NCBI RefSeq assembly: GCF_037076455.1
Contig: NZ_AP028679.1
Location: forward strand, 3,921,501-3,985,500
Length of the DNA: 64,000 nt
Reading direction: 5' to 3'
DNA from: Desulfoferula mesophila
GTDB lineage: Bacteria > Desulfobacterota > Desulfarculia > Desulfarculales > Desulfarculaceae
Notes under the pieces: model-generated
What the model was told of the DNA's origin: nothing
Seen by the model: the letters and a program-made list of their open reading frames with translations, nothing else
Database searches by the model: none
Shown: positions 1 to 64,000 of the stretch, one piece after another
Position numbering within the stretch: position 1 is the stretch's first letter
Layout: each line of letters starts with the position of its first letter
Position numbers and translations under genes: made by a program

Positions 1-257
1 TTGTGGGCCGGGTGCAACAGGCAGCCCGCCACCCGCCCCCGTTGGTCCAGATAGCCCAGGCCGGGGCACCAGTAGCCGGTGATGGGCTTGGTGGGCGGCC
101 CCTCTTCGCGCATCCGGCGGGTGTTGTCGGCCAAGAGGCGGCGCAGGCTGCCCAGGTGGTCGGCGTGGTCGTAGCCCGCCGGGCGGATGGGCGGGCAGCA
201 GGCCACGCAGCTAAGCCCCCGCCCCGGCGAGCACAACAGCAGACCGCTGTGCTTCAC
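1..257 (-). CDS. Cys-rich protein of unknown function (C-terminus beyond window)
   Basis: Open frame of 85 codons running off the left edge. It starts at a GTG that overlaps the TGA of the ATP-grasp gene (GTGA), so the two are probably translationally coupled. The visible N-terminal part carries an SCVACCPP cluster near residue 17, then a WCPGLGYLDQ segment and a later GCLLHP motif. The spaced cysteines suggest an Fe-S or metal site. I do not recognise the family. Codon use matches the neighbours and there is no signal peptide. Being tied to an ATP-grasp enzyme, it could be a partner or substrate of that ligase, but this is inference from position only. Confidence 0.6.
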   Translation of the reverse strand, partial: MKHSGLLLCSPGRGLSCVACCPPIRPAGYDHADHLGSLRRLLADNTRRMREEGPPTKPITGYWCPGLGYLDQRGRVAGCLLHPAH

Positions 258-1126
258 AGGTCGTCCTGGGCCGGGCGCACCCGCGCCGGGTCCAGCCCCT
301 GGTGGGCCAGCCAGCGGCGCACCGCGTTCAGATAGCGGGCCAAAAACACCTCGTGCCCCCCCAGGGCCCGGCGGCCGAAAAAGAAGTTGATCTCCAAAAG
401 CAGCGCCTCGCCCTCGGCGGTGATGAGCACGTCCACCCCGGCCAGGTCCAGCCCGGCCGCCGCTTGCAGCCGCCGGGCCAGGCCCACCGCCGCCGCCCGC
501 TCCTCAGGCGGGCCGTCCTTGACGAGCGTGCCGCCCTGGCACAGGTTGGCCCGAAACTCCTCCTCCCGCGCCCGCCGCCAATACACGTCGGCCGCGTCGT
601 GCAACAGCTCCACCCTGATATCCACCGCGCCGGGGTGGTAGCGCTGCAACACCAGGCCCGAGGGCCCCCGGTGACACCAGGTCTCCAGCCGCCCGGCCAG
701 GCCCCGCAGCTCGGCGGGATCGCTGACCAAAAACACGTTCTCCCCCATGCCGCCGCCCGCGCCCTTGGCCACCAGCGGCGCGCCCAGGGCGGCCACCTCG
801 GCCCGGCCCGCCTCCCAGGCCGCGGCCGCGCTCTCCAGGTCGGCGAACTCCAGCGTGGCCGGATGGGGCAGGCCCAAGTCACGGAACAGGCGGTAGTTGC
901 CCACCTTGCCGTCGTGGCTCAGATGCACCGCCGGATTGGGGAAAAAGGGCGCGCCGGAGGCTTGGGCCAGCTCGAACAGGTCGGCCCGGCAGATCTGGGG
1001 CAACAGGATGGCCGCCGCCTGGCCGGTGGCTTCGCGGTCGCGCTCGTCCAGGGGACGCTGCGACACCAGCATCAGGTTGATATCGGCCTCCAGGCCGGGA
1101 TGATAGCTTACGATGGGCCGGGGCAT
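254..1126 (-). CDS. ATP-grasp (RimK-like) carboxylate-amine ligase
   Basis: A 290-residue protein with ATP-grasp features: a PLVAKGAGGGMGENVFLV nucleotide-binding loop in the middle, and near the C-terminus DVLI...EALLLEINFFFGRRALGG, where the E and N of LLLEIN are the usual Mg-ATP ligands. Such enzymes join a carboxylate to an amine through an acylphosphate. The substrate here is not identifiable. The ATG at 1126 is chosen because a GGAGG Shine-Dalgarno lies 5-9 bases upstream; a longer frame reading to 1219 has no such site. It overlaps the downstream Cys-rich gene by 4 bases and follows the phosphoesterase gene by 22 bases, so all are probably one transcript. Confidence 0.75.
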   Translation of the reverse strand: MPRPIVSYHPGLEADINLMLVSQRPLDERDREATGQAAAILLPQICRADLFELAQASGAPFFPNPAVHLSHDGKVGNYRLFRDLGLPHPATLEFADLESAAAAWEAGRAEVAALGAPLVAKGAGGGMGENVFLVSDPAELRGLAGRLETWCHRGPSGLVLQRYHPGAVDIRVELLHDAADVYWRRAREEEFRANLCQGGTLVKDGPPEERAAAVGLARRLQAAAGLDLAGVDVLITAEGEALLLEINFFFGRRALGGHEVFLARYLNAVRRWLAHQGLDPARVRPAQDDL

Positions 1127-1148
1127 GGTTTCCTCCCGTGGGGGGAGT

Positions 1149-1862
1149 CTAGCGCCCCTGGTACAGGCGGTCCACCCCCGCCTCCAGACCGGCCTCGGCC
1201 AGCAACCGGGCCTCGGCATCCAAGTCCCACTCCAGGCGCACGATCTCGGCCCGGGGCTCCGCGCCCAGCTCGATCAGGGCGTAGGAAGCCCGGGGGTCGC
1301 CGTCCTTGGCCTTGCCCACGCTGCCGGGGTTCACCACCAGGCCGCCGCCCACCCGGCGCACGAAAGGCAGGTGGGTGTGGCCCAGGCACAGGATGGCCGC
1401 CCCTGCCCGCTCCAACCAGGCGGCCAGCTCGGCCTCGGGATGGTCGGGATAGACGTACTGGCGCACCGCGTCCGGGCTGCCGTGGGTGGCCACCAGGCGG
1501 CCCGCCGGGGTCTGAAGCTCTATCTCATGGGGAAGCTTGGACAAAAAATCGCGGGTGTCGTCCCGCACCCGCCGCTCGGTCCAGGCGAACACCGCCCTGG
1601 GCTCCGGGCCGATGCCCCGGCGCAGGAAGTCGTCAACCCCCTGCTCCCCCCCGGCCAGCACCGCCAGGTCGTAATTGCCGGCCACGCAGGGCCAGCCGGA
1701 GCGGGCCACGGCCCGGGCCACCTGGTTGGGACGGGCCAGATAGCCCACCAAGTCGCCCAGCACCAGGACTTGTTCTACGTTGCGCCGCGCCAGGTCGGCT
1801 TGCACCGCCCTCAGGGCGCTGAGGTTGGCGTGCAGGTCGCTCAGGACCGCCAGGGCCGTCAC
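1149..1862 (-). CDS. Metallophosphoesterase (YfcE/MJ0936-type calcineurin-like)
   Basis: A 237-residue cytoplasmic protein with the full dinuclear-metal phosphoesterase signature in order: SDLHAN at residues 8-13, GDLVGY near 36, GNYD near 62, HGSP mid-protein and GHTHLPF near 165, followed by NPGSVG. These supply the Asp, His and Asn metal ligands of the family. Members hydrolyse phosphodiesters or phosphomonoesters, and the natural substrate of this one cannot be told from sequence. Length is typical for the small YfcE-like group. It lies 12 bases after the IHF gene and just before the ATP-grasp gene on the same strand. Confidence 0.85.
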   Translation of the reverse strand: MTALAVLSDLHANLSALRAVQADLARRNVEQVLVLGDLVGYLARPNQVARAVARSGWPCVAGNYDLAVLAGGEQGVDDFLRRGIGPEPRAVFAWTERRVRDDTRDFLSKLPHEIELQTPAGRLVATHGSPDAVRQYVYPDHPEAELAAWLERAGAAILCLGHTHLPFVRRVGGGLVVNPGSVGKAKDGDPRASYALIELGAEPRAEIVRLEWDLDAEARLLAEAGLEAGVDRLYQGR

Positions 1863-1874
1863 GAAGCCTGGGGC

Positions 1875-2234
1875 CTAGAAATAGCCGGGGCGAAACACCT
1901 TGCCCGCCGGTTTCTGATCGCCGCCCGCGCCGCCGGAGCCCTTGTCGTCGTAGTGCGCCTGCACCTTGGCCTTGAGCACCCGGGAGGGCCGGAAGGTCAC
2001 CACCTTGCGGGGGGGCAAGAGCAAGGGGTCTCCGGTTTGGGGGTTGCGCCCGCGCCTTTCGGCCTTTTCGCGCACCGACCATTTCCCGAAGCCGCTTACC
2101 AGCACCTCGTCGCCGGTGGCCAGGGACTGTTTGATCAACTCCAGGCCCCGTTCCACCGCGTCGGCGGCCTCGGCCTTGGTCAACTGCCCTTGTGCATAGA
2201 CTTGGGCTACAATGTCCGCTTTGGTCAAGGTCAT
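1875..2234 (-). CDS. ihfA: Integration host factor alpha / HU-family DNA-bending protein
   Basis: A 119-residue protein. Residues 1-92 match the HU/IHF fold: MTLTKADIV at the start, then VSGFGKW, and the DNA-intercalating arm RRGRNPQTGDPL, which is the diagnostic IHF/HU minor-groove arm with its proline. VVTFRPSRVLK closes the domain. The extra ~27-residue Gly/Lys-rich tail is not part of the usual IHF alpha length. It probably acts as a dimeric nucleoid-bending protein. The assignment to alpha rather than HU rests on the MTLTKADIV start and the arm sequence, and is moderately sure. It heads the minus-strand operon behind a clear sigma-70 promoter. Confidence 0.8.
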   Translation of the reverse strand: MTLTKADIVAQVYAQGQLTKAEAADAVERGLELIKQSLATGDEVLVSGFGKWSVREKAERRGRNPQTGDPLLLPPRKVVTFRPSRVLKAKVQAHYDDKGSGGAGGDQKPAGKVFRPGYF

Positions 2235-2271
2235 TGCCTGCCGCTCCTGAAAAGTTACTCAGAGTTTAGTA

Positions 2272-2301
2272 AGTTTAGGACGTTATGCCATATAAAGTCA
2301 A
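2272..2301 (-). promoter_or_regulatory. Sigma-70-type promoter of the ihfA operon
   Basis: On the minus strand, TTGACT (positions 2301-2296) is followed after 18 bases by TAAACT (2277-2272). This lies about 40 bases upstream of the ihfA start. The surrounding sequence is AT-rich in an otherwise GC-rich region. Confidence 0.6.
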
Positions 2302-2363
2302 GGGGGGGCCGCCCGGGGCCGGGCGTGCCGCGGGGCGGCGGGCGGCCGGGGGCCAGCTTGTCC

Positions 2364-2392
2364 TTGACTGGCGCGGCAGCGGAGTGTAGATA
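2364..2392 (+). promoter_or_regulatory. Sigma-70-type promoter of speD-speE
   Basis: TTGACT at 2364-2369, a 17-base spacer, then TAGATA at 2387-2392. Transcription would begin near 2400, giving speD an unusually long leader of about 245 bases. The divergent ihfA promoter lies about 60 bases away. Confidence 0.55.
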
Positions 2393-2399
2393 ATTCCTT

Positions 2400-2644
2400 C
2401 ATCGCCTTGGGCCCGGGCCGGGGCGAAAAACAAACTGAGGTCCGAACTCCTAAAACCAAGGAGGTCCCCATGGGGCGGCCTCGCTGCTCCGGCAAAGGCC
2501 CAAAAAGGCCGAGGCCGGTAGGGGCGGGGTTTGATTTACGTTTAATATCCTGCTGCTGGACTACCGGCAGGCTCTCCGTCGCGGCGCTGACCGCCGGGCG
2601 GCGGCCGTGGCGCTTTGCTGCTGCGGACCGGGAGGGAGGCGATT
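2400..2644 (+). other. Long structured 5' leader of speD with an upstream ORF
   Basis: This 245-base leader separates the predicted start of transcription from speD. It contains an essentially perfect Shine-Dalgarno (AAGGAGGT, 2458-2465) four bases before an ATG at 2470. From there a frame of about 92 codons runs to 2748, overlapping the first 104 bases of speD in another frame. The same Shine-Dalgarno can pair with CTCCT at 2446-2450 in a 5-bp hairpin. Its encoded product (Arg/Gly-rich, no domain) looks non-functional as a protein. A translational control role is possible but unproved. Confidence 0.35.
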
Positions 2645-3058
2645 ATGAAAGCCCTCGGAAGCCACCTGATCCTAGAACTCTATTCCTGCCCGGCCGCCTT
2701 GTTGGACGATCCGCAGCACGTCGCCTCGGTGATGACCTCTGCGGTTGAGGCATCCGGCGCGACCCTCATCAAGCCCTTTTTCCACCAGTTCGCGCCCCAA
2801 GGGGTCAGCGGCGTCATCATCATCAGCGAATCCCATTTCACCATCCACACCTGGCCGGAATACGGTTACGCCGCCGTGGACGTTTTCACCTGCGGCGATG
2901 TCATCGACATGGACGTGGCCGCCCAGACCCTGCGCGACGGCTTCCGGGCCCAGTCGATACAAAAGATGATGTTCAGCCGGGGCATGCTGGATCTGCCGCC
3001 CGAGATGATCAAACACAAGCCCGACGCCCAGGCCCTGCCCCTGCCGGTGGAAAACTAG
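2645..3058 (+). CDS. speD: S-adenosylmethionine decarboxylase proenzyme (pyruvoyl type)
   Basis: A 137-residue class 1B AdoMet decarboxylase. It makes decarboxylated SAM, the aminopropyl donor for spermidine synthesis. The self-cleavage site is ISES|HFTIHTWPE: Ser63 becomes the pyruvoyl group, with His68 and Cys83 (in DVFTCG) at exactly the catalytic positions known for the Thermotoga enzyme. The ATG at 2645 follows GGGAGGGAGGCG; an in-frame start 30 bases earlier would add ten residues absent from the family. speE follows after 61 bases, completing the spermidine pathway from putrescine. Confidence 0.95.
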   Translation: MKALGSHLILELYSCPAALLDDPQHVASVMTSAVEASGATLIKPFFHQFAPQGVSGVIIISESHFTIHTWPEYGYAAVDVFTCGDVIDMDVAAQTLRDGFRAQSIQKMMFSRGMLDLPPEMIKHKPDAQALPLPVEN

Positions 3059-3075
3059 CCCCATCGCCACGATCT

Positions 3076-3097
3076 CCGGGCGGGGCGCCCCGCCCGG
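3076..3097. other. Perfect 22-bp GC palindrome between speD and speE
   Basis: The sequence equals its own reverse complement (CCGGGCGGGG centre-out) and is followed by ATTTTG rather than a full T-run. It may be a weak intercistronic terminator or an mRNA-stabilising hairpin that tunes the speD:speE ratio. Confidence 0.5.
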
Positions 3098-3119
3098 ATT
3101 TTGCTTGCCGGGAGCCGCC

Positions 3120-4055
3120 ATGCCCAAGTATTCGCAACCTCAAGACGACGCCTTGTATTTGGAGCCCGCCGACCTGCAGGGCTCCCTGGGCCTGGCCCTC
3201 AAGGTGGACCGGGTGCTTTTTCACGAGCGCACCCAGTACCAGGACCTGCATATCCTGCAATGCGGACCCCTGGGCCGGGTGCTCCTGCTGGACGGCATCA
3301 TCCAAACCACCGAGATGGACGAGGCGGGCTATCACGAGATGCTGGTTCACGTGCCCCTACTCACCCACCCCGCCCCCAGCCGGGTGTTGATCATCGGCGG
3401 GGGCGACGGTGGCACCCTGCGCGAGGTGCTCAAGCACCCCACGGTGCAGCGTGTGGACATGTGCGAGATCGACGGCGGGGTGGTGGAGGCGGCCAAGCGC
3501 TACTTCCCCGGCCTGGCCACGGGCTTCAGCGACCCGCGCCTGAACCTGACCATCGGCGACGGGGTGGCCTTCGTGCGGGAGGCGGCCCAGCCCTACGACG
3601 CCATCCTCATCGACAGCTCCGACCCCGACGGCCCGGCCGAGGGCCTGTTCGGCCAGGCCTTTTACCAGAGCGTCAAAAAGGCCCTGGCCCCCGGCGGGGT
3701 GGGCGCGGCCCTGGCCGAGTCCTACTATCTATATCAAGACCTTATCCGCGACACCTTCGCGGTGCTGGAGGGCATCTTCCCCTACGCTTGCTACTACACC
3801 GCCCAGGTGCCCACCTACAACAGCGGCCTCATCGGCTTCGCCCTGATGACCACCAGCGCCTATCCCCTCAGCCCGCCCGACCCCATGCGGGTACATGAGC
3901 TCATTCCCCTGCGCTACTACACCGAGGCCGCCCACCGGGCCGCCTTCGCCCTGCCCCGCCCGGCCCTGGAGCTCTTGCCCCCGCGCATCGCCCAGATGCA
4001 GGAGAACATCTTCGCCACGGGCCGGGGCGGCCTGGCCGGCCTGGCCGACCTCTAG
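3120..4055 (+). CDS. speE: Spermidine synthase (polyamine aminopropyltransferase)
   Basis: A 311-residue cytoplasmic enzyme that transfers the aminopropyl group from decarboxylated SAM to putrescine. Family landmarks in order: LLLDGIIQTTEMDEAGYHEML near residues 60-80, the IIGGGDGGTLREVLKH SAM-binding loop near 95-110, EIDGGVVEAAKRYFP, and the catalytic IDSSDPDGPAEGLF segment. The usual Asp of DxxDP (normally LLDSTDP) is present. The ATG at 3120 is preceded by GGGAG. The C-terminal extension after the MRVHELIPLRYY motif is normal for bacterial SpeE. Confidence 0.93.
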   Translation: MPKYSQPQDDALYLEPADLQGSLGLALKVDRVLFHERTQYQDLHILQCGPLGRVLLLDGIIQTTEMDEAGYHEMLVHVPLLTHPAPSRVLIIGGGDGGTLREVLKHPTVQRVDMCEIDGGVVEAAKRYFPGLATGFSDPRLNLTIGDGVAFVREAAQPYDAILIDSSDPDGPAEGLFGQAFYQSVKKALAPGGVGAALAESYYLYQDLIRDTFAVLEGIFPYACYYTAQVPTYNSGLIGFALMTTSAYPLSPPDPMRVHELIPLRYYTEAAHRAAFALPRPALELLPPRIAQMQENIFATGRGGLAGLADL

Positions 4056-4084
4056 CCCCCCGCCGCCACCAGACTTCCCAACAA

Positions 4085-4520
4085 TAGCGTAGGTTGGGTT
4101 GAGGGCGCAGCCCGAAGCCCAACACTCCCCTTGTCGTTGCGAAAAGCACAGCGACGAAGCAATCTCTGCCCGTAGCAGGTGCTTTCGCCCCGCTGGCCCC
4201 GTCCGAGCAAAGCCCGTCCGCCTCGCCATCAGGCTTTCTGGCAATAGTGGTCATTGCGAGGAGCGGCGGCGCCAGAGGTCGGCCTGGAAAAAGCGGCCTT
4301 CCCGCCGCGACGCGGCCATCTTCCGTTTCTCTCGTCATTTCTGGGTGCGTGAGAAAAGGCCAACCCGTCCACCGAGCCACGAAACGATCCCGCCCGGGGG
4401 AAGGCGAAGATCGCCGCGTCGCATCTCCCCGGAGATGCTCCTCGCGATGACGTCTATTTACCGGGTTGCCAGAAAGGTACTGTTGGGTTTCGGGCTTCGC
4501 CCTCTACCCAACCTACGCTA
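4085..4520. repeat. Composite intergenic repeat bounded by 40-bp inverted repeats
   Basis: The left end (4085-4124, TAGCGTAGGTTGGGTTGAGG...) recurs as its near-exact reverse complement at 4481-4520 (...CTCTACCCAACCTACGCTA). Inside are GACGAAGCAATCTCTG (about 4153) and GTCATTGCGAGGAGCGGCGG (about 4250), then a block rich in GAAGATCGCCGCGTCGCAT (about 4410). A diverged copy lies at 5999-6410, and part of the interior occurs inverted at 53683-53750. No open frame is conserved between copies, so this is a non-coding REP/MITE-like element. No protein-coding gene is seen in 4056-4750. Confidence 0.75.
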
Positions 4521-4536
4521 ACGCCCAGAATTACCC

Positions 4537-4743
4537 GGCACAGCCAGGGGTTCGTGGGCGAGGCGTCCGGCCGGCGCGGGCCGCAGGCGTATTACCCATA
4601 CGCCGAGGCCCAAACGCCAGCGGGCGGCACAGCCAGGGGCCGCAGGGCAAGGCGACGGGCGAACGAGGAACGCAGGCGTAGTCAACCTACGCCGAGGACC
4701 GAGCGACGCCCACAACGCAGCCATGCGGGGTCTGGCGCAGCCG
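4537..4743 (-). repeat. Two tandem copies of the stop-codon-abutting hairpin repeat
   Basis: Copy A (4537-4625) is truncated at its gene-proximal end and copy B (4626-4743) is full. Both begin GGCACAGCCAGGGG as read on the plus strand, and B ends CTGGCGCAGCCG. Each carries a 7-bp stem with a 5-base loop: GGCGTAT/ATACGCC at 4586-4604 in A, and GGCGTAG/CTACGCC at 4675-4693 in B, a compensated base-pair change. B ends 8 bases from the stop codon of the 4Fe-4S gene, so it would form that gene's 3' UTR. Other copies: 11753-11870, 47746-47863, 63683-63801; partial copies: 6371-6410 and 56221-56274. Confidence 0.8.
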
Positions 4744-4750
4744 CCGCCCC

Positions 4751-5884
4751 CTACTTCTTGGAGGCCAAGAGCCTATCCATCTTGGACTTCAGCCCCATCA
4801 TGGCCATCTTGCCCCCGCCCATGGTGCCCCTGGCCTTGGCCATGTCCAGGTACATCTCCTTGACGTTGCCCGGCACCCGCTTCTGGGCGTCCTCGGGCTT
4901 GCGCTCAAGGCTCAGCGCCCCGGAGGGGCAGGTGCTCACGCACAGGCCGCAACCGATGCAGCGGTCCAGGTCCAGCACCACCTTGTCCTCGTCGTCCAGG
5001 CTCAGGGCCTCCATCTGGCAGCGGTCCAGACACACCCCGCAGCCGATGCATTCGTCGGGATCGGCCGCGGCCACAAAGGGGCTGGCCGCCAGCTCGGCGG
5101 GGCGCGGCTGGCGCTTGAGGGTCTTGAGCACCTGGCAGCAGCAACCGCAGCAGCAGCAGAGGTTGATGGGCTTCTGGGCGTTGGAGGGCTGCAGCACCAG
5201 GCCCGCCTCGTCGGCCTTTTGCAATATGGCCAAGGCCTCTTCCTGGTCGATCTCCCGGCCCACCCCGCGGCGCTGGTAATAATAAGCGCCCGCCCCGAAC
5301 ACCAGGCAGGTCTCCTCGGGCTTGTCGCATCCCTGGCCCACCATGGCGTGCTCCCGGCGGCAGATGCAGGGGGCCACCAGGATCTTGCTCTGGCTGCGGA
5401 TGAGGTTCTCCGCCTCCTCGTAGGGCATGATGTGCTGCTTGGCCTCGATGCTCTTGCCCACGGGGATGGTGCGCAGTTGGGGAGCCTTCTGCCAGATGCC
5501 CGCCTCGAACAGGGTGGGGATGTAGGCATTCATCAGCGCGATAAGCTCGGGGTCCAGGTCGTTGACGTGGTACTCCCAGATGCCGATGACGTACTGGGCG
5601 GCCATGTAGAGCGCCTCGCGGCCGGGAGGGTAGATCCCCAGGATCAGCCCCTGGTCCACCATCTCCTCCAGGCGCTCCTTGGCCGCCTCCAAGCCAAGCC
5701 CGGCCCGGCGGGCGATGACCCGAGCCTCCTCGGGAATCAGGGTGCAGTGCAGGGCCAACTCCGCCTGCTCGGGAGTGAAGAGCTTCTGGAGAATCTTCAG
5801 CTCCACCCCGTCTTCGGTGGGCGGATAGCCGCCGGGCAGGCCGTCCAGGTGCTTGGCCAGCTTTTGGTAGACGTCACGGGCCAT
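4751..5884 (-). CDS. 4Fe-4S dicluster protein with poly-cysteine motif
   Basis: A 377-residue cytoplasmic iron-sulfur protein. Two classical ferredoxin motifs lie near the C-terminus: CIGCGVCLDRC and CIGCGLCVSTCPSGAL. Upstream are a CICRREHAMVGQGC...C group near residue 175 and a run CCCCGCCC near residue 245. The N-terminal ~120 residues are helical and winged-helix-like (DGVELKILQKLFTPEQAELAL). Proteins of this layout are common in sulfate reducers and related anaerobes, and no reaction is established for them. The start is supported by a GGAGG 5 bases upstream. It is monocistronic, with intergenic repeats on both sides. Confidence 0.8.
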   Translation of the reverse strand: MARDVYQKLAKHLDGLPGGYPPTEDGVELKILQKLFTPEQAELALHCTLIPEEARVIARRAGLGLEAAKERLEEMVDQGLILGIYPPGREALYMAAQYVIGIWEYHVNDLDPELIALMNAYIPTLFEAGIWQKAPQLRTIPVGKSIEAKQHIMPYEEAENLIRSQSKILVAPCICRREHAMVGQGCDKPEETCLVFGAGAYYYQRRGVGREIDQEEALAILQKADEAGLVLQPSNAQKPINLCCCCGCCCQVLKTLKRQPRPAELAASPFVAAADPDECIGCGVCLDRCQMEALSLDDEDKVVLDLDRCIGCGLCVSTCPSGALSLERKPEDAQKRVPGNVKEMYLDMAKARGTMGGGKMAMMGLKSKMDRLLASKK

Positions 5885-5998
5885 GGTTTCCTCCGGGCAA
5901 GATCGTGCGGAGTCCCCACTCTAGCATGAGGCCCGTTCATTTCCCAGGTGTCCCGTGGCGTTAGGTTAGCGGGCCGATAGCGAAACGATATCTGGAGA

Positions 5999-6410
5999 TA
6001 GCGTAGGTTGGGTTGAGGGCGCAGCCCGAAGCCCAACAACTCCCTTATCGTTTCGAAGAGCGGCGACATGCCGTGACGAAGCAATCTCTGCCCGCAGCAG
6101 ATGCTCACACACCGTGCTCAACGCCGCGTTCCGTCAAGCTCCAGCCAATAGCCGTCATGGCGAGGAGCGGCGGAGTCAAAGGCAGGTAAGAAAAGGGCGC
6201 TGCTCCCGCCGCGACGCGGCCATTTTCGATTTCCCTCGTCAGGCCGCCGCTGGCCAGACAGGGCCAAGCCTTCCTCCCGTTCCAAACCATCCCGCTCGGG
6301 GAAAAGCGAAGATCGCCGCGTCGCATCACCAGCGAGATGCTCCTCGCGATGACCGCTATTGCTGGATTGGGGATGCCGGCAACCCGGCTATCGGGCGTCT
6401 GGCGAAGCCG
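5999..6410. repeat. Diverged copy of the composite repeat plus partial 3'-end repeat
   Basis: Positions 5999-6038 repeat TAGCGTAGGTTGGGTTGAGG... as at 4085. GACGAAGCAATCTCTGCCCG follows (about 6074), then GTCATGGCGAGGAGCGGCGG (about 6154) and GCGAAGATCGCCGCGTCGCAT (about 6306), in the same order as in the first copy. The right boundary differs: instead of the inverted GGTTGGGTT arm it ends in GATGCCGGCAACCCGGC...CTGGCGAAGCCG (6372-6410), the gene-proximal half of the ~118-bp repeat, 8 bases from the SDR stop codon. No gene is seen in 5885-6417. Confidence 0.7.
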
Positions 6411-6417
6411 CCCGCCC

Positions 6418-7224
6418 CTACCGCTGTAACTCGCTTCTGAGCGACCGCAGCATCATGCGCTCATACAGGGCCGGGCTGAGCTTGTTGATCAGGTAGGTCA
6501 GCTTGCCGATGGCCGACAGCACCACCAGGCGCTTTTCCTGGGCCACCGCCCGGTGCAGGGCCTCGGCCACCTCCTGGGGCGTGGCGATCTTGCCCACCGT
6601 GGACTGCTGGTGGCTGGTCAGGCTGCCGTCGCCGTCCAGGGCGGCGTGGGCGATGCCGGTGTTGGTGAAACCCGGGCACACGATGCTCACCGTCACCCCG
6701 GTGCCGGCCAGCTCGGACCGTAGAGTCTCGAACAGCCCGTGCAGGGCGTGCTTGGCCGCCGAGTAGCCGCTGCGGCCGTAGAGGGGGGCCACCCCGGCCA
6801 CCGAGGAGATCACCGCGATCTGCCCCCGGCGCTGCAAAAGACTGGGCAGGGCCGCTTGGGTGCAGTGGAGGCTGCCCAGGTAGTTCACGGCCATCACCTT
6901 GGCGAACACCTCCGGGCTGGTGTCCTTGAAGGCGCTGCGGTGGGTGATGCCCGCGTTGTTGATCAGCAGGTCCACGCCCCCCAGGCGCTCGACGACCTGG
7001 GCCAGGGCCGCGCGGCAGGCCGCCGCGTCGGTCACGTCGCAGGCCAGGCCCAGGCACTCGGCCCCGCCCAGCTCCCCGGCCGCCCGCGCCGCCGCCGCGC
7101 CGTCCAGATCCAGCAGGGCCACCTTGGCCCCCAAGGCGGCGAAGCGCCGGGCAAAGGCCGCACCCAGGCCCCCGGCCCCGCCGGTGATCACCACCGTCTT
7201 GCCCTGGTAGCTACGCCGGGCCAC
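6418..7224 (-). CDS. Short-chain dehydrogenase/reductase (classical SDR)
   Basis: A 268-residue NAD(P)-dependent oxidoreductase. TGGAGGLGAAFA at residues 14-25 is the Rossmann loop, followed by NNAG near 90, a catalytic Ser (VISSVAG, near 140) and the YSAAK dyad near 155. PGFTNTGI follows as in many SDRs. DLDG after the second strand favours NAD(H), since the acidic residue disfavours NADP; this is an inference. The substrate is unknown. It is the last gene of a five-gene minus-strand operon and overlaps the epimerase gene by 14 bases. Confidence 0.85.
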   Translation of the reverse strand: MARRSYQGKTVVITGGAGGLGAAFARRFAALGAKVALLDLDGAAAARAAGELGGAECLGLACDVTDAAACRAALAQVVERLGGVDLLINNAGITHRSAFKDTSPEVFAKVMAVNYLGSLHCTQAALPSLLQRRGQIAVISSVAGVAPLYGRSGYSAAKHALHGLFETLRSELAGTGVTVSIVCPGFTNTGIAHAALDGDGSLTSHQQSTVGKIATPQEVAEALHRAVAQEKRLVVLSAIGKLTYLINKLSPALYERMMLRSLRSELQR

Positions 7225-8197
7225 GGCCGTCCCGCCAGGCCAGGTAATACTCGAAGGCCTCCCGGCTGCTCTTGGCCGGCTGGTAGCCGAACACCTCTTT
7301 CAGCCGCTTGTTGTCCAACACCGGGCGATATTGCAAAAAGCCCACCTGTTCCGGGCCGTATTGGGTCAGGCCCAGGCGCTTCAAGAGCCACAAGGCTCCC
7401 CTCAGCAGCCCGGCGGGTAGGGGCAAATAGGGCTTTTTCAATATGCGGGCCATCTCGCGCATGGCGATGGCCCCGTCCCCGGCCAGGTTGTAGATGCCCG
7501 TGACCGTGCTGAACACCCCGCGCCGGATCACCCCCACCACGTCGCGGTCCCAGATCACCACGAAGGGGCTTTCGCTGCCCGCCACCCCCAGCAAAAAGGG
7601 CTTGTCGAACAGGGCGGTGATCTGATTGGCGGTGCCCGCCCCCAGGATGGTGCCCGAGCGCAGGATGAGCTGCTCCAGCTCTGGATAGTCGTGCCGCCAA
7701 CGGGCCAGCATCTCCTCCACCTGGCGTTTGTGGTCCGAGTAGGCGAACTCGGGATTGCCCCTGAGGGCGTCGTCCTCGCTCAGCCAGGCCGGGTTGTCGG
7801 CGTGGTAGCCGTAGGCCGCCCCGCTGCTGGAGTAGATGAGCTTGGACGCCCCGGCCTCAACGCAGCCCTCCAACACGTGCTCGGTGCCCATCACGTCCAC
7901 CTCGTACTCCAGGCGGCGGTCGCTTTTTTTGCCGGGAGTCACCAGGGCGGCCAGGTGCACCACCACCTGGGGCTTTTGCTCGGCAATGAGACGGGCCAGG
8001 CCCCGGTCGCGCACGTCGGCCACCACATAGGTCACGCCGGGCAGGCGGGTTTCCTCGGGCTCGGGCCGGATGTCCATGGCCACGATGCGCTCCAGGCTGC
8101 CGGGGTCGGCGGCCAGGTCGGCCACCACCTGACGGCCCAGATAGCCGCCCGCGCCGGTGATGAGCACTGAAGTGGGACGGGCCGGTTCAAAGCTCAT
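7211..8197 (-). CDS. NAD-dependent epimerase/dehydratase family (extended SDR)
   Basis: A 328-residue protein of the extended SDR class. It has TGAGGYLGRQVV at residues 14-25, ADVRD for the adenine pocket, VVHLAALVTPG, then SSSGAAYG and the YSDHK catalytic Tyr-Lys pair near 175. The remainder is the variable substrate domain. Such proteins act on nucleotide sugars or on hydroxy/keto substrates; its pairing with a ThDP enzyme and a second SDR suggests a keto or hydroxy intermediate rather than a sugar. The ATG at 8197 overlaps the BASS stop codon by 4 bases (ATGA), indicating coupled translation. Confidence 0.82.
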   Translation of the reverse strand: MSFEPARPTSVLITGAGGYLGRQVVADLAADPGSLERIVAMDIRPEPEETRLPGVTYVVADVRDRGLARLIAEQKPQVVVHLAALVTPGKKSDRRLEYEVDVMGTEHVLEGCVEAGASKLIYSSSGAAYGYHADNPAWLSEDDALRGNPEFAYSDHKRQVEEMLARWRHDYPELEQLILRSGTILGAGTANQITALFDKPFLLGVAGSESPFVVIWDRDVVGVIRRGVFSTVTGIYNLAGDGAIAMREMARILKKPYLPLPAGLLRGALWLLKRLGLTQYGPEQVGFLQYRPVLDNKRLKEVFGYQPAKSSREAFEYYLAWRDGRGPA

Positions 8198-9111
8198 GGG
8201 GTCGCCTCCTTTATCGGCCGCCGCGACCAGAACGAAGCCACGGTCAGGCCGGAGATGATGTGCCACACCCCCCACCAGGCGGTGATGATGGCCATGCCCC
8301 CCAGGCCGCCGAAAAAGTCGAACACCAATATCAGGCCCAGGGCCGAGTTCTGGATGCCCACCTCGATGGCCACCGCGCGCACGTCGCGGGGGGGCAGCCG
8401 GAACAGGCGGGCGCTGGTATAGCCCAGGCTCAGGGCCATGGCGTTGTGCAGGGCCACCACCACGGCCACCAGGCCCACGTAACGCATGAAGTTCTGCCAG
8501 TTGGCGGCCAGGGCCCCGCCCACCACGGCCAGGAACACGCACACCGCGAAGATCTTGAATGGCCCCCGCACCCGATCCACCAGGCCGGGAAACCAGCGCC
8601 CCACCAGCATGCCCGCGACCATGGGAATGCCCATGATCATCACGATGGTGAAAAACACGTCCACCGGGCTCAGGCTCACCTCGCGCAAAATGGACGCGGT
8701 GGCCGGGTTCAGGCTTCCCCACACCGCCAGGTTCAGCGGGGTCATCACCACCGCCGCGCCGGTGGACACCGCGGTCATGGACACGCTCACCGCCGCGTTG
8801 CCCCCGGCCAGGTAGGTCATCATGTTGCTCAGGTTGCCGCCGGGACAGGAGGCCACCAGGATCATGCCCAAGGCGATGGAGGGCGATATGGGAAGCACCA
8901 GGGTAAGCAAAAAGGTGAAAGCGGGCAGCAGGATGAACTGGGCCCCCAGGCCGATGGCCGGCGCCTTGGGAGATTTGATTATGCGGGTGAAGTCGCCCAG
9001 CTTCAGGTCCAGGGCGATGCCGAACATCATCAGGCCGATTACCGCGTTGAGCGCCAACAGCCCCGATGGGTCGAAGTTCAGCCGAACCGCGTCAACCGCC
9101 GCCGCGTCCAT
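8194..9111 (-). CDS. Bile acid:sodium symporter family (BASS) transporter
   Basis: A 305-residue inner-membrane protein with about nine hydrophobic segments. Recognisable BASS features are MMFGIALDLKLGDF near residue 30, the ASCPGGNLSNMMTYLAGGNAAVSVSMTA signature near 85-115 (sodium-site region, crossover helix 4), and GIQNSALGLIL near 250, the second crossover. Family members import bile acids, keto acids or pantoate-type organic anions with Na+. In this operon the likely cargo is an organic acid used or made by the ThDP enzyme. It sits 1 base after the ThDP gene. Confidence 0.87.
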   Translation of the reverse strand: MDAAAVDAVRLNFDPSGLLALNAVIGLMMFGIALDLKLGDFTRIIKSPKAPAIGLGAQFILLPAFTFLLTLVLPISPSIALGMILVASCPGGNLSNMMTYLAGGNAAVSVSMTAVSTGAAVVMTPLNLAVWGSLNPATASILREVSLSPVDVFFTIVMIMGIPMVAGMLVGRWFPGLVDRVRGPFKIFAVCVFLAVVGGALAANWQNFMRYVGLVAVVVALHNAMALSLGYTSARLFRLPPRDVRAVAIEVGIQNSALGLILVFDFFGGLGGMAIITAWWGVWHIISGLTVASFWSRRPIKEATP

Positions 9112-9112
9112 A

Positions 9113-10858
9113 TCACCTCCCCTTGGGTTCTTGGTGCATGGCCTTGAAGTGGATCAGGCCGGGGGCCCACATGTGCTTCACCGGGTCCACCACCGCGTGG
9201 ATCACCGCCGGCAGCGGCTGCTCCACCGCCGCCCGCAGCGCCTTTTCCAGGTCCTCGGGGTTGTCGGCCTTGGCCCCGAAGGCCCCCAGGGAAAAGGCCA
9301 ACTCCTCCCAGGCGATGGGCCCCAGCTCGGTGCCGAAGGTCTTGCCCGGCTCCAACGATTTCTTGAGCATGGTCTGCACCGGGTGCAAGGCGAAGCTCTG
9401 GTTTATCTTGACCATGCCCCACTGCTGGTCGGCGCACACGATGAAGATCACCTTGAGCCCGTGGCGCACCGCCGTCTCCAGCTCCTGGGGATGGAAGCCC
9501 ATGGCCCCGTCGCCGGTGATGCACACCACCTGGGCTCCGGGCCGGGCCGCCGCCGCGCCCAGGGCCTGGCCGGTGCCCGCCCCCAGATGGCCCATGTGGT
9601 GGGTGCCCAGCTGGCAGCCGGGGGTGGCGAGTTTCACGTAGAAGTTGCCCCACACCGCCGTGTTGCCCCCGTCGAAGACGTACACCGCGTCGGGCTCCAA
9701 GACCCGGTTGCACACCGCGCCCACCTGGGCGGTCATCAGGGGCGAGCCCACGTCGGAGAGCTTCTCGTCCAGCTTGGCCCGATCCTTGACCTTTTCCTGG
9801 GCCAGCTTTTCCAGCTTGGCCTTGCGCTCCTCCAGGGGCATGGTGCGCTCGCGCAGCTCGGCGATGAGGGCCTGCATGAACTCCTTGACGTCGGCCAGGG
9901 CCAGAATGTCGGCCGGGCGGATGCGCCCCAGCACCTGTGGGTCGATGTCCACCTGGATCATCTTCTGCTGGTCCCAGGCGGCCCAATAGGGCGGCTTGCC
10001 CCACCAGTCGGTCTCGCCCAGCTCCGAGCCCAAAACCAAGGCCACGTCGGCCTCGTTGCGCAGCGCGTTCACCGCCTTGATGTGCACCATGGGCCAGGCC
10101 AGGGGCGAGTCCTCGCTGAGCACTCCCCTCGCCCCCCAGGAGGTGGTCACCGGGGCCTCAAGCAGCTCGGCCAGCTCGGCCAGCTCGGCGTAGGCCTGGG
10201 CGTGGATGACGCCGCTGCCCGCCTGGATCATGGGCAGAGCCGCGCCGGCCAGCATCTCGGCCGCCTGCTTCACCTGCTCCGGGTCCGGGGCCAAGGGCGC
10301 GCTGCGCCGGTAGCGCTCCGGGGCGGGCAGGCCCAGGGGCTTGCACTCGCCGTTGATCACGTTCTCGGGCACGTCCAGGTGCACCACGCCGGGGCGGCCG
10401 TCCCAGGCGGCGCGCAAGGCGGCGCGCAAGAGCTCGGGGACGCGCCCGGCCTGGTCGGCGCAGGCCGAATACTTGGCCATGGCCCCGATGACCCCCACCT
10501 GGTCGAAGCACTGGTAGGCCCCGCCCCGGTCGGGGTAGGTGATGGCTCCCCTCCGGCTGCTGGTGATGAGCAGCACCCGGTTGCCTTCCACCTGCTCCAC
10601 CGCCACGCCCGATAGCATGTTGGCCACCCCCGGCCCGTTGGAGGCGATGCACACCCCCAGCTTGCCGGTGAGGCGAGCGTAGGCCCCGGCCATCTGGGCG
10701 GCCACCGACTCGTGGCGCGGGGTGATCAGCTCCATGCCCCCTTCCACGCAGGCCTTGATCAACTGCAAATAAGTGCCGTCCACGATGCCGAAGATCTTGT
10801 CCACGCCCTCGGCCGCCAGCATCTGGGCGATGATCGCCCCCCCGTTGGTGCCTGCCAT
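9113..10858 (-). CDS. Thiamine-diphosphate-dependent enzyme, acetolactate synthase-like
   Basis: A 581-residue three-domain ThDP enzyme: PYR domain (1-170), central Rossmann-like domain (~190-330) and PP domain (~375-560). The activating glutamate is Glu50 (PRHESVAAQMAG). The Mg-ThDP motif starts with GDGAMGFHPQE, but the usual closing NN is AD (IFIVCADQQWGM). Members decarboxylate 2-oxo acids and ligate or cleave the product. Whether this is an acetolactate synthase, a decarboxylase or another lyase is not clear; the lack of a regulatory subunit gene nearby and of other ilv genes argues against valine synthesis. First structural gene after the TetR regulator. Confidence 0.82.
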   Translation of the reverse strand: MAGTNGGAIIAQMLAAEGVDKIFGIVDGTYLQLIKACVEGGMELITPRHESVAAQMAGAYARLTGKLGVCIASNGPGVANMLSGVAVEQVEGNRVLLITSSRRGAITYPDRGGAYQCFDQVGVIGAMAKYSACADQAGRVPELLRAALRAAWDGRPGVVHLDVPENVINGECKPLGLPAPERYRRSAPLAPDPEQVKQAAEMLAGAALPMIQAGSGVIHAQAYAELAELAELLEAPVTTSWGARGVLSEDSPLAWPMVHIKAVNALRNEADVALVLGSELGETDWWGKPPYWAAWDQQKMIQVDIDPQVLGRIRPADILALADVKEFMQALIAELRERTMPLEERKAKLEKLAQEKVKDRAKLDEKLSDVGSPLMTAQVGAVCNRVLEPDAVYVFDGGNTAVWGNFYVKLATPGCQLGTHHMGHLGAGTGQALGAAAARPGAQVVCITGDGAMGFHPQELETAVRHGLKVIFIVCADQQWGMVKINQSFALHPVQTMLKKSLEPGKTFGTELGPIAWEELAFSLGAFGAKADNPEDLEKALRAAVEQPLPAVIHAVVDPVKHMWAPGLIHFKAMHQEPKGR

Positions 10859-10860
10859 TG

Positions 10861-11520
10861 CTATCTCCTTTTAAGCGGGGCCAACACCCGCTCGATTAGT
10901 TCCACGGTGCGCCTGATTTCCTCGTCCACCACCTTCTTGCTCAGGCGGCCCTTTATCTCCAGGTATTCGCGCATGCGAATCTGGAAGTGGCGCGAGACCA
11001 AGGAGGCCAGGAACACGATGTAAAGGCTGTTGATCCAAAAGGCGGCATGGTTGACGTTGAGGTCGGAACGCACCAGGCCGCGTTTTATGTCCCGCGTCAG
11101 CACCGCCTTCAGATGGTCGGCGGTGTACTTCTCCACCTCCAGGGACAGCTTTTCGGCAAAGGGCTCCAGCCCGGCCGAGGAGACGTTGAGGTAGAGGATG
11201 AGGTACTCGGGATGCTTGCGGGCAAAGGCCGCGCCCTGGGTGAAGACGTGCTCCAGTTGGCGGTACACGTCCCAGCCGGGGTCCAGGCCGCCATACACCG
11301 CCTGGCGCGAGCGCTCCAGGCCGTCGCGGCATACGTAGAGGTAGAGCTCCTGCTTGGACTCGAAGTAGTTGTACAGCGAGCCCTTGGCCACGCCGGCCCG
11401 GGTGGCCAACTCGGCCATGTCCGCCTGGTTGTAGCCCCGCTGGGCGAAAAGCTTGGCCGCCTCGCTCAGCAGCTTCTCCCGCTTGGCGGGCCTGATTTTA
11501 TCCAGGGTGTCCTTGGGCAC
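10861..11520 (-). CDS. TetR/AcrR-family transcriptional regulator
   Basis: A 219-residue regulator. Residues ~10-55 form the TetR helix-turn-helix (KLLSEAAKLFAQRGY...MAELATRAGVAKGSLYNYFESKQEL); the rest is the helical ligand domain. I place the start at the GTG at 11520 because GGGAGG lies 5 bases upstream. The longer frame, reaching 11568, would put a perfect operator palindrome inside the coding region. It is the first gene of the operon with the ThDP enzyme, BASS and SDRs, so it most likely represses its own operon and is released by a small organic ligand. Confidence 0.88.
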   Translation of the reverse strand: MPKDTLDKIRPAKREKLLSEAAKLFAQRGYNQADMAELATRAGVAKGSLYNYFESKQELYLYVCRDGLERSRQAVYGGLDPGWDVYRQLEHVFTQGAAFARKHPEYLILYLNVSSAGLEPFAEKLSLEVEKYTADHLKAVLTRDIKRGLVRSDLNVNHAAFWINSLYIVFLASLVSRHFQIRMREYLEIKGRLSKKVVDEEIRRTVELIERVLAPLKRR

Positions 11521-11536
11521 GTCCGCCTCCCTTTTT

Positions 11537-11556
11537 ATGACTGACCGCCCAGTCAT
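11537..11556. promoter_or_regulatory. Putative TetR operator
   Basis: ATGACTG (11537-11543) and CAGTCAT (11550-11556) form a perfect 7-bp inverted repeat around a 6-base centre, 17 bases upstream of the GTG start of the tetR-like gene. Size and placement fit an autoregulatory TetR-family site. Confidence 0.65.
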
Positions 11557-11662
11557 TATGCTAGCCAACCTTATCGCCCGATGTCAAGTGGGTATTTGGG
11601 GATATTGAGGTGGGAGAGAAATGCTCCGTCGATATTCGGAATGGCGGGGCGGCAAAGGGAAT

Positions 11663-11870
11663 TGTTGGGTTTCGCCGCGCTCTACCCAGCTTACGCTATT
11701 GCCAGAGAGGCGTTGTAGGGGCGGGGCTCATCCCCGCCCTCCCCTCTTTCGCGGCACAGCCAGGGGTTCGCGGACGAGGCGTCCGGCGAGCGCAAGCCGC
11801 AAGCGTGGCATAGTCACGCTGAGGCTTAAGCGATGCCGGCAACAAAGCCCACGGGCAGCTGGCGCAGCCG
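11663..11870 (-). repeat. Intergenic repeats: GGTTGGGTT arm and 3'-end hairpin repeat
   Basis: Positions 11663-11698 match the inverted arm TGTTGGGTTTCG...CTCTACCCA seen at 4481-4520. A short hairpin GGCGGGG-CTCAT-CCCCGCC (about 11721-11738) follows; a similar one is at about 53641. Positions 11753-11870 are a full copy of the ~118-bp repeat, with stem AGCGTG/CACGCT (11802-11820). Its outer G-C pair is replaced by A-T and its inner A-T by G-C relative to the 4537 copy. It ends 10 bases from the nitroreductase stop codon. No gene is seen in 11557-11880. Confidence 0.75.
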
Positions 11871-11880
11871 GGCCGCCGCC

Positions 11881-12786
11881 TCAATCGCACCAGCGCAGGG
11901 CCGGCGCCCGCCTCCCGGTAAGACGCACATACTCTTCCTTGGGCCAACCCAGGGAGATCACCGCGTGGATTTTCTCGTCCGGCCCCACCCCGAAGGCGCG
12001 GCCCACCTCGGGCTTCTGGTCCATGACGGCCACGGCGAAGCCGATGAGGCAGGTGCCCAGGCCCATGGCGTGGGCGGCCAGGAGCATGTGCCCGGCGGCC
12101 AGCAGGGCGTCCTCCTTGGGGGTGGAGGCCCCGGGCCGGGAGCCGATCATGATGGCCGCGGCGGCCCCGTGCATCAGGCGGTCGATGCCCTTTTCCTCCC
12201 ACTCGGCCAGGCCCCGGCTCACCGAATCGTGGTACTCGTGAAAATACTCGTCCAGCTGGGGCTTGCCCACTAGGCGCATCAGCTTGCGCAGCCAGGCTTT
12301 CTCGGACATGCGGTTGAACTCGGCCATGACCCGGCCCACCCCCTGGGCCAGTTCCAGCACCTTTTCCCGGCTGGGCAGCACGGTGAAGCTCCAGCGCTGG
12401 CTGTTGGTGCCCGAGGGTGCGCTGAGACCGATCTTCACCAGGTCGGCCAGCATTTCCCGAGGCACCGGCTCCCGGCGAAAGTTGCGGCAGGAGCGGCGCG
12501 AGGCCATCAGCCGGACCAGGCCGGGCAGATCGTAGCCGCCGTGGGGCAGCCAGGTCTCGTCCAGCTCGAAGGTGGCGAAGCTGGTCTGCTCCGGGTCCAG
12601 GCTGCCCACCCGCACCGCCCCTTCGGGGCACACCGCCTGGCAATGCCCGCAGTTCAGGGAGCTGTCGCCGGTGACCACCGCCTTGCCTCCCACCAGGCTC
12701 AGGGTCTGGGAGGGGCACACTCTGATGCAGCGGCCGCAGCCGTTGCAGCGCTCGGGGTCTATTACCGTGGTAACCGCCTGGGGCAT
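11881..12786 (-). CDS. Ferredoxin-nitroreductase fusion protein
   Basis: A 301-residue protein. Residues 1-65 are a two-cluster ferredoxin with CNGCGRCIRVCPSQTL and CGHCQAVCPEGAV. Residues ~85-300 are a nitroreductase-fold flavoprotein: SRRSCRNFRREPVP, APSGTNSQRWSF for FMN binding, and AAHAMGLGTCLIGF near 240. FMN-dependent reduction of a nitro, quinone or similar acceptor is expected, with electrons delivered through the fused clusters. The ATG at 12786 follows GGAGAGAG; longer in-frame starts add a Pro/Ala-rich stretch with no ribosome site. This fusion type is common in anaerobes; the substrate is unknown. Confidence 0.85.
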   Translation of the reverse strand: MPQAVTTVIDPERCNGCGRCIRVCPSQTLSLVGGKAVVTGDSSLNCGHCQAVCPEGAVRVGSLDPEQTSFATFELDETWLPHGGYDLPGLVRLMASRRSCRNFRREPVPREMLADLVKIGLSAPSGTNSQRWSFTVLPSREKVLELAQGVGRVMAEFNRMSEKAWLRKLMRLVGKPQLDEYFHEYHDSVSRGLAEWEEKGIDRLMHGAAAAIMIGSRPGASTPKEDALLAAGHMLLAAHAMGLGTCLIGFAVAVMDQKPEVGRAFGVGPDEKIHAVISLGWPKEEYVRLTGRRAPALRWCD

Positions 12787-12985
12787 GGCACTCTCTCTCC
12801 GCGGGGCTTCCGCTTGGGCCGGCCTGGGCCGGGGCTCTGGGGTGGCAACTATCGTCTTGGTCAGTATGGCCATAGCACAAATTTTGAGGCTAGGGGACGG
12901 CAAAATCGGCTTGGAGCGAAACTGAAATCATCATATAAATTAAGGAGTATCCCCTTATGCTCCCCCGTCACCTGGAGAAGCCGCC

Positions 12986-13558
12986 GTGTATCGCTTTGCC
13001 GCAGCTCCGCTATTGTTACTGCTCTTGGCCGCGTCCGGCTGGGCCGCCCAGCCGGACGCCGCCCAGCTCCAGGCCCAGGGCCTGGCCGTAATCCAAAGTT
13101 TTTTCTCCCAACTCAAGGGCGAGCTCAAAACGGGGATGAAAAAAGGCGGCCCGGTGGAGGCCATCCAGGTGTGCCAGGTCCAGGCCCCGGCCATCGCCGA
13201 TCGGGTGGGCGCGGCCGGCGGCTGGCGGGTGGGGCGCACCAGTGAACGCCTGCGCAACCCGGCCAACGCCCCGGACGCCTGGGAGGCCCGGGTGCTGGCG
13301 GACTTCGCGGCCCGGGCCCGGGCCGGCGCGCCGCCCTCCGAGCTGGTGTTCAGCGAAGTGGTGACCAACGCCCAGGGCAAGCGGGTCTTTCGCCTGATGA
13401 AGGGCATCGGCGTGGGCGGCATGTGCCTGGTGTGCCACGGCTCCCCTTCCCCGGCGGTGCGCGAGCAGCTCCAGCGGCTCTATCCCGCCGACCAGGCCAC
13501 CGGCTACCGCCCCGGCCAGTTGCGGGGGGCCTTTACCCTGCAAAAGGCTTTGGACTGA
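12986..13558 (+). CDS. DUF3365 (Tll0287-like) periplasmic c-type heme protein
   Basis: A 190-residue exported protein. A signal peptide ends near AASGWA|AQ (residue ~21). The mature part has the DUF3365 layout: a helical sensor-like region with CQVQAPAIA, then MKGIGVGGMCLVCHGSP near 150, giving a single CxxCH heme c site. The family serves as heme sensors or small cytochromes in the periplasm. The GTG start at 12986 follows CTGGAGAAG. Its end is 10 bases from the convergent stop of the porin gene. It is probably monocistronic. Confidence 0.85.
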   Translation: MYRFAAAPLLLLLLAASGWAAQPDAAQLQAQGLAVIQSFFSQLKGELKTGMKKGGPVEAIQVCQVQAPAIADRVGAAGGWRVGRTSERLRNPANAPDAWEARVLADFAARARAGAPPSELVFSEVVTNAQGKRVFRLMKGIGVGGMCLVCHGSPSPAVREQLQRLYPADQATGYRPGQLRGAFTLQKALD

Positions 13559-13568
13559 GCCGCCCGGC

Positions 13569-14765
13569 CTAGAACATCAGGCTCAACTGGCTGGTGACCA
13601 GGTCCTGGAGGGTCCCGTCGGGGTATTCGCCGTGCTGGTATTCCAGGGCCAGGGCCAGATGGATCCAAGGCTCCCAGGCCAGGCACACCCCGGCTTGGCG
13701 CTCGGGGTACTCGGAGTACAGATCGCCGCTGCCCTCCCAGCGCCCGGTGAGACGCCAGGTCTCGGCCAAGGCCCAGGACAGCTCCAGGTTGTAGGCCCAG
13801 GGTTGGGGCGAGGCCCCGGGCGGGGCGAAGGCCAGCTCTCCGGGCCCGAAGCTGCCCGAGCGGATGTACTCGGCCAAAAGGGTCAGCGGGCCGTAGGCCG
13901 CCGAGCCGCTGAGCGAAAAGCCCCCCACCATGGAATCCAGGCGCTGCTCCGGCACCTGCTCCTCCAGAAAGCTGGAGGCCGCGATGTTGTTGGTGTAGGA
14001 GCCGCCCAGCGACAGCTGGAGCCCGCCCAGGCCCTTGGCCGGCGGGGTCATTTGCAGGCGCAGGGTGTAGGTGGAGACCAGGCCGCCGTCGTCGCCGTTG
14101 GCGCTCACCGAAGGGTCGTAACCGGCCAGGCTGGCCTGCCACCACTGGCTGTCCCAACCCGCCACCCCGGCGTTGGCCTGGGTTTGGAAAACCTCCTTGG
14201 TGATGGCGTCGCTGACCATATAGCTCTCAAAGGCGCCCACCGCAGGGTAGACCTTGCCGCCCATGAAGTAGCCGGAAAAATCTTTGGTGCGGCCCAGCAC
14301 CGCGAAGGCCTCGTCCAGCTTGATGCCGCTCACCCCGTCCTCGTAGAGCAGGTGGGTGTATAGGCGGACAAAGGAGACCGGCCGCAGTTCCCCGAAAATC
14401 TCGGCGGTGGACAGGTAGGCGCGCGTGTCGCGGGAGGTGTCGCCCTGGGAGTCCTTGTTCTTTTGCCAGGAGGCCTCCAGCTGGGCCTGGCCCCAGACCT
14501 TCCAGGTTACCCCCTTGAGCACCGGCTCCTCCTGGGTGAGCGGGGGTATGCCCTCCGGGGTGCGCGAGATCTTGAGAGACCCGCTCGTGGGGGGCAGATC
14601 GATGTCGCCCCATTCCTCCTGGTCGTTGACGGAGGGGGATATCACGGGTTGCTCGGCCCAGGCCCCCGCGGGAAGGCAGGCGAGCAGGAGCCAAAGCAAG
14701 GCCAGCGAGGCTGAAGTTTTTAAATATGATCTCTTATTTTCCACAATCACGCATATTACCAGCAC
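13569..14765 (-). CDS. LbtU-like outer-membrane porin (putative siderophore/metal uptake)
   Basis: About 391-398 residues, with signal peptide LLWLLLACLPAGAWA|EQ. After a ~60-residue linker the protein alternates amphipathic strands and ends in ...TSQLSLMF, the terminal aromatic expected of an outer-membrane beta-barrel. Strand texture and the FVRLYTHLLYEDG...LDEAFAVLG stretch resemble LbtU-type porins of Legionella siderophore uptake; this is moderate-confidence recall. Three in-frame GTG codons (14765, 14750, 14744) are possible starts and none has a good ribosome site; 14744 gives the most typical signal peptide. Divergent from a DtxR-family gene across a palindromic element, suggesting metal-responsive expression. 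Confidence 0.65.
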   Translation of the reverse strand: MLVICVIVENKRSYLKTSASLALLWLLLACLPAGAWAEQPVISPSVNDQEEWGDIDLPPTSGSLKISRTPEGIPPLTQEEPVLKGVTWKVWGQAQLEASWQKNKDSQGDTSRDTRAYLSTAEIFGELRPVSFVRLYTHLLYEDGVSGIKLDEAFAVLGRTKDFSGYFMGGKVYPAVGAFESYMVSDAITKEVFQTQANAGVAGWDSQWWQASLAGYDPSVSANGDDGGLVSTYTLRLQMTPPAKGLGGLQLSLGGSYTNNIAASSFLEEQVPEQRLDSMVGGFSLSGSAAYGPLTLLAEYIRSGSFGPGELAFAPPGASPQPWAYNLELSWALAETWRLTGRWEGSGDLYSEYPERQAGVCLAWEPWIHLALALEYQHGEYPDGTLQDLVTSQLSLMF

Positions 14766-14784
14766 CGGCCAGGCGCCAAAATAT

Positions 14785-14820
14785 TTTTACCCACCTGAAA
14801 AAATTTCACACACGGTAAAA
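14785..14820. promoter_or_regulatory. Putative DtxR/MntR-family operator between porin and regulator
   Basis: TTTTACC (14785-14791) and GGTAAAA (14814-14820) are outer arms of an inverted repeat. TGAAA and TTTCA form inner arms around an A-rich centre. It lies in the 123-bp divergent region, about 20 bases from the porin start and 70 from the regulator start. No consensus from characterised DtxR sites was checked. Confidence 0.5.
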
Positions 14821-14888
14821 TTTGGTTGCCGTCCCGGCATCTCTGGAAGATAATATTTATATCTCAACAAATTACGGGAGTCCAAATC

Positions 14889-15404
14889 ATGGCCAGCGCC
14901 CCTGGAGATGAGCTATCTTCCAACCTGGAAGATTATCTGGAAACCATCTACCACCTGGAAAAAGAAAGCCGGGTGGCCAGGGCCAAGGACATCGCCGAAC
15001 GCCTGGGCGTGTCCCGGGCCTCGGTGACCGGCGCCCTCAAGACCCTGGGCGACAAGGGCATGATCAACTACGAGCCCTACTCCTACGTGACCCTGACCAA
15101 GCAGGGTCAGGGCATCGCCAGCGAGATTGACCGGCGGCACCGCGTTCTCAAAGGCTTTTTCCGCGATTTTTTGAAATTGGCCCCCGAGGTCTCCGACGCC
15201 AACGCCTGCCGGGTGGAACACGCCATGGACACCGAGGCCATCAATCGCCTGGTGGACTTTTTGGCCTTTTTGGAGGAATGCCCCCGCACCGGTCCCGAAT
15301 GGCTGGAATCCTTTGACAACTACTGCCGGGATCGCAAGAGCCCGGAGCGCTGCCGCTCGTGCATGGAAAGCTGCCTGGAGCGCGCCTCCAAGCTGGACTC
15401 CTAG
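14889..15404 (+). CDS. DtxR/MntR-family metal-dependent transcriptional regulator
   Basis: A 171-residue protein. Residues 10-75 are the DtxR winged helix (NLEDYLETIYHLEKES...AKDIAERLGVSRASVTGALKTLG...YVTLTKQG). The following dimerisation/metal domain has EIDRRHRVLKGFF and the conserved NACRVEHAMD, providing Glu/His/Cys metal ligands. No SH3-like third domain is present, as in MntR-type members. The tail is Cys-rich (CRDRKSPERCRSCMESC). ATG at 14889 follows GGGAG; an earlier in-frame ATG at 14826 falls near the operator and lacks a ribosome site. Likely controls the divergent porin in response to Fe2+ or Mn2+. Confidence 0.87.
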   Translation: MASAPGDELSSNLEDYLETIYHLEKESRVARAKDIAERLGVSRASVTGALKTLGDKGMINYEPYSYVTLTKQGQGIASEIDRRHRVLKGFFRDFLKLAPEVSDANACRVEHAMDTEAINRLVDFLAFLEECPRTGPEWLESFDNYCRDRKSPERCRSCMESCLERASKLDS

Positions 15405-15571
15405 CCCGCGCATATCATGAGGGCTGAGTGGTGTTAAATAACGGACCTGCATTTATGGGGCTGTTATAAACAAAGCACCCGCATCATGGCGAGGCCCGAG
15501 CGCGGCCGGCAACCCCGTATGCCGGTGACTAACGAAGTCAGGCGCACGGCCCTCATGAAATATGCGGGCTA
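15402..15571. other. Long-range inverted repeat joining two convergent stop codons
   Basis: TAGCCCGC...CATGAGGGC at 15402-15424 is mirrored by GCCCTCATG...GCGGGCTA at 15549-15571: 17 of 23 positions pair, with a 6-base internal mismatch. The outermost TAG on each side is the stop codon of the regulator (plus) and of the DUF2254 gene (minus). The ~125-base interior has no ORF and no T-run. It could be a shared 3' structure or a small inserted element. Confidence 0.55.
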
Positions 15572-16941
15572 GCCCCGCCCCGATTCGCCCTGCTCCCCGC
15601 CGCTCTCCAAGGGCGGAGGGGCCAAACGCAACCCCGACTGCTTCAATTCATCCATCACGGCCAGGTACTTTTGCCGGACCAGCTCCCGGTCCCAGGCCAG
15701 GCGCAGGTTGTCCATTATGTCGGCCTCCACGGCCTGGGCCAAATGGGTCAGCGCCTCGTGATCTTGGGGCAGGCGCACCTGCCGGGCCAGGTCGGCCAAT
15801 ACCTCCAACAGGCGCACCGTGCACATCACGTTTTCCCGCGCCGCCCGACGAATGGGCTCCAGGCAGCCCATGGCCACCAGAGCGAAGTCGACCTGGGGCA
15901 ACAGCAGGCGCAGCTCGCCGTTTTCATCCAGGCGAAAGGGGGGCCGCCGCCCCCGGGTGGCCAAGAGGGCCAGGCCCGACCCCAGCCAGTCGATGCAGGT
16001 GATGGCGGTGTAGGGGTCGTTCACCCCCGGCGAGAGCGCCCTGAGGGCGCTCTCGGCCAAAAGCCGGGCCACGTACTCCACGTCCTGGGCCTCGGTGCGC
16101 TCCACCCCCAGGGTAAAGCCCCGGTGCAGCCGCGCGGCCAGCTCCGGAGTGAAGCTCTCCGGCGGCCAGACCCGGCACAGGGCCCCGCCGGCGATCACGA
16201 AGTCGCCCGGCCGGTGGGTGAGCTCTATGAGCAGGTCCTGATCGCGGGCCAAATCATAGAGGCGGCCCAGGTCGGTCATCTGCAGATAGCCGCTCTGCTG
16301 GGCCCCGAGCTCCCCGGCCCGCCGCTCGAATCCCTGCGGCAGCTCCGGCGCGGCCCAGATGGCCTGGCCGTCCGCGGCCTCGGGAAACAGGCGGCGCACC
16401 GCGTCCTCCAGCTCGTGTCCCACCCGGGCCAGGAGGTTGTTGGCCTGAATGGAGGAGGCGATATGGTGGATGAAATAAATCAACACGCCTAGGCTGACCA
16501 GGGCCAGGGCCAGGCCCACGCTCACCGAAAGGTTGGGCAAGGGGACGCCGGATTCGTCGATGGTGGGCAGGGCCACCAAGCAATAGACAAAGGTGGCCAC
16601 GAAGGTGCCCATCACCAGCTGGTTGCCGGTGTCGTCCATGAAGTTGCGCACCAGGCGGGGGCCGAACTGGTTGGAGGTGAGGCTCAACACCAACATGGTC
16701 AGGGAAAAGACCAGGCCCGCCACGGTGATCATGGAACCGGCGATGGTGGAAAGCACCGCCCGGGCCCCCTGGGCGCTGCCCTGGTAGATCCACCACAGCT
16801 TGGCCTCGCCGGTCAGCCGCAGGTTGGCCTCCAGGACGGTGGTGATGTAGGCCAAGACCAGGCCGAAGCCACCAACAGGCCGGGCACGAACCACAGGCTG
16901 TAGCGCACGCGGTACCAAAGGCTGATTATGCGGTTTTTCAA
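15569..16941 (-). CDS. DUF2254 membrane protein with an apparent N-terminal frameshift
   Basis: DUF2254 proteins are predicted inner-membrane proteins of unknown role. The main frame gives TVLEANLRLTGEAKLWW, GSMITVAGLVFSLTMLVLSLTSNQFGPRL, three further hydrophobic helices and a soluble C-terminal half with SPGVNDPYTAITC, all typical. The expected start, a TTG at 16941 after GGAG encoding LKNRIISLWYRVRYSLWFVPG, lies in a different frame. The two join only if one base is restored near 16855-16885. Either the gene carries a real 1-base deletion or the sequence has an error there. Longer upstream starts in the main frame give non-family sequence. Confidence 0.7.
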
Positions 16942-17127
16942 TGCCGGGCTCCTTTGGTGCAATGGGGCGGCTAGGACAGGCCCCGCGGCCGGGCCCGCCG
17001 CTATCCGTCCCCTTAAATTCTAGCCGCGCCCCGGCCTCAGGGTCAAACCGCCCGGCGCTCCGGCAGCGAGCCTGCCTGTGACCATCGCGGCCCGGCCAGG
17101 CTTTTTGGCCCAACCCTAGGACACCAC

Positions 17128-17156
17128 TTCCAAATCGCACCGCGCTTTCCTATAAT
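17128..17156 (+). promoter_or_regulatory. Putative promoter of the large secreted-protein operon
   Basis: TATAAT at 17151-17156, with a weak TTCCAA -35 element at 17128-17133 and a 17-base spacer. It lies 85 bases upstream of the start codon. The rest of the 300-bp gap 16942-17241 shows nothing further. Confidence 0.45.
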
Positions 17157-17241
17157 GGGGCCGCGCTTCGACCGCTGCACGCCTGCCCGGAGACGCTGCG
17201 GGCGTTTGTGAACCCATGCCGCCGACAAGGAGACCCCAGCC

Positions 17242-20200
17242 ATGCGCCGCGCCTCGCTACTGTTCGCCTGCTGGTTGCTCTGGGCGTGCCTGGCGTGCTC
17301 CTTGGCCTTCGCCGCGCCTCCCGGCTACAGCGTCCACCAGGAGACCGGCCGGGCCTACTCCCTGGAAGTGCCGTCCCATTGGATAATCCGGCCCGGCTCC
17401 AAGGGCCGCACCGTGGTGTTTTCCGGCCCCAAGGGCGGCCCGGAATATCTCACCACCCTGAGCCTGCAGGTGGTGGACGCTTCGGCCTACCCCGACCTGG
17501 CGGCGGTATCGCGCGATTTGGTATCCCAGTGGTCGCGTATGCAAGGTTACCGGTTGCTGTCCGAGGAAAGGGGCTCCCTGGACGGGCAGAGCGCCCTGCG
17601 CCTGCTGGTGCGCTTCCGGAACCAGCAGGGGGAGGTTTTTGAGCGGGAGCAGTTCGTCTGCCGCAAGGGCCCCCACTATTACCTGCTGGCCTACACCGCG
17701 CCCCAGCGGATCTTCTCCCGAGGCCAGGCCTACCGCGACCGCGCCCTGGCCAGCCTGCGCCTGAGCACGCCCCAAGAGGCGCGCCAGCGGCAAGAGGCTC
17801 TGGACGTGGCCACCTATGGCCCAGCCCTGCTGGGGCAACTGCCGGGGCCGCTCTACGCCCCCTCTTTTGACAACGGCACTCCTCAGGGCAAGCAGGTGGC
17901 CCAGGTGCAGGCACGGTTGGTGGCCGAGTTGGCCCGCGCGGCCACGGACCAGGCCGGGGCGCAGAAACCGGCGCTGGCCGCCCTGGCCGCGCTGGGCGAG
18001 ATGCAGACCCGGCAGATGGCCCTGTTGGAAGAGCAAGCCGCCGCCTCGGAGCGGGGCAAGGCCTGGTGGGCCCGCCTGAAGCCCCTGTACAAGCTCCAAC
18101 TCAACTATAGTCTGGCCCAGGCGGCCCAGCGGGGCCTGGTGGAGGGCAACCTGGCCGGCCTGGGCAAGCCCGAGGAGGCGGGCCAAAGCCTGGCCGCGGT
18201 GCAGATGCTGGCCGGGCTGCAACTGGCGGTGAGCGACCAGCAGGCCTTGATCCTGCGCGAGAACCAGGAGGTATGGACCACCTCCATCAACCTTTGGGAC
18301 CAGCTTAGCGGCGACACGGCGCTGCCCGACGCCTTCCGTCTGCGCCTGGCCCAGCTCAACCAGCGCCAGCGCGAACTGGCCCTGGACCTGGGCCGGGCCA
18401 CCCTGGCGGCCAACGCCGCCCAGGCCCGCGACGTGCTGGTGGTCAGGGCCATGGAGCTTTTCGCCCGCGAAGTGACCAAGGCCTACGGCGCGGCGGTGGG
18501 CGAGGCCATCCCCCGCCTGCGGGCCCAGGCCGCCGAGTTGGCCAAGACCCGCCCCGGCGACCCGGCGGCCCAGGCGGTAAGCGCCACCCTGGACAACCTG
18601 GAGCGCGCCGCCGCCCAGATCAAGAAGGCCCAGGCCACCCCCTCCCTGGGAGATCGCCTGGCCCAATCCTTGACCCCTTCCCCGGCCTGGGCCGGGGCGC
18701 TGCAGTTCGCCCAGGACTTCGGCGAAAACCTGCTGTGGTCGGTGGCCCTGGCGGGCAAGGCCACGGCCAACGCAGGGCGCTTCGTGGCCAGCGGCCTGGA
18801 GACCAGCACCAAGCAGGTGACCAACTATCTGAGCTTCGCCGCCTACAGCCCTCTCAAGGTCACCTCCAATCCCCAGAAGCTGGTGGGCAGCGTCGATGAA
18901 ATAATCAAGAGCAACCCCAAAATGGCCAAGCACCGCCAGGTGATCGAAGCGCGCCTGACGGCCATGGCCCGGGGCCACGCGGCCAGCGACCTCCAGGGTT
19001 ACCTGCAGCTCAAAAAACAGACCACCGACGCGGCGGTGGCCGAGTACGCCAAGGGGCAGTACGGGGTGCGGGCCCTCAAGACGGGGGTGGAATACCTGGA
19101 CCAGGTCAAGACCATGAAGGTGGAACCGGCGGCCAAGTGGGTGGCCGATCGGGTGACCAAGGGGCTCTTGGGCAACCAGGTGGGCGGCTACCTGAGCCCG
19201 CTGGCCCAGGGCGCGGCCTCGCTTCTGGCGGGCACCGCCTACAAGGTGGTGGCCGATTTGCCCAAAAACGTCATGGTGATCATAAACCCCCAGACCAGCT
19301 ACGCCGAAAAGACCCAGGCCACCTATGAACTGGTCGGTAGCCTGGGGGCCTCGGCCTTGTGCTACACCGGCACCGCCACGGCCGTGGTCGGCAAGCTGGC
19401 CCCCGGCGTGGCCTCGGGGGCGGCCTGGGCCTACAAGGCCGGGGCCGGTCTGGTGAGCCGCATGATGCCCGCCGGAGTCAAGGCCGCCTCCCAGGCGGCC
19501 GCCAAGATGGTGGTGCCGGTGGCCCAGAGCGCGGGGCGTCAGGTGGCCCGGGAAGTGGCCGCCCTGCTGCCCGCCGAGGCCCAGGCGGTCAAGTACGCGG
19601 TCACCGGGATACAGCAAGGCGTGAGCAAGCTCACGGCCATGGCCGCCCAGCCGGTGGGGGCCACCTTCGCCGCCGAGACCAAGGCCATGGTCAGCGAGGT
19701 GGTCAAGAACGTGACCATGAGCGGAACCCGCAGTGAGATACTCAAGGCCTTTGCCGGCAACTTCGCCATCAAGCCCCTGTTGGAGGGCGCGGCCAACGAC
19801 AGCTTCTCCGGCAACGTGCTGCTGCCCGTGTTGCAGGCGGCCGAGGCCGCGGCCACCGCCCCGCCGCAATCCACCGGAGTGAGTCGCAGCTTCAACAACT
19901 CCAACCTGGTCAAGAACGACCAGAACAAAATAGAGCGCTCTTTCAACAACGACAACCTGGTCAAGGCCGGCCAAGGATTCGAGACCAATGCGGCCACCGG
20001 GGCAAACAAGGCCGAAGACAAGCAGGCGACCGCCCCAAAGGCCGAAACCCCGCCAGCTAAAAAAGCCAAGCCCCGCCAGGAAACCCCGGAAGAGCGCAAG
20101 GCTCGGCGCGACGCGCTCATGGCCAAGGCCAAGCGCCTGACCGCCCGCGGGGACAACCCGGTGTACGGCGAGCAGAAGGTGGACTCCACGGCGGTGATCC

Positions 20201-20769
20201 CCGAGACCTGCACCATCGACACCGTGTCCTGGCACTCCAAGTACCCGGAGTACAAATGGTCGGCCATCTACTATGTCCGGGGAGGCCAGGTCACCGCCAC
20301 CACCAACAACACCCACAGCTTCCAAAAGTGGTGCAACGAAAACTGGTGCTGCACCCCCCAGCGCACCACCGGCACCTTCAGCGGCAGCCTGATGAACAAC
20401 GTCATCACCGGCACTTGGAACATGACCAGCCACCCCAGCCACTGTTGGAGCGCCTGGAACAAGAGCACCAAGGGAGCCGACGGCAAACACACCAGCACCA
20501 AGGTGCGTTGCGAGTACACCCAATCCTCCACCCACACCCTGCGCAACACCTTGACCCTGAACACTGGCGGTACCATCGAAGAAACCTACAGCGGCAGCGG
20601 CACGTCCAAAACCGTCTGGGGGCCCACCTGCTACGAAAAAGTTGCCGGCACCACCCAAACCCACTCCTGGACATCTTCCTGGGACGACCCCAAGATGGAG
20701 GCGGATATGCGCAAACCCATGATCGGGGTGTGGGAAATTCGCAAACGGCCCCCGGCCAAGGAGAAGTGA
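17242..20769 (+). CDS. Large secreted protein of unknown function with PsbP/DcrB-like N-terminus
   Basis: A 1,175-residue exported protein. Signal peptide 1-24 (...CSLAFA|AP). Residues ~28-175 form a domain with YSLEVPSHWIIRPG...VFSGPKGG and YYLLAYTAPQRIF, shared with the convergent lipoprotein at 22035-23018. Residues ~180-490 are Ala/Gln-rich and helical. Residues ~490-870 are hydrophobic and Ala/Gly/Val-rich, with possible membrane-active helices. A duplicated SFNN(S/D)NLVK motif sits near 884 and 901, followed by a Lys/Glu/Pro linker. The last ~190 residues are Thr/Ser/Asn-rich beta sequence with seven cysteines (WCNENWCC). I do not recognise the family. ATG follows AAGGAG. The TPR gene follows after 6 bases. 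Confidence 0.7.
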   Translation: MRRASLLFACWLLWACLACSLAFAAPPGYSVHQETGRAYSLEVPSHWIIRPGSKGRTVVFSGPKGGPEYLTTLSLQVVDASAYPDLAAVSRDLVSQWSRMQGYRLLSEERGSLDGQSALRLLVRFRNQQGEVFEREQFVCRKGPHYYLLAYTAPQRIFSRGQAYRDRALASLRLSTPQEARQRQEALDVATYGPALLGQLPGPLYAPSFDNGTPQGKQVAQVQARLVAELARAATDQAGAQKPALAALAALGEMQTRQMALLEEQAAASERGKAWWARLKPLYKLQLNYSLAQAAQRGLVEGNLAGLGKPEEAGQSLAAVQMLAGLQLAVSDQQALILRENQEVWTTSINLWDQLSGDTALPDAFRLRLAQLNQRQRELALDLGRATLAANAAQARDVLVVRAMELFAREVTKAYGAAVGEAIPRLRAQAAELAKTRPGDPAAQAVSATLDNLERAAAQIKKAQATPSLGDRLAQSLTPSPAWAGALQFAQDFGENLLWSVALAGKATANAGRFVASGLETSTKQVTNYLSFAAYSPLKVTSNPQKLVGSVDEIIKSNPKMAKHRQVIEARLTAMARGHAASDLQGYLQLKKQTTDAAVAEYAKGQYGVRALKTGVEYLDQVKTMKVEPAAKWVADRVTKGLLGNQVGGYLSPLAQGAASLLAGTAYKVVADLPKNVMVIINPQTSYAEKTQATYELVGSLGASALCYTGTATAVVGKLAPGVASGAAWAYKAGAGLVSRMMPAGVKAASQAAAKMVVPVAQSAGRQVAREVAALLPAEAQAVKYAVTGIQQGVSKLTAMAAQPVGATFAAETKAMVSEVVKNVTMSGTRSEILKAFAGNFAIKPLLEGAANDSFSGNVLLPVLQAAEAAATAPPQSTGVSRSFNNSNLVKNDQNKIERSFNNDNLVKAGQGFETNAATGANKAEDKQATAPKAETPPAKKAKPRQETPEERKARRDALMAKAKRLTARGDNPVYGEQKVDSTAVIPETCTIDTVSWHSKYPEYKWSAIYYVRGGQVTATTNNTHSFQKWCNENWCCTPQRTTGTFSGSLMNNVITGTWNMTSHPSHCWSAWNKSTKGADGKHTSTKVRCEYTQSSTHTLRNTLTLNTGGTIEETYSGSGTSKTVWGPTCYEKVAGTTQTHSWTSSWDDPKMEADMRKPMIGVWEIRKRPPAKEK

Positions 20770-20775
20770 TCAACC

Positions 20776-21492
20776 ATGCGCTACCCAACGCTAACGGCCC
20801 TGCTGGCCGCCGGGCTGCTGGCCGCCGCACCAGCCGGGGCCCAATGGGTGCCCAACCAGCCGCCCGCCGCTGCCTCTGAAAAAGCGCCCAGCGGCCAGGC
20901 GGCCCCGGCCCAAAGCTCGCCCTTCAACCTGCCGGAAAAGGGCCGGCCCCCCGCGGCCCCGCCCGCCCCGGCCCAGAGCCAACAGGCGGACAGCCCCTTC
21001 GCGCTGCCGGGCAAGACGGCGGGCTCCGCCACGCCCACCGCCCAACCTCCGGCTCAACCGCCGGCCAAGAGCGACAGCCCCTTCGCCCTGCCCGCCAAGC
21101 CCCCGGCCCAGGCCAAAGGCCCCAGTTCCCAGGCCCTGGTGGACCGAGGCGTGGCCCTGGCCCAGGAGGGCAAGCTGGACCAGGCCAGGGAGGCCTTTTT
21201 CGCGGCGGTGGCCAAGGACCCCGGCAACGCGGTGGCCTGGAACAACCTGGGGCTCACCCTGCGCCGCCAAGGCAAGCTGAAGCAGGCGGCCCAGGCCTAT
21301 GAGAAGGCCATCAAGGCCGACCCCTCCTACGCGGTGCCTTACAAGAACCTGGGGGTGCTTTTGGAAAAGGCGGGGGAGCGGGCCACCGCGGCCAAGGCCT
21401 ACCGCCGCTACGCCGAGCTGGCCCCCCAGGCCCCGGACGCCGCCACGGTGGGCAAACGGGCCGCCTGGCTGGAATCCACGCTTAAAAAATGA
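20776..21492 (+). CDS. Secreted TPR protein with SPFALP repeats
   Basis: A 238-residue exported protein. The signal peptide ends near PAGA|QW. Residues ~45-115 are Pro/Ala-rich and hold three spaced SPF(N/A)LP(E/G/A)K motifs. Residues ~118-225 carry about three tetratricopeptide repeats: ALVDRGVALAQEGKLDQA, VAWNNLGLTLRRQGKLKQA and VPYKNLGVLLEKAGERATA. TPRs imply a protein-binding role in the periplasm, most plausibly for its operon partner upstream, 6 bases away. The downstream lipoprotein begins 14 bases after its stop. Confidence 0.75.
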   Translation: MRYPTLTALLAAGLLAAAPAGAQWVPNQPPAAASEKAPSGQAAPAQSSPFNLPEKGRPPAAPPAPAQSQQADSPFALPGKTAGSATPTAQPPAQPPAKSDSPFALPAKPPAQAKGPSSQALVDRGVALAQEGKLDQAREAFFAAVAKDPGNAVAWNNLGLTLRRQGKLKQAAQAYEKAIKADPSYAVPYKNLGVLLEKAGERATAAKAYRRYAELAPQAPDAATVGKRAAWLESTLKK

Positions 21493-21506
21493 CGAGGAAA
21501 AATCCC

Positions 21507-21938
21507 ATGCCCGCAACCCGCATAACGTCCGTCCTGAGCGCTGTCCTCCTGCTGGTCTTTTTGGCGGGCTGCGCCGAGGTAAGCAAGTCCGTGCCCCAGG
21601 AGTGGAGCGCGGCCTTCAAGAACGGCCAGAAACGCTACGTGCTCACCAGCGGCCTCAACCTGCGTGAGTGTCCCACCACCTCCTGCCGCATCCTGGCGGT
21701 GCTGCGCCACGGGGACATCGTCATGACCACCGGCGAGAAGAAGGGCTGGTCCTACGTGGAGACCGCCTCTGGAGGCCAACAGGGTTGGGTGTCCAGCCGC
21801 TATCTGGGCAGCGACCCGGGCCAGAGCCCGCCGCCCACGACGACCAAGGCCTTGACCGAGCCGCCGCCCCTGCCCAAGGAGCAGTGGGGCGCGCCGGGTT
21901 CCACCCCGCCGCCGGTAAAGGAACAATACGGCAAGTAG
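21507..21938 (+). CDS. SH3-domain lipoprotein
   Basis: A 143-residue lipoprotein. The signal peptide ends in the lipobox VFLAGC, so it is acylated at Cys and membrane-anchored. The middle (VLTSGLNLRECPTTSCRILAVLRHGDIVMTTGEKKGWSYVE...GWVSSRYL) is a bacterial SH3 domain, a fold that often binds cell-wall peptides or mediates protein contacts. The tail is Pro-rich. I prefer ATG 21507 (after GAGG) to an in-frame ATG at 21489 that overlaps the TPR stop and lacks a ribosome site. Third gene of the secreted-protein operon. Confidence 0.78.
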   Translation: MPATRITSVLSAVLLLVFLAGCAEVSKSVPQEWSAAFKNGQKRYVLTSGLNLRECPTTSCRILAVLRHGDIVMTTGEKKGWSYVETASGGQQGWVSSRYLGSDPGQSPPPTTTKALTEPPPLPKEQWGAPGSTPPPVKEQYGK

Positions 21939-21956
21939 GCCCGGCCCAAAATCTAA

Positions 21957-22009
21957 GCGCGCCGCTGGTTCGGCGGTCGGGCGATGGCCCGCACCGAACC
22001 AGGGCGCGC
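21957..22009. terminator. Bidirectional hairpin between convergent operons
   Basis: CTGGTTCGG (21965-21973) pairs with CCGAACCAG (21994-22002). The stem is extended outward by GCGC pairs and inward by a GGGC/GCCC pair. It lies between two convergent stop codons and lacks a strong T-run. Confidence 0.6.
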
Positions 22010-22034
22010 TGGAGTCTTGGCAGTCGGCCAGGCC

Positions 22035-23018
22035 CTAAGGCTTGGTGAAGCGCCAGCTGTCCACCACCCGCTGGAACGCCGCCAGGTTGGCCTGGTAAAT
22101 CTGGCTGGGCGCGCTGTAGCTGACCAGGAAGATGTAGCGGGCCTTTTGCACCCCCACCTGGGCGTGGCCGAATTCCTGGGCCTTGCCCGTGGTGTCCTTG
22201 GCCTGGTAGGAGGCCAGGAAATAGGGGGCCTGCTGCCCGGCCATGGTCACTTCGCCCTTTTTGAGGATCTTGGCTTGGGGCACCTGGCCGATCTGGGCCA
22301 GCAGGCCCTTCATCTGCCCCACCAACGTGGCCCCGTTAACCTGCTTGTCGATGATCTGCACCACCAGGGAGACCTCGTGGGCCGGGCTGCCCTGGGGGCC
22401 GCTGATCAGATAGTCGCCGCCCTTGGTCAGCTTCCAGCCCCAGTCGCGGGGAATCTGGATGGCGAAGCCGAAGTTGGGCTCGCTGATCTCCTTGTAGCCC
22501 TCGGGCACGGAGGACGGGGCGCTTTGCGGCGCCGGGGCCGCCGCCTGGGGGGCGGGCGCGGGGGCCGGCGCGCTTTGCGGCGCCGGGGCCGCCTGGGCCT
22601 GGACCACGCTGAACTGGGCGGTCTGCGCCTGCTTGCCGTCCAGCAGGTAGACCACCTCGTAGGTGCCCAGGGGCCAGCCGTTGGCCGGGGGCGTGAGCTT
22701 GAAGCTCACGTAGGCCCCTTCCTTGAGCACTACCTGATCCTCGGCGATCTGGCGGCGCTGGCCTTCCAGATAGTAGAACACCGCCTTAACCTTGGTGCCC
22801 GCCGGGGCGGAGGCCACCTTGGCGGTGGCGAAGATGGGTCCGGAGGTGGGAGGAATCTGGCTCACCACTTCGGTGGGGGCCTGGGTCTTGGGGTCCACCG
22901 CCGTGGCGATCTTGGGCTCGCTCAGGCTGGCCGTGGAGCAGGAAAAAGAGCCCTCGCAGGCGGCCAGCCCGGCCAGGGCGGCCAACAGGAAATAGCATAT
23001 ATAACGAGTCAGATGCAT
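22035..23018 (-). CDS. Lipoprotein with C-terminal PsbP/DcrB-like domain
   Basis: A 327-residue lipoprotein with lipobox LAAC near residue 20. Residues ~40-150 look like a beta-sandwich accessory domain (FATAKVASAPAGTKVKAVFYYLEG...PLGTYEVVYLLDG). A Pro/Ala/Gln low-complexity linker with repeated PAPQSAP follows. The last ~150 residues (FGFAIQIPRDWGWKL...ISGPQGSPAHEV...FLVSYSAPSQIY) are the same domain type as the N-terminus of the large secreted protein at 17242. ATG at 23018 follows GGGAGG. It converges on the secreted-protein operon and probably serves the same envelope function, which is unknown. Confidence 0.75.
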   Translation of the reverse strand: MHLTRYICYFLLAALAGLAACEGSFSCSTASLSEPKIATAVDPKTQAPTEVVSQIPPTSGPIFATAKVASAPAGTKVKAVFYYLEGQRRQIAEDQVVLKEGAYVSFKLTPPANGWPLGTYEVVYLLDGKQAQTAQFSVVQAQAAPAPQSAPAPAPAPQAAAPAPQSAPSSVPEGYKEISEPNFGFAIQIPRDWGWKLTKGGDYLISGPQGSPAHEVSLVVQIIDKQVNGATLVGQMKGLLAQIGQVPQAKILKKGEVTMAGQQAPYFLASYQAKDTTGKAQEFGHAQVGVQKARYIFLVSYSAPSQIYQANLAAFQRVVDSWRFTKP

Positions 23019-23401
23019 TTTACCGGGCCTCCCATGCTCGGGAGCGCGGCCTCGGGCCTGGCCCCCACTAAGGTTCTTCAAAGCGCCACCAGGTTAGCAC
23101 AGCCAGGCGAGGCGAACGCAGGCGGTGCTCTCATCCTTGCATCGAGCCAGGGACGGACTCCAGGCTCTGGCCGACGATCTCGGGTCGGGGCCGTGCGCGA
23201 GCGGATGGCTCACTGGCGGGCCCGGTGGCTCAGGCGGTATAGTTCCATACTTCGGCGGTAGAGCTTGCCTTTGCCGGTATTTTTTCGGACCCGCCCCCAA
23301 CCGGACAAGACCGGGGGCCCTTAATGTAACTTGGCCAAGCACCCGGCGGATAGAGGAAAAGTGACTATGCTGGTGAACGGCGTTGGAGTAGCTTTGCAAG
23401 G
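23019..23401. other. Intergenic region without identifiable gene
   Basis: 383 bases between divergent genes. It begins with CACAGCCAGGCGAGGCGAACGCAGGCGG (about 23099), which loosely resembles the start of the dispersed 118-bp repeat but lacks the stem. No tRNA-like cloverleaf, ORF with ribosome site or clear promoter was found. Confidence 0.4.
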
Positions 23402-24130
23402 ATGTTGAATGAATTAGCCCCCGCCATAATCCTGATCCTGGCCGCCTTCACCTTTTCCTTTGCCGGGTTCGGCTTCCCCTGGGTGGCCCTGCCCCTGCTC
23501 TCGCTGGTGATGCCCCTACGCGAGGCCATCATCTTCCACTACCCCTTTGTGCTGGCCCTGGTTTTCTACCACGCCTGGCGCTACCGGGGGCACCTGGCCT
23601 GGCGCAGGCACCTGCCCTTGCTGGTGGGAGCGGCGGCGGGCATGCCTCTGGGGGTATGGCTGCTGCTGGCCCTGCCCGAGGATATCATGCGCAAGGGCAT
23701 GGCCCTGTTCGTGGCCCTGTCGGTGCTGGCGCTCAGCCGCGACTGGGGTGAGCGCCTGGCCAAGAAGGTCAGCGCCACCCCCCTGGGCGGGGCGGCCATC
23801 GGGCTGCTCAGCGGCTGGCTCCAGGGGGCCTATGCCATCGGCGGGCCGCCGGTGGTGCTCTACATCATGGCCCGGGCCAAGAGCCCCCAGGAGATCAAGG
23901 GCTTTCTGGGGGTGTACTTCACCTTCATCTGCGTGGTCTCCGCCTCCTTGTATCTGGCCAGCGGCCTGTTCACCGCCCACTGGTTCAAGCTGTCGCTCTA
24001 CTACAGCCCGGCGGTGCTGATCGGCACCGTGGCCGGGGCCTGGGCCTTCAAGCGGGTGAGCCCGGCGGTTTTCCGCAAGATCGTTCTGGTGCTGCTGTTG
24101 GCCGCCGCGGTGGCCCTGTGGTTCAGCTGA
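23402..24130 (+). CDS. TSUP-family (TauE/SafE) membrane permease
   Basis: A 242-residue inner-membrane protein with about seven to eight helices. It shows the internally repeated TSUP layout: FTFSFAGFGFPWVALPLLSL near residue 20 and its counterpart LLSGWLQGAYAIGGPPVVLYIM near 140. Family members export sulfite, sulfoacetate or other small organosulfur and carboxylate anions. The substrate here is open; in a sulfur-metabolising anaerobe a sulfur oxyanion is plausible but unproved. It stands alone between two non-coding gaps. Confidence 0.82.
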   Translation: MLNELAPAIILILAAFTFSFAGFGFPWVALPLLSLVMPLREAIIFHYPFVLALVFYHAWRYRGHLAWRRHLPLLVGAAAGMPLGVWLLLALPEDIMRKGMALFVALSVLALSRDWGERLAKKVSATPLGGAAIGLLSGWLQGAYAIGGPPVVLYIMARAKSPQEIKGFLGVYFTFICVVSASLYLASGLFTAHWFKLSLYYSPAVLIGTVAGAWAFKRVSPAVFRKIVLVLLLAAAVALWFS

Positions 24131-24431
24131 GCAGCCAGGGCCTCCACCGGGGCCTTCGGCCGGCCCGGATCGCCTAACCGAGCGTAACCTCCGTTTTTTT
24201 GGGGCCCGTCACCCCCGCCTTTCAACTTTATCCCCCCGCCCGTCACTGCCCGCCCGTTCGCGCATTTTGCCGGGTTTTATGGCATTGTCCGTGCCGACAT
24301 TGCCGTTCAGGCCCTTAATGGCCCCAGACACCCTCTCTCAAGGCCCTGTCACCCCCTCATCTAGCTGACCATCGCGTCTTAAAACGCGGTAAGCACTACT
24401 CCAGCGTAGGTTTTTCACGGAAAATTTTAAT

Positions 24432-24502
24432 ACAATGTGTGCGAAATCGCCTTAATTACACATTGTGTAAACAATAATGAACAATGTGTAAAAAATGTGT
24501 TG
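24432..24502. promoter_or_regulatory. Cluster of ACAATGTGT-type operator sites upstream of the iclR-like gene
   Basis: A perfect 15-bp palindrome TTACACATTGTGTAA (24456-24470) is flanked by half-sites ACAATGTGT (24432-24440) and ACAATGTGTAA (24481-24491), plus AATGTGTT just after. The core is unusually AT-rich for this genome. A related palindrome occurs at 25416-25432 before the transporter operon. The remaining gap 24131-24430 shows no gene. Confidence 0.65.
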
Positions 24503-24564
24503 ACCGGCAGATGCTGCCGCTTTAGGGTCTTGTGGAACACGCAAATCCAGGGTTGAGAGAGTTT

Positions 24565-25362
24565 ATGAGTTCCCCGGCGTCGCCCGAGAAACTTCCCAAC
24601 GCCCCCAAGTCCCAACGGGGCGTGCAAAGCATTCACCGCGCCATAGGCCTGCTGCGCACCGTGGTGTCCAACAACGAGCGAGGCATCAGCCTGGCCGCCC
24701 TGGCCCGCGAATGCGGCCTGCACGTGGCCACCGCCCGGCGCATGCTGGGAGCCCTGGAAAATGAGGGACTGATCAACTACGACTCGGTGACCAAGCTCTA
24801 CCACCTGGGCATCGAGCTGTTTTACTTCGGCGCGGCCGCCTACCAGTTCCAGATGCGCGACCGTTACCGTCACGCCCTGGAGCGCATCGCATTGCGCACC
24901 GAGGACACCGCCTTTTTGCTGGTGCGCTCGGGCAACGACGCCCTGGTCATCGACCGGGTGGAAGGCGCCTTTCCCATCCGCACCCTCACCCACGAGGTGG
25001 GCCAACGCTCGCCCCTGGGCATGGGCGCGGGCAGCACCGCCCTGCTGGCCAGCCTGCCCGAGAAAAAAATCCACTCGGTCATCCAGGCCAACAAGCGCCG
25101 CTACGCCCAATACAAGAACAGCACCCCCGAAGACGTGTGGCAATTGGTAGAGCACTTCCGGGAGCACGGCTACTCGCTCACCGGCGGCGTGTTCATCCCC
25201 GAGGCGGTGGGCCTGGGGCGGGCGGTGCACGACGCCTCCGGCGAGGTGGTGGCGGCCGTGAGCGTGGCGGCCATCAAGCAGCGCATGGACCCCGAGCGCC
25301 GCGAGATGGTGGCGGAGATCATCAAGCAGGAAATCGAGGCCATCGAAAAGCCCAACGGCTGA
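24565..25362 (+). CDS. IclR-family transcriptional regulator
   Basis: A 265-residue regulator. Residues ~20-80 form the IclR winged helix (SIHRAIGLLRTVVSNNERGISLAALARECGLHVATARRMLGALENEGLI). The C-terminal ~170 residues are the GAF-like effector domain with LGMGAGSTALLASLP near 155 and AAVSVAA near 235. ATG 24565 follows GAGAGA; a GTG at 24532 would extend it by 11 unconserved residues. It immediately precedes a peptide-transport operon with a matching operator, so it most probably controls that operon and itself. Confidence 0.88.
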   Translation: MSSPASPEKLPNAPKSQRGVQSIHRAIGLLRTVVSNNERGISLAALARECGLHVATARRMLGALENEGLINYDSVTKLYHLGIELFYFGAAAYQFQMRDRYRHALERIALRTEDTAFLLVRSGNDALVIDRVEGAFPIRTLTHEVGQRSPLGMGAGSTALLASLPEKKIHSVIQANKRRYAQYKNSTPEDVWQLVEHFREHGYSLTGGVFIPEAVGLGRAVHDASGEVVAAVSVAAIKQRMDPERREMVAEIIKQEIEAIEKPNG

Positions 25363-25415
25363 GTACCTGGCCCGAAGCGTTTTAGGAGAGAGGGGAGCCG
25401 CCCAGGAGGGGGTTC

Positions 25416-25432
25416 TATTCACACTGTGCATA
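25416..25432. promoter_or_regulatory. Putative IclR operator before the transporter operon
   Basis: TATTCACACTGTGCATA is a 17-bp palindrome with one mismatched pair. It shares the CACA-n-TGTG core with TTACACATTGTGTAA upstream of the regulator gene. It ends 13 bases before the dppA-like start codon, where bound regulator would block or adjust initiation. Confidence 0.6.
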
Positions 25433-25445
25433 GCGAGAGGTAAGC

Positions 25446-27017
25446 ATGTCTGGGATTAAAACGAAGTTCAAAAAAGCCGGGCTGGCCCTTACGGTCCTGA
25501 CCCTGGCCCTGGCCCTGGCCCTGCCCGGCCTGGCCGCGGACAAGCCCAAGTTCGGCGGCAGCATCACCGTGGGGCTCAACACCGACCTCACCGCCGTGGA
25601 CCCCCACACCAGCGTGGCCGTGGTCAACGCCATCGTGCTGCACCACGTCTTCGAGCCCCTGCTGGCCTACGGCGAGGACCTCAAACTCATGCCCGTGGCC
25701 TGTGAGAGCTGGGAGGCCAACAAGGACTACACCGCCTACACCTTCCACCTGCGCAAGAACAAGCTGTTCCACAACGGCCGGGAGATGGTGGCGGCCGACG
25801 TGAAATTCTCCCTGGACCGGGTGATGGACCCCAAGATCAGCCCCCGGGCCAAGCACTTCACCGGCGTGGCCTCCGTGGAGGCCGTGGATAAGTACACCGT
25901 GGTGGTCAAGCTCAAGAAGCCCTTCGCGGCCTTCCCCCACCTGCTGGCCTACATCAACCCGGTGATCGCCATCGTGCCCCAGGAAGAGTTGGCCAAGCAG
26001 GGCGGCGTGTTCAAGGAAAAGCCCGTCGGCACCGGCCCCTACATGTTCTCCGAGTGGAAGCCCGACCGCTACATCATCCTGAAGAAGTTCGACAAGTACA
26101 CCGGCCCCACCGGCCCGCGCAGCGGCCTGGGCGGCGAGCGCGTCGCCTATCTGGACACCATCAAGCTGGTGCCCATCCCCGAGGAGTCCGTGTCGATCAT
26201 GGCCCTGCTGAACAAGGAGATCGACCTGCTGCAGTACTATCCGCCCAAGTACGTGGAGAAGTACCAGAAGGACTACGCCAAAAAGGGCCTGGTGCTCAAC
26301 GAGGTTCCCGGCCTGTCCTGGTACCAGGTCTATTTCGGGGTCAACCGCCCGGTGACCAACAACGTGAAGTTCCGCCAGGCCTGCGCCTATGCCATCGACC
26401 TGGACAAGGTGACCCAGGCGGCCTATTTGGGCCACGCCAAGAGCAACCCCTCGGTCATCGCCCGGGGCAGCATCTACCGCACTCCGGCCCACGACACCTG
26501 GTACAAGTATGACCCGGCCAAGGCCAAGCAGTTGCTCAAAGAGTCCGGCTACAAGGGCGAGACCGTGGTCTTGGACACCACAAAGAAGTACATCGCCATG
26601 TTCCGCCAGGCCGTGGCCGTGCAGGCGGCCATGCAGGCGGTGGGCATCAACGTCAAGCTCAACGTGGTGGAGTGGCCGGTGCTGCTCAAAAAATGCGTGA
26701 GCGGCGACTTCCAGATGCTCTCCTACGGCGCGGGCGGCACGCCCAACCCGGCCCTGGCCTACGCCTACCTGAAGCGCGGCGGCTTCGAGGACGCCTACCC
26801 CGAGATCAAAAAGATCAAGGAAGCGGCCTTGATGACCGACGACCTCAAGACCCTGCAGGGCCTCTACGAGAAGGCCCACCGCATCACCTACGAGCAGGTG
26901 CCCTGGATCCAGCTGTACAACTACAACTACCTCCAGGCCCACTGGAACTACGTCAAGGGCTACAAGACCATCAACACCGGCTACCCCATCCTGTGGGGCG
27001 TGTGGCTGGACAAGTAA
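25446..27017 (+). CDS. ABC transporter substrate-binding protein, family 5 (DppA/OppA-like)
   Basis: A 523-residue periplasmic protein. The signal peptide ends at LPGLAA|DK. The mature chain has SBP family 5 markers: FGGSITVGLNTDLTAVDPHTS at the start, YTAYTFHLRKNKLFHNGREMVAADVKFSLDRVMDP near 100-130, and VGTGPYMFSEWKPDRYI near 195. It binds a peptide or related ligand for the membrane subunits encoded downstream. It has the start site with best ribosome binding (GAGAGGT). A very stable hairpin separates it from the permease genes, which usually lets the binding protein be made in excess. Confidence 0.93.
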   Translation: MSGIKTKFKKAGLALTVLTLALALALPGLAADKPKFGGSITVGLNTDLTAVDPHTSVAVVNAIVLHHVFEPLLAYGEDLKLMPVACESWEANKDYTAYTFHLRKNKLFHNGREMVAADVKFSLDRVMDPKISPRAKHFTGVASVEAVDKYTVVVKLKKPFAAFPHLLAYINPVIAIVPQEELAKQGGVFKEKPVGTGPYMFSEWKPDRYIILKKFDKYTGPTGPRSGLGGERVAYLDTIKLVPIPEESVSIMALLNKEIDLLQYYPPKYVEKYQKDYAKKGLVLNEVPGLSWYQVYFGVNRPVTNNVKFRQACAYAIDLDKVTQAAYLGHAKSNPSVIARGSIYRTPAHDTWYKYDPAKAKQLLKESGYKGETVVLDTTKKYIAMFRQAVAVQAAMQAVGINVKLNVVEWPVLLKKCVSGDFQMLSYGAGGTPNPALAYAYLKRGGFEDAYPEIKKIKEAALMTDDLKTLQGLYEKAHRITYEQVPWIQLYNYNYLQAHWNYVKGYKTINTGYPILWGVWLDK

Positions 27018-27031
27018 CCCAATGAGCGCGA

Positions 27032-27066
27032 CGTTCCGGAGGCGGCCGGCGGCCGCCTCCGGAACG
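27032..27066 (+). other. 16-bp perfect intercistronic hairpin after the binding-protein gene
   Basis: CGTTCCGGAGGCGGCC pairs exactly with GGCCGCCTCCGGAACG across a GGC loop. No T-run follows, so it is more likely an mRNA-stabilising or partial attenuator structure that raises binding-protein mRNA relative to the permease genes. Confidence 0.65.
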
Positions 27067-27092
27067 CCCCCCAATCCGGCGGCGGCCCAAGC

Positions 27093-28037
27093 ATGTTAAA
27101 GTTCGTCATAAAACGAGTGATCTACCTGATACCCACCCTGCTCCTGGTGGCGGCCATGGTGTTCATGCTCATCCACATGATCCCCGGCGACCCCGCCGCG
27201 GTGATCCTGGGGCCGGACGCCACCGCCGAGGACGTGGCCTCGGTGCGCACCGCCCTGGGCCTGGACCGTCCCCTGTACGAGCAGTTCGGCCTGTGGCTGG
27301 GCAACGTGGTGCGGGGCGACTTCGGGGTGTCCATCCACTCCAAGCGCCCGGTCATCGACTCCATCGGCGAGCGCTTCCCGGTCACCTTGTGCCTGACCAC
27401 CCTGGCCCTGATCTTCGCCTTGGTGGTGGCCCTGCCCTCGGGGGTGCTGGCCGCGGTGTACCACAACACCAACAAGGACTACCTGTTCATGATCGGCACC
27501 ATCCTGGGGGTGTCCATCCCCGGCTTCTGGCTGGGGCTCATGTCCCTGTTGGTGTTTTCGGTGCAGCTGGGCTGGTTCCCTTCCACCGGCTTCGTGCCCA
27601 TGTGGGAGGAGTTCTGGGAAGGCCTGCGCTACATGATTTTGCCGGCCATCACCCTGGGCCTGTTCATGGCCGCGGTGGTGGCCCGCATGGTGCGCTCCTC
27701 CATGCTGGAGGTGCTGCGCCTGGAATACGTGACCCACGCCCGGGCCAAGGGCCTGAGCGAATGGAAGGTGATCACCAAGCACGCCCTCAAGAACGCCTTC
27801 GCCCCCACCCTGACCACCATCGGCATCCAGTACGGCATGCTCCTGGGCGGGGCGGTGGTCACCGAGACGGTGTTCTCCCTGCCCGGCCTGGGCAAGTATC
27901 TGGTGGTCTCCATCTACATGCGCGACTATCCCGTGGTCCAGGGCTGCATCCTGTTCATCGCCCTGGTCTACGTTCTCATCAACACCATCGTGGATCTGCT
28001 CTACGGCTATTTCGATCCGCGGGTGCAGTACTCCTAG
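27093..28037 (+). CDS. Peptide ABC transporter permease (DppB/OppB-like)
   Basis: A 314-residue inner-membrane permease with six helices. Hallmarks are the N-terminal MLKFVIKRVIYLIPTLLLV, the LGLDRPLYEQFGLWLGNVVRGDFGVS segment, and the cytoplasmic EAA loop EYVTHARAKGLSEWKVITKHALKNA, which contacts the ATPases. It forms the transport channel with the next gene product, whose start is 9 bases downstream. Confidence 0.94.
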   Translation: MLKFVIKRVIYLIPTLLLVAAMVFMLIHMIPGDPAAVILGPDATAEDVASVRTALGLDRPLYEQFGLWLGNVVRGDFGVSIHSKRPVIDSIGERFPVTLCLTTLALIFALVVALPSGVLAAVYHNTNKDYLFMIGTILGVSIPGFWLGLMSLLVFSVQLGWFPSTGFVPMWEEFWEGLRYMILPAITLGLFMAAVVARMVRSSMLEVLRLEYVTHARAKGLSEWKVITKHALKNAFAPTLTTIGIQYGMLLGGAVVTETVFSLPGLGKYLVVSIYMRDYPVVQGCILFIALVYVLINTIVDLLYGYFDPRVQYS

Positions 28038-28046
28038 GGGGCGGTC

Positions 28047-28868
28047 ATGTTCTGGAAACGCTTTTTGCACAACCCCATAGGCATGATCGGCGTGGCGGTT
28101 ATCGCCCTGAACCTGTTCGTGGCGGCCTTCGCCCCCCTCTTGGCCACCCACGACCCCCTGACCATCAACGTGGCCCAGCAGTCCGAGGCCCCCTCGGCCG
28201 AGCACTGGTTCGGCACCGATGAATACGGCCGCGACATCTACAGCCGGGTCATCTACGGCTCGCGCATTTCCCTGTACATCAGCCTGCTGTCGGTGGTGGT
28301 GGCCACCCTGCTGGGCGTGGCCATCGGGTCCTTTTCGGGTTATTACGGCGGTTGGATGGACAACGTCATCATGCGCATCATGGACGCGGTGATGTCCTTC
28401 CCGGCCATCCTGCTGGCCATCGGCATCCTGGCGGTGCTGGGGCCCAACATCATCAACGTGGTGCTGGCCCTGGGCCTGGTGTATACCCCGCGCTTCGCGC
28501 GCATCGTGCGCGGCTCGGTGCTCTCGCTCAAAGAAAAGGAGTTCGTCGAGGCCTCCAAGGCCATCGGCAACGGCGACGCCTACATCATCTTCCGCCACAT
28601 CCTGCCCAACTGCACCGCGCCGCTGATCGTGCAGGCCACGGCCAGCCTGGCCTACGCCATCCTGGCCGAGAGCATGCTCTCCTTCCTGGGCCTGGGCGCT
28701 CCGCCGCCCGCGCCCTCCTGGGGCAACATCCTTTCTGACGCGCGCAACTTCATGATGGACAACGCCATGATGACCGTGTTTCCCGGCTTGGCCATCACCC
28801 TGGCGGTGCTGGGCTTCAACCTGGTGGGCGACGCCCTGCGCGACGTCCTGGACCCCCGGCTAAAGTGA
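28047..28868 (+). CDS. Peptide ABC transporter permease (DppC/OppC-like)
   Basis: A 273-residue permease with the family pattern NPIGMIGVAVIALNLFVAAFAPLLA at the N-terminus, HWFGTDEYGRDIYSRVIYGSRISL near 55, and the EAA loop EFVEASKAIGNGDAYIIFRHILPNC near 170. It is the heterodimer partner of the preceding permease. Its stop codon is followed 5 bases later by the start of the first ATPase gene. Confidence 0.94.
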   Translation: MFWKRFLHNPIGMIGVAVIALNLFVAAFAPLLATHDPLTINVAQQSEAPSAEHWFGTDEYGRDIYSRVIYGSRISLYISLLSVVVATLLGVAIGSFSGYYGGWMDNVIMRIMDAVMSFPAILLAIGILAVLGPNIINVVLALGLVYTPRFARIVRGSVLSLKEKEFVEASKAIGNGDAYIIFRHILPNCTAPLIVQATASLAYAILAESMLSFLGLGAPPPAPSWGNILSDARNFMMDNAMMTVFPGLAITLAVLGFNLVGDALRDVLDPRLK

Positions 28869-28873
28869 CGGCC

Positions 28874-29833
28874 ATGAAATCTCTCTTACAGATAAAGGAC
28901 CTGGAGGTGAGCTTCCACACCAGCCAGGGCGTGGCCCAGGCGGTGTGCGGGGTCAGCTACGACATCGGCCAAGGCGAGGTATTGGGGGTGGTGGGCGAGT
29001 CCGGCTCGGGCAAGAGTATCACCGCCCTGTCGGTGCTGCGCCTGGTGCCCTATCCCGGACGCATCACGGGCGGCCAGGTGCTCTACGAGGGCCGCGACCT
29101 GCTCAGCGTGCCGGAAAAGCAGATGCGCAAGGTGCGCGGAGACCGCATCTCCATGATCTTTCAGGAGCCCATGATCTCCTTGAACCCGGCCTTCACCATC
29201 GAGAACCAGCTAACCGAGGCCTTGCACAACCACCGCAAGATGAGCCAGAAGGAGGCCCGGGACCGGGCCATCGAGATGCTGACCCTGGTGGACATCCCCG
29301 ATCCGGCCAAGCGCATCAAGGACTACCCCCACCACCTGAGCGGCGGCATGCGCCAGCGGGTGATGATCGCCGAGGCCCTGCTGTTGGACCCGGACGTGCT
29401 TCTGGCCGACGAGCCCACCACCGCCCTGGACGTGACCGTGCAGGCTTCGGTGCTGGATCTGATGCAGCGGCTCAACGAGCGCATCGGCACGGCCATCATG
29501 CTCATCACCCACAACCTGGGGGTGGTGGCCGAGTCGGCCCGCCGGGTGGTGGTCATGTACTGCGGCCGGGTGGTGGAGCAGGGGCCGGTGAAGCAGATCT
29601 TCGAACAGGCCCGCCACCCCTACACCCAGGGCCTGCTCAAGTCCATCCCCAAGCCGGGCGGCCGAGGCAAGCTCTACGAGATGGAGGGCATCGTGCCCAG
29701 CCTGTATGAGCTGCCCCGGGGCTGCCCCTTCAACCCCCGCTGTACCCAGCGCCTGCCCCAGTGCTCCGAGAGCGCTCCCCCCTGGCGCGAGGTGCAGCCG
29801 GGACATCATGCCCTTTGCTGGCTCTACGCGTGA
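28874..29833 (+). CDS. Peptide ABC transporter ATP-binding protein (DppD/OppD-like)
   Basis: A 319-residue ATPase: Walker A GESGSGKS near residue 38, Q-loop FQEPM, signature LSGGMRQRV near 150, Walker [12 protein letters not shown] and the H-loop THNLG. The C-terminal [14 protein letters not shown] cysteine motif is typical of the oligopeptide-transporter ATPase extension and can hold an Fe-S cluster in some members. ATG 28874 is chosen over a GTG at 28865 that overlaps the upstream stop, since the peptide then begins [14 protein letters not shown] as in relatives. Confidence 0.93.
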
Positions 29834-29837
29834 AACC

Positions 29838-30812
29838 ATGTCCATGAAGACCATACTCAAGGTTGAAGACCTCACCAAGTATTTCGTGGTGAACCGCTCC
29901 CTGCTGAGCTCCGGGGAAGTGGTCAAGGCGGTGGACGGGGTGAGCTTCTCGCTCATGGAGGGCGAGACGCTGAGCCTGGTGGGCGAGTCCGGCTGCGGCA
30001 AGTCCACCACCGGCCGCCTGGCCCTGCGCCTCATCGAGCCCACCCGGGGCTCGGTACGCTACCGCGGCCAGGACATCGCCCAGCTCCCGCCCGAGAAGAT
30101 GCGCAAGCTGCGCGGCGAGATGCAGATCATCTTCCAGGACCCCTGGTCCTCGCTGAACCCCCGCATGACCGTCAAGGAGATCATCGGGGAGGGGCTGCGC
30201 CGCCAGAAGGAGCTCAGCCGGGCCCAGCGCAAGCGCCTGGTCTTGGACATGATGGAGACGGTGGGCCTAAGGCCCGAGCACTACGACCGCCACCCCCACG
30301 AGTTCAGCGGGGGCCAGCGCCAGCGCCTGGGCGTGGCCCGGGCCCTGATCATGCGCCCCAAGCTGGTGGTGGCCGACGAGCCGCTGTCGGCCCTGGACGT
30401 GTCGGTGCAGGCCCAGGTGGTCAACCTGTTGGCCCGGCTCAAGCAGGAGCTGGGGCTGTCGTACTTGTTCATAAGCCACGATCTGGCCATCGTGGAGCAC
30501 ATCAGCGACCGCATCGCGGTGATGTATCTGGGCAAGCTCATGGAGCTGGCCTCCAAGAGGCAGCTCTTCGAGAGGCCGCGCCACCCCTACACCCAGGCCC
30601 TTTTCTCCGCCGCGCCCACCACCGAGGTGGGGCGCGAAAAAAATCGCATCATCCTCTCGGGCGACGTGCCCAGCCCCCTGAACCCGCCGCCGGGATGCCG
30701 CTTCCACACCCGTTGCCCCCAGGCCCAAGAGGACTGCCGGCAACTGGAGCCCGAATTCAAACTTCTCGCGCCGGGGCACTGGGTTGCCTGCCACCACCCC
30801 CTGAACGGCTAG
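29838..30812 (+). CDS. Peptide ABC transporter ATP-binding protein (DppF/OppF-like)
   Basis: A 324-residue ATPase: Walker [13 protein letters not shown] near residue 50, [14 protein letters not shown] (characteristic of OppF/DppF), signature [15 protein letters not shown], Walker [12 protein letters not shown] and the C-terminal [14 protein letters not shown] motif. It pairs with the preceding ATPase to power import. It starts 4 bases after the preceding stop codon. The peptidase gene follows after 32 bases. Confidence 0.93.
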
Positions 30813-30844
30813 TTCGCGCGCAGACCAAATTCAAGGAGACGTAG

Positions 30845-32119
30845 ATGCAATCCGCCGAGGTTAAACAAAGACTATTCAACGCCGTGGACGAGCTGCGGCC
30901 CCAACTGGTGCAGACCCTGCAAGAGCTGGTGCGTATTCCCAGCGTGGTGGGCGACGAGGCCCGGGCCCAGCAGTACATACAAAAGCTCTATCAGGACCTG
31001 GGCCTCACGGTGGAGATGGTGGAGCCGGACATGGAGGCGGTGCGCCAGCACCCCGGCTTCATCGACACCAAAGTGCCCTACGAGGGCCGCCCCAACGTGA
31101 TCGGCACCCTGCCCGGCGACGAGGCCGCGCCCTCGCTGGTCATCAACGGTCACGTGGACGTGGTCTCCGTGGAGCCGCGCAACCTGTGGCCCCGCGACCC
31201 CTGGAGCGGCGAGGTGGAGGGCGGCCGCCTGCACGGCCGGGGCTCGGCGGACATGAAGTCGGGCCTGATAGCCAACTACTTCGCCCTCAAGGCGGCGCTC
31301 AAGGCCGGGCTGCGGCCCAAGGGCATGGTGCGCCTGATGAGCGTCATCGACGAGGAGGCCGGCGGCGCGGGCGGCACCCTGGCCTGCCTCTTGGCCGGTT
31401 ACCGGGCCGACGCCCTGCTCATCACCGAGCCCCACGGCATGAACGTGACCATCGCCAACGCCGGGGTCAACCACTTCCGGGTCTACCTGAAGGGCCGTTC
31501 GGCCCACGGCGGCACCTCCCACCTGGGGGTCAACGCCATCGGCAAGGTGTTGCCCATCTACCAGGCCCTGGCCGACCTGGACGAAAAGCGCGGCCGCGAG
31601 GTGAAATACCCGCTGTTCGAAAAGGGCTCGGGCCGCTCCTGCCACGTCACGGTGGGCACCCTGCACGCGGGCGACTGGCCCTCCACCGTGCCCGGCGACG
31701 CGGTGATGGAGTGCCGCATCAGCTTCGTGCCCGGCGAGACCAGGGAGGAGATCCGGGCCCTGGTGGAAAACACCGTGGCCCAGGCCGCCTCCACCGATCC
31801 CTGGCTGCAGGAGCACCCGCCCAAGGTGGAGTGGTTCGCCTGGCAGACCAGCCCCTGGCAGCAGGACCCGGAGCACCACTTCGTGCAGGCGCTGATGAGC
31901 GCGGCGGTGGACGTGGCCGGGCGGCCGGTGGATTTCATCGGCCGGGCCTCGGGCCTTGACTCGCGCTTCGCCCCGGACTTCGGCATGGTCGCCGCCTGCA
32001 CCGGCCCCAAGGGGGCCAACATCCACGGTATCGACGAGTACGTGGAGCTGGACAGCGTGGTGGACACCGCCAAGGTGGTGGCCCTGGCCATGCTCAACTG
32101 GTGCGGCGTGGCCGATTAG
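30845..32119 (+). CDS. M20-family zinc peptidase (ArgE/DapE/ACY1-like)
   Basis: A 424-residue cytoplasmic metallohydrolase. Zn ligands and catalytic residues are visible: GHVDVV near 100, HGRGSADMKSG near 135 (bridging Asp), DEEAGG near 170 (Glu base and ligand), a TEPHG segment and a dimerisation lid (GRSAHGGTSHLGVNAI). Such enzymes remove an acyl group or split a dipeptide. Lying at the end of the peptide-import operon, it most likely processes the imported ligand, for example an N-acyl amino acid or dipeptide. The operon ends in a strong terminator 29 bases on. Confidence 0.9.
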   Translation: MQSAEVKQRLFNAVDELRPQLVQTLQELVRIPSVVGDEARAQQYIQKLYQDLGLTVEMVEPDMEAVRQHPGFIDTKVPYEGRPNVIGTLPGDEAAPSLVINGHVDVVSVEPRNLWPRDPWSGEVEGGRLHGRGSADMKSGLIANYFALKAALKAGLRPKGMVRLMSVIDEEAGGAGGTLACLLAGYRADALLITEPHGMNVTIANAGVNHFRVYLKGRSAHGGTSHLGVNAIGKVLPIYQALADLDEKRGREVKYPLFEKGSGRSCHVTVGTLHAGDWPSTVPGDAVMECRISFVPGETREEIRALVENTVAQAASTDPWLQEHPPKVEWFAWQTSPWQQDPEHHFVQALMSAAVDVAGRPVDFIGRASGLDSRFAPDFGMVAACTGPKGANIHGIDEYVELDSVVDTAKVVALAMLNWCGVAD

Positions 32120-32148
32120 TAAGCCGCATTGCCCCCTTGACCCGAAAC

Positions 32149-32180
32149 GGGCCGCCCCCCCTGGGGCGGCCCGCCTTTTT
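32149..32180 (+). terminator. Rho-independent terminator of the peptide-transport operon
   Basis: GGGCCGCC pairs with GGCGGCCC around a CCCCTGG loop, followed by GCC and a run of six T. Confidence 0.85.
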
Positions 32181-32326
32181 TCCGCCACCGGGCCCGGCTC
32201 GCATTTCCAGCTAATCTAGTGTGATAGCTCGCGCGGTTTGGATATAATTGCGCGGACAAGGCTCCGAGGCCGACAGCGGGGGGCGATGCCTTGGTCCACT
32301 GAACCAACTTCCCAGGGAGCGCGGCG

Positions 32327-33463
32327 TTGCATATACCTTCGCGAAGAGTTCTGTTGGCGATCCTGGCCCTGACCGGCCTGCTGTCGCTCCCCCCCGGCGC
32401 GGCCCTGGCCAAGGGCGGGCCTCCCGCCGCAGACCAGGTCCCTACGGTGAGCGTGAGCGTGGTCCCGGAGATGGAGGTGAACCCGGCGGCGGAGTTCGTG
32501 GGCCGGGTGGAGGCCATCCAGACGGTGGACCTCAGGGCTCGGGTGGAGGGCTACATCACCCAGGTGGCCTTCACCGAGGGCGGGGCGGTGAAAAAGGGCG
32601 AGCTGCTCATCCAGCTGGAAAAGGCCCCCTACCAGGCCAAGGTGAACGAAGCCAAGGCCAAGGTGGCCCTGGCCCAGGCCTCCCTGGACAAGGCCCTGCG
32701 CTACATCAACCGGCTCAAGTCGGTGCGCTCCGGCGGAGTGGCGGCCACGGACATGGACAACGCCCTGTCGGCCGAAGAAACCGCCAAGGCCCAGCTGCAG
32801 GAGGCCAAGGCCAGCCTGCAGCAGACCGAGCTCAACCTGGGCTACACTTCCATCACCGCGCCCATCGGCGGGGTCATGGGCCGGGCCCAGTACACCCTGG
32901 GCAACCTGGTGGGCCCCACCTCCGGGGCCCTGGCCCGCCTGGTGCAGCTCGACCCCATCCGGGTGGTCTATTCGGTCAGTGAAAACGAATACGTGGCCGC
33001 CAAGATGAAGGCCGGCGCCAACCCCGAGCAGCTTCCCGCCGAGTTGGTGCCGCGGCTCAAGCTGCCCGACGGCCAGATGTATCCCCCGGCGGGCAAGCTG
33101 GACTTCACCGAGCCCCAGGTGGACCCCGGCACCGGCACCATCGCCCTGCGCGCCGTCTTCCCCAACCCCCAACGCTTGCTTCTGCCCGGCCAATACGTCA
33201 CCGTGTTCATCAGCCGCCGCCAGGCCCGGCTCATGCCGGTGGTCCCCCAGGCCGCCGTCCTGGAAGACCGCCAGGGGCTCTACGTGCTGGTGGTGGATAA
33301 AAACGACCTGGCCCAGCGCCGGGGCATCGTGCGCGGGGCTCCCATGGGCACCGGCTGGGCGGTGGAATCGGGGCTCAAGGGCGGGGAGACCATCATCGTG
33401 CACGGCCTGCAGCGAGCCGTGCCCGGCCAAAAGGTGAACCCGGTCCGCGAAACGGGGCGCTAG
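32327..33463 (+). CDS. RND efflux periplasmic adaptor (membrane fusion protein)
   Basis: A 378-residue adaptor, AcrA/MexE type, with a signal peptide ending PGAALA|KG. It has the lipoyl half-motifs VDLRARVEGYITQVAFTEGGAVKKGELLIQLE, a helical hairpin (residues ~100-155), the second lipoyl half NLGYTSITAPIGGVMGRAQYTLGNLV, and beta-barrel/proximal domains. It bridges the RND pump and outer-membrane channel. The start is a TTG at 32327 behind CAGGGAG. It is 12 bases upstream of the pump gene. Confidence 0.92.
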   Translation: MHIPSRRVLLAILALTGLLSLPPGAALAKGGPPAADQVPTVSVSVVPEMEVNPAAEFVGRVEAIQTVDLRARVEGYITQVAFTEGGAVKKGELLIQLEKAPYQAKVNEAKAKVALAQASLDKALRYINRLKSVRSGGVAATDMDNALSAEETAKAQLQEAKASLQQTELNLGYTSITAPIGGVMGRAQYTLGNLVGPTSGALARLVQLDPIRVVYSVSENEYVAAKMKAGANPEQLPAELVPRLKLPDGQMYPPAGKLDFTEPQVDPGTGTIALRAVFPNPQRLLLPGQYVTVFISRRQARLMPVVPQAAVLEDRQGLYVLVVDKNDLAQRRGIVRGAPMGTGWAVESGLKGGETIIVHGLQRAVPGQKVNPVRETGR

Positions 33464-33475
33464 GCGCAAACCGCC

Positions 33476-36400
33476 ATGATCAGCCGCATCTTCATAGAAC
33501 GCCCGCGACTGGCCATCGTCATCTCGGTGGTCATCGTCATGGCCGGCATCCTGGCCCTGTTCAGCGTCCCGGTGGCCCACTATCCGCGCATCACCCCGCC
33601 GGAGATCCGGGTGCGGGCCACCTACCCCGGAGCCAACGCCGAGGTGTTGGCCAACAGCGTGGCCGCGCCCGTGGAGGCCGGGGTCAACGGGGTGGAGAAC
33701 ATGCTCTACATGAGCTCCACCTGCTCCAACAACGGCCAGTACGATCTGAGCGTGTACTTCGAGGTGGGCACCGACCCGGCCATCGCCCAGGTCAACGTGC
33801 AGAACCGGGTGCAGCAGGTGACCTCCCAGCTGCCCAGCGAGGTGGTGGACCAGGGAGTGGAGGTGCGCTCCCGCTCCTCCGACAGCCTGGGCGTGCTCAA
33901 TTTCTTTTCGCCCAAGGGCACCCACGACGCGCTGTTTTTGTCCAACTACGTGAGCATCAACGTCAAGGACGCCCTTGCCCGGGTCAACGGGGTGAGCGAG
34001 GCCAGGGTCTACGGCGCGCTGGACTACAGCATGCGCATCTGGATGGACCCCCGCCGCCTGAGTGCCCTGGGCATCACCGCCGAGGACGTGATCGCGGCCA
34101 TTCGCAAGCAGAACATCCAGGCCGTGGCCGGCTCCATCGGCACCGCGCCCAGCAGCTCCAGCCAGCAGGTGCAATACACCCTCCGGGCCGAGGGCCGCCT
34201 GAAAAGCGTGGAGCAGTTCAAGAACATCATCGTGCGCGGCAACGAGGCGGGCGGCCTGGTGCGCGTCAAGGACATCGCCAGGGTGGAACTGGGGGCCGAG
34301 ACCTACACCCGCTCCTCCACCCTCAACGGATCGCCCGCCCTGGCCATGGGCGTGTACCAGACCACCGGGGCCAACGCCTTGGACACGGTGGAGGCGGTCA
34401 AACAGGAAATGAAGCGCCTGGCCAAGCGCTTTCCGCCCGACCTCGAGTACGAGTTCACCTACGACACCACCCGCTACGTGCGAGCGGCCATCAGCGAGAT
34501 AACCTTCACCCTGCTCATCACCTTCATGTTGGTGGTGGCGGTCACCTTCCTGTTCTTGCAGGACTGGCGGGCCACCCTGATCCCCTCGCTGACCATCCCC
34601 GTGTCCCTGGTGGGCACCATGGCCGTGCTGTTGGTCCTGGGTAACACGGTCAACACCATCACCCTGTTCGCCCTGGTGCTGGCCATCGGCCTGGTGGTGG
34701 ACGACGCCATCGTGGTGGTGGAAAACGTGCAGCGGGTCATGGTCGAGGACGGCCTGCCGGCGCGCCAGGCCACCCTGAAGGCCATGGGCCAGGTCACCGG
34801 CCCGGTCATCGCCACCACCCTGGTACTGTTGGCCGTGTTCGTGCCCGTGGCTTTCACCCCCGGCGTCACCGGCAAGCTCTACCAGGAGTTCGCGGTCACC
34901 ATCTCCACGGCGGTGGTGCTGTCGAGCGTCAACGCCCTGACCCTCAGCCCGGCCCTGTGCGCCGTCCTGCTGCGCCCCGCCGCCCCCATCGCCTGGGGCC
35001 CCCTCGCCTGGTTCGGCCGCCTGCTAGGCGCCTCGCGCAACGGCTACGTGGCCGTGGCCTCCTGGCTGGTGCGCCGCCTGGTGGTGGCCGGGGCGATCCT
35101 GGTCCTGGTGTGCCTGGCCGCCTACTTCCTGTTCGCCAGCCGACCCACCAGCTTTTTGCCCAAGGAGGACCAGGGCGTCTTTTACGTAAACGCCCAACTC
35201 CCCGAGTCCGCCTCCCTGGCCCGCACCCGCCGGGTCATGGCCCAGGTCAGCGGCATCGTGGGCAAGATACCCGGGGTGCAGAGCATCATCGCCATCAGCG
35301 GCCTGAGCTTCATCTCCGGCACCAACGAGAATGTGGGCATCGCCATCTGCGTGCTCAAGCCCTGGGACGAGCGCACCACCAAACAAACCCAGCTCGCCGG
35401 GCTCATGTCCCAAGCGCGGCGCGAGCTTTTGGCCATCCCCCAGGCCGAGCTGTTCGTGTTTTCCCCGCCGGCCATCCGGGGCCTGGGGCGCACCGGCGGC
35501 TTTGACTTCCGTTTGCAGGCCCTGGGCAACCAGACTCCGGCGGAGCTGGGGGCGGTGACCCGCGCCCTGGTCATGGCCGCCAACCAAGACCCGCGCCTGA
35601 GCCAGGTGTTCACCACCTACTCGGCCGACGTGCCCCAGATTTTCATCGACCTGGACCGCACCAAGGCCGAGGCCCTCAAGGTGCCGGTGGCCAGTGTGTT
35701 CAGCACCCTGCAGGCCAACCTGGGCTCGCGCTACGTCAACGACTTCAACCTGTTCAACCGCGTATTCAAGGTGAAGGTGCAGGCCGACCAGGAGTTCCGC
35801 GACGCGGCCGAGGACATCCAGCGGCTCTACGTACGCAGCGAGACCGGCAACATGGTGCCCCTGCGCAGCCTGGTCCGGCTTTCCAAGGTGCTGGGGCCCC
35901 AGGTCATCACCCGCTACAACCAGTTCCCCACTTCCCAGCTGGACGGCGAGGCGGCCACCGGGCTCAGCTCCGGCGAGGCCATGGAGGCCATGGAGCAGGT
36001 GGCCGACAAGACCCTGCCCCAGGACTACGCCTACGAGTGGTCGGGCCTGAGCTTCCAGGAGCGCAAGAGCACCGGGCAGGCTCCCCTGCTGCTGGCCCTG
36101 GCCTTTTTGTTCGGCTATTTGTTCCTGGTGGCCCAATATGAAAGCTGGACCATCCCCCTGGCGGTCATCACCTCCATTTCGGTGGCCAGCCTGGGGGCTC
36201 TCCTGGGCCTGTGGCTGGGGGGCCTGAGCCTGAGCGTCTACGCCCAGATCGGCTTGGTGCTGTTGGTGGGCCTGGCCAGCAAGAACGCCATCCTCATCGT
36301 GGAGTTCGCCAAGACCCAGCGCGAGGCGGGGCTGCCCATCGAAGAGGCGGCGGCCATGGGGGCGCGCATCCGCTACCGGGCGGTGCTCATGACCGCCTTC

Positions 36401-36610
36401 TCCTTCATCCTGGGCGTATTCCCCCTGGTGATGGCCGAGGGCGCCGGGGCGGCCAGCCGCCAGGCCATCGGCGTCACCGTGTTCTCGGGCATGATGGCCG
36501 CCACCCTGGGCGGCATCTTCCTCATCCCCGCGCTCTACGCCGGGTTCCAACGGCTGCGCGAGCGCCTGAAGGGGCAAAGCGGCAAGCAAGGCGGCGAAAA
36601 TGCCATCTAG
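33476..36610 (+). CDS. RND multidrug efflux pump, HAE1 family (AcrB/MexF-like)
   Basis: A 1,044-residue inner-membrane transporter with twelve helices and two large periplasmic loops. It begins [19 protein letters not shown] and contains [23 protein letters not shown], which holds the proton-relay Asp-Asp pair of helix 4 (near residue 405). [15 protein letters not shown] near 945 supplies the matching helix 10 region. Length is standard for drug-type RND pumps. It exports hydrophobic or amphiphilic compounds using proton motive force. Its stop overlaps the OMF start by 11 bases. Confidence 0.95.
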
Positions 36611-38072
36611 GGGCCCGGGCAGGGCGGCGCTGGGCTTGCTGGCCGCCGGGATGCTCCTGGCCGGGGCCTGCGCCCCGGTGGGGCCGAACTATACCCCGCC
36701 GGTGACCAAGGCGCCGGACGCCTGGCACAGCAAGATGGAGGACGGCCTGAAGCCGGGCTCCCCCCAGGCCGCCGAGCTGGCCCGCTGGTGGGTAAACCTG
36801 GGCGACCCCACCCTCACCGGGCTCATCAACCAGGCGGTGGCCGGCAACCTGAACCTGAAGCAGGCCATGGCCCGGGTGCGCCAGGCGCGAGCCCTGCGCG
36901 GGGTGCGCGAGGCCGGGCTGTGGCCCACAGTGGACGCCGGGGCCCTGGCCCAGTTGCACCGCGACACCGCCTCGGGCGACACCGGCACCATCGACCAGTG
37001 GTACCGCGCCGGCTTTGACGCCGGCTGGGAGATCGACGTGTTCGGCGGGGTGCGCCGCTCCATCGAGGCCTCCCAAGCCGAGTTGGAGGCCAGCCAGGCC
37101 AACCTGCGCGACGTGCTTATCTCGCTCACCGCCGAGGTGGCCCTCAATTACGTGGAGCTGCGCACCTATCAAAACCGGCGGCAAACCGCCCAGGCCAACC
37201 TGAAGAGCCAGGAGAACACCTACGGCTTCATCCGCTCGCGCCACGAGGCCGGGCTGGTCAACCGCCTGGCCTTGGAGCAGGCCCGCTACAACCTGGAGAA
37301 CACCCGCTCCCAGATCCCCAACCTCACCAGCGGGGTGGAGGCGGCCATGAACCGCCTGGCGGTGCTCTTGGGCCAGGCGCCGGGCAAGCTCTCGGCCCGC
37401 CTGGCCGCCCCGGCCCCGGTGCCGGTGCCGCCGCCCTCCGTGGCGGTGGGGGTACCCACCGAGGCTCTGCGCCGCCGCCCGGACATCCGCCGGGCCGAGC
37501 GCCTACTGGCCGCCGAGACCGCCCGGGTGGGCGTGGCCGAGGCCGAGCTCTACCCCAAGTTCCGCCTGGCCGGCAGCATCGGCCTGGCCGCGGTCAACTC
37601 CGGCGATTTCCTCACCCCCGGCACCAGCGGGGTGTGGAGCGTCCTGCCCTCCATGTCCTGGCGGGTCTTTGACGGCGGGGCCATCCGCAGCCGCATCGCC
37701 GCCCAGACCGCGCTGCAAGAGGAGTTCCTCTTGGCCTACGAGACCACGGTGCTCAGCGCCCTGGAGGAGGTGGAGAACAACCTCACCGGCTACGCCCAGG
37801 AGCAGATGCGCCGTCAAAGCCTGCGCCAGGCGGTGGACGCGGCCAAGGAGGCCGAGATGCTCTCCCAAGACCTCTTCGGCGCCGGGCTCATCAACTTCGA
37901 CAGCGTGCTGGACGCCCAGCGCTCCCTGCTCTCCTTCCAGGACCAGTTGGCCATCAGCGAAGGGGTGGTCACCGCTCGGCTCATCGCCCTGTACAAGGCC
38001 CTGGGCGGCGGCTGGGGCGCCCTGCCTCCCGCGCCATCTCCCCCCGCCCCCAAGGCCCCGGCCAAGCAATAG
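36600..38072 (+). CDS. NodT-family outer-membrane efflux lipoprotein (TolC-like)
   Basis: A 490-residue lipoprotein with lipobox [12 protein letters not shown], the usual NodT/OprM start. Two TolC-type repeats follow, with long coiled-coil stretches: [22 protein letters not shown] in the first, and [20 protein letters not shown] opening the second. [20 protein letters not shown] near 425 is a family signature. It forms the outer channel of the tripartite pump. The operon ends 23 bases later at a terminator hairpin. Confidence 0.93.
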
Positions 38073-38094
38073 GCAACCCGCCCCTATAAAAATA

Positions 38095-38125
38095 GGCCGC
38101 CCCAGAGGGACGGCCCATTTTTATG
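38095..38125 (+). terminator. Rho-independent terminator of the RND operon
   Basis: GGCCG and CGGCC stem with a CC/GG inner extension around CAGA, followed by CATTTTTA. Confidence 0.75.
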
Positions 38126-38140
38126 CCGCGCGTCGCTTAA

Positions 38141-39130
38141 TTATTGGGCCGGACGGACCTGGGCCTTATCAAAAGCCTGGATGCGCCGGGCCGCGTTGGC
38201 CTTCAGGTTTTCATAGAAAAAGGAATAGTCGTAGGCGTGGTACACCCCTGGGCCAAAGGGCATGTGGTCCAGGTCCTGGGGGTCCGGCGGATTCACCACC
38301 AGTCCGCCGTCCACGTTTTGGGCCGAGGTGTAGTGGGGCTTCTTCCGGTCGGCGCCATCATGGGGGAAAAACACCGCGCCCAGGTTGGCGGCGGCCGGGA
38401 CCAGTTCCCCGTCGGTGCGCCAGGACAGGGGGTTCACCGAGACGGCGCCCGGCCGAATGGTGGGGGCTTTTTGCTGATACCCGGCGGCCACGCTGTTGTA
38501 GGCGACGATGCAGCCGGTCTGCTCGGCCGAGCGGCACATCCGCAGGGCCGGGTATTGCGCAAGATCGTCCTTGGTGATGGACCAGCCGATGAGGTAGGCG
38601 GCCACCAGCTTGTTTTTCAGCTCGGGCCGCTGGAAGTTGGCGCGGGCGAACCCGGCCAGCAGGTTGGAGCCTTGGCTGTGCCCGGCCAGGATGATGGGCC
38701 GCCCCTAGTTGTAGTGCTCCAGGTAAAAGTCGAAGGCGGCCTGCACGTCGCCCAGGCCGATGCCCAGGTAATGGTCTTGCTGCTTCTGGTCCAGGGACAG
38801 CACCGATATCTTTACCTGACGGTAGAGGGGGGCGTAGAGGTTGGCAAGGTCCGCGAACACGCTGGCCTGGCTGCGGATGGTGTAGAGCGCGTCTTTTTTC
38901 ATCTCCGGGTCGTCGACCTTGGCCACCATGGCCTGGCCGTTGTACACGGTGGGATAGACCCAGAACACGTCCACCGGATGCTCCGTGGCCTGGGGAAGGT
39001 GGAGCCAGTTGGCGGCCAGCGCGTAGTCCGGACCCCGCTCCTGGGCCGATGCCCCCAGGGCGGGCAGGCACAACGCCCCCAGCAAAAGACAAATTATCCC
39101 CAGGGCGGCGGCAAATTTCTTGAACTTCAT
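38141..39130 (-). pseudogene. DUF3089-type alpha/beta hydrolase interrupted by one TAG
   Basis: A single frame encodes a signal peptide (MKFKKFAAALGIICLLL...LGASA), VDVFWVYPTVY, and QAAFDFYLEHYN. Then a TAG at 38707-38705 is followed, in the same frame, by GRPIILAGHSQGSNLL, the nucleophile elbow with catalytic Ser, and the rest of a DUF3089 lipase-like domain to 38141. The stop falls four residues before IILAGHSQ, so the upstream product would lack the active site. One base change from AAG or CAG would explain it. Everything else looks intact, so the inactivation is recent, or the base is a sequencing error. The ATG at 39130 is supported by the signal peptide. Confidence 0.85.
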
Positions 39131-39164
39131 GTTGGGTTGTCCCTGTGGCAGGCTGGGGGTGAAC

Positions 39165-39210
39165 ATAAAAAATCAGCGGCGGCTCCTTAACAAGGATGCC
39201 GCCGCTGATT
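39165..39210 (-). terminator. Rho-independent terminator of the P-type ATPase gene
   Basis: On the minus strand a perfect 13-bp stem (AATCAGCGGCGGC / GCCGCCGCTGATT, 14-base loop) is followed by a run of T (TTTTTTATG). It lies about 30 bases past the ATPase stop codon. Confidence 0.85.
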
Positions 39211-39241
39211 GTCCATGACCAACCGGGACGCTGTCAACCGT

Positions 39242-41728
39242 TTATGGCTTGGCGCGCGCCTTGAGGCGCCGCAGGAAGGCCAGGTGATGCTCGCCGCCCA
39301 GGCTCAGATGGCGGTAGAGGTGCAGCTTGGCCGCGTCCTCGATGAACATCCACACCAGGCAATAGCCCCACACCAGGCCCACGTAGCTCCAGGGTATGGG
39401 GGCCACGATGATGCCCAGGCCCACGATGAGCACCGCCACCGTCTGGGTGCCCAACACGGCCAGCAGCAGCACCTTGGCCGGGTAGGGGCTCTTCCAGAAG
39501 GGCTCCTTGGTGCGCACCACCAAAAGGGTGAGGTGCCCGGCCACGGCCAGCTTGAGATAGATGAACGACTGCAACTGGGGAACGCTCAGATCCAGGTATT
39601 CGCGGGCGATGACCAACAGCAGGAAGGTCTCCACCACCCCGATGAGCCCCAGCGCGGTGGACAGGGTAAGCACCCGGCGCATCTCCCAGCGCACCGGATG
39701 GGGGTCCAGCCAGGTGTTGTCGTAGGCGATGGTCATGATGGGCAGATCGTTGAGCAGAGCCAGGAGGATCACCAGCACCGTGGTGATGGGGTAGATGTTG
39801 AACACCAGCATGGCCAGCACCACGAAGAACATGATGCGGATCGTCTCGGTGATGCGGTAGATGGCGTAGGAGTTCATGCGCTCGAAGATCTTGCGCGCCT
39901 CCTCCACCGCCCGGATGATCACCGACAGCCCCGGCGCGGTGAGCACCAGCGAAGCCGCCGCCCGGGCCGCGTTGGTGGCCCCGGACACCGCCACCCCCAC
40001 GTCGGCCTGCTTGAGGGCCGGGGCGTCGTTGACCCCGTCGCCGGTCATGGCCACCAGGTGGCCCAGGCGCTGAAGCGCCTTGACGATGCCGAACTTGTGC
40101 TCCGGGAAGACCTGGGCGTAGCCCTCGGCCCGTTCCACCTTTTCCCCCAGCCCCTGGGGCGGATCGGCCGGGTCCACCCCCTCGGCGAACAGCTCCTGGG
40201 CCACCTGGATTTCCTGGCCCATGCCCAGTTGGCGGGCTATCTCCTTGGCGATGGCCTGGTTGTCGCCGGTGACCATCTTCACGTCGATGCCATGCTCCCC
40301 GGCCTGGCGAATGGTCTCGGCCGAGTCGTCGCGGGGCGGGTCGTACAAGGGCAACAGCCCCAGGAAGCGCCACTTGCCGTCCTCGTCCGCGCGGGCCACC
40401 CCCAGGGTGCGGTAGCCCTTGGCGGCCGCGGCCTCCACCACCTCATCGGCCCTTTGGCTATCCGCCCCGGTCAGGCCGCAGAGCTGGGCGATCACCTGGG
40501 GAGCGCCCTTGGTGCACTTGAAGCTGTGGCCCTCGCGGCTCAGGGTGGCCTCGGTGCGCTTGCTCACCGGGTCGAAGGGCACGAACGCGTCCTGCCGGTA
40601 TTGGGCCAGGAGGGAGCGGTCCTGGAGCCCGCCCAGCACCGCGTCGTCGATGGCGTCGCGGTTTTCCTCCTTGGAGGCCAGGCTGGCGGCCAGGATCAAC
40701 TCCTGCTCGTCGGCGGCGGCGAAAACCGCGGGCTGGCCCAGGGTGAGCTGGTTCTTGGTCAGGGTGCCGGTCTTGTCCGAGCACAGGATGTCGATGCCCG
40801 CGATCTCCTCGATGGATTGCAGGCGCGAGACGATGGCCTTTTCCTTGGCCAACGACAGGGCCCCCAGGGCCATGGTGAGCGAGAGCACCGCGGGCATGGC
40901 CACCGGGATGGAGGCCACCACCAGGATCAGCACGAACTGGAACACCCCCAGGGCGCTGTCCCCCCGGAAAAGCTGGGTAAGCACCAGGATCACCGCCAGG
41001 CCCAGGCTTATATAGATGAGGTAGTCGCCGATGGTGAGCACCGCCTTCTGGAAGTGGGAGGGGGCCTCGGCGCTCTCCACCAGCTTGACGGTCTTGGCGA
41101 ACTTGGTCTTGTCCCCGGTGGCCACCACCACCGCCTGCATCTCCCCCTGCTTGGCCACCGATCCCGAATAGGCCACGTCGCCCTCGGCCTTGTCCACGGG
41201 CAGCGACTCGCCGGTCAAAGCCGACTGGTCCACGCTGAGGAAATCGCCCCCGAACAGCTTGAGGTCGGCGGGCAGGATGTCCCCGGCCCTGAGGCGCACC
41301 ACGTCGCCGGGCACCAGGTCCTCCGCGCCTATTTCCTGCCACTGGCCGCCGCGCCGCGCCCGGGCCTTGAGGGCCAGCTCGCCCTTGAGCGCCTCCAGGG
41401 CGTTGTCCGCCTTGCGCTCCTGCCAAAAGCCCACCGCCGCGTTGAACACCAGCATCACGCAGATGATGATCATGTCCGACCAGTGGCGCACCACCAGCGA
41501 CAACACCGCCGCCGCCTCGATCATCCAGGGTATGGGCCCCCAGAAATAACCCAGCAGCTTGAGCAAAGAGCTCTTTTTGCGCTCCTCAATGGCGTTGGGC
41601 CCCACCTGGGCCAGACGGCGGGCCGCCTCGGCGGCCTCCAGCCCCTGGGGATTGCCGCCCAGGCGCTCAAAGACCTGGTCCAGGCTCAGTTTTTCCGCGT
41701 CTTGGGATTCAAGATAGGTTTCCGGCAT
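39242..41728 (-). CDS. Plasma-membrane proton-efflux P-type ATPase (type IIIA)
   Basis: An 828-residue P-type ATPase. Order: N-terminal LSLDQVFERLGGNPQGL, helices 1-2, actuator motif SALTGESLPVDK near 160, helix 4 with VASIPVAMPAVLSLT (PVAMP is typical of H+ pumps), phosphorylation site CSDKTGTLTKNQLTL with Asp near 318, hinge MVTGDNQAIAKEIAR and MTGDGVNDAPALKQADVGVAVSGATNAARAAA, then six C-terminal helices. It expels H+ at the cost of ATP, generating a gradient or controlling cytoplasmic pH. ATG 41728 is chosen after GGGAG; an earlier in-frame start adds 17 unconserved residues. Monocistronic by its own terminator. Confidence 0.92.
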   Translation of the reverse strand: MPETYLESQDAEKLSLDQVFERLGGNPQGLEAAEAARRLAQVGPNAIEERKKSSLLKLLGYFWGPIPWMIEAAAVLSLVVRHWSDMIIICVMLVFNAAVGFWQERKADNALEALKGELALKARARRGGQWQEIGAEDLVPGDVVRLRAGDILPADLKLFGGDFLSVDQSALTGESLPVDKAEGDVAYSGSVAKQGEMQAVVVATGDKTKFAKTVKLVESAEAPSHFQKAVLTIGDYLIYISLGLAVILVLTQLFRGDSALGVFQFVLILVVASIPVAMPAVLSLTMALGALSLAKEKAIVSRLQSIEEIAGIDILCSDKTGTLTKNQLTLGQPAVFAAADEQELILAASLASKEENRDAIDDAVLGGLQDRSLLAQYRQDAFVPFDPVSKRTEATLSREGHSFKCTKGAPQVIAQLCGLTGADSQRADEVVEAAAAKGYRTLGVARADEDGKWRFLGLLPLYDPPRDDSAETIRQAGEHGIDVKMVTGDNQAIAKEIARQLGMGQEIQVAQELFAEGVDPADPPQGLGEKVERAEGYAQVFPEHKFGIVKALQRLGHLVAMTGDGVNDAPALKQADVGVAVSGATNAARAAASLVLTAPGLSVIIRAVEEARKIFERMNSYAIYRITETIRIMFFVVLAMLVFNIYPITTVLVILLALLNDLPIMTIAYDNTWLDPHPVRWEMRRVLTLSTALGLIGVVETFLLLVIAREYLDLSVPQLQSFIYLKLAVAGHLTLLVVRTKEPFWKSPYPAKVLLLAVLGTQTVAVLIVGLGIIVAPIPWSYVGLVWGYCLVWMFIEDAAKLHLYRHLSLGGEHHLAFLRRLKARAKP

Positions 41729-41849
41729 AATGCACGCTCCCAATCTCCTGTCCGGTATATGGGTTAATTTTATACCCACCGGGCAAGTGATGCCTAATCT
41801 GGCGCGAGGGGAGCGGGCGCGCGGGGCGCCTTATGTCGGTTCGGGCCGG

Positions 41850-42773
41850 TTAGGCGGGGCTGTTGCCGCCCACCGCCTTGGGCTTTTCCCCGCCCGGGTC
41901 GGCCTTGGCTGGCGGCGGGGAGGCCTTCAGGCCGCTGGGCGCGGGCGCGTTTTGCGTCAGGTCCAGGCGGCCGGGCTCCAGCCCCAGGGCCAGGCCCAGG
42001 AGCTGGGGATAGAGCACCACCCCGTCCAGGGAGGGCTTGCCTTCGCCGCTCAGGGTCTCGTGGGCCCACTTGACCTGGAGCAGGGTGTGGGGGCAGTCCA
42101 CCATCAGCACCTGGGCCTCGCTGGCGGCGAACTCCTCCAGGCGCATCATGATGGTGGCCAGGGAAAGCTCGGGGTTGCGCTCGCGCAGGGGGCCGCCGCA
42201 GCAGCGCAGCCGCCCCTGCCAGGGCACTCCCTCGGCCCCTATGACCTTCAGCAACTCCTCGATCAGCTTGGGGCCGTAGGCGTTGTCAAAGCCGGTGATG
42301 CGGCTGGGGCGCAGGGCGTGGCAGCCGTACATGGCGGCCACCTTCAGGCCGTTCAGGGGGGCCTGCACCAGATCCTCGAGTTTTTCCAGGCCCACCTCGT
42401 CGTGCAGCACGCTCTGTATGTGGCGCACCTGGGCGGTGCCCTGGTATTTCAGACCCTCGGGAGCCAGCTTTTCCTGCACCATGGCCAAAAGGTCCGGCTG
42501 CTCCTCCAGGAATTTCTGGGCCCGTTTCAGGGTGCCCAGGCAACACTTGCACAGGGTCATGAGCTCTACGCCCTGGGCCTCGGCCAGGGCCAGGTTGCGC
42601 GCCGCGGCCAGGATGAACAGCTCGAAGTGCTGGTCCCGCAGGGGATAGCCGCAGCAGTTGAACTCCATCTCGGTCAGCTGGATGCCCAGCTTGCCCAACA
42701 CCGCCCGGGCGCTGGTTTCATACTGGGGGGCGTAGCTGGGTATCTTGCAGCCCAGAAACAAGGCGTAGGACAT
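41850..42773 (-). CDS. Heterodisulfide reductase subunit B-like (CCG-domain) protein
   Basis: A 307-residue protein with two CCG domains. The first is complete: Cys9, Cys40-Cys41 (NCCGYPL) and Cys75/Cys78 (LCKCCLG), matching the CX30-39CCX33-36CXXC pattern that binds the noncubane [4Fe-4S] clusters of HdrB. The second has YGCH, LRCCGGPL and DCPHT, in which the last CxxC is reduced to one Cys. The tail from ~285 is Pro/Ala-rich. HdrB reduces disulfides at such clusters. Its ATG lies one base after the stop of the membrane subunit, so the two form a complex. Confidence 0.87.
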   Translation of the reverse strand: MSYALFLGCKIPSYAPQYETSARAVLGKLGIQLTEMEFNCCGYPLRDQHFELFILAAARNLALAEAQGVELMTLCKCCLGTLKRAQKFLEEQPDLLAMVQEKLAPEGLKYQGTAQVRHIQSVLHDEVGLEKLEDLVQAPLNGLKVAAMYGCHALRPSRITGFDNAYGPKLIEELLKVIGAEGVPWQGRLRCCGGPLRERNPELSLATIMMRLEEFAASEAQVLMVDCPHTLLQVKWAHETLSGEGKPSLDGVVLYPQLLGLALGLEPGRLDLTQNAPAPSGLKASPPPAKADPGGEKPKAVGGNSPA

Positions 42774-42774
42774 G

Positions 42775-44445
42775 TCAGTTCTCCCGGGCCATGGCGGCCT
42801 GGGCCGCCAGATAACGCAGCTCGTACATCACGTCGGTCACCTGCACCAGGTTGGGGCAGGTCTGCTGACACTCGTAGCAGGTCAGGCAGTTCCACACCAT
42901 GCGCGAGCCCATGGCTTCTTCCATGAGGCCCAGCTTGAGGCAATACATGACCTGGTGGGGCAGCAGGTCCAGCTCCTGGTTGGGCCATTCGGACATGTGC
43001 ACCAGGGGGCAGGCGTTGGTGCACTCGCGGCAGGAGTAGCACTCGGTGAAGCTGCCGGCCTGAGCCGAATGCTTGAGGGTCTTCTTGAACCCGCCGGTGT
43101 CCACCAAGACCTCATGGCGGCCGCGGCTGGGCTGGGCCGCCTGCTCGGCGAACTCGGCGATCTCCCGAAGCGGGGTGCCCAGGCCCTCGTCGGCCAGGTC
43201 CTGTCTCTGGGCGGTCCAGAGGTCGTGCAGGTTGATGCCCAGGGGGCACAGCCGGGTGCAGCGCTGGCAGCTGGTGCAGATGTAGGCGCCCTCGCGGGTC
43301 TGGGCCAGGCGGGCCCGGTCGCCCTCGCCGCCGTGGGTCTTGGCCGACAGCGAGGCCAGGCGCTCCGAGGGCAGGATGTCGTAGTTGGGTATCAGGCTCA
43401 TGGTGATACCCACCGAGCAGTGCACCGAACAGGTGCCGCAGTGGGTGCAGGCGTCCATCTCCATGGCCCTGAGGGCGGCGCGGGCCGCCGGGTTCATGCC
43501 CTCGCGCTCGGTGGCCGCGTTCACCGCCAGGATCACCGGGCCCAACAGAAGGTGCAGGAACTTGGTGAACGGCAACAGGGCCAGGCCCAGGAAACAGGCC
43601 AGGAAGTGGATATAGTAGAGGATCTGGGAGGCGTTGGCCTGATCCAGGCCCAGGGCCACGGGACGCAAAAGCACCGACAGGCCGTAGGAGGCGAAGGCGT
43701 GGTTGGCCGGGGAGTGGCAATCGATGCAGTTGTTTTCGTTGAGCTCTCGGCCCTGCTCCAGCAAATCCTGGTCAGAGCCTATCGCTCCCGGGGCGAAGAC
43801 CACCCCATAGTCGGCCGCCCACACCGAGCGCAGGGCCTTGAGTTCCTGGGGATCGTCCATCCCCGCGTATTCGTTGACCATACGGTCAAAGGCGTCGGAC
43901 GAGGTGATCTTCAAGGCTTGCAGGGCAAAGCCCGAGAGCAGGATCACGGCCAGCAGGGCGATGGCCACCCGGTCCCGGGCGCGGGTGGTCTGGCGCAGCC
44001 CGCCCACGGTGAGCCGCCGCAGAACGATGATCCCCACCCCGGCCAGCACCATCAGCCCCAGGACCTCGCGCAGCCACAGCCAGGGGTCCAGGGTGGGATA
44101 GTAGTCGCTGAACAGGGAGGCGGTTATCTGCTCGCCCAGGGCGTGCAACAAGAGCAAGCCCATGAAGCCCACAAACAAAAGGATGTGGCCCAGCCAAGCC
44201 AGGGCGCTGTGTTTGAGGGAGCGGCCTTGCAACAGCCCGTCCCACACCAGCCCCCGCAGCAAGGCCCCGATACGGGGGCTGAACACCGTGCGGAGCAGGC
44301 CGGAGATGGCGGCTCCCGCCCGTTTGGCGGCGGAATATTGCCGGTCCCGCGGATCCACCGATACCGTGAGCCAGGAATACGCCTTGTAGATCAGCCCCAC
44401 CAGGCAGATGGCCAAGGCGAGATATAGGCTTATGCTGAAAAACAT
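42775..44445 (-). CDS. Membrane Fe-S/heme oxidoreductase: cytochrome b, c-heme and four 4Fe-4S motifs
   Basis: A 556-residue fusion. Residues 1-310 form a NarI/HdrE-like membrane domain with about six helices and candidate heme b histidines (79, 87, 101, 280, 298). A periplasmic-type loop holds CIDCHS (Cys240, Cys243, His244), a covalent heme c site. The soluble part carries four CxxCxxCxxxC motifs, starting at Cys333, Cys390, Cys469 and Cys520, each resembling HdrC/DsrK-type ferredoxin units. With the HdrB-like neighbour this should pass electrons between the quinone or periplasmic pool and a cytoplasmic disulfide or similar substrate; direction is unknown. Starts after GAGGGG. Confidence 0.87.
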   Translation of the reverse strand: MFFSISLYLALAICLVGLIYKAYSWLTVSVDPRDRQYSAAKRAGAAISGLLRTVFSPRIGALLRGLVWDGLLQGRSLKHSALAWLGHILLFVGFMGLLLLHALGEQITASLFSDYYPTLDPWLWLREVLGLMVLAGVGIIVLRRLTVGGLRQTTRARDRVAIALLAVILLSGFALQALKITSSDAFDRMVNEYAGMDDPQELKALRSVWAADYGVVFAPGAIGSDQDLLEQGRELNENNCIDCHSPANHAFASYGLSVLLRPVALGLDQANASQILYYIHFLACFLGLALLPFTKFLHLLLGPVILAVNAATEREGMNPAARAALRAMEMDACTHCGTCSVHCSVGITMSLIPNYDILPSERLASLSAKTHGGEGDRARLAQTREGAYICTSCQRCTRLCPLGINLHDLWTAQRQDLADEGLGTPLREIAEFAEQAAQPSRGRHEVLVDTGGFKKTLKHSAQAGSFTECYSCRECTNACPLVHMSEWPNQELDLLPHQVMYCLKLGLMEEAMGSRMVWNCLTCYECQQTCPNLVQVTDVMYELRYLAAQAAMAREN

Positions 44446-44504
44446 ATGGTAACGCCCCTCAAGTTACTTTATACCGGGAACCCGACGCGTTTGCGTTGGC
44501 AATT

Positions 44505-44963
44505 TCAGCGGCGGCAACCTCCGCGACCCCCTCCGCCACGTCCTCCTCCACCGCGACAACCGCCTCCGCCCATGCCCCGGCCCCGGCCCATGCCGCCGGC
44601 GGCGGGCTGGGCGGCGGCGACAGCCTGGGTGGCCGTCTGGGCCATGTGCCCCTGTTCGTAGGCGGCCAAGGCGTCGGCCACCCGGCCCTGGACGCCTTGG
44701 ACCACCTCTATGCCCGCGGCGTCGAGGGCGTTCATGGCCTTGGGCCCCACCAGGCCGCTGAGCACCTTTCGCACCCCGGCCTTGGCCAGGTTCTCGGCGG
44801 CCTGGATGCCCGCCCCGGAAGACATCTGGCCGGCGGCGGTATTGTCCAGGGCGAAAACGCCTCCGTCATCGTCCTTGACCACGAAATAGGCGGCCCGCCC
44901 GAAACGAGGGTCCACCTGGCTGTCCATCGTCTCGCCCTGGCTGCTCACCGCGATTTTGGCCAT
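44505..44963 (-). CDS. NifX/NifB-family dinitrogenase iron-molybdenum cofactor-binding protein
   Basis: A 152-residue protein. Residues 1-105 are a NifX/NafY fold: MAKIAVSSQGETMDSQVDPRFGRAAYFVV and LVGPKAMNALDAAGIEVV are typical. Such stand-alone proteins bind metal-sulfur clusters. The last ~28 residues are a Gly/Arg/Cys tail (GRGRGMGGGGCRGG...GGCRR), found in some anaerobe homologues. It overlaps the Mrp stop codon by ATGA, so the two are co-translated, and is followed after 59 bases by the membrane Hdr gene. No nif genes are visible, so nitrogenase work is unlikely. Confidence 0.82.
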   Translation of the reverse strand: MAKIAVSSQGETMDSQVDPRFGRAAYFVVKDDDGGVFALDNTAAGQMSSGAGIQAAENLAKAGVRKVLSGLVGPKAMNALDAAGIEVVQGVQGRVADALAAYEQGHMAQTATQAVAAAQPAAGGMGRGRGMGGGGCRGGGGRGGGGRGGCRR

Positions 44964-45817
44964 CAGGCCTTCCTCTCGCCCAACATGTCCAGGGCCTCCT
45001 GGACCACCCCCCGGTACGGCGCGTCTTCGCCCCAGTCGCGCCGCAGGAGGCTTACCAGGCGCCCGGCGTCGGCGGCGGCCATCAACTTGGGGTCCCAGGG
45101 CAGGCGGCCCAGGAACTTGAGACCGGAGCGGGCGGCGGTGTCCTGCCCCCCGCCCTGGCCCAGGAAATCCACCTGGCCGCCGCAATGGGGGCAGACCAGC
45201 CCGGCCATGTTTTCCACCAGCCCCAGGACGGGCAAGTCCAGCTGGCGGCAAAAGTCCAGGGACTTGCGCAGATCGGCCAGGGCTATCTCTTGGGGGGTGG
45301 TGACCAGCACCACCTTGGCCCCTTCCACGTTTTGGGCCACGGTCAGGGGCTCGTCGCCGGTGCCCGGAGGGGCGTCGATGATCAAAAAGTCAAGGGCTCC
45401 CCAGGTAACGTCGCCCATGAGCTGGCGGATCACCCCGATCTTCATGGGGCCCCGCCAGATGACCGAGGCCTCCTTGTCGGGCATCAACAGTTCCACGCTG
45501 ATGACCTTAAGGCCCTCGTCGATGATCACCGGTTTGATGAGTTGCTCGTCCGTCAGGACTTCGGCGTGGCCCGCTATGCCCAGCATGCGCGGAATGGAAG
45601 GCCCGTGCAAGTCCACATCCAACAGGCCCACCCGGTAGCCGGCCAGGGACAGGCCCACGGCCAACTCGGCGGCCACGGTGGACTTGCCCACACCGCCCTT
45701 GCCGCTCATTACCACCAATTTGTGCCTGATGTCGGCGAGGTTTCGGGTGAGGCGTTGATCCAGAGGATCTATTCCAGGTTCCGGACCCGGAGGCGGGGCT
45801 GAGGTAGCTTGGCTCAT
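44963..45817 (-). CDS. mrp: Mrp/NBP35-family Fe-S cluster carrier ATPase
   Basis: A 284-residue P-loop NTPase. The deviant Walker A SGKGGVGKST is at residues 38-47, followed by LLDVDLHGPSIPRM, IDAPPGTGDEPLTV and VENMAGLVCPHCGG. The two cysteines of CPHC bridge a [4Fe-4S] cluster in the dimer. It delivers clusters to apo-enzymes, here most plausibly to the multi-cluster Hdr-like proteins in the same operon. An N-terminal DUF59 domain is absent. A TATAAT-like box on the minus strand (45896-45891), followed by an 8-bp GC hairpin (45847-45871), may mark its promoter and leader. Confidence 0.92.
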   Translation of the reverse strand: MSQATSAPPPGPEPGIDPLDQRLTRNLADIRHKLVVMSGKGGVGKSTVAAELAVGLSLAGYRVGLLDVDLHGPSIPRMLGIAGHAEVLTDEQLIKPVIIDEGLKVISVELLMPDKEASVIWRGPMKIGVIRQLMGDVTWGALDFLIIDAPPGTGDEPLTVAQNVEGAKVVLVTTPQEIALADLRKSLDFCRQLDLPVLGLVENMAGLVCPHCGGQVDFLGQGGGQDTAARSGLKFLGRLPWDPKLMAAADAGRLVSLLRRDWGEDAPYRGVVQEALDMLGERKA

Positions 45818-46489
45818 GCTGTCATCTCCGGAGCCTCAGCAACTGCCCCGGCGCATGGGAGACGCCGGGGTCCGGGGCTCGCGCAGGCATATTATACGAT
45901 TTGCGTCAAGTTCTCCCACATACGCGCATGGAGGCATTGGCGGACTGTCCCAACAGCAATCCCTGCCATGCCTGAAAAACCGCTCTAGTTGCCTACCGGA
46001 CGCTTTCCCACGGGATAACACTCGATGGTTGCGCAACTTAAACTGCCAAAGGGCGCCAATAAGAGGTACGGCGTGGGTATTTTTGTTTGGAATATATCAT
46101 TTTAATATGAATGTCAAACCTGAACTCTCTAGAGGCATGTCTCCGGGGCCCGATGGGGCCTTGCCTTTTGCAAAGGGGGGCACAACAAGCGGCGCGAATG
46201 CTGCAAGGTTTCCCACCCCGATAATAAACTATGTTTCTATGGGATATAATACCGCACCGGATACGCCCGGCCGGCGCCGCCCCCCCTGGGGCATCCCCCC
46301 TGCCCCCGGTCCGCCCCTGGTTAAAAATCGTGCCTGACATCGGGTCGGGTGCTATCCTGCGAAAAGGCTTCTCGTGGGCCGCGGAAGGGCATGGACCCGC
46401 CGGCGGCCTTGAACCGGATACAAGCCGTGGCTTTTTACCGGGACGCTCCCGGGGCCCGCGCCCCCTGGTAACGCAGCGGATGGTGACCC
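45818..46489. other. 672-bp divergent intergenic region with possible antiporter leader
   Basis: No gene with a ribosome site was found between mrp and the antiporter gene. On the minus side are the TATAAT box and hairpin noted with mrp. On the plus side, about 46340-46489 forms several stable hairpins just before the antiporter start, e.g. CGGGACGCTCCCG (46438-46453) and GGGGCCCGCGCCCC (46453-46467). An AT-rich stretch lies at 46079-46115. A regulatory leader is possible, but no riboswitch class could be assigned by eye. Confidence 0.35.
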
Positions 46490-47686
46490 ATGTACGAAAA
46501 CCTCGCCATAATGGCCGTGTTCATCTTTATCTACAGCGCCGTGGCCGGAGCGGTGGAGAAAAGGCCCATGAGCGGGCCCATCGTCTTCCTGGTCTTCGGA
46601 GTGGTGGCCGGGCCCCACGTCCTGGGGATCATGCAAACCTCGATCACCGCCGACATCCTGCGCAAGTTCGCCGAGTTGTCCCTGGCTCTGGTCCTGTTCA
46701 CCGACGCCTCCACCGCCGACATGACCACCTTGCGGCGCAGCCGAGGCCTTCCCGAGCGCATGCTCTTGATCGGCCTGCCCCTGACCATCGTGCTGGGCTT
46801 TTTGCTGGGCCTCGTGTTCTTCCCCGGCCTGCCCTTGTTGGAGGTGGCCCTCATCGCGGTGATGCTGGCCCCCACCGACGCGGCCCTGGGCAAGGGCATC
46901 TTCGCCAACCCCAAGGTGCCCGTGCGCATCCGCGAGGCCCTCAACGTGGAGAGCGGGCTCAACGACGGCATCTGCGTGCCCATCCTCTACCTGTTCCTGG
47001 CCCTGGCCCTGAGCACCGAGGCCCACGAGGCGCCCATGGGCCTGGCTCTGGAGCTATTGGCCCGCGAGATCGGCATCGGACTGGTGGTGGGCCTGGGGGC
47101 CACCGCCCTGGGGGTGTTGCTGCTCAAGGTAAGCTTCCACCGCCACTGGGTGCAGGAGTTCTGGCTGCCGGTGCCGGTGGTGGCCCTGGCCTTCGCCTGC
47201 TACGCCCTGGCCCAGAGCCTGGAGGGCAGCGGCTTCATCGCCTGCTTCGTGGGCGGTTTGCTTTTCGACATAATGGTCAAGGGCGGCAAAAGCCAGGTGC
47301 TGGAGGCGGCGGAGGGGCTGGGCAACACCCTGGCCCTGATCACCTGGGTGATCTTCGGCTTTGCCGTGGTGGGCGAGGTGGTGACCAGCCTTAGCTGGTC
47401 CATAGTGGTCTATTCCCTGCTCAGCCTCACGCTTATCCGCATCCTGCCGGTGTACCTGTCCCTGGCCGGCACCGGGGAAAGCGTCTACGGCAAGCTGTTC
47501 ATGGGCTGGTTCGGCCCCCGGGGCCTGGCCAGCATCGTGTTCATTATCATGGTGTGGCAGAAGAACCTGCCCGGCAGCCGGATCATGGCCGTGACCGTGG
47601 CCTGCACGGTGATCCTGAGCGTCATCGCCCACGGGCTGAGCGCCAACCCCATGGCCAAGCTCTTCGGCCGTTTCAAGATAGAGTGA
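46490..47686 (+). CDS. Na+/H+ antiporter, CPA1/NhaP-like
   Basis: A 398-residue inner-membrane exchanger with about twelve helices. The CPA motifs are visible: LALVLFTDASTADM near 65, MLAPTDAALGKGIF near 125 with the transport Asp, and REALNVESGLNDGICVPI near 145 with the conserved ND. It exchanges cytoplasmic Na+ (or K+/Li+) for protons. ATG follows GGTGA eight bases upstream. Together with the H+ P-type ATPase encoded 5 kb away it points to active pH and sodium homeostasis. Confidence 0.9.
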   Translation: MYENLAIMAVFIFIYSAVAGAVEKRPMSGPIVFLVFGVVAGPHVLGIMQTSITADILRKFAELSLALVLFTDASTADMTTLRRSRGLPERMLLIGLPLTIVLGFLLGLVFFPGLPLLEVALIAVMLAPTDAALGKGIFANPKVPVRIREALNVESGLNDGICVPILYLFLALALSTEAHEAPMGLALELLAREIGIGLVVGLGATALGVLLLKVSFHRHWVQEFWLPVPVVALAFACYALAQSLEGSGFIACFVGGLLFDIMVKGGKSQVLEAAEGLGNTLALITWVIFGFAVVGEVVTSLSWSIVVYSLLSLTLIRILPVYLSLAGTGESVYGKLFMGWFGPRGLASIVFIIMVWQKNLPGSRIMAVTVACTVILSVIAHGLSANPMAKLFGRFKIE

Positions 47687-47745
47687 GATACCCGCGGCGG
47701 CTATTCCCGCGTATTGGGCGACAGATCTAAATCTCAGGACTTACC

Positions 47746-47863
47746 GGCACAGCCAGACGGTGCAGGGCAAGACGTCGCGCTAACGAGGACCGCGGGCTTG
47801 ATTAGGCCACGCCGAGGTCTGAGCGCCGCACGCAACGCGGCTATCAGCTGTCCGGCGAAGCCG
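47746..47863 (-). repeat. 3'-end hairpin repeat, copy abutting ruvA
   Basis: GGCACAGCCAGACGG...GTCCGGCGAAGCCG. It matches the other copies over the full length, though its central stem is weaker here (GGC...GCC). It ends 12 bases from the ruvA stop codon and lies 60 bases past the antiporter stop. Confidence 0.7.
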
Positions 47864-47875
47864 GCGAAACCCGCC

Positions 47876-48469
47876 TTAGCCCACCACGGCCTTGAGCGCT
47901 GATTTGATGATCCCCTCCAGGCCCATCCCCGCCTCGGAACCCTTGATGGCCCGATCCACCGCCTTTTTGGCCTTGGCCTCGGGATAGCCCAGGTTCATCA
48001 GGGCGCTCACCGCGTCTTGGCCCAGCGGCTCGGCCGAGGCCTCGGCGGCCTCGCCCTGGCCCGTATCCTTGGGCAGGCGGCCTTCAAGCTCCACCACCAG
48101 GCGGGCGGCGGTTTTCTTGCCCACGCCGGGGATGGCGGTGAGCCGGGCGGCGTCGCCCGCCCGAATGGCCTTGTACAGCTCGACCGGGGGTATGCCGCTC
48201 AGGATGGCCTGGGCCACCTTGGGGCCGATGCCGCTGACGGTGACGAGGTTGCCGAAGGCCTGCCACTCCGCCTCGCTCAGAAAGCCGTGCAGATGGATGT
48301 GGTCGTCGCGCACGATGGTGTGGATGAACAGGGTGACCGGGTGGCCGCACTCGGGCAGCTCGCAGAAGGTGGTGAGGCTAACGAACACCCGGTAGCCCAC
48401 CCCGGCGCAGTCCACCACCACGTGGTCCGGACGGCGGGTGAGCACGGTGCCGCTGACCGAGGCGATCAT
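47876..48469 (-). CDS. ruvA: Holliday junction branch-migration protein RuvA
   Basis: A 197-residue DNA-binding subunit. It has the N-terminal OB fold (MIASVSGTVLTRRPDHVVVDCAGVGYRVFVS), the HhH motifs (LVTVSGIGPKVAQAILSG and LTAIPGVGKKTAARLVVEL), and the C-terminal three-helix domain that contacts RuvB (DAVSALMNLGYPEAKAKKAVDRA). It targets the RuvB motor to junctions. Its start overlaps the ruvC stop codon by 4 bases. RuvB is not encoded next to it in this window. Confidence 0.95.
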   Translation of the reverse strand: MIASVSGTVLTRRPDHVVVDCAGVGYRVFVSLTTFCELPECGHPVTLFIHTIVRDDHIHLHGFLSEAEWQAFGNLVTVSGIGPKVAQAILSGIPPVELYKAIRAGDAARLTAIPGVGKKTAARLVVELEGRLPKDTGQGEAAEASAEPLGQDAVSALMNLGYPEAKAKKAVDRAIKGSEAGMGLEGIIKSALKAVVG

Positions 48470-48984
48470 CTCAGGCGCTCCAGGGTGTCCGCCAGGCGGC
48501 GGCTCTGCAAGTGGGTCAGGGCCAGGGCCAGGGCGTCGGAGGCGTCCAGGGGCATCTCGTTTTGCCGGGAGCCCACCAGGCGCAGGGCCATGGCCCGAAC
48601 CTGCTCCTTGGTGGCCCGGCCGTTGCCCACCAGGGATTTCTTAACCGTGGCCGGGGGGTATTCGTGCACGCTGAGCCCGGCTTGCACCCCGGCCAGGATG
48701 GCCACCCCCCGGGCCTGGCCCAGCACCAGGGCGGTGCGGGCGTTCTTGGCGGTGAACACCCCCTCCACGGCCATCTCGGCGGGCTCCAGCTCGGCGATGA
48801 CCCGGGCCAGCTCGGCGAAGATGTAGCCCAGCCTCTCGGGGACCGGAGCCCCGCCCGGGGCGGTGATGGCCCCGGCCCGCCGCAGGCGAATGCGCCCCCC
48901 GGCTCCCGGCTCCACCACCGCGTAACCGGTGCAGCGGCTGCCGGGGTCCAGCCCCAGCACGGCGGGGGCGGGGGCCTTGGGCAT
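48466..48984 (-). CDS. ruvC: Crossover junction endodeoxyribonuclease RuvC
   Basis: A 172-residue resolvase with the RNase-H-like acidic set: LGLDPGSRCTGYAVVE near 12, AVEGVFTAKN near 70 (second acid), and DASDALALALTH near the C-terminus (paired acids). It cuts Holliday junctions symmetrically. It sits 2 bases after yebC and overlaps ruvA, the standard yebC-ruvC-ruvA order. Confidence 0.95.
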   Translation of the reverse strand: MPKAPAPAVLGLDPGSRCTGYAVVEPGAGGRIRLRRAGAITAPGGAPVPERLGYIFAELARVIAELEPAEMAVEGVFTAKNARTALVLGQARGVAILAGVQAGLSVHEYPPATVKKSLVGNGRATKEQVRAMALRLVGSRQNEMPLDASDALALALTHLQSRRLADTLERLR

Positions 48985-48986
48985 GC

Positions 48987-49742
48987 TTACTCGTCTTCCA
49001 GTTCGGCCAGAATGCTCTCGTCGATGTCGAAGTTGGAGTAGACGTTCTGCACGTCGTCGGCCTCGTCCAGGGCCTCCATCAGGGCCATGGCCTTGGCTGC
49101 CTCGCCCTTGTCGGTGATCTCCACTATGGTGCTGGCCTGCTTGGTCACCTCGGCCTCAATGGGCTCCAGCCCGGCGGCCCGCAAGGCCTCGTTGAGCGGG
49201 TTGAAGGCGCTGGGCGTGCAGTGCACTTCCCACACGTCGTCCTCGTCCACCACGTCGTCGGCCCCGGCCTCCAGGGCCGCTTCCATCAAGGCGTCCTCGT
49301 CCACCGCGTCCTTGTCAAAGGTGATGATGCCCTTGGCCTCGAACAGATAGGCCACCGCCCCGGCCTTGGCCAGGGAGCCGCCGCGCTTGGTGAAGATGTG
49401 GCGCACGTCGGCGGCGGCCCGGTTCTTGTTGTCGGTGAGGCACTCCACCAAAAAGGCCACGCCGCCGGGACCGTAGCCCTCGTAGAGGATCTCCTCGTAG
49501 GTCACGCCCTCGAGCTCGCCGGTGCCCTTTTTGACGGCCCGGTCGATGTTCTCCTTGGGCATGTTCTGGCCCTTGGCCGCAGCCACCGCGGTTCGCAGGC
49601 GGGGGTTGCCTTCAATGTCACCGCCGCCCTGCTTGGCGGCCACGGTTATTTCCCGCATGAGCCGGGTGAAGATCTGCCCCCGCTTGGCATCGGCGGCGCC
49701 CTTCTTGCGCTTGATGGTGCTCCACTTGGAGTGACCGGACAT
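48987..49742 (-). CDS. yebC: YebC/PmpR-family protein (TACO1-like)
   Basis: A 251-residue protein beginning [32 protein letters not shown], the family signature. [36 protein letters not shown] lies mid-protein. YebC proteins act as transcription regulators or ribosome-associated translation factors for proline-rich sequences. Start and length are standard. Confidence 0.95.
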
Positions 49743-49781
49743 ATGATTCTCCTGAAACTAGAGGCTTTATCCCGGGTGGGG

Positions 49782-50375
49782 CTATTTGCGGCCCCTGCCC
49801 AGTATGTAAATTTCCTTGCTGGCCGACCGGCTGGCGTCGGGCTTGTGCCCCTTGCCCAGCTTGAAGGCCCCCTTCACCTGCCTGATCAAGTCGTCTACCC
49901 CCGGACCGAAAAAGACCTTGGCCAGAAACGATCCCCCCGGCCGAAGCAGGGCCAGGGCCATGTCCAGGGCGGCCTGGGTCAACTCCAGCGACTGGGCGGC
50001 GTCGCGGTCCTTGATCCCGCTGGTTCGCGGGGCCACGTCGCTCATCACCAGGTCGAACACCTCCACCCCCGAGCGCTCCCGCACCTGATCCGGAGTCAGC
50101 TCCAACAGGTCGGCCTGGATGAAGCACGACCCCTGGGGCAGGCTCACGCCGGGCTCTTGCAGGTCCACCCCCACCAGGCGACCGGAGCGGCCCACCTTTT
50201 GCGAGGCGTACTGCAGCCAGGAACCTGGGTGGCAACCGAGGTCCAGCACCGCCTGTCCGGAGCGCAACAGCCCGTACCGCTTGTCCATCTCCTGCAGTTT
50301 GAACACGCTGCGGGCCGCGTAACCCTGGTTTTTGGCCCGGCGGTAATAGGCGTCTGGGCTTCCTAGACGGGTCAT
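49782..50375 (-). CDS. rlmE: 23S rRNA 2'-O-methyltransferase RlmE (FtsJ/RrmJ)
   Basis: A 197-residue SAM enzyme that methylates U2552 of 23S rRNA. It shows the KNQGYAARSVFKLQEMDK start (with catalytic Lys), VLDLGCHPGSWLQYASQKVG for SAM, SDVAPRTSG with the catalytic Asp, and GGSFLAKVFFGPG with the second Lys. It is the first gene of the rlmE-yebC-ruvC-ruvA group. The spacing of 39 bases to yebC is compatible with one transcript. Confidence 0.93.
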   Translation of the reverse strand: MTRLGSPDAYYRRAKNQGYAARSVFKLQEMDKRYGLLRSGQAVLDLGCHPGSWLQYASQKVGRSGRLVGVDLQEPGVSLPQGSCFIQADLLELTPDQVRERSGVEVFDLVMSDVAPRTSGIKDRDAAQSLELTQAALDMALALLRPGGSFLAKVFFGPGVDDLIRQVKGAFKLGKGHKPDASRSASKEIYILGRGRK

Positions 50376-50764
50376 GGCTGATAAAATCTAGCACAGGGGC
50401 CCAGCGGGTACAAGGGGTCAGAAATGCTGCGATGTCGCCGGTCGGGGGCCTTGGCGGTCCCTCCGGCCTGGGCTATAGTGGATTCTGAACACGCCCATGC
50501 GCGACCTGCCCTCCGCATGTTTGGCCGGCGCTGGTTGGCGCCAGGGCCCTGGCGGGCCGCCCCGCAAAACGGGGCAAGGGACGGCGGCACGCTTATTTCT
50601 GGTCAGGGCCGGGCTTCTTTAGTATGGTCGTTTATTCCCGCGCCCCCTTCCGGCCCCGAGCGGCGCTGGAATTTTGCCGCCAAGCCCTGGAGGCCCCGGC
50701 GCCTCTGGTCTGGAAAGAACTTTGAGGCTGGCCCGCCTCCCCGGCGGGAAGGAGTAATAAGCCC
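50376..50764. other. Intergenic region between rlmE and sufC
   Basis: 389 bases between divergent genes. The only clear structure is a CCCGCC/GGCGGG hairpin at about 50731-50750, immediately before the sufC ribosome site (GAAGGAG). No ORF or recognised operator was found. Confidence 0.4.
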
Positions 50765-51577
50765 ATGCTACTCATCGAAGACCTGCAAGTGGAGCTTTCG
50801 GGCAAGCTCTTGCTGCGCCACGTAGACCTGGAGATCAAGCCCGGCGAGACCCACGTGCTCTTCGGGCCCAACGGCTCGGGCAAGACCTCGCTGCTCATGA
50901 CCATCCTGGGCATGCCCGGCTACATCGTCAAGCACGGGCGCATCGTGTTCAAGGGCGAGGACATCACCCACATGCCCATCCACGAGCGGGCCCAACTGGG
51001 CATCGGCATGGCCTTTCAGCGCCCCCCCACCATCCACGGCCTCAAGACCCGCCAGATGGTGGGCATCTGCGCCCACGGCCGCGAGGTGGACGTGGAGGGT
51101 ATGGCCGAGGAGGTGAACTTCAGCCACTTTTTGGGCCGCGAGGTCAACGCCGGGCTCTCCGGCGGGGAGATCAAGCGCTCGGAGCTGTTGCAGCTCATGG
51201 CCCAAAACCCGGACCTGATGCTCTTCGACGAGCCCGAATCCGGGGTGGACATGGAGAACATGCACCTGGTGGGGGCCACCATCGCCCACCTGCTGCAAAA
51301 GGACAAGGCCGTCTACCACGCCAACGGCGCCTCCATCGCCGACAGCCGGCGCAAGCGCACCAAGATGGGCCTGATCATCACCCATACCGGCTACATCCTG
51401 GACTACCTGGAGGCCGACTCGGGCCACGTGCTCTACAACGGCATCCTGTCCTGCCCCTCCAACCCCCGCGAGATCCTGCGCTGCGTGGCCCAAAACGGCT
51501 ACCAGGAGTGCGTGCGCTGCGTGGTGCCCCCCAGCGAGCACCTGCTGCAGGAACTGCCCGTTATCAGCCAGGATTAG
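50765..51577 (+). CDS. sufC: Fe-S cluster assembly ATPase SufC (SmsC)
   Basis: A 270-residue ABC-type ATPase: Walker A GPNGSGKTS near 34, Q-loop AFQRPPTI, signature LSGGEIKRSELLQL near 130, and Walker B LMLFDEPESGVDMENM, whose ESGVD is typical of SufC. The C-terminal ~25 residues after the H-loop hold CRCVVPPSEH. It powers scaffold changes of SufB during Fe-S cluster synthesis. The scaffold gene follows after 15 bases. No sufD, sufS or sufU is adjacent, matching the two-gene SMS arrangement. Confidence 0.9.
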   Translation: MLLIEDLQVELSGKLLLRHVDLEIKPGETHVLFGPNGSGKTSLLMTILGMPGYIVKHGRIVFKGEDITHMPIHERAQLGIGMAFQRPPTIHGLKTRQMVGICAHGREVDVEGMAEEVNFSHFLGREVNAGLSGGEIKRSELLQLMAQNPDLMLFDEPESGVDMENMHLVGATIAHLLQKDKAVYHANGASIADSRRKRTKMGLIITHTGYILDYLEADSGHVLYNGILSCPSNPREILRCVAQNGYQECVRCVVPPSEHLLQELPVISQD

Positions 51578-51592
51578 CAAGGAACAGCAAGC

Positions 51593-52819
51593 ATGGCCGA
51601 TCAAAACCAGTTGCAGCAACGGGCCCTGGCGGCCCGCGAGAAAACCGCCGCCATCGGGGCGGATTTGGATTTGAGCTCCTACGAAAAGCACGCGGCCACC
51701 CACCAGGCCCTGGCCGAGGAGGAGCTTTGCACCCTGCCCGCCCAGGAGCAGCAGGACCTGCTGTTGTCCGGGGTGGATGTGAGCGGCAAGGACCGGGGCG
51801 GCACCTTCATCATGAAGGACGCCTCGCCCCTGCACTGTTCCAGCCACCAGGAGGGGGTGGAGGTGCTGCCCCTCAAGAAGGCCCTGGAGGTGCATCCCTG
51901 GCTCTGGGACTATTACTGGAAGCTGGTGGAGGTGGACGCGGACAAGTACACCGCCGCCGCCCAGTTGGATCTTCACGACGGCTACATGATCCGGGCCCTG
52001 CCCGGGGCCAAGGCCATCCATCCCATCCAGGCCTGCCTGTACATGGACCAGGACAACATCCAGCAGAACGTGCACAACATCATCATCGCCGAGGAAGGGG
52101 CGGAGCTGCACATCATCAGCGGCTGCGCCACCAGCCCCCATCTCAAAAAGGGCCTCCACGTGGGGATCAGCGAGTTTTTCGTCAAGAAAAACGCCAAGCT
52201 GTCCTTCACCATGATCCACAACTGGTCCGAAGGGGTGGCGGTGCGCCCCCGCTCGGTGGCCACGGTGGACGAAGGCGGCCTGTATCTGTCCAACTACGTG
52301 TGCATGCGTCCGGTGAACAGCCTACAGATGTACCCCACCTGTCACCTGAACGGCCCGAACGCCGTGGGCCGCTTCTACTCCATATTGGTGGGCTCGCCCA
52401 CCACCGACATCGACGCCGGGGGGCGGGTGATCCTCAACCACCCCGGCTGCCGGGCCGAGGTGGTGAGCCGGGCCATAACCAACGGCGGCAAGATCATGGC
52501 TAGGGGCCATCTGGTGGGCAAGGCGCCGGAGATCAAGGCCCACCTGGAGTGCCGAGGCCTGATCCTGGGCGGCGGGGCCATGCTGGCCGCGCCCTTCCTG
52601 GACGGCTTCGTGGACGGGGTGGAGATGAGCCACGAGGCGGCGGTGGGCAAGATCGCCCAGGACGAGATCAACTACCTCATGGCCCGCGGCCTCAGCGAGG
52701 ACGAGGCCACCGCCACCATCGTGCGCGGTTTCCTTAGCGTGGACATCCCCGGCCTGCCCCCCCAGCTCCAGGCCGAGATCGACAAGGCCATCAACGCCAC
52801 CGACGAGCACGGCATGTAG
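51593..52819 (+). CDS. sufB: Fe-S cluster assembly scaffold SufB (SmsB)
   Basis: A 408-residue SufB/SufD-type protein with the beta-helix core (QQNVHNIIIAEEGAELHIISGCA, SFTMIHNWSEGVAVRPRS, INHPGCRAEVVSRAIT-like segment). It also has the closing EMSHEAAVGKIAQDEINYLMARGLSEDEA, the SufC-binding helices with the conserved glutamate/histidine. A short N-terminal helical region replaces the long one of Suf systems. It forms the scaffold with the SufC ATPase; lack of sufD implies a SufB homodimer. Confidence 0.88.
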   Translation: MADQNQLQQRALAAREKTAAIGADLDLSSYEKHAATHQALAEEELCTLPAQEQQDLLLSGVDVSGKDRGGTFIMKDASPLHCSSHQEGVEVLPLKKALEVHPWLWDYYWKLVEVDADKYTAAAQLDLHDGYMIRALPGAKAIHPIQACLYMDQDNIQQNVHNIIIAEEGAELHIISGCATSPHLKKGLHVGISEFFVKKNAKLSFTMIHNWSEGVAVRPRSVATVDEGGLYLSNYVCMRPVNSLQMYPTCHLNGPNAVGRFYSILVGSPTTDIDAGGRVILNHPGCRAEVVSRAITNGGKIMARGHLVGKAPEIKAHLECRGLILGGGAMLAAPFLDGFVDGVEMSHEAAVGKIAQDEINYLMARGLSEDEATATIVRGFLSVDIPGLPPQLQAEIDKAINATDEHGM

Positions 52820-52840
52820 GCGACAGGCGGTTAGCTAAAC

Positions 52841-53611
52841 TTGTCCGATACTTACGAAATATACGCCCTGCGCTACGCCGGGCCGGAGGAAAGCTCCCGG
52901 GCCCTGCTGATATGGAACCGGGACTGGGAGCAACGGGTAAAGCGGGCCTATTACTTCTGGTGCCTGCTGGGCCCGGCGGGGCCGGTGGTGGTGGACTGCG
53001 CGGTGACCCCGGAGCGGGCGGCCCAGCGCAAGCTGACCAACTACCGCCCGCCGCTGGAGCTGCTGGCCGCCCTGGGGGTGGAGCCCGGCGAGGTGCGCCA
53101 CCTGGTGCTCACCCATTTGCACTGGGACCACTGCGGCGGGGCGGCTTGGTTCCCCGCGGCCCAGGTGCACGTGGGCCTGGCCGATTGGGCGTTCTGGAGC
53201 CAGAGCCCCCTGGCGAGCCGCTCCATCCTTGCCCTGCTGCACGAGCCGGAAGACCTGGCCCCCCTGCGGACCGCCCAAGACCAAGGCCGCCTGCGCCTGC
53301 ACCCGGGCGACGCGCCCCTGGCCCCCGGCCTGGAGCTCCTTGCCGCGCCGGGGCACAGCCCGGGGCTCATGGCCCTTCAGGCGGCCACCAAAGTGGGCCA
53401 GGCCGTGGTGGCCAGCGACTGCGGCCACACCTTTGCCAACTTCGCCCAGGACTGGCCCAGCATGTTCATCTTCAACCTGCCCGCCTGGCTGGAGTCCATG
53501 GAGCGCCTGCGGGGCCGGGTCTCCGCCCCGGAGCTGTTGTTCCCCGGCCACGACCTCAAAATGAGTGAGGATTATCCGGAAGTCGCGCCGGGAGTCACCC
53601 GGTTGGCCTAG
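52841..53611 (+). CDS. Metallo-beta-lactamase-fold hydrolase
   Basis: A 256-residue protein with HLHWDHCGGAAWF near 92 (HxHxDH Zn-binding motif), an AAPGHSPG His near 180, SDCGH with the bridging Asp and a C-terminal FPGHD. The catalytic type is lactonase- or phosphodiesterase-like (quorum-lactonase-related layout); the substrate is unknown. The start is a TTG at 52841, 21 bases after sufB, with a weak ribosome site. It may share the suf transcript, but a functional link to Fe-S assembly is not evident. Confidence 0.82.
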   Translation: MSDTYEIYALRYAGPEESSRALLIWNRDWEQRVKRAYYFWCLLGPAGPVVVDCAVTPERAAQRKLTNYRPPLELLAALGVEPGEVRHLVLTHLHWDHCGGAAWFPAAQVHVGLADWAFWSQSPLASRSILALLHEPEDLAPLRTAQDQGRLRLHPGDAPLAPGLELLAAPGHSPGLMALQAATKVGQAVVASDCGHTFANFAQDWPSMFIFNLPAWLESMERLRGRVSAPELLFPGHDLKMSEDYPEVAPGVTRLA

Positions 53612-53682
53612 GCGTCACAGCCTCGGATAGCCTGCATAGAGGCGGGGTTCATCCCCGCCATCTTGAATTTTCAGCCATGTCC

Positions 53683-53750
53683 GTCATCGCGAGGAGCATC
53701 CCGGCGGGGGATGCGACGCGGCGATCTTCGCCTTCCCCCAGGCGGGATCG
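53683..53750. repeat. Inverted fragment of the composite intergenic repeat
   Basis: GTCATCGCGAGGAGCATC...GATGCGACGCGGCGATCTTCGCCTTCCCCC...GGCGGGATCG is the reverse complement of the right-hand interior of the element at about 4383-4452. A GGCGGGG/CCCCGCC hairpin (about 53641-53659) precedes it, as at 11721. The rest of 53612-53971 shows no gene. Confidence 0.7.
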
Positions 53751-53971
53751 GCAGGGGCCGGTAGGGTCGTCTGGTAAAGGTGTCCCAACTCACAACCAAG
53801 CGATTCCGTCCTTGCCGAACTCCCTCGGCTACCCAAATTAAAAGCAAGCATTCTCCCCAAAGTCGGTTATGGTTAACCCCAACAACGTTCCTCAGGCGCT
53901 GCGATACTGAAACCGCTTCCCGCTCCCGGCCGCGCCGGCCAATTTTTTACAAAAAAGTTGGCCCCAACCCC

Positions 53972-54000
53972 TTGCAAAGACGGCGCTTGGTGCTTATGGT
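53972..54000 (+). promoter_or_regulatory. groESL sigma-70 promoter
   Basis: TTGCAA (53972-53977), 17-base spacer, TATGGT (53995-54000). It lies directly upstream of the CIRCE element. Confidence 0.7.
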
Positions 54001-54008
54001 TCTCCCAG

Positions 54009-54035
54009 TTAGCACTCAATGTCGGAGAGTGCTAA
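54009..54035 (+). promoter_or_regulatory. CIRCE element (HrcA operator)
   Basis: TTAGCACTC-N9-GAGTGCTAA, a perfect match to the CIRCE consensus, sits just downstream of the promoter -10 box. HrcA bound here represses groESL until heat or misfolding titrates it. hrcA itself is not in the window. Confidence 0.97.
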
Positions 54036-54118
54036 CAAAGCAGCTTAAAAGGCCCCGCAGGTTTGGGGCGGATTATTTTTAGCTATATCGGTTATTTAAC
54101 TTAGAAGGAGACGCACGC

Positions 54119-54406
54119 ATGAAAATCAAACCGCTGCAGGACCGCGTGATCGTAGAGCGGCTGGAGGAAGAGACCAAGACCGCCGGCGGCATCATCATCC
54201 CCGATTCCGCCAAGGAAAAACCCCAGCAGGGCAGGATTCTGGCAGTGGGCCCCGGCAAGGTCATGGAAAACGGCACCAAGCTGGAAATGACCGTGAAGAA
54301 GGGCGACACCGTGCTGTTCGGCAAGTACTCCGGTTCCGAGGTCAAGATCGACGGCAAGGAAGTCCTGATCATGCGCGAGGACGACATCCTGGGCATCATC
54401 GACTAA
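54119..54406 (+). CDS. groES: Co-chaperonin GroES
   Basis: A 95-residue co-chaperonin: [18 protein letters not shown], the mobile loop [18 protein letters not shown], and [27 protein letters not shown] at the end. It caps the GroEL cavity. An AGAAGGAG ribosome site is present. groEL follows after 61 bases on the same CIRCE-controlled transcript. Confidence 0.98.
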
Positions 54407-54467
54407 GGCGTCCCTCGCCCCCGTCTCATACAAAAATCAAATCCAGTTTGGAGAGGAAGATAGAGCT

Positions 54468-56117
<1,650 letters not shown>

Positions 56118-56145
56118 ACCGCGCCGCTTAACCCAAGCGACTGAA

Positions 56146-56177
56146 AAAGCCCCCGCTCGATTGAGCGGGGGCTTTCT
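56146..56177 (+). terminator. Rho-independent terminator of groESL
   Basis: AAAGCCCCCGCTC and GAGCGGGGGCTTT form a 13-bp stem around a GATT loop, followed by CTTTA. The A and T flanks allow use in both directions. Confidence 0.85.
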
Positions 56178-56220
56178 TTATCCTCGGGCGCCCGAGTGTC
56201 AGTGGTGATTTATTGCCAAC

Positions 56221-56274
56221 AGGCCGAGGCCTAAGCGATGCCGGCAACGCGGTATTTCGGCGTCTGGCGAAGCA
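56221..56274 (-). repeat. Partial 3'-end repeat abutting the 56277 gene
   Basis: GCCGAGGCCTAAGCGATGCCGGCAACGCGG...GTCTGGCGAAGCAGC corresponds to the gene-proximal half of the ~118-bp repeat, and resembles the copy before the nitroreductase gene (GAGGCTTAAGCGATGCCGGCAAC). It ends about 3 bases from a stop codon. Confidence 0.6.
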
Positions 56275-56276
56275 GC

Positions 56277-56948
56277 TCAGTGGCTGGCGGCCACCTCCTC
56301 GGGCGAGGCCACCGACACCATCAGCCCGTTGCAGTCGGCGCAATACTCGGGCTGGCGCACCTTCTCGTCGTGGTACACCCGCTGGGGCTTTACCCGGTCC
56401 AGGAACTTCTTGGCCTCTTCCCAGGCCGCCTCGGGGCTAAAGTCCACCGCCGCCAGTTGCAGCGATTGCAACACCTGGCCTTCCATGGAGTGCTGCACCA
56501 CGGTCATCACCTCGGGCACCCCGCCCTCCTCGCCGAACACGGTGATGGTGGCCATGCCCCCCAGGCCGTCATAGGCCGAGTTGAGCGAACCGTGGCGGCA
56601 GGTGGCCGGGGGGGTATTCGGGTCGTTGACGAACTCCCCCACCGCGTGGGCCAGGTCGTGGGGATCGGCCAGGTTGTGCTCGCTGTCCTCGGCCCACTGG
56701 CCAAAGGGACCGGCGGCCACCGGCACGGGCACTACCTCCACTTTCATCTCCCTGAGGAAATGCATGAGATACCAGTTCTGCTTGGCCTGGCGGCGAAACT
56801 CGGCCAGGCTGTTGCCGTCCGAGGGGCGGCGGTAGATGGCCTGCCAGTCGCCAAAGGAAAACACCGGCAAGCGCACCGTATCGTGACCCTGGGCCACGAA
56901 ACGCCGGGCCAGGTCGCGGGAATTATTGATAACCTGAGTCAGGTCCAC
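56277..56948 (-). CDS. Conserved-looking protein of unknown function
   Basis: A 223-residue soluble protein with no signal peptide or membrane helix. It is rich in acidic and aromatic residues, with a single CADCNG pair near the C-terminus that could bind a metal. RHGSLNSAYDGLGGMATITVFGEEGG mid-protein has a catalytic look but matches no family I recognise. The GTG start at 56948 follows GGAGGG. It is convergent with groEL and upstream of the outer-membrane-type protein gene with a ~90-base gap, on the same strand. Confidence 0.6.
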   Translation of the reverse strand: MDLTQVINNSRDLARRFVAQGHDTVRLPVFSFGDWQAIYRRPSDGNSLAEFRRQAKQNWYLMHFLREMKVEVVPVPVAAGPFGQWAEDSEHNLADPHDLAHAVGEFVNDPNTPPATCRHGSLNSAYDGLGGMATITVFGEEGGVPEVMTVVQHSMEGQVLQSLQLAAVDFSPEAAWEEAKKFLDRVKPQRVYHDEKVRQPEYCADCNGLMVSVASPEEVAASH

Positions 56949-57046
56949 ATCACCCTCCGGTTAGGAACCGTTTTCAATATAATCGTGCCTAAATCCCCGC
57001 GGGTCAAGCGCCTATTGGCCTCGGCGGCTCCGGACGGTTCATCAAC

Positions 57047-57859
57047 TTACTTGTCCTTGTCCGGCGGGCCCCAGGTGAGTTGGTAGCCCAAGTAGAAAGT
57101 CAGGTCGGTGTCGCCGCTGAGGTCGCTGCCCGCCGAGACGAGCAGATGCTGCTCCGGCGTGAAATCGACCATGGCCCCCAGGTTGTAACCGGTGTGCTCG
57201 CCGCCTTCCACGGTATCGGGGATGGTGTGGTACAGCTCCCCGCCCAGGGCCAGCCAATCGCTGAACTGCCGCTGCACCACCACCCCGGTGAACCAGTAGT
57301 TGCGGTTGCCCGAGCCCGGATTGATCCAATACCCCCCGCCGCCGTAAGAGGTCCAGGCTCCCCAGCTCTTTTGCAGCCACAGAGGCACAAACACGTCGCA
57401 TTGGCCCGAGCCCAGGCCGCGCTCCTGGTCGCCGGTGGGCAGGGTGACCAGGGGGAACACCCCCACCTGGGGCATGATTTCGCCCTCTCGCAGCAGCCGG
57501 TACTTGGCCCCCAGTTCCAGATCGCCCAGGCCGTAGGCGGTGCCCTCGCCTTCGGGCCGATCCCAGGCCAGGGGCACGATCAGGTGCAGTTGCAACTCGG
57601 GCAAGGCCCCGTAGTTGGCCTCGAAATGGGGCGCGGTGCCGGAGCCGCCGCCCTGTTCCTTCAAGTCCTGGGTGGCCAGGTACAGCTCCCAGTGGCGGTA
57701 GGGCACCGGCACCGGGTCGTCGGTGAAAAAAGGCGGGCCCGCCCAGGCCGATGCGGCCATGAACAGCCAGGCCAGCCCGGCTAGAGCCAGGGCGGCCCGA
57801 AGCAACCCGCCTTTGGAGCGGCAAAAAAATTTAAGGCGCGCACCCAATCCAGCCCCCAT
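57047..57859 (-). CDS. Putative outer-membrane beta-barrel protein (MetA-pathway/transporter-like)
   Basis: About 270 residues with signal peptide LAGLAWLFMAASAWA|GP. GPPFFTDDPVPVPYRHWELYLATQ at the start of the mature chain, then repeated amphipathic strands, is characteristic of a group annotated as MetA-pathway or outer-membrane transporter-like. It ends in ...TFYLGYQLTWGPPDKDK rather than a terminal Phe, so a barrel is inferred from texture. ATG 57859 is favoured over 57919, whose N-terminal extension is charged and unlike a signal. Role unknown. Confidence 0.6.
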   Translation of the reverse strand: MGAGLGARLKFFCRSKGGLLRAALALAGLAWLFMAASAWAGPPFFTDDPVPVPYRHWELYLATQDLKEQGGGSGTAPHFEANYGALPELQLHLIVPLAWDRPEGEGTAYGLGDLELGAKYRLLREGEIMPQVGVFPLVTLPTGDQERGLGSGQCDVFVPLWLQKSWGAWTSYGGGGYWINPGSGNRNYWFTGVVVQRQFSDWLALGGELYHTIPDTVEGGEHTGYNLGAMVDFTPEQHLLVSAGSDLSGDTDLTFYLGYQLTWGPPDKDK

Positions 57860-58037
57860 TGGCCGTCCGCCGACGGCTATTACCCTTTCAGTTTGATGCA
57901 CAACCCCCGCCCAAGCCAAATTTTCCCTGGGCCCAAAGCCCGGCCGCGAAACTCAAGGCCGACTGCTCAAGGGACCCTTGCTTTGCGGACCTGGACGGGG
58001 TATTGCTGAAAGCGACCTCTAGCCCAGCGGAGAGCCG

Positions 58038-58721
58038 GTGAGACACCACCCCCAGCCCCAACCCCTGCCCGTGGCCCACGAAGGCGACCGTTTCGCCCGC
58101 CGGGTCTGGTGGCGGGGTTTCGAGCTCACCCCGGGGGTGACCCTCAGGGCCACGGCCCGCCCGCGCCCCGCCCTGGCCGCCGCCTCGCCCTGGCGGCGGC
58201 TGGCCGCCCTCGCCTGGGCCGCCTCGGCCGCCCTGGCCCAGCACCCCCGCCTGAACTTCTTCACCTTCTGGGGCCGCCCGGTGTGGGCGGGATGGCCGCC
58301 GCGGGTGGCGGTGGTCCTGGAAAACGGCGACGCCTCCTGCGACATGGTGGTGGTGGCCGGAGCCCACGCCATGGGCCTGGACGACCTGGAGCGGCTGTTG
58401 CGGGAGCGGCGGGGGGCCCTGGGCCGCCCCGGCCTGCGGGGATGGCTACGCGAGACCCTGCCCATGGCCAGCTACTGGGCCGAGCGCCTGAGCGGTTCCT
58501 TTGCCCAGGACTACGCCCGGCGCAACGCCCCGCTGTTCATCAGCATGGTGGGTCTGGAAGGAATCGAGGAGGCCTCCTTCACCCCGGCCCATTCCATGGC
58601 CCTGTACCCCGGCGGCCTGCAAGACGGACGCCTGCCCCTGGTGCTTTGCTTCAACCATCAGTTGGCCAACGCCCGGCCGGTGGGGCGGTTTTTGCTGTGC
58701 CTAAAGGAAATGCTGGAGTGA
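58038..58721 (+). CDS. CAT/E2-acyltransferase-like protein, catalytic motif degenerate
   Basis: A 227-residue protein whose C-terminal part resembles the catalytic domain of 2-oxo acid dehydrogenase E2 or chloramphenicol acetyltransferase: FTFWGRPVWAG, PAHSMALYPGGLQDG and LPLVLCFNHQLANARPVGRFLLCLKEMLE. In active members the last motif is HxxxDG. Here His is kept but Asp-Gly are replaced by Asn-Ala, so it may be inactive or use another mechanism. No lipoyl domain precedes it. GTG 58038 follows GGAG. It is not clustered with any dehydrogenase complex. Confidence 0.6.
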   Translation: MRHHPQPQPLPVAHEGDRFARRVWWRGFELTPGVTLRATARPRPALAAASPWRRLAALAWAASAALAQHPRLNFFTFWGRPVWAGWPPRVAVVLENGDASCDMVVVAGAHAMGLDDLERLLRERRGALGRPGLRGWLRETLPMASYWAERLSGSFAQDYARRNAPLFISMVGLEGIEEASFTPAHSMALYPGGLQDGRLPLVLCFNHQLANARPVGRFLLCLKEMLE

Positions 58722-58773
58722 GCCGGAGCGCGGGGCCCGGCGACGCGAATTTGCGCCGGAGGGCGCGGCCGGG

Positions 58774-59277
58774 CTAGAAGGCGTTGCGCAGGGCCTGTTT
58801 CACCTGCTTGAGGTCGGGCTTGATCTCCTGGGCCAACAGCAGGGTGCCCTTCTTGTCCAAGACCAGCACCGCGGGGGTGGCGATGAGGTCATAGGCGTCG
58901 GCCAGGGGCAGGGAGTCGTTAGGTCCCATGTCCATGAGCCAGGGCTGGGGCAGCCCCTCTTGCTGGGCGTAGGCCTTCACCGCCGGGGTCATGGCCTTAC
59001 CGTCGGCGTTGACGAACAGCATCACCATGGGGTTGCCTTCAAGCTCCTTGTCCAGGGCCATCAGCCGGGGGATTTCAGTGCGGCAGTGGGGGCAGCTCAC
59101 CGACCAATAGACGATCACCGCCGCCTTGTCCTTGACCAGATCGGCCAGGCGGTGCTGGTTGCCTTGGGTGTCGGGCAGGGTGACGTTGGCCAGGGGAACC
59201 CCCGGACCCACCAGGGCCAGGGCGGGGGCGGCCAGGCACAGGACCATCAAAAGGCTTGCAAGGGCGAGGATTCGCAC
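58774..59277 (-). CDS. TlpA-like periplasmic thioredoxin-fold protein
   Basis: A 167-residue exported protein. The signal peptide ends at APALA|LV. The thioredoxin fold has the YWSVSCPHCRTEIP active site (CPHC) near 60 and the cis-Pro ATPAVLVLD near 130. It is a TlpA/ResA-type thiol-disulfide reductant, usually serving cytochrome c maturation or oxidative protein repair in the periplasm. GTG 59277 follows CTGGGAG. It is divergent from a metallo-beta-lactamase-fold gene. Confidence 0.85.
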   Translation of the reverse strand: MRILALASLLMVLCLAAPALALVGPGVPLANVTLPDTQGNQHRLADLVKDKAAVIVYWSVSCPHCRTEIPRLMALDKELEGNPMVMLFVNADGKAMTPAVKAYAQQEGLPQPWLMDMGPNDSLPLADAYDLIATPAVLVLDKKGTLLLAQEIKPDLKQVKQALRNAF

Positions 59278-59345
59278 GGCGTCTCCCAGGCTGAAGATTT
59301 ATTTCCACTTTAGCAGAGGCGACGCGCCGGGACCAGGGAGGAGTG

Positions 59346-60146
59346 ATGATCCAAATCAGCCAGCACGGGCCGGTTACCCGGTTCAAGATGGGCCGGGAGA
59401 TCGACGGCCGGGTGATGTACTGGTGCGCCGCCTACCAGGTGGGCGACGTGCTCATCGACAGCGGCTGCGTCCACACCGCACCCGACCTGCTGGGGGCGCT
59501 GCGGGGCCGGGGGGTGCGCGCGGTGCTCAACACCCATCACCACGAGGACCACATAGGGGGCAACGCGCTTTTGGCCCGGGAGCTGGGCGTGGAGCTGTGG
59601 GCCCCCGCCGCCTCCCTGGAGCGCCTGGCCGCGCCGGAAAAGGAGCTCTACCCCTACCAGATGCTCATGTGGGGCCCGGCCCCGCCCAGCCGCCCCCGGG
59701 CCCTGGGGCGCGAGGTGAGGGCAGGGGAGTTTCGCCTGGAGGTGATCCCCGCCCCCGGCCACAGCGACGATTTGGTGGTGTATTACGAGCCCGTCCAGGG
59801 CTGGGCCTTTGTCAGCGACCTGTGGGTGGCCGCCCGGCAAAAGACCAGCCGGGACCATGAGAACAGCCGCCGGATATTGACCGCCCAAAAGGCCCTGGCC
59901 GAGCGGCAGCCCCGGGTTATGTTCACCGGCCTGGGCGAGGTGGTGGAGCCCGCCGACCCGGCCCTGGCCGAGAGCATCGCCTTTTTGGAGCAGATGGCCG
60001 ACCAGGTGCTGGGCATGGTCTCCCGGGGCATGGAGCCCCCGGAGATGGTGAAAGTGCTTTTCGGCCGGGAGAGCAGCCTCATGGGCATGACCCAGGACCA
60101 ACTCTCTTACGAGAACTTCGTGCGCTCGTTCCTCAAGGGTGCTTGA
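59346..60146 (+). CDS. Metallo-beta-lactamase-fold hydrolase
   Basis: A 266-residue protein with LNTHHHEDHIGGNALLA near 62 (HxHxDH motif), PAPGHSDD near 140 and SDLWVA supplying the bridging Asp region. The C-terminal helical part resembles the winged-helix-like end of LACTB2/RNase Z-type proteins. The substrate is not identifiable. ATG 59346 directly follows GGGAGGAGTG; an in-frame GTG one codon earlier is unlikely to be used. Confidence 0.82.
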   Translation: MIQISQHGPVTRFKMGREIDGRVMYWCAAYQVGDVLIDSGCVHTAPDLLGALRGRGVRAVLNTHHHEDHIGGNALLARELGVELWAPAASLERLAAPEKELYPYQMLMWGPAPPSRPRALGREVRAGEFRLEVIPAPGHSDDLVVYYEPVQGWAFVSDLWVAARQKTSRDHENSRRILTAQKALAERQPRVMFTGLGEVVEPADPALAESIAFLEQMADQVLGMVSRGMEPPEMVKVLFGRESSLMGMTQDQLSYENFVRSFLKGA

Positions 60147-60240
60147 GCCGGGCGGCCCGCCAAGGGTAAAGTAGTAGTTCTACAGGCGCTGCCCGCACGC
60201 GCGCCGGGGCCGGGGGCCCCGTTTCCGGGGAGGGGAAAAC

Positions 60241-60993
60241 ATGACGTCCGCGCTTAGGAAACTATTTGCCGCCGCCGCTTTGGCGCTGCTGTGCCTGGCC
60301 CTAGCCGGGGCCGCCTATGCCGCCACCACCGCCGAGCTCATCGCCCAGGGCGACGCGCTCTACGCCCAGCGGGCCGACCTGGCCAAGGCCAAGCAGGCGG
60401 CCGGGCTCTATGAACAGGCCCTCAAGGCCGATCCCAAGAGCGAAGCGGCCGCCTGGAAGCTCTCGCGCACCCAGTATTGGGTGGGCATGCACGCGCCCAA
60501 GGAGCAAAAGCTGGCCATATTCCAATCCGGGGTGGACGCGGCCAAGCAGGCCATCGCCATCAACCCCAAGAGCCTGCCCGGCCACTACTGGCTGGGGGTG
60601 AACTACGGGGTCTACGGCAGCGCCAAGGGGATCATGGAGAGCCTGTCGTTGGTGGACCCCATCAAGAACGAGATGGCCGCGGTGATCGAGCTGGACCCCA
60701 ACTACGAGGCCGGCGGGCCCTACCGGGTGCTGGGGCGGCTGTACTATAAGCTTCCGGGCCTGTTCGGCGGGGACAACGAAAAGGCCATAGAGTATTTGCA
60801 GACCGCGGTCAAGAAGGGGCCTCACCGCTACATCAACCAGATCTACCTGGCCGAGGTATACTTTGACGAGGACAAGGGTCACGAAGCCAACCAGCTGCTC
60901 CAGGCGGTGATCAACGGGCCGGTGGAGCCGGACTACGGGCCCGAGGACGCCGAATGGAAGGCCCAGGCCAAGAAGATGCTGGAACGCAAGTAA
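60241..60993 (+). CDS. Exported TPR protein, TatT-like
   Basis: A 250-residue secreted protein. The signal peptide ends at GAAYA|AT. The mature chain is helical with TPR-like units: GDALYAQRADLAKAKQAAGLYEQALKADPK, ... GVDAAKQAIAINPKSLPGHYWLGVNYGVYGS, and KAIEYLQTAVKKGPHRYINQIYLAEVY. The layout resembles TatT-type TPR proteins associated with TRAP transporters, but no TRAP genes are nearby, so a client-binding role is all that can be said. GGGGAGGGG precedes the ATG. Confidence 0.7.
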   Translation: MTSALRKLFAAAALALLCLALAGAAYAATTAELIAQGDALYAQRADLAKAKQAAGLYEQALKADPKSEAAAWKLSRTQYWVGMHAPKEQKLAIFQSGVDAAKQAIAINPKSLPGHYWLGVNYGVYGSAKGIMESLSLVDPIKNEMAAVIELDPNYEAGGPYRVLGRLYYKLPGLFGGDNEKAIEYLQTAVKKGPHRYINQIYLAEVYFDEDKGHEANQLLQAVINGPVEPDYGPEDAEWKAQAKKMLERK

Positions 60994-61005
60994 GACCATC
61001 AACCA

Positions 61006-61041
61006 GCGGGCCGGTCCAAAGGGGCCGGCCCGCTTTGCTTT
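61006..61041 (+). terminator. Rho-independent terminator
   Basis: GCGGGCCGGTCC pairs with GGGGCCGGCCCGC around an A-rich loop, followed by TTTGCTTT, directly after the TPR gene. Confidence 0.8.
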
Positions 61042-61053
61042 GGCGAGGACAAC

Positions 61054-61251
61054 ATGCCCCGACGACCGGTGGTGGACATGGCCGCCTGCACCCTGTGCGA
61101 GGGTTGCCTGGACCTAGCCCCCCAGGTGTTTCGCCTGAACCAGGCGGGCGGCTACATCGAAGTGACCGAAATGGATACCTACCCGCCGGAGGTGGACGAG
61201 GCGATGGCCGATTGCCCGGCCGACGCCATAGCCTGGGAGGAGACCTCATGA
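61054..61251 (+). CDS. Small single-cluster ferredoxin
   Basis: A 65-residue [4Fe-4S] ferredoxin of the Fer_4 single-cluster type: MAACTLCEGCLDLAPQVF with Cys at 12, 15 and 18, and the fourth in DCPADAIAW near 54. It is a low-potential electron carrier. The stop overlaps the start of the rubrerythrin-like gene (ATGA), so it is likely the electron donor for it. Confidence 0.87.
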   Translation: MPRRPVVDMAACTLCEGCLDLAPQVFRLNQAGGYIEVTEMDTYPPEVDEAMADCPADAIAWEETS

Positions 61252-61859
61252 AACGCTGGCGCTGCACCGTATGCGGCTATGTGCACGAGGGCAAGCGCCC
61301 CCCGGCCAAGTGTCCCCAGTGCGGGGCCGACGAGAACCGTTTTGTGCTGCTGGAGCCCCTGGTCCCGGAGTTGGAGACCCTGGTGCGCGCCGCCTTTGCC
61401 GGCGAGGCCAAGGCCGCCGCGCGCAACCAGGCCTTTGCCCGCCAGGCGGCCAAGGAGGGCCTGCCCCAGGTGGCCGCCCTGTTCCAGGCGGTGGCCGAGG
61501 CCGAAGCGGTGCACGCCAAGGAGATGCTCAACTATATGGAGGGGGAGGTGGGCGACACCGAGGCCAACCTCCAGGCCGCCTTTGAGCATGAGCTGGCCGC
61601 CAAGGCCGAGCACTACCCGCCCATCCTGGCCGCGGCGGTAAAGGCCAAGCGCCCGGACCTGGAATGGGCCCTGGTGCGGGCCCGGGACGTGGAGGCCCGC
61701 CACGCCGAGTTGTACAAGCGGGCCCTGTCGGCCCTGGCCGGGGGGCGGGAGGTCACTTATTACGTGTGCGAGGTTTGCGGCTACGTGTTCGAGGACCACA
61801 CCCCGGAGACCTGCCCGGTGTGCCGCAGCGGCAAGGACAGCTTTAAACGGATAGGGTGA
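61248..61859 (+). CDS. Rubrerythrin-like protein with rubredoxin-type sites at both ends
   Basis: A 203-residue protein. Residues 1-30 hold one CxxC pair (RCTVCGYVH, CPQCG) and the C-terminus another (YYVCEVCGYVFEDHTPETCPVC), each a rubredoxin-type Fe(Cys)4 site. Between them is the ferritin-like four-helix diiron domain (AGEAKAAARNQAFARQAAKEG, AEAEAVHAKEML, FEHELAAKAEHYPP, ARDVEARHAELYKRA), with ExxH ligands in the second and fourth units. It reduces hydrogen peroxide to water in the cytoplasm. The two-rubredoxin arrangement and the coupled ferredoxin gene suggest a self-contained electron supply. Confidence 0.9.
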   Translation: MKRWRCTVCGYVHEGKRPPAKCPQCGADENRFVLLEPLVPELETLVRAAFAGEAKAAARNQAFARQAAKEGLPQVAALFQAVAEAEAVHAKEMLNYMEGEVGDTEANLQAAFEHELAAKAEHYPPILAAAVKAKRPDLEWALVRARDVEARHAELYKRALSALAGGREVTYYVCEVCGYVFEDHTPETCPVCRSGKDSFKRIG

Positions 61860-62316
61860 GCCGGTCCGAGCGGTCCCGGCGGCGGCCCCCCAGGGAGAGC
61901 CAGGTGCCGGGCAGGACCAGCAGCCACAACGCGGGCAGCATCATTAGGGCGTCGCGCACCGCCGCCTCGTAGCCCGCCGGGTGTCCCGCCTGGCCGGGGA
62001 AGCAGCCGCAGTCGAAACCCACCCCGGTGATGCCGGCGTAGATCATCAGGCCGGTGAAAAAGGCCAACAGCCCCGCCGCCCACAGGGCCGCCGCCCGGGT
62101 GGCCAGGCCCACCAGCAGACACAGGCCCATCACCAGCTCCAGCCAGGCCAAGAGCACGCTGGCCGAGTTGACCAGCACCAGGGGCAAGAGGTCGTAGCGG
62201 GCCATGGCCGCCGCGAAGGAGGCCGGGTCCCACACCTTGTCGTGGGCCGCCCACAAATACAGCCCGGCCAAAAACAGGCGGCAGGCCAGGGAGACGAGTT
62301 GGCCCAGGCCCCTCAT
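61843..62316 (-). CDS. DoxX/MauE-family membrane protein
   Basis: A 157-residue inner-membrane protein with four helices: FLAGLYLWAAHDKVWDP opening, then the GFDCGCFPG cysteine motif near 105, characteristic of MauE/DoxX-like redox proteins. Such proteins supply reducing equivalents or maturation functions to periplasmic disulfide systems. Its 3' end overlaps the rubrerythrin gene by 17 bases on the opposite strand. The 5' end overlaps the rhodanese-like stop codon by ATGA. Confidence 0.82.
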   Translation of the reverse strand: MRGLGQLVSLACRLFLAGLYLWAAHDKVWDPASFAAAMARYDLLPLVLVNSASVLLAWLELVMGLCLLVGLATRAAALWAAGLLAFFTGLMIYAGITGVGFDCGCFPGQAGHPAGYEAAVRDALMMLPALWLLVLPGTWLSLGGRRRDRSDRLTLSV

Positions 62317-62792
62317 GGCCGCTTCCTCCGGTAGGTCTTCACGGGCAGGCCCGCCTTTTCACAGTCTTCCAGGCCGCCGGGCAACACGTAGACCTTGGTC
62401 AGCCCCCGCTCGGCCAAAAGCTGGGCCACCTGGGCCGCGGGCCAACGGCTGAAGTAGCGGCCATAGACCACCACCGCCGGGGCCTGGCGCAGGGTGGATT
62501 CCAACAGGGGCCACAACAGGGCGAACTCCTCGGGATAGAGATTGACCGCCCCGGCGGCGCGGGCCAGCTTGTAGTCGTTAGGGTCGCGGGCGTCCACCAG
62601 CATTGCGCCCTCTTTTTGCAGCCCCACCGCCTGGGCCAGGCCCACGGCGCTGTACTGGGGCCGGTCCAGATAGCTGGGCGTCCAGCCGATCCCCTGGGGA
62701 GTCAGCAAATTGAAGGCCAGGCCGGCCACTGCCGCGACCAGCAGCATGATCATGCAGGAAAGGAGGATGTGTGACGACTGTCCGCTGTTCAA
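62313..62792 (-). CDS. Membrane-anchored rhodanese-like protein lacking the catalytic Cys
   Basis: About 159 residues with an N-terminal membrane helix (MIMLLVAAVAGLAFNLL) and a rhodanese fold (AMLVDARDPNDYKLARAAGAVNLYPEEF). The active loop, normally C(x)4(G/S)xR, reads VVVYGRYFSRWPAAQVA, so the sulfur-carrying Cys is Gly. It is probably non-catalytic or has a binding role. The TTG at 62792 with upstream GAGAGAG is the likely start; other in-frame starts lack ribosome sites. Coupled to the DoxX/MauE gene, so likely a periplasmic redox pair. Confidence 0.72.
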   Translation of the reverse strand: MNSGQSSHILLSCMIMLLVAAVAGLAFNLLTPQGIGWTPSYLDRPQYSAVGLAQAVGLQKEGAMLVDARDPNDYKLARAAGAVNLYPEEFALLWPLLESTLRQAPAVVVYGRYFSRWPAAQVAQLLAERGLTKVYVLPGGLEDCEKAGLPVKTYRRKRP

Positions 62793-62976
62793 GGACTCTC
62801 TCTTTCGATTTCCGCCCTCCAGTGTAGCCTTACGCCGCCCACGCTGCAACCGCCCGCGTGTTCGGCGGAAAATTTTGCCGTTTGTCAAAACGCTACAATG
62901 GTGCTATCGTTTTCGCTTATTAAATCCTGACCTTTCACTTGTTTATCTGGCGGGTTAACCATTAGGAGGAACCGGC

Positions 62977-63597
62977 ATGAAGATGCGGCTGATCATCATC
63001 TTGGTTCTTGCCCTGGCCCTTGGTCTGGCCGGAGCTTGCGGCGGAGGGGGCGGCGGAGGGGGCAACACCCTCGGACCGGACGACATCATCATCATGTACG
63101 GCAACTCCATTACCCACCGCGGCCCCTGGGCGGGGCTGTTCCCCAACAACACCATCCTCAATTACGGCGTGGATGGCGACACCACCAGCGGCATGCTTTC
63201 GCGCCTGAACACGGCCTTGGCCCAAAACCCCAGGGTCATCTGCGTGATGGGCGGCATCAACGACATCATCCGTGGCGTCTCGGTATCCACGGCCTTCAAC
63301 AACCTGCGCCAGATCCTCATCCGCTCCAAGGCCGCCGGGGTGACCGTTATCATGGAATCCACCCTGCACACCGGCTCGGGGTACCCCAACTCCTTCACCA
63401 TCAACCAGAAGGTGGTTCAGCTCAACGCCCAGTTGTCCGCCATGACCATCGCCCAGGGCCAAACCTGGCTGGATCTCAACAGTTCCATGGCCAAGGACGG
63501 TTACCTCCAGATCCAGTACCTGCTCAGCGACAACCTGCACCTGAACACCGACGGCTATCAGGCTTGGGCCGCCAGGCTCAACGACGCCCTGCCCTAG
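62977..63597 (+). CDS. SGNH/GDSL-family hydrolase lipoprotein
   Basis: A 206-residue lipoprotein with lipobox LAGAC followed by a poly-Gly linker. The SGNH blocks are visible: block I IIMYGNSITHRG (catalytic Ser), block III VMGGIND, and block V DNLHLNTDGYQAWA with the Asp-His pair. It acts at the cell envelope as an esterase or lipase, or on a wall polymer. GGAGG precedes the ATG. A terminator follows. Confidence 0.88.
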   Translation: MKMRLIIILVLALALGLAGACGGGGGGGGNTLGPDDIIIMYGNSITHRGPWAGLFPNNTILNYGVDGDTTSGMLSRLNTALAQNPRVICVMGGINDIIRGVSVSTAFNNLRQILIRSKAAGVTVIMESTLHTGSGYPNSFTINQKVVQLNAQLSAMTIAQGQTWLDLNSSMAKDGYLQIQYLLSDNLHLNTDGYQAWAARLNDALP

Positions 63598-63620
63598 CCA
63601 ACGTCCAGACAGAAGACCAA

Positions 63621-63656
63621 CGCCCCGGCCGCGCTCGGCCGGGGCGCTTTTATTTT
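63621..63656 (+). terminator. Rho-independent terminator
   Basis: CGCCCCGGCCG pairs with CGGCCGGGGCG around CGCT, followed by CTTTTATTTT, directly after the SGNH gene. Confidence 0.82.
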
Positions 63657-63682
63657 CAGGTACGCCTGGCAGGTGCTTCACC

Positions 63683-63801
63683 GGCACAGCCAGGTGGGGC
63701 TAGGCAAGGCGCCGGGCCAGCGAGACCCGCAGGCGTATTACCCATACGCCGAGGAGGCGAGCGCCGCCCGCAACGCAGCATAGCGCCGCCTGGCGCAGCC
63801 G
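63683..63801 (-). repeat. 3'-end hairpin repeat, copy abutting the acyl-CoA ligase gene
   Basis: GGCACAGCCAGG...CTGGCGCAGCCG, with stem GGCGTAT/ATACGCC (63732-63750) identical to that of the 4537 copy. It ends 2 bases from the ligase stop codon, the closest of all copies. Confidence 0.75.
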
Positions 63802-63803
63802 GC

Positions 63804-64000
63804 CTAGCGCTTGTACATGGCGTCGATCATGTCTTTGTAGGTCTCGTTGATGAACTTGCGCTTGACCTTCATGGTGGGGGTGACTTCGCCGTCTTCTTCC
63901 AGGAGCTTTTTGGGCAGGATGGTGAAGCGCTTGATCTGCTCCACCCTGGCCAGGGTCTTGTTCACGTCCTCGATCTCCCGGCCGATCAGCTCCTTGACCT
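63804..64000 (-). CDS. Long-chain acyl-CoA synthetase (AMP-binding), C-terminal fragment
   Basis: The last ~65 codons of a gene running off the right edge. KELIGREIEDVNKTLARVEQIKRFTILP and LLEEDGEVTPTMKVKRKFINETYKDMI match the C-terminal cap of FadD/FAA1-type AMP-binding enzymes, with the conserved TPTMKVKR. It activates fatty acids to acyl-CoA. The stop is at 63804. Confidence 0.83.
   Translation of the reverse strand, partial: VKELIGREIEDVNKTLARVEQIKRFTILPKKLLEEDGEVTPTMKVKRKFINETYKDMIDAMYKR

Follow-up and report, generated by a model that had tools for sequence, protein, structure and literature searches.

A probable REP/REPIN-like mobile hairpin family set in one orientation behind the stop codons of fork-directed genes in Desulfoferula mesophila

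A hairpin-forming sequence of about 118-120 bp recurs throughout the genome of D. mesophila, and is probably a non-autonomous mobile family resembling REP/REPIN elements that inserts by stop codons, in a specific orientation and on the lagging-strand template. The copies make up a repeat family that is dispersed over the genome, lies in a fixed orientation adjacent to translation stops, is biased with respect to the replication fork, is enriched towards the origin, has been gained and lost between species, and carries old compensatory and recent single changes in its stem. So sharp a placement relative to stop, orientation and fork points to a selfish repeat with a precise landing site and not to an ordinary terminator. 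Gene-end palindromes such as REP and ERIC have been known for decades, and it is still argued whether they serve the host as regulators or are selfish DNA. The location rule of the present family (a single orientation, a distance of 0-6 nt from the stop, fork bias and proximity to the origin) is sharp enough to be testable, and its mutation pattern distinguishes selection acting on spread from selection acting at the individual site. Should insertion by stop codon and lagging-strand template prove true, it would be an unusual target choice for a bacterial mobile element, and the family could serve as a natural probe for DNA that is single-stranded where translation terminates.

The window analysed is a stretch of 64,000 nucleotides at positions 3,921,501-3,985,500 of a single contig of 4,479,191 bases (~66% G+C). 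A covariance model, R1, was built from 11 copies in the mRNA-sense reading and gave at least 104 matches at E<=0.01 in the 4.48-Mb genome (best 1.7e-29), the number being a minimum since scoring was limited to the top 150 candidates. Nearly all of these matches lie between called genes, and joining tandem copies merges them into 88 sites. Full copies score 95-135 bits in the sense reading and about 20-43 bits in the antisense reading, so that the orientation of the element can be assigned. Among 30 related genomes, R1 found 27-122 matches in each of the seven congeners and 40 in a member of another genus of the Desulfarculaceae (G010), numbers in which diverged copies of the congeners (including MAGs labelled Desulfarculaceae, e.g., that of locus L078) are under-sampled because the model derives from copies of D. 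mesophila itself. Two more distant genomes of the 30 gave single marginal matches (E 0.002-0.006), and the remainder none. At E<=1e-6 across 63 genomes of the class, nine were positive, namely the eight of the genus and G010, and the other 54 had no match. Rfam returned no match for the window at the gathering threshold and none for positions 4400-4800 at E<=10, and a known RNA family was rejected on this ground. A genome-wide search of this kind had been proposed in a preliminary description of the window, which had noticed copies against the stop codons of minus-strand genes; the search found the placement to be non-random with respect to stop codons.

All the copies named in that description are present on the minus strand, the truncated one at 4537-4621, and both the full and the partial copies lie close to stop codons (Table 1). 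The copy at 4626-4743, up to 94% identical to copies at other places and with a minimum free energy of -57.7 kcal/mol when folded as sense RNA, is the young, stop-proximal member of a tandem pair in which the older truncated copy is directly distal. At a congener locus (L079), the ortholog of the gene at 4751-5884 is followed by a sole, intact copy of the older subfamily type. That the youngest copy is always the stop-proximal one in tandem arrays was considered and is not general. A hairpin behind this gene is kept in two congeners (L078 and L079; matches at 11147-11264), and the equivalent place in the near relative Desulfocarbo indianensis (L080) holds instead a hairpin followed by a T-run.

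Table 1. Hairpin copies and adjoining genes in the window
Feature	Position	Strand	Remarks
Older truncated copy, other subfamily	4537-4621	-	5' ~30 nt missing
Full 118-nt element, young subfamily	4626-4743	-	R1 128.4 bits; 7 nt from stop of the 4751-5884 gene
Gene upstream of tandem pair, 4Fe-4S ferredoxin-domain protein	4751-5884	-	Pfam
3'-truncated copy, 5' end retained	6371-6410	-	7 nt after TAG of the gene at 6418
Short-chain dehydrogenase gene upstream of the 6371-6410 copy	6418-7224	-	
Full copy	11753-11870	-	R1 107 bits; 10 nt after TGA; adjoins nitroreductase/ferredoxin gene at 11881
Degenerate MITE-borne copy	15490-15573	-	MITE left end TAGCCCGCATATTTCATGAGG and 5' half of hairpin
Full copy	47746-47863	-	R1 99.5 bits; 12 nt after TAA of ruvA (47876)
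ruvA	47876-48469	-	RuvA domains
3'-truncated copy	56221-56275	-	~0 nt after TGA of gene ending at 56277
Full copy	63683-63801	-	R1 102.9 bits; 2 nt after TAG of gene ending at 63804

Placement relative to genes was assessed on 709 kb of the genome (the stretches around all matches and four control regions), in which genes were called ab initio with a codon-usage dynamic-programming script and not taken from a curated annotation. A same-strand gene precedes 77 of the 88 sites, and 71 sites (81%) lie 0-25 nt downstream of a stop codon in the same sense, against 7.1% expected for uniform intergenic placement in random orientation (binomial p about 4e-65). Within 6 nt of the stop there are 44 sites (2.1% expected), and only one of the 88 lies antisense within 25 nt. 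The same-orientation placement first seen in the window thus holds genome-wide. Distances from stop to element peak at 0-6 nt in this genome and in congeners; in four of the latter, sense copies outnumber antisense ones by 83 to 3 within 25 nt of a stop. Weighing against targeted insertion, only about half of the congener copies are stop-adjacent; some of the remainder are MITE-borne, and 38 were classed outside the stop-adjacent, tandem and MITE groups. Convergent gene pairs contain 52 of the 71 stop-adjacent sites in D. mesophila. A preference for TAG was tried and showed no real excess (46 of 73 genes with the repeat vs 131 of 230 other unit-final genes). The creation of stop codons by the insertion was rejected as well, as C-termini and stops are common to orthologs that have no copy; only MITE-borne cases supply their own TAG.

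Eleven sites have no same-sense upstream gene, and most of these share flanks. In the clear exceptions, a left flank TTAGCCCGnATATTTCATGAGG stands ~30 nt before the hairpin and an inverted copy, CCTTCATGAAATATCCGGGCTAG, follows on the right, which indicates that the hairpin is carried inside a separate MITE; several other exceptions have degenerate flanks only. Most exceptions thus appear to be hairpins within such a MITE, which can provide a TAG ~28 nt ahead of the hairpin; at window position 15569, for example, the MITE end of the 15490-15573 copy supplies the TAG with which a gene terminates. As an observation in its own right, a MITE with ends TAGCCCGnATATTTCATGA bears the hairpin as cargo (L058:11500-12050, window 15490-15573 and others), encloses it in at least five clear copies, and can supply the stop of the gene on which it lands.

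Two further regularities, a fork bias and a clustering towards the origin, are absent from the preliminary description. The contig starts with dnaA and dnaN, and 75 of the 88 sites are fork-oriented, compared with 53% of genes (378 to 336; 378/714) and with a near-even split of transcription-unit-final genes (153 to 148). Convergent gene pairs serve as an internal control, because each holds one leading and one lagging gene, and in 44 of 52 the repeat is on the leading-strand gene (p 4e-7). In the congeners, where fork direction was inferred from orthologs and synteny and the counts are not independent because they are partly inherited, 48 of 63 sites are fork-oriented overall and 32 of 43 sites in convergent pairs are on the leading gene. 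The density of sites rises towards the origin (KS p 2e-6), with 19 of the 88 in the origin-nearest 10% of the genome and 2 in the furthest 10%. Both preferences, for the fork direction and for stops, are correlational.

Read in the sense direction, the element forms a single extended, imperfect hairpin (-49 to -66 kcal/mol), with modest folding z-scores for the sense strand (-0.65 to -2.7) and scores of -4.0 to -4.4 for the other strand of two copies. In an alignment of 107 copies that was fitted to R1, and from which unconstrained RNAalifold recovers only 13 pairs, 91% of cells pair and 24 of 33 pairs have two-sided changes. There are 304 two-sided cells vs 89 +/- 7 in shuffles, and all covariation measures exceed all 500 shuffles and all slid controls. 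The outermost pair (-1/+2), which lies outside the element as it was delimited earlier, also covaries, extending the unit to ~120 bp; in stop-adjacent copies its C-G and G-C states are almost equally common (39 and 38 of n=90). The ends of the element read CGGCTKCGCC...GGCTGTGCCG. They include terminal inverted repeats, CGGCTKCGCCAG...CTGGCTGTGCCG, which together with the covarying outer pair are as in a MITE. Terminal mini-palindromes, GGCTKCGCC and GGCTGTGCC, which may or may not be REPs, and single-end remnants occur too.

The covariation reported earlier is therefore real, and the history of the changes qualifies its meaning. Selection on the sense RNA at each site would tolerate a change from G-C to G-U more than one from G-C to A-C. 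When each copy was compared with its nearest neighbour, recent one-sided stem changes gave 120 G-U vs 122 A-C, an equality which suggests that individual copies decay as though unselected as RNA. The ratio of compensatory to single changes climbs with divergence, from 0.03 between copies more than 94% identical through 0.20, 0.38 and 0.59 to 0.92 between diverged ones, a series whose pairs share copies and which is thus to be read as a trend and not as a set of independent counts. Compensatory changes are old and single changes recent, the pattern given by a mobile family that needs its structure to spread. The earlier statement that covariation implies selection on structure thus stands for the lineages that spread and fails for individual sites, where compensation is scarce (0.03 vs 0.92) and G-U equals A-C.

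Evidence for mobility comes from the comparison of copies and of orthologous sites. Dispersed copies at unrelated genes are up to 97% identical. Among 1,123 classified pairs of reciprocal orthologs from five genomes, the repeat is on both sides in 51 and on one side in 133. The other site of 12 of these one-sided pairs has an end remnant (e.g., TAG-TC-CGGCTGTGCCGG or TAG-GCGGCTTCGCC), which is what an internal deletion of a palindrome would leave, and further 5'-end fragments lie directly after stops at other places. The 133 one-sided pairs revealed neither a target-site duplication nor a clean pre-insertion site, most 'empty' orthologs being too diverged or remnant-bearing, and the ortholog-pair analysis identified no target motif and no cognate IS. 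Of 27 copies in this genome that are at least 90% identical to another, 20 are stop-adjacent and 2 tandem, and 25 are fork-oriented; since young copies are already patterned in this manner, the pattern probably arises at insertion or through very fast selection. A gene-end function that was selected for very quickly would look like targeted insertion, which weighs against the latter. At two loci of one congener (G005, L229 and L232) a seemingly identical heterodimer was seen, consisting of a 120-mer, 5 nt and a 118-mer, so that pairs may sometimes spread as a unit in a BIME-like manner.

We propose that the element, an extended imperfect palindrome whose internal loops are conserved, would be moved or copied as a single-stranded DNA hairpin by an enzyme supplied in trans, new copies being set in one orientation immediately 3' of stops. 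The preferred targets would be genes transcribed with the replication fork, in which the sense strand of the element is then on the lagging-strand template, and entry would take place into DNA that is single-stranded just behind the last ribosome (the non-template strand of the 3' UTR) and on that template. Selection for mobility in active lineages would maintain the structure, and settled copies would decay, with frequent loss by internal deletion. Once transcribed, the hairpin may act as a shield for the 3' end of the mRNA or delay translation termination, as enterobacterial REPs do, effects that are probably secondary and a by-product rather than the cause of the spread. A tentative extension, for which the odds seem somewhat against, is that the family follows a hitherto undescribed targeting rule, by which one specific strand is inserted directly behind translation stops on the lagging-strand template with ribosome exit (e.g., through R-loops in a 3' UTR free of ribosomes) as the address.

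The preliminary description had offered two readings, an inserted element that targets gene ends and an mRNA 3'-end element. The former fits better, as it accommodates dispersed copies of up to 97% identity, gain and loss, and a range of one genus and one relative, and the latter is not supported as far as termination as the main role is concerned, given the lack of a conserved T-run and the native terminators beyond the repeat at some genes. In its wider form, the mRNA reading is of an RNA element of the proximal 3' UTR selected by the host, which protects mRNA ends (e.g., those left by Rho-dependent termination) or influences the release of ribosomes; its copies would persist solely where they are useful, directly after stops and in sense. 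This account appears rather unlikely, even though it agrees with the location 0-6 nt after stops in sense orientation, with the strong folding and covariation, with the slightly better codon scores of element-bearing genes (p 0.015), and with the scarcity of strict intrinsic terminators (46 of 301 transcription-unit ends), which leaves room for another end-former. Moreover, many E. coli REPs lie <=15 nt from stops, where they stall ribosomes, and about half of one set is positioned to do so (PMC12306157). However, a host-selected RNA does not predict the fork bias within convergent pairs (44/52), a near-palindrome ought to function in either orientation, recent stem mutations have no preference of G-U over A-C, and species differ in the sites they have gained or lost.

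A bona fide transcription terminator, i.e., an intrinsic terminator spread by duplication, would suit the position at the ends of transcription units (convergent pairs hold 52 of the 71 stop-adjacent sites) and the hairpin with T-run at the one equivalent site of Desulfocarbo indianensis. It is nevertheless very improbable, and was rejected, since the hairpin is not followed by a conserved U-tract (TTTTT occurs within 80 nt downstream in 15 of 94 copies) and canonical terminators lie beyond the repeat at some genes (L030|1, L184|6 and L047|3), that of L047|3 being retained in the repeat-less ortholog L178|23. Integron attC sites, for their part, are imperfect hairpins of ~60-140 nt located after stops, orientation-specific and with a lagging-strand preference, all of which recalls the present element. 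A folded single-strand recombination site of this type, used by a tyrosine recombinase, is hardly credible here and was likewise rejected, as the ends CGGCTKCGCC...GGCTGTGCCG lack RYYYAAC/GTTRRRY boxes, an integron integrase (TIGR02249) stayed below the curated cut-off in all seven genomes searched, and the hosts include core genes such as ruvA and no cassette arrays.

Our preferred reading, the mobile hairpin family, is closest to REP/REPIN elements and their RAYT (TnpA-REP) transposases. Like REPs, which are found predominantly downstream of genes, between convergent or unidirectional ORFs (PMC3733652), the element is a high-copy extragenic hairpin palindrome with 104 matches and a covarying stem. 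As in REPINs, which consist of two inverted units and measure about 70-110 bp (PMC3116915), a short GGC-NNN-GCC palindrome is present at each end. Unlike REPs, which alternate in orientation, it is fixed relative to the gene, with a strong fork bias and a far stricter stop adjacency (81% within 25 nt). The foot also lacks GTAG/CGTC or another conserved tetranucleotide: neither GTAG/GTGG nor CGTC stands 5' of it, and the flank there has at most a weak G/C preference, -1 being C or G. No Y1 transposase (RAYT/IS200, PF01797) was found in this genome, so that a RAYT/IS200 enzyme was rejected as the present mover; PF01797 proteins do occur in two other genomes (one in G005 and two in G006), with no hairpin in their flanks. 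The element thus behaves like REP/RAYT in most visible respects and is not filed under that name, since this genome yielded no Y1 transposase, seven genomes no integron integrase above the cut-off, and the copies no conserved tetranucleotide and no demonstrable target duplication. Single-strand transposition favours the lagging-strand template, and IS200/IS605 elements share with this family hairpin ends, one active strand and that template preference (PMC6006769). They differ in having a Y1 transposase and a conserved target tetranucleotide, neither of which is seen here. We know of no counterpart of the stop-codon association in IS200/IS605-type transposition. Palindromes of 100-170 bp such as ERIC/IRU (RU-1, 127 bp) and RU-2 (168 bp; PMC2759123) are similar in size and in being intergenic, mobile and MITE-like, and are unlike the element in that the latter has no Rfam match and yielded no target-site duplication.

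Other repeats accompany the hairpin in the window. A second interspersed family of ~220 bp, with the pattern CAATAGyggTCATnGCGAGGAGC...GCGACGCGGC...CTCGCGATGAC, is present at 4242-4458 and 6139-6370, its two copies being 77-87% identical, and has many matches in congeners. A short palindromic repeat, GCGTAGGTTGGGTAGAGCGAAGCGAAACCCAACA, lies at 4481-4522 and recurs shortly 3' of hairpin elements; by a loose pattern, it is found within 80 nt of 16 of 94 hairpin copies.

Follow-up and report, generated by a model that had tools for sequence, protein, structure and literature searches.

Genes at the locus

The window examined here is a whole stretch of 64,000 nucleotides from the genome of Desulfoferula mesophila (4.48 Mb, one contig), in which mrp, a NifX-like gene, a gene for a fusion protein and hdrB follow one another on the minus strand (Table 1). 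The fusion protein, labelled FUS, has 556 aa and joins a NarI-like two-heme cytochrome b, one CxxCH and four 4Fe-4S motifs of the form CxxCxxCxxxC (residues 333-343, 390-400, 469-479 and 520-530). The first two genes overlap by 1 base (TGATG), 59 bases separate the NifX-like gene from FUS, and 1 base separates FUS from hdrB; open reading frames and Pfam matches agree with the first-pass annotation on gene order, overlap, 59-base gap and the domains of the fusion and of HdrB. The Pfam models matched are CCG (twice) in HdrB, Nitrate_red_gam and Fer4 dicluster models in FUS, Nitro_FeMo-Co in the NifX-like protein and the NUBPL P-loop NTPase in mrp. A promoter and terminator scan gave three promoter-like sites (0.9 expected) and five terminator-like sites (3.4 expected), and is uninformative.

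Several other features were observed in the window. The NifX-like protein ends in a low-complexity tail rich in Gly, Arg and Cys. A P-type cation ATPase (39242-41779) follows hdrB on the same strand, as it also does in two related loci, L065 and L066. About 5 kb from the operon, on the plus strand, an ABC ATPase and a SufBD-core protein (50765-52819) form a minimal SUF-like pair, and AT skew reaches 0.32 at 20001-22000 and 0.28 at 54001-56000, exceeding the remainder of the window.

Table 1. Genes and protein segments of the operon, with positions in the window.
Feature	Position	Strand	Evidence
hdrB, two CCG domains, the second without its last Cys (T230)	41850..42773	-	Pfam; structure matches to HdrB (8rwn_B, 5odc_B); profile 4e-82
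FUS, 556 aa: NarI-like cytochrome b, heme c loop, SdhB-like dicluster, HdrC	42775..44445	-	Pfam, alignment, AlphaFold model, profile, structure match
FUS residues 441-552: HdrC	42790..43125	-	Profile HdrC 7.9e-20; structure Z about 11
FUS residues 315-422: SdhB-like 4Fe-4S dicluster	43180..43503	-	Profile SdhB 4.5e-07; Pfam
FUS residues 1-315: five-helix NarI-like membrane part, two putative b hemes (H87, H101, H280, H298 invariant)	43501..44445	-	Alignment, hydropathy, NarI Z about 12
FUS residues 183-247: heme c loop, missing in EtfD-like paralog	43705..43899	-	Paralog alignment; M189, C240, C243, H244 invariant in 61/61
FUS residues 240-244: CxxCH heme c attachment motif	43714..43728	-	Alignment
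NifX-like (Nitro_FeMo-Co) gene, lineage-specific neighbour	44505..44963	-	Pfam, locus comparison
mrp (NUBPL/MrpORP-like ATPase), lineage-specific neighbour	44963..45817	-	Pfam, NCBIfam, ortholog search

Distribution and conservation of the FUS family

Relatives were sampled within the phylum Desulfobacterota, where FUS matches occur in 19 of the 21 genomes of the order at an E-value of 1e-40, in 20 of 63 of the class and, at 1e-30, in 51 of the 395 genomes of the phylum sample, a count of carriers that includes two genomes (G225 and G350) matching part of FUS only. The alignment holds 61 copies, namely the D. mesophila locus and 60 further loci; G014, G015, G017 (three places), G019, G062, G138, G172, G200, G225, G293, G308, G327 and G350 have matches that stand outside it, and L013-L017, being duplicates of five included places, were removed before counting. 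The tree comes from a quick search. The D. mesophila genome itself carries a second FUS copy, 49% identical to the first. This second FUS-hdrB pair (L064, G000:C1:3810000-3829000) lies near genes for the alpha and beta subunits of a 2-oxoacid:ferredoxin oxidoreductase, which are on the same strand with one opposite gene between.

The ligands expected of such a protein are kept throughout the family: the CxxCH (C240, C243, H244), H87, H101, H280, H298 and M189 are invariant in all 61 aligned copies, as are 15 of the 16 Fe-S cysteines, the sixteenth (C396) being Cys in 59. Because these ligands are kept, the motifs of FUS are not the product of chance. Within the loop that bears the CxxCH, M189 is the sole invariant Met, from which a His/Met-ligated heme c is predicted, with M189 as the candidate Met ligand, and cytochrome c assembly proteins are present in the D. 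mesophila genome. The members of the two His pairs are spaced by 14 and 18 residues, which resembles the arrangement in NarI. The two doubts attached to the first-pass annotation, that the CxxCH might vary and that the relatives might belong to a known complex, both fell away, as the motif is kept in every aligned copy and the scores for the NCBIfam equivalogs of Tmc, Hmc, Qmo, Hdr and MFR all stay below their cut-offs. In 57 of the 61 loci no more than about 150 bases lie between the FUS stop and the start of hdrB. Of the four loci without an adjacent hdrB, one lies at a contig edge (L101), one has a broken hdrB (L090), and two, L085 and L091, have none beside FUS; these last two belong to one genus. 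FUS-hdrB is a real, conserved and unusual module.

Architecture and topology of FUS

The AlphaFold model of FUS (pLDDT 89.0), the folds being based on 48 of the 61 alignment rows, was compared with known structures. Over residues 1-425 the best match is EtfD of Mycobacterium smegmatis (9ojn; Z 24.5, 332 residues aligned, 3.9 A), NarI is matched as well, and residues 439-553 match HdrC, in agreement with the profile searches, which assign the C-terminal part to HdrC and the segment before it to an SdhB-like protein. When the PDB was searched with the sequence of the NarI part, all matches were at chance level. Hydropathy gives five hydrophobic helices and, together with the positive-inside pattern of charges, would place the heme c loop on the outer side of the membrane and the Fe-S part on the inner side, so that the conserved CxxCH of this presumed c-type cytochrome would face the periplasm.

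The heme c segment stands out in comparison with an EtfD-like protein of the same genome (L177), which is followed by an ETF-domain protein and aligns to positions 65-182 and 248-309 of the FUS model. Since the segment missing from this alignment is exactly 183-247, FUS has a front half of the EtfD type into which a predicted periplasmic heme c is inserted, and this half is joined to HdrC, with the CCG part as a separate HdrB.

HdrB and the loss of a cysteine

The model of HdrB (pLDDT 91.7) has as its top Foldseek matches the HdrB of HdrABC (8rwn_B and similar), to which its profile also points; its score for the NCBIfam equivalog, 190.6 bits, is below the cut-off of 345. The last cysteine of the second CCG domain, whose absence had been noticed from the D. 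mesophila sequence, is indeed replaced there by Thr230. This residue is Cys in 39 of the 57 HdrB proteins scored, Ser in 11 and Thr in 7, and the 18 proteins without it fall into a single clade (SH-aLRT 100, quick tree) within the Desulfarculaceae that includes both D. mesophila copies; the loss is a derived trait of this clade, not a general one. The last Cys of the first CCG domain is kept in 56 of 58.

The mrp and NifX-like genes

It had been proposed that Mrp and the NifX-like protein are dedicated maturation factors for the clusters of FUS and HdrB, and the shared operon order and tight spacing, with mrp kept beside FUS in D. mesophila and L065, L066 and L067, would agree with such a role. 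These four of the 61 loci are a single subclade. In G007 and G008, where FUS is 61% identical, and elsewhere, close mrp orthologs are found on contigs other than that of FUS, and G016, where FUS is 63% identical, has no Mrp closer than 46%. The D. mesophila genome encodes three Mrp-like proteins, and the product of the mrp studied here scores 354.3 bits for MrpORP, where the threshold is 450, its NifX-like domain being a separate gene. Because mrp adjoins FUS in one subclade only and its orthologs lie on other contigs, the idea of dedicated Fe-S assembly fails, and we regard it as highly improbable.

Operon company of FUS-hdrB in relatives

The neighbouring genes were taken from our own selection of open reading frames rather than from a gene caller, and cluster names rest on representatives. 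In loci outside the D. mesophila clade, HdrA (identified by NCBIfam HdrA2) belongs to the same-strand run of FUS in 20 of 43; inside the clade it does so in none of 18. Three Desulfobacterota loci (L103, L108 and L120) have HdrA, MvhD, MetV and MetF in the FUS-hdrB run. A conserved 4Fe-4S protein (c6) occurs at seven loci, some of which also have HydB-like, FAD/NAD or formate dehydrogenase genes. In L119, L121 and L122, of one genus, two FAD proteins resembling GlpA and GlpB lie upstream (domains tested on L122), the designation 'GlpAB-like' combining general FAD families (DAO, FAD_binding_2) with our own judgement; by the searches used, the genomes of these three loci are without MetV and CODH/ACS.

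Across genomes, MetV is found in 46 of the 51 carriers and in 255 of the 344 others (p 0.013, uncorrected for kinship), a weak enrichment, and CODH/ACS in 40 of the 51 carriers against 18 of 29. As this co-occurrence is weak and confounded by kinship, it is not relied on.

Relation to known systems

EtfD/EMO, the ETF:menaquinone oxidoreductase, shares with FUS the order of a NarI-like membrane part and, after it, an SdhB-like dicluster. In EtfD/EMO the CCG domains come next in the same chain and the ETF genes are adjacent, whereas FUS adds the heme c loop and the HdrC domain, its CCG domains are in a separate HdrB, and no ETF genes adjoin it, the neighbours being mrp, the NifX-like gene and the P-type ATPase. 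The HdrBC part of HdrABC (5odc, 8rvu) resembles HdrC and HdrB here in sequence and fold; in contrast to that soluble system, the HdrC of FUS is fused to a membrane protein with b- and c-heme motifs, five hydrophobic helices and a NarI fold. TmcABCD, HdrDE and DsrMK likewise pair a cytochrome b with a CCG iron-sulfur subunit, but FUS has its heme c motif in the cytochrome b chain, HdrC and HdrB are separate, and the NCBIfam scores for TmcC (27.9 of 240 bits) and TmcB (28.9 of 735 bits) are, like those for Hmc, far under the cut-off.

Further parallels come from descriptions in the literature. The genes HdrA, MvhD and MetVF found in the operons of FUS relatives are also those of the MetVF-HdrCBA-MvhD methylene-THF reductase of Moorella and Sporomusa ovata. 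In the accessible text of PMC9430772 the S. ovata complex is membrane-associated and its integral partner is not identified, while the portion available of PMC6895022 proposes HdrABC of Thermacetogenium as a link to quinone; in these excerpts both leave open the membrane-integral partner of the MetVF-Hdr enzyme. HdrF1-F3 of Desulfobacterium autotrophicum are described in the available part of PMC2702500 as a transmembrane part with HdrC and HdrB, beside glpAB or etfAB; F1/F1' is in two genes, F1 and F2 lie by glpAB, like L119, L121 and L122, and the difference from FUS, drawn by description, is that no heme c is mentioned in that part. The HotSeep-1 HdrA complex, as outlined in the accessible part of PMC10553843, has a protein that binds heme c and bears a CCG domain, and compared by description it unites in one protein what is divided between two here. 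No description of the FUS-hdrB family as such was found in the literature covered, most of it outside subscription journals, and the portions available of PMC5539420 and PMC13343851 do not describe it.

HdrA operons of the D. mesophila genome

Six full-length HdrA proteins are encoded in the D. mesophila genome. Around four of them (at 559, 1297, 1334 and 1904 kb), no CCG domain lies within 31 kb, and the neighbours are MetVF, MvhD or HydB-like genes (at L171, MetF, MvhD and MetV were named by inspection only). This is naturally read as meaning that the operons of the clade have been split and that FUS-HdrB still serves HdrA; the alternative supplier is an ordinary soluble HdrBC that lies beside another HdrA at L173. 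In the HdrA of L172, a Glu and a Lys align by manual count with E356 and K409 of 5odc_A, given in the accessible part of PMC9430772 as conserved residues of bifurcating HdrA. The HdrA proteins of L170 and L171 (1417-1507 aa) have GltD-like domains and resemble the Moorella type as described in the same excerpt. The genome also has a Tmc-like set (L174:5887-10017; G000:C1:1938886-1943016), in which a six-CxxCH cytochrome fused to a NarI-like part is flanked by two CCG/4Fe-4S proteins.

Proposed function of FUS-HdrB

The reading that we favour, with confidence a little above even, is that FUS-HdrB is a membrane-bound HdrBC-type module between cytoplasmic flavoproteins and menaquinone or a periplasmic cytochrome c, which in D. 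mesophila serves the orphan HdrA operon or operons; the flavoprotein partner is probably HdrA/MetVF. On the order of the ligands, FUS is most simply read as a wire that joins the periplasm to the cytoplasm. The analysis shows the domain composition, the invariant ligands, the linkage to hdrB and the genes that accompany the pair in relatives; from these we infer which cofactors are bound, how and in which direction electrons would pass between them, and which partner D. mesophila would use. The periplasmic heme c would exchange electrons with two membrane b hemes, with a menaquinone site as in NarI or EtfD, and these in turn with the SdhB-like dicluster, the HdrC dicluster and the clusters of HdrB. 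HdrB would exchange electrons with a cytoplasmic flavoprotein, in relatives mostly HdrA (with MvhD and MetVF, or Flx/Fdh-like proteins) and occasionally the GlpAB-like pair; in D. mesophila it would most likely serve at least one of the four HdrA operons without HdrB-type genes. Electrons of methyl-THF (or of NADH or formate) might thus reach menaquinone or cytochrome c, or flow the other way: the analogies with GlpAB-like proteins and EtfD argue for flow from cytoplasm to quinone or cytochrome c, and autotrophic growth would need the reverse. An electron path between periplasm or menaquinone and a cytoplasmic partner, already suggested in the first-pass annotation, fits the predicted topology, the invariant ligands and the relatives; the operon company (HdrA, MvhD, MetVF, GlpAB-like proteins) and the EtfD-like architecture had been missed there.

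Against the favoured reading count the absence of HdrA from the same-strand runs of the own clade, the soluble HdrBC of L173, which could supply the orphan HdrAs, the weak MetV and CODH/ACS figures, and the two loci without hdrB beside FUS. The absence of HdrA beside all 18 clade members would also suit a split quinone reductase of the EtfD/EMO type, in which the clade has abandoned HdrA, a cytoplasmic dehydrogenase donates directly and the heme c has a structural role or serves as a side exit; no structure matches better than EtfD, and the GlpAB-like contexts and the FUS paralog near the 2-oxoacid:ferredoxin oxidoreductase show other electron sources. Yet the C-terminal part and HdrB are by profile specifically HdrC and HdrB, and outside the clade HdrA is the most frequent neighbour, and we hold this explanation to be unlikely.

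A thiol acceptor had also been suggested. A Tmc- or DsrMK-like complex would pass electrons of periplasmic cytochrome c or menaquinol through HdrB to the DsrC trisulfide, as the accessible part of PMC10553843 proposes for the HotSeep-1 complex; dsrA is present in 37 of the 51 carriers, D. mesophila included, and the first CCG domain of HdrB is intact. However, 14 of the 51 carriers are without dsrA, seven of them full-length carriers of at least 90% completeness, so that universal dependence on DsrC is rejected and DsrC is improbable as the general partner; moreover, no Dsr gene is among the annotated conserved neighbours, and a ligand of the second CCG domain is lost in the D. mesophila clade. 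We give this route little credence.

Within the favoured reading of a module serving HdrA, a more specific and tentative proposal, on the whole doubtful, is that FUS-HdrB is the missing membrane anchor of the bifurcating MetVF-HdrA-MvhD methylene-THF reductase and, in the D. mesophila clade, a hub shared by HdrAs. At the flavin of HdrA, electrons of methyl-THF would then bifurcate, some going to ferredoxin and the others along the transmembrane b/c heme wire towards menaquinone and periplasmic cytochrome c, and in this clade the module would be a free-standing hub for several HdrA operons.

The connection of methyl-THF oxidation to the membrane is a standing question for acetate oxidisers and acetogens alike. 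An HdrC that is integral to the membrane and has b- and c-heme motifs, and that shares its operon with HdrA-MvhD-MetVF in three loci of Desulfobacterota, offers a concrete candidate for the partner and makes the wiring of methylene-THF reductase testable. If the proposal is true, it would put the methylene-THF pathway in direct contact with periplasmic cytochromes, and through them with electron donors or acceptors outside the cell, and it would allow acetate-oxidising and autotrophic Desulfobacterota a reversible, energy-coupled passage of the redox step that is hardest in the Wood-Ljungdahl pathway. FUS-HdrB turns up in numerous sulfate reducers and related bacteria, and the membrane link so far missing for a carbon-pathway enzyme may be this pair.
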